Source: Fragilaria crotonensis (Eukaryota > Bacillariophyta > Fragilariophyceae > Fragilariales > Fragilariaceae). Taken from it: 20,163 bases of DNA. A program made the position numbers and the translations under genes. The notes below the pieces were generated by a model that worked only from the letters and a program-made list of their open reading frames with translations, did no database searches and was not told where the DNA came from. This document shows positions 1-20,163 of the stretch, piece by piece. The first letter of the stretch is position 1. Each line of letters begins with the position of its first letter. The DNA lies in assembly GCA_022925895.1 (NCBI GenBank), contig JAKSYS010000832.1, positions 1 to 20,163 of the forward strand. The letters are read 5' to 3'.

Positions 1-609
1 AATATGATGTACAGTACGGAGTACCATACCATAAAACTAGTACTGTAGTACCGCCGAACTGAAACAGTGGTAGGGAGCCCGTCTGGTGTCCCCTTTTCGA
101 GCCGGTCAATCTTTTATTTGCGTAGCTTCTACATCACTGTCTATACGAATACCATCCAGAGATGAGATTCTGGAGGTATTTTTTTATCCCATGAAAAGTA
201 CTTGTACATGGTTGGCTGATAACTGATAACGCATTTAATTTCACGAAGTCGATTTATTCAGAACGTTTGACCGGCTCGAAAAGGGGACATAGACGGGTAC
301 TTGTAGTGGAGTACAAAGTATTCGAGAGTCTGTGCAGTCTCCAACGCCTTGCAGGCACCCTGTTACCCTTTTACCTGCCGTACTCCATCAGTATTCATAT
401 ACTACCTGGTACTACTACCGGTAGTCATACGTCATACGGTAGGACGAAAGCAGGTCCACATAAATCCCCTCCCTCATGCGGTCATGCGGACCTCCCGACG
501 AGAGGACTACGGAAGACATTAGCTTCCAGTCTATTCACTACCCACTACGCCAGGACCAGCATAACTATCAGCACGGGTAAACTTCCTTATCACCTGGCTT
601 ACAACGAGT
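1..609. other. Intergenic region downstream of eIF5B
   Basis: No convincing gene. The open frames present here show no domain and have the composition of random translation. The stretch is rich in TAC, GTA and GTAC words, most obviously at 1-55 and 355-440, a texture that returns at about 15510-15960. It contains the long inverted repeat listed separately at 78-297. The eIF5B stop codon lies at 610-612, so 1-609 includes that gene's 3' flank. No polyadenylation signal can be assigned with confidence. Confidence 0.6.
78..297. repeat. MITE-like inverted repeat of about 31 bp
   Basis: Positions 90-109 read ccccttttcgagccggtcaa, and 267-286 is the exact reverse complement. The match continues outward with one length difference: 78-89 is cccgtctggtgt, and the reverse complement of 287-297 is cccgtctatgt. 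The arms are 157 bp apart, giving a 220-bp unit with no coding capacity. This is the form of a miniature inverted-repeat element. I could not find a clean target-site duplication beside the arms, so the family and exact ends are open. A smaller hairpin (ccaga/tctgg) lies inside near 153-173. A secondary structure without transposon origin remains possible. Confidence 0.6.
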
Positions 610-3600
610 TTAAATAATGTTGAAAACTTTCTTGAGCTTGACCACAAGGCGCCAGTCCTCTGTTTCCAGCTTGTCCTTGAAGTTCTCTTTTAATGCGTCA
701 ATTGAGGCACGGGTCAGAGTTGAATACAAGCTGTGGGAGGCGTCAAACTGACGGCCGTAGGTAATGTTTGGATTCGACTCGTTCACAATTTTGACAGCAA
801 CCGACATTCCCTTGCGAGCGGTATCTTGCTCTCGTCCGTTGCTCTCAATTGACATTACTTTGCCAACATGGAGACCACTAAGGGCAGGGACACACAGGGG
901 TGTGCCAACCTTTAAGATTCCTTCGACAACTTCGCACCCGACGATGATTGGATCCTTTTGATTGAAGACATGTTGTGGGAGAATCTTGATGATACTAGGG
1001 AAGACAGCGATCCTGAAGGATCATGATAGGAAAGGAGTGAGCAATACAACAGCAGCAGCGACGCCATCGCCAACCCGAATCTCACTTACTCAGCAGCTTC
1101 TGCACGTCTCTTTTCACTTAATTCATCCATGAATCTCGTAAATTGATCGAACAGATGATAGATGATGTCAGCGGTGAAAATTCTGACATTCATCTCCGCG
1201 GCATGTTCTCTGGCTTCCTTCTCGACCTCAACGTCGAATGCTAGGATGGTGGCAAACTCGGGCATGCCCTTCTCATTCATGATGGAAATCTTCGTCACAT
1301 CACGCTTGTGGACGGTTCCAATACCAATGGCACTGACAGGGATCGGCGGCTTGGTCTCTTCGCGCAAGAATTGTAATAGCGCCTCCAAGGCACCGAGAGT
1401 CGATGCTTGAACCCTGACACCCTTTTTGTCTGTGCTAAGCTTAGCCTTCAGCTCTGTCAAGTCCGACATGACTTCGGACTTAATATCTTCCTCTTCATCA
1501 TCAGGACCCACCACCATAACTGGTGTACCAGCCATTACCTTGTCTAGGTTGTTACCGATTACCTTGACACCAAGCGCCCCTTTCACCTTCTTGTGATGGA
1601 TGTACTCGGATTTGATGCGCATTTCACGACTGGGAGGGGGAGTAAGCAGCCCGCGAATTTCGGTGACAATGGGTCCATCGAGCGTGCAAAAGACAGCTTT
1701 ATCACCTTCCTTCAAGTACCCGTTCACGACAAGTACGTCCACCGTCATACCAAGACCATCGATAGCCTTGACTTCGAGTACGGTGCATTGAAGATTGGCG
1801 TGCCACATCAGCTCCTTCCACACCTTTTTCTGTGCCATTTGACATAACAGCAGAAGCACATCCTGAACACCTTCGCCGGTGACACCCGAAGTCGGAACTA
1901 ACGGAATAAAGTCAGTGCTCTCCCAGTCATCCTCTCCCATTTCCCAATACAAATTTGAATTAACTCCTTGTTCCATGAGTTGCACCTTGGCATCTTGTGT
2001 GCGGGAGCGGAACTCCTGTATGGTTCCCTCAGGTTGCTCCTTTAAGGCGTCGCGAATAGGCGTATCTTTGCACGTCTTCCACGCGTAACACCGATCGACC
2101 TTGTTCAAGGCAACCACGAACGGAACGTGGCGGGCAACCAACATGTTCAAACTCTCTATCGTCTGCTGCTCAAGACCGTGCATCAGATCGATGACCAGAA
2201 TGGCAACATCACAGAGCGAGGACCCACGAGATCGGAGGTTTGTGAAGGACTCATGCCCCGGTGTATCGATGATTAGCATTCCAGGCACAGTAATCTCGAA
2301 CTTCTCAGTGGCATTGAGTTTTTGTGTCTGAGTTTCTAACGTGGACTTCTCGAAGAATGTAGCGCCGATTTGTTGGGTAATACCGCCAGCTTCGCCTTCT
2401 TGGACATTTGTTTTTCGAATCTTATCTAGGAGGGTAGTCTTTCCTGTATCGACGTGTCCCATGATTACGACGACTGGACATCGAAGATCATCGCGAGAAC
2501 GAGCATCAAGGTTTGCTTTTTCTTGTTCAAGCCGTTTTCTTTTTCCCTCTACACGCTTCATTTCAACAAGTTGTGCCTGGTAGTTCAGCTCGCTCTGTGC
2601 CGCCTCCATCTCGGCACGCTTCTCAGCCTCGATTCTATCGCGCTCAGCACGCTCCAGACCAAGTTGTCGCAATCTCTCTTGTTCTGCTTTCTTTTCTTTT
2701 TCGATCAAGTCCTCGTCATCATCTTCGTTGATTGTGACCTTCTTGAGACGTTTCGTCAGATCTTTGAACTTGTCATCGTCACTGTCGGAAGCATCCCAAT
2801 CATCACCAGAGCCGTCGTCTGCGTCCCAATCGTCGGCATCGTCTTCCAATTCTGGCTTTTCATCTTCCATTTTCGAAACTGATACAGGCTTCACAGGTGC
2901 CTTGAGTGGCTCCACAGCGTCATCATCATCAGCTTCGTCCTCCCAGTCGTCTGGCGCGTCGTCCTCTTCCTGCTTCTTGGTTTCTTCCTGTTTACGTTGT
3001 GGCCCACGCCCCTTTCCTTTCTTTCTTGTCTCGTAGACTACTTTTTGCTTCTTAGGTGCCTCAACTTCCTCCGTCGATTCTCCTTGTTTCGCTTGGCCGT
3101 CTGTGGGAAGCATGCCGGCTAAGCGCATCGCTTCCAGACGCTGTTCCGTCAGCTTTGCCTTCTGCTTCTGAGCTTTGGTCATGTAGGTTCCTTCCTTCTT
3201 CTGGCGTTCCACCTTTTCACGTTGCTTTTGTTTCTTTCGTTCCCTTTCCTCTTCTCTCAAACGCTCCTCCTCTTCCTCCTTGCGGCGTTCTTCGTCTATT
3301 CGGGCCTGTTCTTCTTCTTGCAATTTTCGAATTCGTTCTTCTTCTTCTTGTTGTTTGCGGAGACGTTCGGCAACCAATCGACCGGCTGCTGATGGCTACA
3401 CGGAAAATCGTCATGCAAAAGCACATAGAGTCACACAAGTATGCAATGGATTAAGACACGCGAGGTTAGTTTCAACATCGTGGAAGTGGCATTATTGAAC
3501 CCATTCGCCACGACATGACAACAAATCTCACCTTTTTGGCGGCAGGAGCCTCATCCCCACCAGCCTTGTTGGCTGGCTTCTTCTTTTTCTTCTTCTTGTT

Positions 3601-3846
3601 TGCAGCCGCCTTTTCACCATCATCACCCGCAAGACCTTGAGACGCCAAGAATGCCGCGGCTGCGTCCACTACCTCCGGTTCCTTCGAAACGGCTGCTGGT
3701 TGTTGTGCTTCTACGACTGCAACGGCCGGAGCAGCGTCAGTTGCTGCTACTTTATTCTTGCTAGCTTCTTGTTCCAAGAGAGCCTCCCAGTCATCATCGT
3801 CCGCTGCAGCGGATGCTTGCTTTTTGTTCGCCTTCTTCTTTACCAT
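610..3846 (-). CDS. EIF5B: Eukaryotic translation initiation factor 5B (three exons)
   Basis: GTPase that joins the 60S subunit to the 48S complex and stabilises initiator Met-tRNA; cytosolic. Exons by GT-AG reading: 3846-3532, 3395-1090 and 1012-610, with introns of 136 and 77 bp, giving 1007 residues, close to yeast eIF5B. The N-terminal ~400 residues are a charged Lys/Glu/Asp-rich extension with a coiled-coil look (about 112-195), typical of the family. GTPase motifs: G1 GHVDTGKT at ~418, G2 around GGITQQ at ~442, G3 DTPGH at ~482, G4 NKVD at ~536. Domain III ends with ADIIYHLFDQF. Domain IV is encoded by exon 3 (IIVGCEVVEGILKVGTPLC onward). The exon 2/3 splice (ga|gtaagt ... cag|g) restores the reading frame in phase 2. 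Without it the protein would lack domain IV. The start is the ATG at 3846, followed by MVKKKANKK. Identification is firm; the splice sites are read by eye. Confidence 0.95.
1013..1089 (-). other. eIF5B intron 2
   Basis: 77-bp intron on the minus strand with donor gtaagt and acceptor ccttcag. It is phase 2: GA plus G makes the Glu codon that links the end of domain III to domain IV. Reading through it hits a TAA at once (1088-1086). Confidence 0.85.
3396..3531 (-). other. eIF5B intron 1
   Basis: 136-bp intron on the minus strand. The donor is gtgaga after AAG codon 105; the acceptor is gtgtag before CCATCAGCAGCC. It is phase 0. An in-frame TAG is formed by the acceptor itself, so exon 2 cannot extend upstream, and no ATG opens exon 2 (its open frame first reaches a TTG). 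Splicing to the Lys-rich exon 1 is therefore required. Confidence 0.85.
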
Positions 3847-4149
3847 GATGGAAGATACAACAACGTGCGTTCGTTATTTTGTGTGTTGAGATGGAGTCTC
3901 GCGTTGATACGTTGATCACTGTGCCGTCTGCCGTCTCGCAGCGTCGGATTGATCCAACCTCCAAACACTTGGCGACAATATGGAACGGTGAAGCCTGTGG
4001 GAACCACGAATCCATTCCGACGGTGGTTTGAGGTTAGGATTCTGGATTCCGTTCGGATAACGGATTCTACATGCATACGTACAGTAGCCCGAGTGCATAC
4101 ATACTACGGTAGCTGTAGTATATAGCATGTATGCGCAGCAACGGTATGT
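3847..4149. other. 5' flank of eIF5B
   Basis: Non-coding, about 300 bp, between the eIF5B start and the hAT-like element. The open frames here have no recognisable domain. It presumably contains the eIF5B promoter, but no TATA box or other element stands out. The stretch at 4075-4150 has the TAC/GTA-rich texture seen elsewhere between genes. Confidence 0.5.
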
Positions 4150-4157
4150 ATAAACAC

Positions 4158-4478
4158 CAGAGACGGGAATTTCTGAAAATATCAAACCCATGGGTACCCA
4201 CGTAAAGCTACGCTCACGGAAGTACCAGCCCAAACCCACCCAGAACCCATACGATCTACCAAGACCTACCCAAACCCACCCAAACCCAGTAGTTAGTACT
4301 GGAGTAGATGGTTATACTACTACCGGTAGCAAACATCTACTGTCATTTTTTGCAATGATTTGCCGGCCCACCCAGACCCACCCATGAAATCCTGAGCTCA
4401 CCCAAAACCCACCCTTAACCCAATGGGTTTGGGTGGGCCGTGGGTTTGGGTGGGCTGGGTCTGAAATTCCCGTCTCTG
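4158..4478. mobile_element. Non-autonomous hAT-like DNA element (MITE), 321 bp
   Basis: Both ends carry the 16-bp terminal inverted repeat CAGAGACGGGAATTTC (4158-4173, and reverse complement at 4463-4478). The element is flanked by a perfect 8-bp direct repeat, ATAAACAC, at 4150-4157 and 4479-4486. An 8-bp duplication with termini starting CAG is characteristic of the hAT superfamily. There is no transposase; the interior is C-rich on the left (4230-4290) and G-rich on the right (4425-4459), so the two halves are partly complementary. The perfect target duplication argues for a fairly recent insertion. It sits between the eIF5B promoter side and the 3' end of the fibrillin gene. Family assignment is inference from target length and end bases. 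Confidence 0.88.
4425..4459 (+). repeat. G-rich tract with seven GGG runs (possible G-quadruplex)
   Basis: GGG runs occur at 4425, 4431, 4435, 4442, 4448, 4452 and 4457, separated by 1 to 4 bases, formed by two near-copies of GGGTTTGGGTGGG. C-rich counterparts (cccaaacccaccc) lie at 4230-4290 and 4370-4415. The tract lies inside the hAT-like element and meets the usual sequence rule for an intramolecular G-quadruplex. It is not the TTAGGG telomere repeat. Confidence 0.6.
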
Positions 4479-4716
4479 ATAAACACTCGTATTACAGTGC
4501 TACGTATGCCAAGTACTCCAAACTGCAACTGAATGCAGTATCGTATGATACGTACACCGTCGTAGAAAAAAGAGATCACGAGGCATTCATTCGTCGGGGA
4601 AAACAACGAGCCGAACGCAGCGACTCAACAGCAAACTACAAGAAATACTGGTAGGAAAAGACCTGCGAGATTGCCATACATTAAAGTTGCTAGCGATTGA
4701 CCCGAGAAGCATGCCT

Positions 4717-5601
4717 TTAAAACCATTCTGGATCGGATCGAACGTTGACGGCTACAAAGTTTTGTTGTGTCCGAAGAATGCGCATGCGCTCGTCCAGAAA
4801 GAGGATCCTAGCTTTTCCAAAGGGTGCGGTCAAAGGTCCTTCGATAAGCAACGGTGCTTGCTGTAGTATGCTAACCGGCAGTCCGTTGGTTTGAAGGGCA
4901 TCAATCCACGCCGCTGGGTCTGCTGCAATTGAAGCGCCATCCTTATTGTTGCCATCGTCCGCAACGAGCTCAATACCCGACACATCCAAATTCAAAAGTA
5001 GTGGATCCGTCGGAGATGCGGTCGCCTTCGTACATACCTTTTGCAATATCCGCGATTCAGACGTTCCTGAAAACGGCAAGAAATCCGCCCATTCAGGTCT
5101 TTTCCATTCAATCACATTCTTGACGTAGGGTGGAGTGCAGTCTTGACCAATGCGTCCCAGTTTGGCGGTTGGTATCGATGCTAATGAGGTTATATCAGGT
5201 GCATCAGTATATACCAACGTCCATTTGCCGCAAATGTTGGGTCCGGGTATGTAGGTTGTCGTGTCATAGTATGGCGAGGCGGGTTCCGTTGTTGGGTTTA
5301 ACGCAGCCAACTGGTCAATGATGGCAATGGCTTCTTGCCGCTTGGAGCGAGATGCGTCGAATCCACGATTTGTCACTTCACCCAGGCTGAGGATCTCCGT
5401 TTGGAGACGAAGAATCAACTCCGACTCTGCCGTCGCTTCTTGATCATCAACGATTGATGAGGTAGAACTGAGAGGTCGATTGAGGACAATGCATCGTTCC
5501 TTGCTCTGGTTACATGCAATAAAAGACTGGACAGGGGTCAATATGCCGAGAAGGAGAGTGGCAATTAACATGGTCACTGCTGTGCTCGTTCTTGTCGTCA
5601 T
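4717..5601 (-). CDS. PAP/fibrillin-like plastid lipid-associated protein
   Basis: Plastid-lipid-associated (fibrillin) proteins bind lipids at thylakoids and plastoglobules. This one is 294 residues, a single exon, starting at the ATG at 5601; an upstream TTG two codons earlier is not needed. Residues 1-26 form a signal peptide with a hydrophobic core (MLIATLLLGIL) ending VQS, followed at once by Phe (FIAC). This is the pattern that sends diatom proteins through the ER into the plastid. The fibrillin hallmarks are the entry strand GKWTLVYTDAPDI in the middle and a C-terminal block with FLDERMRILRTQQNF near the end. The region between is less conserved. It is divergently oriented from the gene starting at 5909, with 307 bp between starts. 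The subfamily and the precise lipid partner cannot be told. Confidence 0.82.
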   Translation of the reverse strand: MTTRTSTAVTMLIATLLLGILTPVQSFIACNQSKERCIVLNRPLSSTSSIVDDQEATAESELILRLQTEILSLGEVTNRGFDASRSKRQEAIAIIDQLAALNPTTEPASPYYDTTTYIPGPNICGKWTLVYTDAPDITSLASIPTAKLGRIGQDCTPPYVKNVIEWKRPEWADFLPFSGTSESRILQKVCTKATASPTDPLLLNLDVSGIELVADDGNNKDGASIAADPAAWIDALQTNGLPVSILQQAPLLIEGPLTAPFGKARILFLDERMRILRTQQNFVAVNVRSDPEWF

Positions 5602-5908
5602 GGACAATCCACTCCAATTCCACCGTCAAGTGCCCAAAGTTGTGTTCTCAAACCTCATTGCAAAAAGTTGTCCGTGGTCTGATTTTTCTAAATTCCAAAG
5701 CACAGCCAGCATTCATTTCGGGATTCAACATGGAAAGCAAAAACTAAAACAGACAACAAGTCACGGTGGCTTTAATCTCTTATTTCAACCACGTGGAACT
5801 GGGGAAATGATGGCGGAGTGTGGTGGCAGTTTTTGACACAAGCGCGACAGCATCAGCCATAAAAATTAAACAACCCTTTCACCCCAAAAGTCTTACATCT
5901 CGGCCATC
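5602..5908. promoter_or_regulatory. Divergent promoter region between fibrillin and Met-rich protein genes
   Basis: 307 bp separates the two start codons, so both promoters and 5' leaders must lie here. Both products carry signal peptides. I see no strong TATA box. Assignment as a shared promoter rests on gene arrangement only. Confidence 0.45.
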
Positions 5909-6860
5909 ATGAAGTTTGTTAGAATCGTCAGTCTCATTAGTCTGCTGGTCTCGGTACGTTGATCCATTAACATGATGACCATGAGCTATCCTAATATTAT
6001 CAACCAACATGTCATACTCGCTTACCTTCACCACATCTGATCAATCCTACTCTCAGCCGGCATGCGCTCAATTTGGTGTAGCTGGCGGTCGCAAGAAGAA
6101 AGTCGGCACGTCGTTTCAAGAACTCAATGAAAAGGTCAAAGCAGAAGGAACAGGTGCTGCAGCAGCAGCTGGTGGTGCGGGAGCTGATGACCTTGCCAAA
6201 CTTCAAGAAATGATGGCCAAAGCCTTTGAAGATCCTGCCGCACTCGAAGCCATTAATCAATTGAGTTCAGGACTACAAGATGTTATGGAAGAGTTGGGAA
6301 AGATGGATCCTGAAGCTCTTCAAGCGCAAATGGAGCAAGCAATGAAGTTAATGACACAGGGCGATATCATGGATGCTGTGATTTCGAAGAAGGATGAAGT
6401 CTTGGCTAGCTTGGAACAAACCGGCTTGGTGCCGCCAGCGGAATTGGCAAAGTACAAGGCAGACCCTGCTTATTTTGAGGAGCAAATGAAAGGCGCATTT
6501 GACCAAATGAAGGGATTGTTTGAAAATCCAGATTTACTTAAAACTGCATCCGAAGCCATGAAAGGAATGCAGGAGGCCATGTCGGATCCCCTCCTTACAA
6601 AAATGCAAGAATTGCTCATGGCTGACAGCGTGTCAGAGGTCGAGATTGAGGAATTGCGATTGTCTTTCCTCCAGAATCCAAACTGGATGCAAGATAACCC
6701 ATCCATGGCAATGTTCCAGGGTCTTTCAGAAGAAGTGAAGGATGCAAGAAAGTTTAAGAATGGTTTTCTCGAGGCCCGGAAATCTATTACTGACATGATG
6801 GGTGGCATGGGAATGGGTATGAATGTCGCTGCTGGTGGAGCTGGCGTCGGCGAACTCTGA
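5909..6860 (+). CDS. Signal-peptide protein rich in Met and DP/NP motifs, STI1-like (two exons)
   Basis: Function not recognised. Exon 1 is 5909-5953 (15 codons, MKFVRIVSLISLLVS); intron 5954-6056 is 103 bp (gtacgt...ctctcag, phase 0); exon 2 is 6057-6860. The product is 282 residues. The splice creates a clean signal peptide with a likely cleavage after ACA, before QFG. An ATG at 6009 lies within the intron and gives a Ser/Thr-rich, non-hydrophobic start, so exon 1 is preferred. The mature protein is helical, with amphipathic stretches spaced by DP or NP: EDPAALEAI, MDPEALQAQM, ENPDLLKTA, SDPLLTKM, QNPNWM. It ends in a Gly/Met tail (MMGGMGMGMN). This is reminiscent of STI1/heat-shock-chaperonin-binding repeats of Hip, ubiquilin and Tic40, but the match is by eye and weak. 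Cleavage before Gln rather than Phe leaves secretion and plastid entry both possible. Confidence 0.75.
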
Positions 6861-6971
6861 AAAACATGATAGCCTAGATTACTCAGTGTACTCTGTGATT
6901 TACATTCGATCGCATTTTTGCTCTCGTATCTTCTGGTACAGACAATTTTTTCCCTAGCACTCCGTCCTTTG

Positions 6972-9009
6972 TCATGTCGACTCTTTGGGTCCGTCTGGAA
7001 TAGGGGTCCATCCATCCAATCGATGTCTCCACTGCAGCATAACCAACATAACGAAACCTAGCCCAAAGAGGCCCGCCACGAGCGTCATGGGATGAACAGT
7101 GGGAGGAATGAAGCCCAAATCCGAAATCTTATCAGGCTGGTCGTAGAGGATGGGATCAAAACCTTGATGCGAAAGACAGTGAGGGCCCGTCCAACCTACA
7201 AAGCATTCACATTCCTTGCCTGGGCTGCATCGACCACGTTTGGGACCGCCGCAGGCACCTGCTGATTCATCGATCGCTTGCGTATTACAAGCTCCTCGCC
7301 CAGTTTGAATTCCTTTGAGGGGATGCACCTGTTGAAGGGAATGAAATAGTTAGCACACCAATGGCGAACACACGGGACAGTTTATAGGGAGCAAGACGTA
7401 CATCATCAGCAGTCTTGTAGAGCTTCTCATGTGCCTCGATAAATTTCCTTGTTGGTCGTTCAGGGGTAGAACATCCCACTTTTTGCATTTCGTTCGTTGG
7501 GTCTTGGTACACCCTAACCCAATTGATCTTGTACTCCGGCGGACCTTCAGCATTTGTCACCATATCACAGAAGCCTTCCGAGAAACCACATGTGTCTTGC
7601 CACCTCGTGGATCTACACCTATAGTTTTTGCATGGACAAGCGCCAGGGCATGTTCTGGGGAAGCCCCATTGTTTGGATACGGCGGTATTGAGGAGAATGT
7701 ACATGGGCTCAGATGAAATTTCTGATCCTGCGAGGATGGAAAAGTCAGTTATGATTCATCTGCTGCGGATGCATCATGACATTCATACGCGATATGCATG
7801 CTTACCTAAATCCGCCTTCACAACTCCGGTGCCATTAATGGATAGCACAAGCTCTCCGTCAAGGTACCATCGCAGATATCCATCTGTTTCATTCGATGGT
7901 AAGTCCCACTCTAATCGATAGACATGAGGCTTCGCGAAGTAGTCTGCATCCAGCTGTCGATTGAAACTAATAGCATCACTCCAATAATCCTGTCGCGCTG
8001 GATCGAATTCTCCTTTGAAGCTGTTGTAGTTGCCGTAGAAGTTAATATTCAGTGAAGAGTTTGCACCGCCCTTAAGCCCCTCATACCACTGTCCTGGTCC
8101 AGGCCAATTTCCGTCACCCGGTCGATTTGCCGGTCTACCGGGCGCCACTTGGTACGATGCGCTCATGAATGGTTGGCCGACGGATGATTGCAAAAAAGGA
8201 CCTTCATTTGCCCGCGTCGGTCCAGGTTGTACTTCAAATATGTCAATCTCTGGCGCCCCACGGCCCAGTCTCTTCTCCATCCCGTAGTGAGCAATGTTGG
8301 CACACCCGCTAATCAATTGCGCGGTCCTACTTTTGGTCGTGCACGTCGTTGAACTCCATGGCCACACGTGTTCAGATGAGGCAACGTAGGTGTGTCTGGC
8401 GAGGTTCCCCAGCATCCAAAACGCTGGCCAGAGTCCCCCAACGTCGTGTCGGCCCGGCAGGATGGCTTCGGCTTCGACAATACCGCCCGTGAAGCAAAAT
8501 TTATTCCAAGACTGTAACATGGCCGATCTAAAGTGTTTGGTAGTGTGCGTGTTCTGTCGTTTGACATCGTCATATCCAATGACACTAGTATCGGCAGCTT
8601 CTGTGGTAATGACAAGTTCACCATCGGCGTTGGTGACGGCATTTTGTGGACTGTAATAATGCAGTGCATCGTTGGTGTAATCGTTCTTATCGAGCGCAGT
8701 CCATCTAGGATCAGATCCATCTTCAAAGGTCCGACCGGGTGTGTTGAATTCATCCGAGAAAACAAGTTGAAACGTCTTGGTGGTGACGGTTGGTATAGCG
8801 GTGGGAGTTGAAGACGGTGACGCCGATGGATATTCGGTCCAGTTCGCGGTGATGTTGACAGGAGCACGTGTTGCTGAGGGTTTCGGATCGTTGCGGATTC
8901 TCGGTACATAGGAGTCTGTACTAAGAGCATCCAAGGGTGTGTCCGGGTCGATCCAATCCGCGGCGGCGAATGGCATTATCGCGAAACACAATATTCTTGC
9001 TCCCCTCAT
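6972..9009 (-). CDS. GH16 beta-glucan enzyme of the KRE6/SKN1 type, with EGF-like module and C-terminal anchor (three exons)
   Basis: Fungal KRE6/SKN1 relatives are needed for beta-1,6-glucan; diatom homologues are proposed beta-1,6-transglycosylases of chrysolaminarin synthesis. Exons: 9009-7806, 7727-7402 and 7328-6972 (introns 78 and 73 bp, GT-AG), 628 residues. The start is the ATG at 9009, which gives a signal peptide (MRGARILCFAIMPFAAADW); an upstream in-frame start at 9087 would bury it. The GH16 domain runs from about 80 (FQLVFSDEFN) to about 485, with the catalytic motif EIDIFE at 254-259 (nucleophile Glu, Asp, acid/base Glu). SEISSEPMYILLNTAVS at the exon 1/2 join is typical of KRE6/SKN1. 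Exon 3 adds a Cys-rich EGF-like stretch (about 523-561, CSPGKECECFVGWTGPHC) and a membrane segment (591-610) with an 18-residue tail. The topology predicted is type I, lumenal catalytic domain. Hydrolase versus transglycosylase cannot be decided from sequence. Confidence 0.9.
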
Positions 9010-9420
9010 GGTTTTGATTGGGTACGCGTATAAGATATTGCGGTTGCAAGATTCGAAGCTGTGAAGAAGGTAAACGCGTTGGCCCAACGATCAGGTTAAA
9101 GAAAGGGATCAGCTTGACCTTCGTAATCTCGATGAAAAATGAAGCGATTGGATCGAATCTACCTTCCGCGTACCTCTGTCACGCGTGGTCAAGACTTCGC
9201 GGACTTTGATTGGTACGAACGTCGTTGTTGCAATTGATTCTGCTGCGAATAGGAAGGGAAACCGCCTCCTCGTTATTCCTTGATAGATTCAGAACTACTC
9301 AAGTAGAAAACTGATGACAATGATCTACTGAGTACTCGTACTCAGTAACAATCATCAAGATTCAGAAGTTCAAACCTTCATGCATTTGATATGGGCATAC
9401 CAGGTGGTTTCAATTGGCGA
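9010..9420. other. 5' flank of GH16 gene, with hairpin
   Basis: Non-coding region upstream of the GH16 start. It contains a perfect inverted repeat: TACTGAGTAC (9326-9335) and GTACTCAGTA (9338-9347), two bases apart. The 10-mer agattcagaa occurs at 9285-9294 and again at 9358-9367, on either side of this hairpin. No gene is seen. The GC-rich retroelement appears to begin soon after 9420, so the GH16 promoter may be confined to this ~400 bp. Confidence 0.5.
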
Positions 9421-9432
9421 CGTGAGCCTTTG

Positions 9433-9558
9433 AACGTGTTGTCACGTTGCCCCGTTGCACTACAGACTTCATACCCACCCGTCAGCGGCAGCGTAGACGG
9501 AAGGGCGTCGAACCCGGACGAGCCAGCATCATGCGTCACCCAAAAGATTCGGTGACGC
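9433..9558. repeat. Hairpins in the 5' leader of the retroelement
   Basis: Two perfect stems: AACGTG (9433-9438) with CACGTT (9443-9448), loop of 4; and GCGTCACC (9533-9540) with GGTGACGC (9551-9558), loop of 10. They mark the structured, GC-rich beginning of the element. Role unknown. Confidence 0.45.
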
Positions 9559-9786
9559 GCTCGAATGAGTGTGACACGGCGACACGGCCCCGCCTAGTGG
9601 ACTACGTGCAAGCTACGGGAAAAAGAACATTTGGCACTTGAACAGAAAAACATCTATTCGCTCACGAGCTCATTGTTGGTCGAACCAGGTCCGAGGAACC
9701 AGTACGGCAACAAGGCGAGACGACTCGCAAGCTTCATCGAGGGACCTGCTACAAGTCAGGTGTACCGATAAAGCGAACACGATAGT

Positions 9787-9794
9787 TTTATAAG
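9787..9794 (+). promoter_or_regulatory. Possible TATA box for the retroelement
   Basis: tttataag lies 37-44 bp upstream of the gag ATG at 9831, in a region otherwise GC-rich. The position would suit a short-leader transcript, but no initiator can be confirmed. Confidence 0.3.
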
Positions 9795-9830
9795 GACACT
9801 CAGCGGGCACACAACACTCTGGTGAGTAAC

Positions 9831-12023
9831 ATGGCCCAGCTGGTTGACGAAGGAGCCGCTATCCCACACGGGGACGGGCATGATGTACCGCCGGTACCTC
9901 CACCCGTACCACGTACGTATCGCGAGTACTACGGGGACCGACGTAACAACCCTGCTCCCGAAAGGGTAGCGGGCTATCTGGCCGGTTACAAGTTTGCCGA
10001 TGCAGGAGGGGGAGATATACCCACACCGGCGGCTCTCAAGGATCAGACGGTGGCACTGAGTGATCGACAGCCTATGACTTTCTTGTGCATGGTGCCGGGT
10101 CTAGACGGTACTATTGGCGAGGTCACTGTTCTACACCGCTTTCTACGTTATGTTGATGCACCAGGGGACGACCCCTCCGGATATCATGATCGAGTGCTTG
10201 GTCTACTTGGGGACATTTTACCGCACCAATACCCCGTAGTGGAGGTACCGGGGTCTGCCTTCCATTTGGTTGGCACTTCAGTACGAGTTCCTACGGTTGC
10301 TGCGATGGATGCACTAATCGCCACATGGGAGGACCCTTCGGTCGCCTTGGGGCCGTACACAATGCAAGACCCCGAGACCGAAGTGGTGCGCCCTCGGCAC
10401 TTTCAACTTGTGCCAGGGCACCTAGCGGCCATACTCATTCACCGGCGACGAGTCAATGCAAAGATGGCGTACCAAGAACTGCTTGGAGCTATCCAAGCCG
10501 CAGACGCGTTCGATGCACACAGTGATGTCATTACCTGGCTGCGAGCAGCGTGCACCGCCCGAGGGGGTGGAGGTGCTCAGAATACGACTCCAAGCGTGGT
10601 CCAAACCTTTCTTCCCTTGCATCTACCTCCTGAAGTGTACACGTACGTCACAACCAAGGTGGAAAACGACATTCCGTCTGCCGCAGCCACTGGAGGAGGC
10701 GTGACCGAAGGGCACACCGAGGCACTCGCAGGAGCCATACGCGCCTTGACCGCCACGCGGCGGACGGGCGGGGCAACCGACGAAGGCGATGACGAGACCA
10801 AGACACCGAGAACCATCGTTGAGACCTATCGTGAGACCTACCGCACGCTCCTGCGGTTTGGGAATGTCACCAACGTAGAGGAGGTGGCCCCATTCTGGGC
10901 ACGCTTGGCCAGGTGCCACAAAAGTGAACAGCACACGGTATTGAGTCAGGAGTTCCAGAGAGTCTGCATGGCACGGGGACTGTCTACGGAGATTTACGTA
11001 CCCATCGTCACAACAACTCTCAAACAGATGGTGGTGAGCTTTCAGTTTGTCGGACATGGTCCAGACGACCTGGCATCCGGATGCCAGCCCTTTATGGTAT
11101 CCTATGCAGGAGAAGACAACCATTATGCGGCGCTAGCGGCGGCGAGCGTTAGCAATCAACTCGCACAAGGAGAGCAGAATGCCAGCCTTGCAGACTGGCG
11201 TTCACTGCGGGACCAAGAGAAGGTGAAATTCCCCCGAGATGTGGGGGATGTGTGTATTACTATGTACCGTTTCGCGGTGCTATGTCAAGTCCTATTCCAA
11301 GGGCTGGGCGATCCACACCCCCTGGTGGAGGCCATGTGGGCCACGGCGAGAGGCTTCCAGAACCTGGCTCCGTTTATTACCGCACGGTACCAATCCCTGG
11401 CTAGGACACCAGGCGTCTCACCCACATACTTCGCGAGAGTGCTCCGGGCTATACAGCTAGGAGTCCACGAGTACATGCAACAGGTATCAGTCAATGTCGT
11501 TGAAGGGCTAACTGGAGTGGAAGCGCCCATGTTCACCACAATGCTGCAAGAGCTGAAACGGGGCACCTTTCATCAGTCAACGAATTGGATTGCAATCCCC
11601 GACTCATACATGAACACATGGCCCACACCAGGAAACAGCGGAGGCAACAGCTATAGCGGCCGCAACGTCCCGGGCGGCGTATCAACCACAGCGTCCACAG
11701 TGCAAACCGGCGTTTCGTCCATCACCCAAGAGGGGAGCAGGGAGAGTGTAGCCCGGGTTGCAAACCCAACAAACGACACCGAGTTCACGTCGCTCACACT
11801 GCGCACGGGCGGTTCGCGAGGGATCATACGAGAGCACCCCCCACCTACCAACGACGACGGGCACGAATTCTGCGTGGCGTGGTGGACCCGGGGGGGCTGC
11901 TTCCCAAATTGCAGGCGACGCAACACCCATGCACCTTTCGCGTCTCCGGCCGAGCGCACACGTTTACTGGCGTACGTCCGCGAGCATTTGGTGGCCCCGG
12001 CGACCTCCCGATCTACTGCTTGA
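9831..12023 (+). CDS. Gag-like protein of DIRS-like retroelement
   Basis: 730 residues from the ATG at 9831; a GTG three codons upstream is in frame but not needed. The product presumably packages element RNA. There is no named domain over most of its length. Near the C-terminus there is a Cys/His knuckle: Cys 681, Cys 690, Cys 694 and His 700 (C-x8-C-x3-C-x5-H, core FCVAWWTRGGCFPNC), followed by a conserved-looking FASPAERTRLLAYVREHL. Such a cluster is usual at the end of gag proteins of these elements and probably binds nucleic acid. The ORF ends in TGA at 12021-12023, and the reading frame stays open beyond it into the reverse transcriptase. Confidence 0.8.
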   Translation: MAQLVDEGAAIPHGDGHDVPPVPPPVPRTYREYYGDRRNNPAPERVAGYLAGYKFADAGGGDIPTPAALKDQTVALSDRQPMTFLCMVPGLDGTIGEVTVLHRFLRYVDAPGDDPSGYHDRVLGLLGDILPHQYPVVEVPGSAFHLVGTSVRVPTVAAMDALIATWEDPSVALGPYTMQDPETEVVRPRHFQLVPGHLAAILIHRRRVNAKMAYQELLGAIQAADAFDAHSDVITWLRAACTARGGGGAQNTTPSVVQTFLPLHLPPEVYTYVTTKVENDIPSAAATGGGVTEGHTEALAGAIRALTATRRTGGATDEGDDETKTPRTIVETYRETYRTLLRFGNVTNVEEVAPFWARLARCHKSEQHTVLSQEFQRVCMARGLSTEIYVPIVTTTLKQMVVSFQFVGHGPDDLASGCQPFMVSYAGEDNHYAALAAASVSNQLAQGEQNASLADWRSLRDQEKVKFPRDVGDVCITMYRFAVLCQVLFQGLGDPHPLVEAMWATARGFQNLAPFITARYQSLARTPGVSPTYFARVLRAIQLGVHEYMQQVSVNVVEGLTGVEAPMFTTMLQELKRGTFHQSTNWIAIPDSYMNTWPTPGNSGGNSYSGRNVPGGVSTTASTVQTGVSSITQEGSRESVARVANPTNDTEFTSLTLRTGGSRGIIREHPPPTNDDGHEFCVAWWTRGGCFPNCRRRNTHAPFASPAERTRLLAYVREHLVAPATSRSTA

Positions 12024-14462
12024 CTGGCAGGCCAGGGTGAGGCCGACGCGCATCATCCACACGCGCACCACGCCCCACCCTGGCCAACGGAGCACCGGCC
12101 GGAGCCGGCGGGGCCCCCTCGGGGGACACCGACCATTGATCGGCCCAACAAGAAACAACGAACGACCGATATCTCGGATGCGGAGAGGGAGCTCGGTAAG
12201 TTAGCACAATGGTTTGCGGCACAGGTAAGCGCAAGGGGGTGGCAGGCGGTGGTACGGACGGCACGGGGACGTTCCCACGTAGCTACCATGGCAAAGAAGC
12301 TCCACCACAGAGCGGCCCGCCTACTGGGGCACCTCGGTGCACGAGGGGCAAGTGTCACGATGACGTCGGCCCCCTGGTCCGCACAACGCAACGTGCAAGC
12401 CATGCAGCGGGGCGCACACAAGTCGTCGCACGGCGAAAGGGAATTTGTCTGCACTGAGATGCTTGACTTCTGTCGGCAGGGGTACTGGATTGTTCTTCCG
12501 TACGACGCGGTCGCGGCGTGGCCGGGGCTACGCATCTCACCGTTGGGCGTGGTGCCCCAACGCGATCGCCGCCCACGCCTCATAGTGGACTATTCCTACT
12601 CGGGCATCAATTCCGAAACTTTACCTCTCGCTCCAAAGGAGGCCATGCAATTCGGCCGCGCCCTGCAGCGGGTAATGACCACCATTGTACATGCTGATTG
12701 TGGCCGCTATGGCCCTGTGTACCTCGCGAAGATTGATATTGCGGATGGCTTCTATCGTGTCTGGCTACAAGTGGCCGACATACCTAAGCTAGGCGTCGCT
12801 TTACCAACAGCGCTCGATTGCCCTCCACTAGTGGCCTTTCCTTTAGCGCTGCCCATGGGGTGGGTCGAGTCTCCACCCTATTTCACTGCACTCACTGAGA
12901 CCGCCTGCGACCTTGCGAACGCCGCACTACGCAGGCGCCCTGCTCCCCTACAACTCACGACGGCCCACCGGTTGGAAGCGGTGGCCAACACACCCCCCAC
13001 CGACGCGCCCGACGCCTCGTCGTGCTTCTCCACACGACGGAAGGGGGGCGACAACACTCACGTGAGTCCGGCAACCCTCCACCACGGACACCACCGCTTG
13101 CCCGTGGGAGCGGTCGACGTTTATGTTGACGATTTCCTCCTAATGGCTCAAACGCGCGCCCAACAACTCCGCGTGATGCGGGCGACACTCACGGGCATCG
13201 ACGACGTATTCCGCCCCCTCGAGTCGACGGATCCCGTTCACCGGAAGGAGCCGGCCTCTGTCAAGAAGATGTTGCAGGGTGACGCATACTGGTCCACCAA
13301 GAAACGCATCCTTGGGTGGGATGTGGACACAGCGGCAGAAACCTTGCATCTCCCGGCTCACCGCGTCGCCCGCCTGCACAGCCTGTTGGAGTTGCTCCAA
13401 CCCCCACGGAAACGCCTCCCCCTTCCGAGGTGGCAGCAACTCCTTGGAGAACTACGGTCCATGGCCCCTGCACTTCCTGGCTCCAAAGGCCTCTTCTCTG
13501 TCCTCCAGGCCGTGCTCAGCAAGGCCGATCGCCACCGCGTAAAACTCAACCGGCGCGTTTACGACGTCGCCACCGATCTTCGCGCACTCGTCGACGACCT
13601 TGCCCGGCGTCCCACGCGTCTCCGCGAACTTGTCCCGACGTCCCCGTCCGACGTCGGCGCATGCGACGCATGTCGTCGGGGCATGGGCGGGGTCTGGTTT
13701 GACGCGCTCGACCCCCAGTCCCCTCCCATTGTTTGGCGCATGGCATTCCCCTCGCACGTGGCGGACGCCTTAATCACCGCCGAGCACCCCCAAGGAACGT
13801 TGTCCATCTCCGACCTCGAGCTCACGGCGTTAATCGCGCACAAGGACATCTTGGCGCACGCCCGCGATATCGCGGAACGCACCCTCTGGATGGCGAGTGA
13901 CAACAGGGCCGCCGTGTCCTGGAGTGACAAAGGCGCCTCCACCTCCTGGGGCGCTCGCGCCTATCTTTTGCGGTACAACGCCTTGCACCAACGCCACCAC
14001 CGCTACGTGACACGCCACCACTACGTGCCTGGCCCCGTCAACGTTATGGCTGACGACGCCAGCCGTCGGTGGGATTTATCAAACGACGCGTTACTCACCC
14101 ATTTTAATGACACCTATCCCCAGGCCACCTCCTGGCAGCTGCAGACCCTGACACCCGACACCGTTGCCTCCTTGATTGGTGCGCTGTCCAAGACGCGTCC
14201 ACCACCAGGTGCTCTCCTCAACGCTCCGCCAATGCGGCAACGGCCTGGGACCTCTGGACGTCGTTCTGTGGCAGCCTCCGCATCCAACCCCGTCAATTGG
14301 GCACCTGGGATCCCGTCACTCTTCTCCAACTCTATGCCCAACGCTACCGCGACGGTTCCATTGCCCCCGGCCGTCGACCTGTTCGGGCTCGTACCGTGGA
14401 GGACGCCGTACGAACGGTGGGCCAGGCGTACACCCGCATGGGGTCCCCTGACCCTCGTTTGA
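12024..14462 (+). CDS. Reverse transcriptase / RNase H of DIRS-like retroelement
   Basis: Same frame as gag and open from the codon right after the gag TGA to the TGA at 14460-14462 (812 codons). The first in-frame ATG is at 12288. Before it lies sequence with domain-like character (DISDAERELGKL, RGWQAV), which in my recollection is shared by related diatom elements. This suggests that translation enters from gag. RT motifs in order: RRPRLIVDYSYSGIN, LAKIDIADGFY (first catalytic Asp), PMGWVESPPYF, and YVDD at 13122-13133. RNase H has its four acidic residues: Asp in GACDACRRGMGG, Glu in SDLELTAL, Asp in MASDNRAAVSW, Asp in NVMADDASR. The C-terminal ~120 codons overlap the recombinase frame and look like low-constraint sequence. 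Confidence 0.85.
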   Translation: MAGQGEADAHHPHAHHAPPWPTEHRPEPAGPPRGTPTIDRPNKKQRTTDISDAERELGKLAQWFAAQVSARGWQAVVRTARGRSHVATMAKKLHHRAARLLGHLGARGASVTMTSAPWSAQRNVQAMQRGAHKSSHGEREFVCTEMLDFCRQGYWIVLPYDAVAAWPGLRISPLGVVPQRDRRPRLIVDYSYSGINSETLPLAPKEAMQFGRALQRVMTTIVHADCGRYGPVYLAKIDIADGFYRVWLQVADIPKLGVALPTALDCPPLVAFPLALPMGWVESPPYFTALTETACDLANAALRRRPAPLQLTTAHRLEAVANTPPTDAPDASSCFSTRRKGGDNTHVSPATLHHGHHRLPVGAVDVYVDDFLLMAQTRAQQLRVMRATLTGIDDVFRPLESTDPVHRKEPASVKKMLQGDAYWSTKKRILGWDVDTAAETLHLPAHRVARLHSLLELLQPPRKRLPLPRWQQLLGELRSMAPALPGSKGLFSVLQAVLSKADRHRVKLNRRVYDVATDLRALVDDLARRPTRLRELVPTSPSDVGACDACRRGMGGVWFDALDPQSPPIVWRMAFPSHVADALITAEHPQGTLSISDLELTALIAHKDILAHARDIAERTLWMASDNRAAVSWSDKGASTSWGARAYLLRYNALHQRHHRYVTRHHYVPGPVNVMADDASRRWDLSNDALLTHFNDTYPQATSWQLQTLTPDTVASLIGALSKTRPPPGALLNAPPMRQRPGTSGRRSVAASASNPVNWAPGIPSLFSNSMPNATATVPLPPAVDLFGLVPWRTPYERWARRTPAWGPLTLV

Positions 14463-15250
14463 ACCCCCACGGGCTCGTCGATTATCGCCTGACCTCCTTG
14501 TACCGCGCGTGGCAACGGGCCGATGATCCCCCTTCCCGAGTGAAGCCCCTGCCCCTGTCCTTGGTGTCTCAGGTGTGGCAATACGCGCATAACGCCTCTC
14601 CCCATGCCACAGCGGCGGCCGAGTGCCTCGTCATCGGCTTCTATTTCCTTTTGCGTCCCGGTGAGTATTTGGGCCGCCCCGGCGCCACCCAATTCCGTTT
14701 ACGCGATGTTCGTTTCTGGATTGGCAATCGCGCTTTGGATCACTTCACCTGCCCGCCTGCCGACATTCTTGCCGCCACTTTCGCGACCTTAACCTTCACA
14801 CGCCAAAAGAATGGCGTTCGCAACGAAACTGTGGGTCATGGCCGCTCGGGCCATCCCACCCTTTGTCCCGTCCATTGTCTGGGCCGTCGGGCCTTAACCC
14901 TTCGTGCGGCGGGGGCCACCCCTGACACCCCCTTGAACGCCGTTCGCGCCGCCCCTAACGCCTCGTGGACATATGTCCACCCCTCCGACCTCACCTCCCA
15001 CCTGCGGGCCGCCCTGCACCTTCACCCGGACCCAGCGTATACACTTCACGATGTCTCCATCCGGTCTACTCGCGCCGGCGGTGCCATGGCACTACTGTGT
15101 GCCGGTGTTGACAGCGACCGCATACGTCTCGTCGGGCGCTGGCGCTCTGACGAGATGTATCGTTATCTCCATGTGCAGGCCCAGCCGGTCATGACCGGCC
15201 TTTCTGCCGCCATGCTTCGCGGCGGCTCCTTCCGCCTGACACCTGGCTAA
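14111..15250 (+). CDS. Tyrosine recombinase of DIRS-like retroelement
   Basis: Would integrate the circular DNA copy by site-specific strand exchange. The frame is open from 14111 (after TGA 14108-14110) to TAA at 15248-15250, in the -1 frame relative to RT/RNase H and overlapping it by 352 bp. The first ATG, at 14438, would remove the N-terminal DNA-binding part (RPVRARTVEDAVRTVGQAY). Expression by frameshift or splicing is therefore likely. Catalytic residues visible: Arg in FYFLLRPGEYL, the second box around SIRSTRAGGAMALLCAG, GRWRSDEM with Trp in the usual His/Trp place, and the Tyr in YRYLHVQA. In the second box the usual His of H-x-x-R is Arg (R-S-T-R). The family call is firm; the start is not. 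Confidence 0.82.
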   Translation, partial: HLSPGHLLAAADPDTRHRCLLDWCAVQDASTTRCSPQRSANAATAWDLWTSFCGSLRIQPRQLGTWDPVTLLQLYAQRYRDGSIAPGRRPVRARTVEDAVRTVGQAYTRMGSPDPRLNPHGLVDYRLTSLYRAWQRADDPPSRVKPLPLSLVSQVWQYAHNASPHATAAAECLVIGFYFLLRPGEYLGRPGATQFRLRDVRFWIGNRALDHFTCPPADILAATFATLTFTRQKNGVRNETVGHGRSGHPTLCPVHCLGRRALTLRAAGATPDTPLNAVRAAPNASWTYVHPSDLTSHLRAALHLHPDPAYTLHDVSIRSTRAGGAMALLCAGVDSDRIRLVGRWRSDEMYRYLHVQAQPVMTGLSAAMLRGGSFRLTPG

Positions 15251-16378
15251 TCCCACCCGCCCCCTTGGGGCTCCCACCCTAACTTGCCTTTGGCCCTGAG
15301 GGCCGCACAGTACGGTAGGCACCACCACTAACCGGTGGCGCTACCGCCCCGTGGAGATGAAGGGTACGGTAATCCTAGTAGGGTTGTCATTACCCCCATC
15401 AGTATGCCATCTAGCACACTAACGATTCAAACACAGCGCACTAGCTGGCGACCGTAACGTCAAGCAGCCGCTGAGGCGGGAAAGCGTATGCATCCCGCCG
15501 AATGAAATCTGTGACGTACTACGGTAACACTTTACGCACGAGTATGGCATCGTAAGTATGAATATTCATGTTGTCTGCATCCTGTACCTGGTACATGTAT
15601 GTCATACCTGGTACAATGTACCGTAATCAGGAGTATCCCGTATCCGGTACTTGTATCCCACATAATCAAAATGCACCGCAAATTCAAACGTCGTTCAGTA
15701 CTGACTACTGACACTGCGTCCTGCTACAGTACTACGAACGGTTCGGTGTTCGTAGTGCACTACTGCAGGATAAGGCCTGATCCTATGCAATATGCATACA
15801 TGTTCATACTGTATTTGCACTATAGCTGGTATATGCACGTTAAATATGTCGTACTATGCGTGTACTCTAGTATACGTACTAGGTACTATTCTACAACTAC
15901 CTGCTGGTGCTGTACGCTTATGATTTATGATACAAGAACTACATGTATGAATACTACATTTCGCATTTCACGAATAAAAGGAAATCAACGACTACGGGCC
16001 TACGCGAGCGTAGAGTTCTCTACTGTACCAACGACCGTAAACATCCAAATACGTCTGGCCGTCGCTTGGAATGTCAAGATCCATCATCCATTGCTTGATG
16101 GAAATGGGAAATGATGTTATGTGTCGATGTAATAGATCCATTGATGACACAAAACTTCCCTCAAGTTTCGAGAACAGGCAGCCTTCATTATTAGACTGCA
16201 TCCCGTGAACCGAACCGAGGCACCTCCCTCTGTCCGAGCATCCTACATTCTTAAACAGTGCACCGGCGCCATAAACAGAACGATACAACTACCGAGGGAT
16301 GCAGCTGCTGTCCCGTACTGCAGTCAGAAGTAAAGACCCTGAAACAAGTAGCGCTATAGGTCGTCCTTGAGTCTTTCC
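15251..16378. other. 3' tail of retroelement and intergenic region before TrhO-OMT
   Basis: 15251-15520 is GC-rich and hairpin-forming: GGCCC (15292-15296) with GGGCC (15300-15304), and ggcggga (15475-15481) with tcccgcc (15493-15499). It is probably the untranslated 3' end of the element. From about 15510 to 15960 the base texture changes sharply to TAC, GTA, ATAC and GTAC words without a fixed repeat period. An open frame of 171 codons here has the Tyr/Thr/Val composition expected of that texture and no domain. 15970-16378 is ordinary intergenic DNA that should contain the promoter of the next gene. Confidence 0.55.
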
Positions 16379-19126
16379 ATGAACCCATCCAAGTCTCTGC
16401 TCTTTGGACATTCGTTGTTGTCGGTACTGTCAAAAACGCTGCTGACTTTACTCTTGATGGCAAACCCTGCACACGGATTGAATCACATGCTCGGAGTCCG
16501 TTGCTCAGCTTTTCGCAGATTTTCTCGACCAGTTTATTTATCCATGACCAGGATTCCTTCCAATGAAGAACTAGTCGCCCGACGTTTGGAGGTGGCACGT
16601 GAAAAGAAACTAGCTCGGCGGCAAGCAATTCAGGAGTCGCATGATCGCAACATAAAATTCAAACGCATGCTCCATAGCGACGCGAACTCATCACAGGGCG
16701 AAGGCTTTCAAATACCGAGTCTTTACTCTCTTAAGCTGTCGGTTTGCCCAGAACTTCGAGATGAACTCAAGTTGAACGGAAGAGAAAAGAGAGGGCGAGT
16801 CTTTGTCGAAATGGGGAGCGACGCGAGCCGAACGTTGAAGGGTCTCAAGATGGAACTTCACTCCTTCTTCCGAGTCTTGCGGAAGAGCAGTTACCTTCTC
16901 GAAGCGACAATTCCAAAGGTCGACGACAATGGATTGATCGTTAATGATGTTGATGTCTGGAATGATCTGAATGATGCGTGGAAGATTGAATCAGATCAGG
17001 ATGTACTTCGGACATTTTCGGCTGCGGACGAGTTTTTCGAAGCCCATCAGGACAAGCTGAAACGTCCATCATTGCTCCTGTACGTAGCCAAAGACCCCAA
17101 TGCACCTCCTCCGGAGCCCAGCCCCACCTATCTGGAGAACTTGCCCGATCCAGCCGCCACAGAGTCGATGACCATGCTGTCATTCTACGCATTTCCGCCC
17201 GATACTATCAGAAATCCTGAAGACTTTGCGGTGAGTTTGAGAAAATTGTGGAAACCCTTTAATGCCTTGGGCAGAGTCTACGTTGCACAAGAGGGTGTCA
17301 ATGCCCAAATGAGTGTCCCAACGAATGTGTTGGAAAATTTCATGGAGTGCTGCCGCTCCGTTCCAGAGCTCGGCGAATGGATGGAAAATGGAGTTAATGT
17401 TGATCCAAAACCTTTGTCAGTGGAGGAATTCGCCACCGCAGGCGTCCCTGTCAACGGAAAACCTGCACCTCCCTTCCGAAATCTTCACATCAGAGTCCGA
17501 AATCAAGTTGTTGCCGATGGTCTTGACAAGCCCTTGGATTGGCAGTCGGCAGGGTATGACATGCCGCCCCTTGAATGGCACGAGAAGTTAAAGGAGGCTC
17601 GCGAGCAGCAAGAAGCTGGACTGTTGGCTGCTCCTATCCTCCTTGATTGTCGCAACAAGTACGAAACAGACGTTGGACGCTTTGAGTTGGCCGAACCGTT
17701 GGGTACGGAAAACTTTCGTGAGAGCTGGGATGTCATAAGGGAACGTCTCGCCGATACCCCAAAGGATGCTCCTATTATGATGTACTGCACTGGTGGTATC
17801 CGATGCGTCAAGGTGGGTGCCTACGTGACACAAGAACTGGGCTTTACGAATGTGAGTCGATTGGCGGGAGGCATCATCGCCTATGATCGAACGTTAAGTG
17901 AGAAGGCTCCTGATTCAGAACCATTGTTCAAGGGAACAAACTTCGTCTTTGACGGACGCCTGGGACGTCCCATCACCGAGGACGACTTCGGAAATTGTGT
18001 CACATGCGGTTCCGAAACGTCGTTGGTGAGTAATTGCTTGAATGACAATTGTCATCAGCGCATGATTCAGTGTGAAGCGTGCAAGGCGACCTTTTATGGC
18101 GCCTGTTCCGATGCATGCAAACAACGTATCATAAATGGAGGCATGATTCCACGCATGAGTGAGGCTACGGACCAACAAGCGAACATTGCTTCTGAATCAA
18201 GCGAGGTCATCCGTTTTGAAAATTTGGAAGAGTACAGTTCCGGTCACTCGTCTCCACCACCGTCCTTTTTTCGTGAGGTTGAATTCAACACGAAGCAATT
18301 CATGCCAACAGGGGCTCATATGGTGTCCGGAGCTGCCCAGGGTCGATGGTTGACACAGTTGGCCTCCATGACAAGGGAAGGTCGTATCTTGGAATTGGGC
18401 ACTTTCACTGGGTACGCCACGGCCTGTTTCTTGGAGGGTGCCGCCAACGCCGGCTTTGCTGTAGGATACTCTGGGGTGGGTGGACGAGATGGTGGTCCGT
18501 TCGTCATGTCACTGGAACGCGATGCGAGAGCTATCAACATCGCAGTGGCGCATCTCCGCGTAATGGCTGAAAATGGGGTGTCAGAGCAAGGAGCCGAGGC
18601 AGCCTGTGCACTGCGAGTCAGCGGCAAAGATCTTCCCGTGGTTGTTGAAGATAGCGTGACATTAGCCTACAATGGAATCGCGGGATGTGAAGTGATCCGA
18701 GTTACCGATGCTCTCGCGACTGTCGAGGCCATGGTCGCTGGCACGGGAGAGCTCAATCCGGCTCCCTTTGATATGGTTTTTGTGGACGCTGACAAAACTC
18801 GTCTACTCGAATATGCAGAAGCTCTAATCAGCAACGATCGTATCCTGAAAAGGGGTGGGTTGATTGTTGTGGACAACGTCTTGTGGAAAGGCTTGGTGCT
18901 GGAAGCTAATACAGGAGAGTTCACGCCAGATAATGATGACAACGATAGCAACAGCGGCAGTGATGATGATGGTAGCAACAATGACGGCGCAGCCCGCAGG
19001 GGTCGTCGCGCGCGTAAGCTAGCGATGAAGATGCACAAGTTCAACAGCGCGATCGTCAAAGACACTCGCGTTGAGGTGGTTGTGCTGCCTATGCGAGATG
19101 GTCTGAGTGTAATTCGAAAAAGGTAG
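16379..19126 (+). CDS. TrhO-type tRNA uridine hydroxylase fused to a TrmR/CCoAOMT-like O-methyltransferase
   Basis: One uninterrupted ORF of 915 codons. The start is the ATG at 16379; a TTG four codons upstream is rejected. Residues 1-33 resemble a signal peptide (LLTLLLMANPAHG) followed by a basic, Ser-rich stretch (to about 60), suggesting plastid or other organelle import. Residues ~110-240 are an unrecognised domain. ~264-330 match the TrhO N-terminal domain (RVYVAQEGVNAQMS). ~418-505 are a rhodanese domain with LLDCRNKYETDVGRFE and the catalytic loop CTGGIRC (Cys 470, Cys 476). ~521-581 carry FVFDGRLG and eight Cys as in the TrhO C-terminus. ~627-915 are a class I SAM methyltransferase: motif I ILELGTFTGYA (670-680), metal ligands Asp 803 (VDADK), Asp 832 and Asn 833 (DNVLW), C-terminal PMRDGLSVIRK. 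Bacterial TrhO makes ho5U34 with O2; bacterial TrmR, of this methyltransferase family, methylates ho5U to mo5U. The combined activity is inferred. Confidence 0.88.
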   Translation: MNPSKSLLFGHSLLSVLSKTLLTLLLMANPAHGLNHMLGVRCSAFRRFSRPVYLSMTRIPSNEELVARRLEVAREKKLARRQAIQESHDRNIKFKRMLHSDANSSQGEGFQIPSLYSLKLSVCPELRDELKLNGREKRGRVFVEMGSDASRTLKGLKMELHSFFRVLRKSSYLLEATIPKVDDNGLIVNDVDVWNDLNDAWKIESDQDVLRTFSAADEFFEAHQDKLKRPSLLLYVAKDPNAPPPEPSPTYLENLPDPAATESMTMLSFYAFPPDTIRNPEDFAVSLRKLWKPFNALGRVYVAQEGVNAQMSVPTNVLENFMECCRSVPELGEWMENGVNVDPKPLSVEEFATAGVPVNGKPAPPFRNLHIRVRNQVVADGLDKPLDWQSAGYDMPPLEWHEKLKEAREQQEAGLLAAPILLDCRNKYETDVGRFELAEPLGTENFRESWDVIRERLADTPKDAPIMMYCTGGIRCVKVGAYVTQELGFTNVSRLAGGIIAYDRTLSEKAPDSEPLFKGTNFVFDGRLGRPITEDDFGNCVTCGSETSLVSNCLNDNCHQRMIQCEACKATFYGACSDACKQRIINGGMIPRMSEATDQQANIASESSEVIRFENLEEYSSGHSSPPPSFFREVEFNTKQFMPTGAHMVSGAAQGRWLTQLASMTREGRILELGTFTGYATACFLEGAANAGFAVGYSGVGGRDGGPFVMSLERDARAINIAVAHLRVMAENGVSEQGAEAACALRVSGKDLPVVVEDSVTLAYNGIAGCEVIRVTDALATVEAMVAGTGELNPAPFDMVFVDADKTRLLEYAEALISNDRILKRGGLIVVDNVLWKGLVLEANTGEFTPDNDDNDSNSGSDDDGSNNDGAARRGRRARKLAMKMHKFNSAIVKDTRVEVVVLPMRDGLSVIRKR

Positions 19127-19242
19127 TGATAAGACGCCTTTCTTAAATGAAACTCATATGTACTAACGACCTTAGATTCGGGCACGTGGGCTTCCTCGCA
19201 TAGTACAACAATACTGATTTTGAAGATTGGGTGAGGGGATCC
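19127..19242. other. Convergent 3' ends of two genes
   Basis: Only 116 bp separate the stop codons of the TrhO-OMT gene (plus) and the 24-residue-repeat gene (minus), so their 3' untranslated regions must be short or overlap. No terminator-like or polyadenylation signal is clear. Confidence 0.5.
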
Positions 19243-19953
19243 TTACTTCTCGCTTCGACCGGCTGGGGTGGAAAGTGGTGGTGTGCTGGGAGTTGTAGTT
19301 GACGGAGTTTGCTCGTCAGTCTGAAGTGCCTTTCCAATCTTGGTTGCAACGAAAGTGAGGAGCGCTCCAGTTGCGTTGACTGCGCGCTCCACGAGGCGAT
19401 GCCTTCGATTCAGTTCTACCATTGTATCCCATGACCAAACCAAGAATGCTTTGCTCCTCTCCAGAATGTTGTGCTTTCTGTCAAATTCTTTTGCCTTCTC
19501 CCATGCCTCAGAAGCCGCTTCCTTTCCCTTTTGCACCAGATTGTGCTGGCGATCTAGTTCCACGGCCTTGGCCTTGGCTTCGAGTGCAACATGCCCGATA
19601 GCGCGAGCCACGTCTCCCGTTGCTCCGGCTTGTTTCGTGGCATAAGCAGTTCCAAAGCCAGCCAAAATGGCCAGGAAAGGCCCACCCACGAGGAGGCCAA
19701 CCGCCCCTGTCGCGACTCCCGCACCCACTGTCAAGTTTTGGAGATGATCATCACCTTGTTCTGGTTCTTCATCGTCAAAAGGCGCAACAGGAACTCCTTC
19801 GAGATGTTCAACCGCTACTGCGTTGGCCAAAGAAAAATCAGGGACCACGTAGTCAGCATGAGTGGCTTCCACCAATGGGGAGTTATCTGCGTCGACGAAA
19901 GCGTTAGTTCGGCCCATGATTGGTAGATGGGAAGTGTCAGAAGGAGAGCTCAT
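19243..19953 (-). CDS. Hypothetical protein with glycine-rich hydrophobic segment and three 24-residue repeats
   Basis: 236 residues, single exon, ATG at 19953. Not recognised. Residues 1-70 are acidic and probably disordered. Residues 74-107 are hydrophobic and Gly-rich (VGLLVGGPFLAILAGFG) with small-x3-small spacing, fit for a membrane hairpin or membrane-associated helix. Then three units repeat with an exact 24-residue period: ELDRQHNLVQK at 132, EFDRKHNILER at 156, ELNRRHRLVER at 180. Each has acidic-hydrophobic-Asp/Asn-Arg-x-His-x-aliphatic-aliphatic, followed by an Ala-rich or aromatic helix. A Thr/Pro/Ser tail ends the protein. Similar short (E/D)LDxxH repeats occur in some eukaryotic proteins of the Vip1/BPA1 type, but there is no RNA-binding domain here. 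The gene is convergent with the TrhO-OMT gene. Confidence 0.75.
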   Translation of the reverse strand: MSSPSDTSHLPIMGRTNAFVDADNSPLVEATHADYVVPDFSLANAVAVEHLEGVPVAPFDDEEPEQGDDHLQNLTVGAGVATGAVGLLVGGPFLAILAGFGTAYATKQAGATGDVARAIGHVALEAKAKAVELDRQHNLVQKGKEAASEAWEKAKEFDRKHNILERSKAFLVWSWDTMVELNRRHRLVERAVNATGALLTFVATKIGKALQTDEQTPSTTTPSTPPLSTPAGRSEK

Positions 19954-20163
19954 AAATTGTTGCTGCGGAGCAAGTTTGGACGTGTCTTCCTTCGTTTTTG
20001 CATTCTTCTGGATTCATTGTTCTCATGATCAGACAGCCACGACTCCAGTTCTTGTGCCATGTGCCACAAACCCGACGATCGGCCAAACGAACTGGTTCGT
20101 GCCACGTGGCATACCATAACTACACGGCAGGGGCAGCAGTTCTATATATATATAAAAACTAAT
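19954..20163 (-). promoter_or_regulatory. Upstream region of the 24-residue-repeat gene with a G-box palindrome
   Basis: The 12-bp perfect palindrome TGCCACGTGGCA lies at 20100-20111, about 150 bp upstream of the ATG at 19953, and contains the CACGTG core bound by bHLH or bZIP factors. A related half (tgtgccatgtgcca) is at 20053-20066. A TA-dinucleotide run occurs at about 20143-20153. Function is inferred from position only. Confidence 0.4.

Follow-up and report, generated by a model that had tools for sequence, protein, structure and literature searches.

A TrhO-methyltransferase fusion gene of the diatom Fragilaria crotonensis, predicted to encode a one-protein 5-methoxyuridine synthase of organelle tRNAs

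The main finding from this study is that a single gene of the diatom Fragilaria crotonensis joins a complete TrhO architecture to a family-3 O-methyltransferase, and we consider it likely, judging from the sequence, that its product is a one-protein synthase of 5-methoxyuridine at tRNA position 34 (mo5U34) serving organelle tRNAs. The gene lies in the window, by which we mean the whole stretch of 20,163 nucleotides analysed, in a genome assembly of 62.1 Mb and 881 contigs. According to this prediction, the TrhO part would hydroxylate U34 to ho5U34 using O2, and the fused metal- and SAM-dependent methyltransferase would convert the ho5U34 hydroxyl to mo5U34. The substrates would most likely be organelle-encoded U34 tRNAs for NYN four-codon boxes (Ala, Pro, Thr, Val and Ser), and the compartment would perhaps be mainly the plastid. 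Both activities, the order of the steps, channelling between them and the compartment are what we infer from the evidence below.

Table 1. Features of the fusion gene, in nucleotide positions of the window and residues of the predicted protein
Feature	Nucleotides	Residues	Strand	Basis
Whole ORF, TrhO-methyltransferase fusion	16379..19126	915 aa plus stop	+	translation and Pfam
Presequence, possible organelle targeting	16379..16549	1-57	+	hydrophobic core, then basic stretch
Long helix	16562..16696	62-106	+	AF2 model
Conserved N-terminal domain, predicted PB1-like / beta-grasp fold	16718..17095	114-239	+	slice model
UPF0176_N, acylphosphatase-like	17171..17509	265-377	+	Pfam, 56.5 vs cut-off of 26.2 bits
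Rhodanese domain	17591..17884	405-502	+	Pfam, 29.2 vs cut-off of 22.2 bits
CTGGIRC active-site loop	17786..17806	470-476	+	translation, alignment
Rhodanese_C, Cys-rich	17930..18121	518-581	+	Pfam, 59.5 vs cut-off of 26.9 bits
Disordered linker joining the halves	18143..18205	589-609	+	AF2 model, pLDDT <50
Family-3 (Methyltransf_3) O-methyltransferase	18212..19123	612-915	+	Pfam, 88.7 vs 22 bits
Motif I, E-GTFTGY, presumed SAM binding	18392..18415	672-679	+	alignment; role presumed
Presumed metal-site Asp803	18785..18787	803	+	alignment; role presumed
Presumed metal-site Asp832-Asn833	18872..18877	832-833	+	alignment; role presumed
Basic cluster R876 R877 x R879 K880	19004..19018	876-880	+	follows long insertion loop; resembles TrmR KRRRRL

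Translation of the open reading frame gave zero internal stops across 915 residues, and the Pfam search agrees with the translation that a TrhO part is followed by a family-3 methyltransferase, as the initial annotation had read it. All four domain matches lie above their curated cut-offs. Three of them assign the protein to the UPF0176/TrhO superfamily, while the fourth, together with the Asp...Asp-Asn metal site, assigns it to Methyltransf_3; motif I we take to bind SAM, and Asp803, Asp832 and Asn833 to form the metal site, as in family-3 enzymes. The TrhO architecture of that annotation also stands, but the TrhO part occupies the chain from roughly residue 260 onwards. Ahead of it come a presequence, a long helix and, at residues 114-239 or so, a distinct domain kept in the homologs, all of which had been overlooked. 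The fold of this domain came from a model of the slice, the fold search with the whole model having left it uncovered. Because a Pfam search of the slice with HMMER filters on gave no family, PB1 included, at E<=10, we call it a predicted PB1-like fold. AF2 confidence is low over the presequence.

The gene fusion is real and conserved, and is not an accident of the gene model. A protein search returned 217 homologs, and precomputed domains place both Rhodanese_C and Methyltransf_3 in 115 of the 120 best that are listed, the remaining five (P0092, P0100, P0107, P0110 and P0116) being without Methyltransf_3. Seven of these 120 are MMETSP transcript ORFs marked complete; both halves are present in every one, and three (P0057, P0088 and P0108) have a shorter N-terminus. 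Most of the 120 rows name no organism. Named diatoms among them are Amphora, Seminavis, Nitzschia, Cylindrotheca, Fistulifera, Thalassiosira, Stephanocyclus, Epithemia, Mayamaea and a Psemu1 model, and the named bolidophytes are Triparma, so that the single-chain fusion first read in the window is kept in both groups, with single transcript ORFs of relatives spanning the two halves. The window's protein sits among the diatom rows in three trees, and beside Seminavis with support in one. Since diatoms and bolidophytes fill the named organisms in all three protein searches (the best 120 of 217, 3711 and 331), a spread of the fusion beyond these groups rests on the published report considered next (PMC6599085). 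The sole named exception among the listed homologs is P0075, given as Alexandrium, a dinoflagellate, in EukProt, and we suspect misnaming or contamination behind this label.

The fusion is already known, and the window's gene is a further member. It had initially been taken to belong to no described eukaryotic system, which does not hold, for in 2019 Sakai et al. put a yceA-trmR fusion into print for Phaeodactylum tricornutum, Phytophthora sojae and P. ramorum, miscalling the three 'bacterial species' and using the fusion as a clue to TrhO (PMC6599085). It takes up one sentence there, plus a figure legend, with no assay in the section concerned; in that fusion too a single gene holds the two domains, the named species include a diatom, and our likening of the two is by description only. 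The same authors suggest an xo5U-type modification in eukaryotes on the strength of how widely trhO homologs occur (PMC6599085), and a 2023 abstract describes ho5U derivatives as specific to bacterial tRNA (PMC10516636). Human TSTD2, a relative of TrhO, is without known function according to a passage of one review (PMC10135228), and in a table of a survey on coconut, ho5U is matched to TrhO-like plant proteins, of which one is predicted to be in the chloroplast, with no fused methyltransferase mentioned in the passages concerned (PMC10298058). Among the open-licence papers listed by our literature searches, none studies the fusion protein or reports mo5U from diatoms or oomycetes. New here are the survey of conservation, the placement of each half among its relatives, the bacterial co-occurrence, the lack of CmoB and TrhP matches in the draft genome, and the PB1-like domain.

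TrhO (YceA; YbfQ in B. subtilis) is an O2-dependent tRNA U34 hydroxylase, to which the fusion adds an N-terminal region of about 260 residues and the methyltransferase. In the loop of E. coli TrhO the first Cys, the Thr, the second Gly and the Arg are essential in the experiments reported (PMC6599085), and the fusion has a CxGGxR loop with these residues. Across 121 aligned rows, namely the window's protein (P0001) and the 120 listed homologs, the corresponding C470, T471, G473 and R475 are unchanged in every row. R372 (121/121) and R374 (120/121) lie on a strand that may match that of K112 and R114, the basic beta-sheet residues of TrhO for tRNA, where the E. coli numbering is transferred by offset and analogy only. 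The presumed metal residues of the methyltransferase half are nearly invariant: 117 rows have a residue at the position of D803, which is kept in 116 of them, and D832 and N833 are kept in 115/115. In the basic cluster R877 is kept in 116/116, R876 in 113, R879 in 114 and K880 in 109 rows.

Both halves of the fusion have their closest sampled relatives in Bacteroidota. In a tree of 48 rows the TrhO half joins a subset of Bacteroidota TrhO proteins (100/99) and C475, a short paralog from the fusion's own genome. Outside this group stand the B. subtilis and alphaproteobacterial TrhO proteins, a further Bacteroidota set and five more UPF0176 genes of the window's genome. This tree was built without seven alphaproteobacterial TrhO rows (L065, L070, L071, L074, L087, L088 and L089, near-copies among these). 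Besides the fusion, the genome has six UPF0176 genes. The fusion methyltransferases form one clade (100/100) in an 86-row tree and join Bacteroidota O-methyltransferases there (96/81), with plant CCoAOMT, SAR11-type methyltransferases and Bacillota TrmR all apart from them; bacterial ORFs below 200 aa (L043, L055 and L074, 3 of 63) were excluded. The placement was the same (95/81) in a second tree of 81 rows, from which 16 rows of the first had been removed and to which 11 extra Bacteroidota methyltransferases, drawn from genomes with the nearest TrhO, had been added. One of the 16 rows removed was C339, a very distant row of the first tree and, apart from the fusion, the sole Methyltransf_3 match listed for the genome. 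Among the bacterial TrhO proteins sampled, the nearest are likewise from Bacteroidota. However, few phyla were sampled in the TrhO tree (Cyanobacteria and most others lying outside it) and some of the branches are long, so that we treat the origin of both halves in Bacteroidota as a lead suggested by the sequences rather than a result.

The methyltransferase trees bear directly on which known enzyme the second half resembles. Clustering with plant CCoAOMT (1sui, 5kva), named beforehand as the outcome that would speak against an mo5U enzyme, did not occur, since plant CCoAOMT is separate in both trees and is rejected as origin by the AU test (p 0.00339, or 0.0034 when rounded). A SAR11-type origin is not favoured, with an AU p of 0.056 that is borderline and does not reject it. 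As the initial annotation had it, this half belongs to the same family-3 group as TrmR (YrrM), the tRNA ho5U34 methyltransferase, but both trees set Bacillota TrmR apart, and a grouping of the fusion with TrmR (B. subtilis TrmR and 8k1f) has an AU p of 0.238, so that kinship to Bacillus TrmR is on present sequences neither shown nor rejected. TrmR forms a separate clade and has DAAK where the fusion has DADK, and the insertion loop is much longer in the fusion. The closest clade, family-3 enzymes of Sphingobacterium, Mucilaginibacter, Marinoscillum and other Bacteroidota, consists of stand-alone proteins. A ten-row alignment shows HMxSGxxQG and RDGL common to the fusion and two Bacteroidota rows, and the basic cluster missing from these two as well as from one CCoAOMT and two SAR11-type rows. 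We know of no Bacteroidota family-3 O-methyltransferase whose function has been tested. Pontibacter actiniarum is listed with trmR in the part of Sakai et al. concerned (PMC6599085). The insertion loop of TrmR is described as becoming ordered upon substrate (PMC6543040), and the assignment of the basic cluster of the fusion to that loop is our own placement.

In bacteria the two functions are found as separate genes. Among 63 bacterial loci collected by search with the methyltransferase half, trhO lies directly downstream of the family-3 methyltransferase gene in eight, all of them SAR11-type or other Alphaproteobacteria, and where the locus extends further the genes upstream of the pair look like gatA and gatB. 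The other 55 have no trhO within the stretch examined, some of these ending at a contig edge; L061, an alphaproteobacterial locus with full flanks, has no trhO beside the methyltransferase gene. Genomes with such methyltransferases had TrhO at E below 1e-13 in 13 of 15 cases, with one weak match (2.2e-4) and one without any. Among 198 Bacteroidota genomes, 103 had both genes, 22 the methyltransferase only, 7 TrhO only and 66 neither (Fisher p 4e-25, a value that ignores shared ancestry), at thresholds of E<=1e-12 for the methyltransferase and E<=1e-15 for TrhO that were chosen after the lists had been seen. All 11 Bacteroidota genomes chosen for the nearest TrhO had a methyltransferase match.

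Several other explanations of the gene have to be weighed against the predicted synthase. The disordered linker could be taken to mean that two adjacent genes were read as one, but the junction without a stop and the seven complete transcript ORFs largely refute this, and we can hardly credit such an artefact. The rhodanese fold is known mainly for sulfur transfer. The rhodanese half might accordingly be a sulfurtransferase, or dead as a hydroxylase, with the protein acting otherwise on RNA, and the score of 153.2 bits against the NCBIfam TrhO equivalog NF001133, under the cut-off of 170, agrees with this in that the fusion is filed in the wider superfamily and not as a TrhO equivalog. We nevertheless regard it as highly improbable, given the four essential loop residues unchanged in 121/121 rows, the complete architecture from UPF0176_N to Rhodanese_C, and a TrhO-tRNA structure as the top fold match. 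Less easily set aside, though still unlikely in our view, is that the TrhO half makes ho5U34 while the methyltransferase half modifies something else, such as a catechol-like small molecule or another RNA site, the fusion then serving co-regulation or targeting. Family-3 methyltransferases are broad, and the related Rv0187 is reported to methylate catechols and ho5U in free form but to show no significant activity once ho5U is part of a tRNA (PMC6543040), so that the family-3 fold by itself does not reveal the substrate. The position of this half with Bacteroidota enzymes rather than TrmR also fits another substrate, as does a structure comparison in which many small-molecule O-methyltransferases score equal to or above TrmR. 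A profile search that placed TrmR (5zw3) 32nd among 45 PDB sequences counts against the predicted synthase, as do the bacterial loci without trhO beside the methyltransferase gene, which make up most of the 63. Against another substrate stand the covalent link to TrhO in 115 of the 120 listed homologs, the SAR11-type pairing of family-3 methyltransferase and trhO genes, the near-invariant TrmR-like basic cluster and the rejected kinship to plant CCoAOMT.

The synthase reading further depends on which product and which compartment the genome allows. Six-frame searches of the draft assembly gave no match to CmoB (PF08003), which was found in 6 of 14 control genomes, and none to peptidase-U32/TrhP (PF01136), found in 8 of 14, with the reservation that a gene may have been missed in a draft. 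With neither found in the draft genome, mo5U rather than cmo5U is therefore the expected end product of ho5U made by TrhO-type genes. One contig carries Photo_RC genes and another cox1 in pieces. In about 23 of 150 kb examined, the plastid contig has U34 tRNAs for Ala-UGC, Pro-UGG, Thr-UGU, Val-UAC and Ser-UGA, and the mitochondrial contig, in 69.6 of 108 kb examined, has Ser-UGA, Leu-UAG, Ala-UGC, Val-UAC and Arg-UCG; further isoacceptors may be found in the rest of both.

Either organelle is thus a possible compartment, and the same chemistry located mainly in the mitochondrion, in both organelles or in the cytosol is a tentative alternative that we take seriously while leaning towards the plastid. 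Diatom plastid presequences are bipartite, with a signal-like core followed by a basic stretch low in acidic residues. In 74 rows the REKRGR-type motif is preceded by 95 aa or more. A hydrophobic core that resembles a signal, with a mean hydropathy >=2.0, is present in 41 of them, and the 40 residues after this core contain on average 1.0 acidic and 5.6 basic residues in the 41. The motif [ASGCT]F follows the core in 19 of the 41, a modest excess over the 11.2 expected by shuffling. This pattern weakly fits the bipartite plastid type and speaks against a main site outside the plastid. On the other side, 33 of the 74 rows fall below the threshold, and the window's protein is one of them because its core, moderately hydrophobic, reaches a mean of 1.9, just short of 2.0; the mitochondrial U34 tRNAs point in the same direction. 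Oomycetes, moreover, are not known to have plastids. Their reported possession of the fusion (PMC6599085) means that the plastid is not its only home across the group, and dual targeting of tRNA enzymes to plastid and mitochondrion is among the findings described for diatoms (PMC4494062).

The fusion provides a concrete and genetically testable case for the stated idea of a eukaryotic xo5U-type modification. Phaeodactylum, a named carrier of the fusion, is a diatom in which proteins have been fused to GFP (PMC4494062). A single nucleoside, mo5U, is expected as the product, with no more than a few organelle tRNAs as substrates. If the predicted synthase is true, it would help explain how organelle U34 tRNAs read four-codon boxes, and it would be another case of two successive tRNA-modification steps in one chain. 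We are about evenly divided on the broader proposal that diatoms, and probably other stramenopiles, have a single enzyme making organelle mo5U34, assembled in a eukaryote from two Bacteroidota-type genes and a PB1-like domain. One protein would then both write and seal a wobble mark so far described as bacterial, and a eukaryotic mo5U system would be described for the first time. A defence-system reading was also tried and set aside, its one weak PADLOC match (mad2, E 2e-6, in the methyltransferase region) being taken as a general match to the SAM fold.

In addition to the fusion of TrhO-type domains with a methyltransferase, domain search identified another fusion in this genome (locus L009), in which a single open reading frame of 922 amino acids joins TrhO-type domains to an RNA pseudouridine synthase. 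Besides the TrhO-methyltransferase fusion gene, the genome carries six UPF0176/TrhO-type genes (L002, L004, L006, L009, L010 and L011). In a tree of the TrhO half with 48 rows, five of the six form a single clade separate from the fusion. The nearest paralog of the fusion is L002, in which domain search found no Rhodanese_C match. Extra domain matches below threshold were detected in L011 (RRM, 19.4 against a cut-off of 20.7), L006 (CCCH finger, 18.5 against 25.8) and L004 (MIB_HERC2, 23.2 against 33.5).

In bacteria, a family-3 O-methyltransferase gene lies immediately 5' of trhO at eight loci (L048, L060, L065, L068, L070, L071, L074 and L076), all from SAR11-type and related Alphaproteobacteria, and gatA/gatB-like genes precede the pair wherever the locus extends that far. 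This gene order suggests that the methyltransferase-trhO pair of these bacteria is a candidate mo5U operon.

Features located in the window and at locus L009
Feature	Location	Strand	Score (cut-off)
SKN1/KRE6/Sbg1-type beta-glucan synthesis-associated protein	window 7783-9087	-	172.6 bits (30)
GC-rich region with three large ORFs	window 9822-15250	+	
L009 ORF: UPF0176_N, Rhodanese, Rhodanese_C, then RNA pseudouridine synthase (PF00849)	contig C875, 3354-6122	+	PF00849, 82.6 bits (26.8)

Lying some 1.1 kb 5' of the fusion gene, the GC-rich region is possibly a retroelement of the DIRS/Ngaro type. Its second large ORF gives a reverse-transcriptase match below threshold (E 0.026), and its third carries a motif that, by eye, we take to resemble a tyrosine recombinase. 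No repeats of at least 25 bases were found within 9300-16378 of the window.

Among the 120 protein homologs listed of 217, a full fusion (P0075) bears the EukProt label of the dinoflagellate Alexandrium tamarense, which may reflect a misnamed diatom, contamination or transfer.

On the 108-kb mitochondrial contig (C880), cox1 matches are split into four pieces across about 14 kb, and equal-scoring tRNA matches, the first being tRNA-Lys, appear six times at 69.5-75.7 kb, a pattern of putative introns and a putative tandem repeat.
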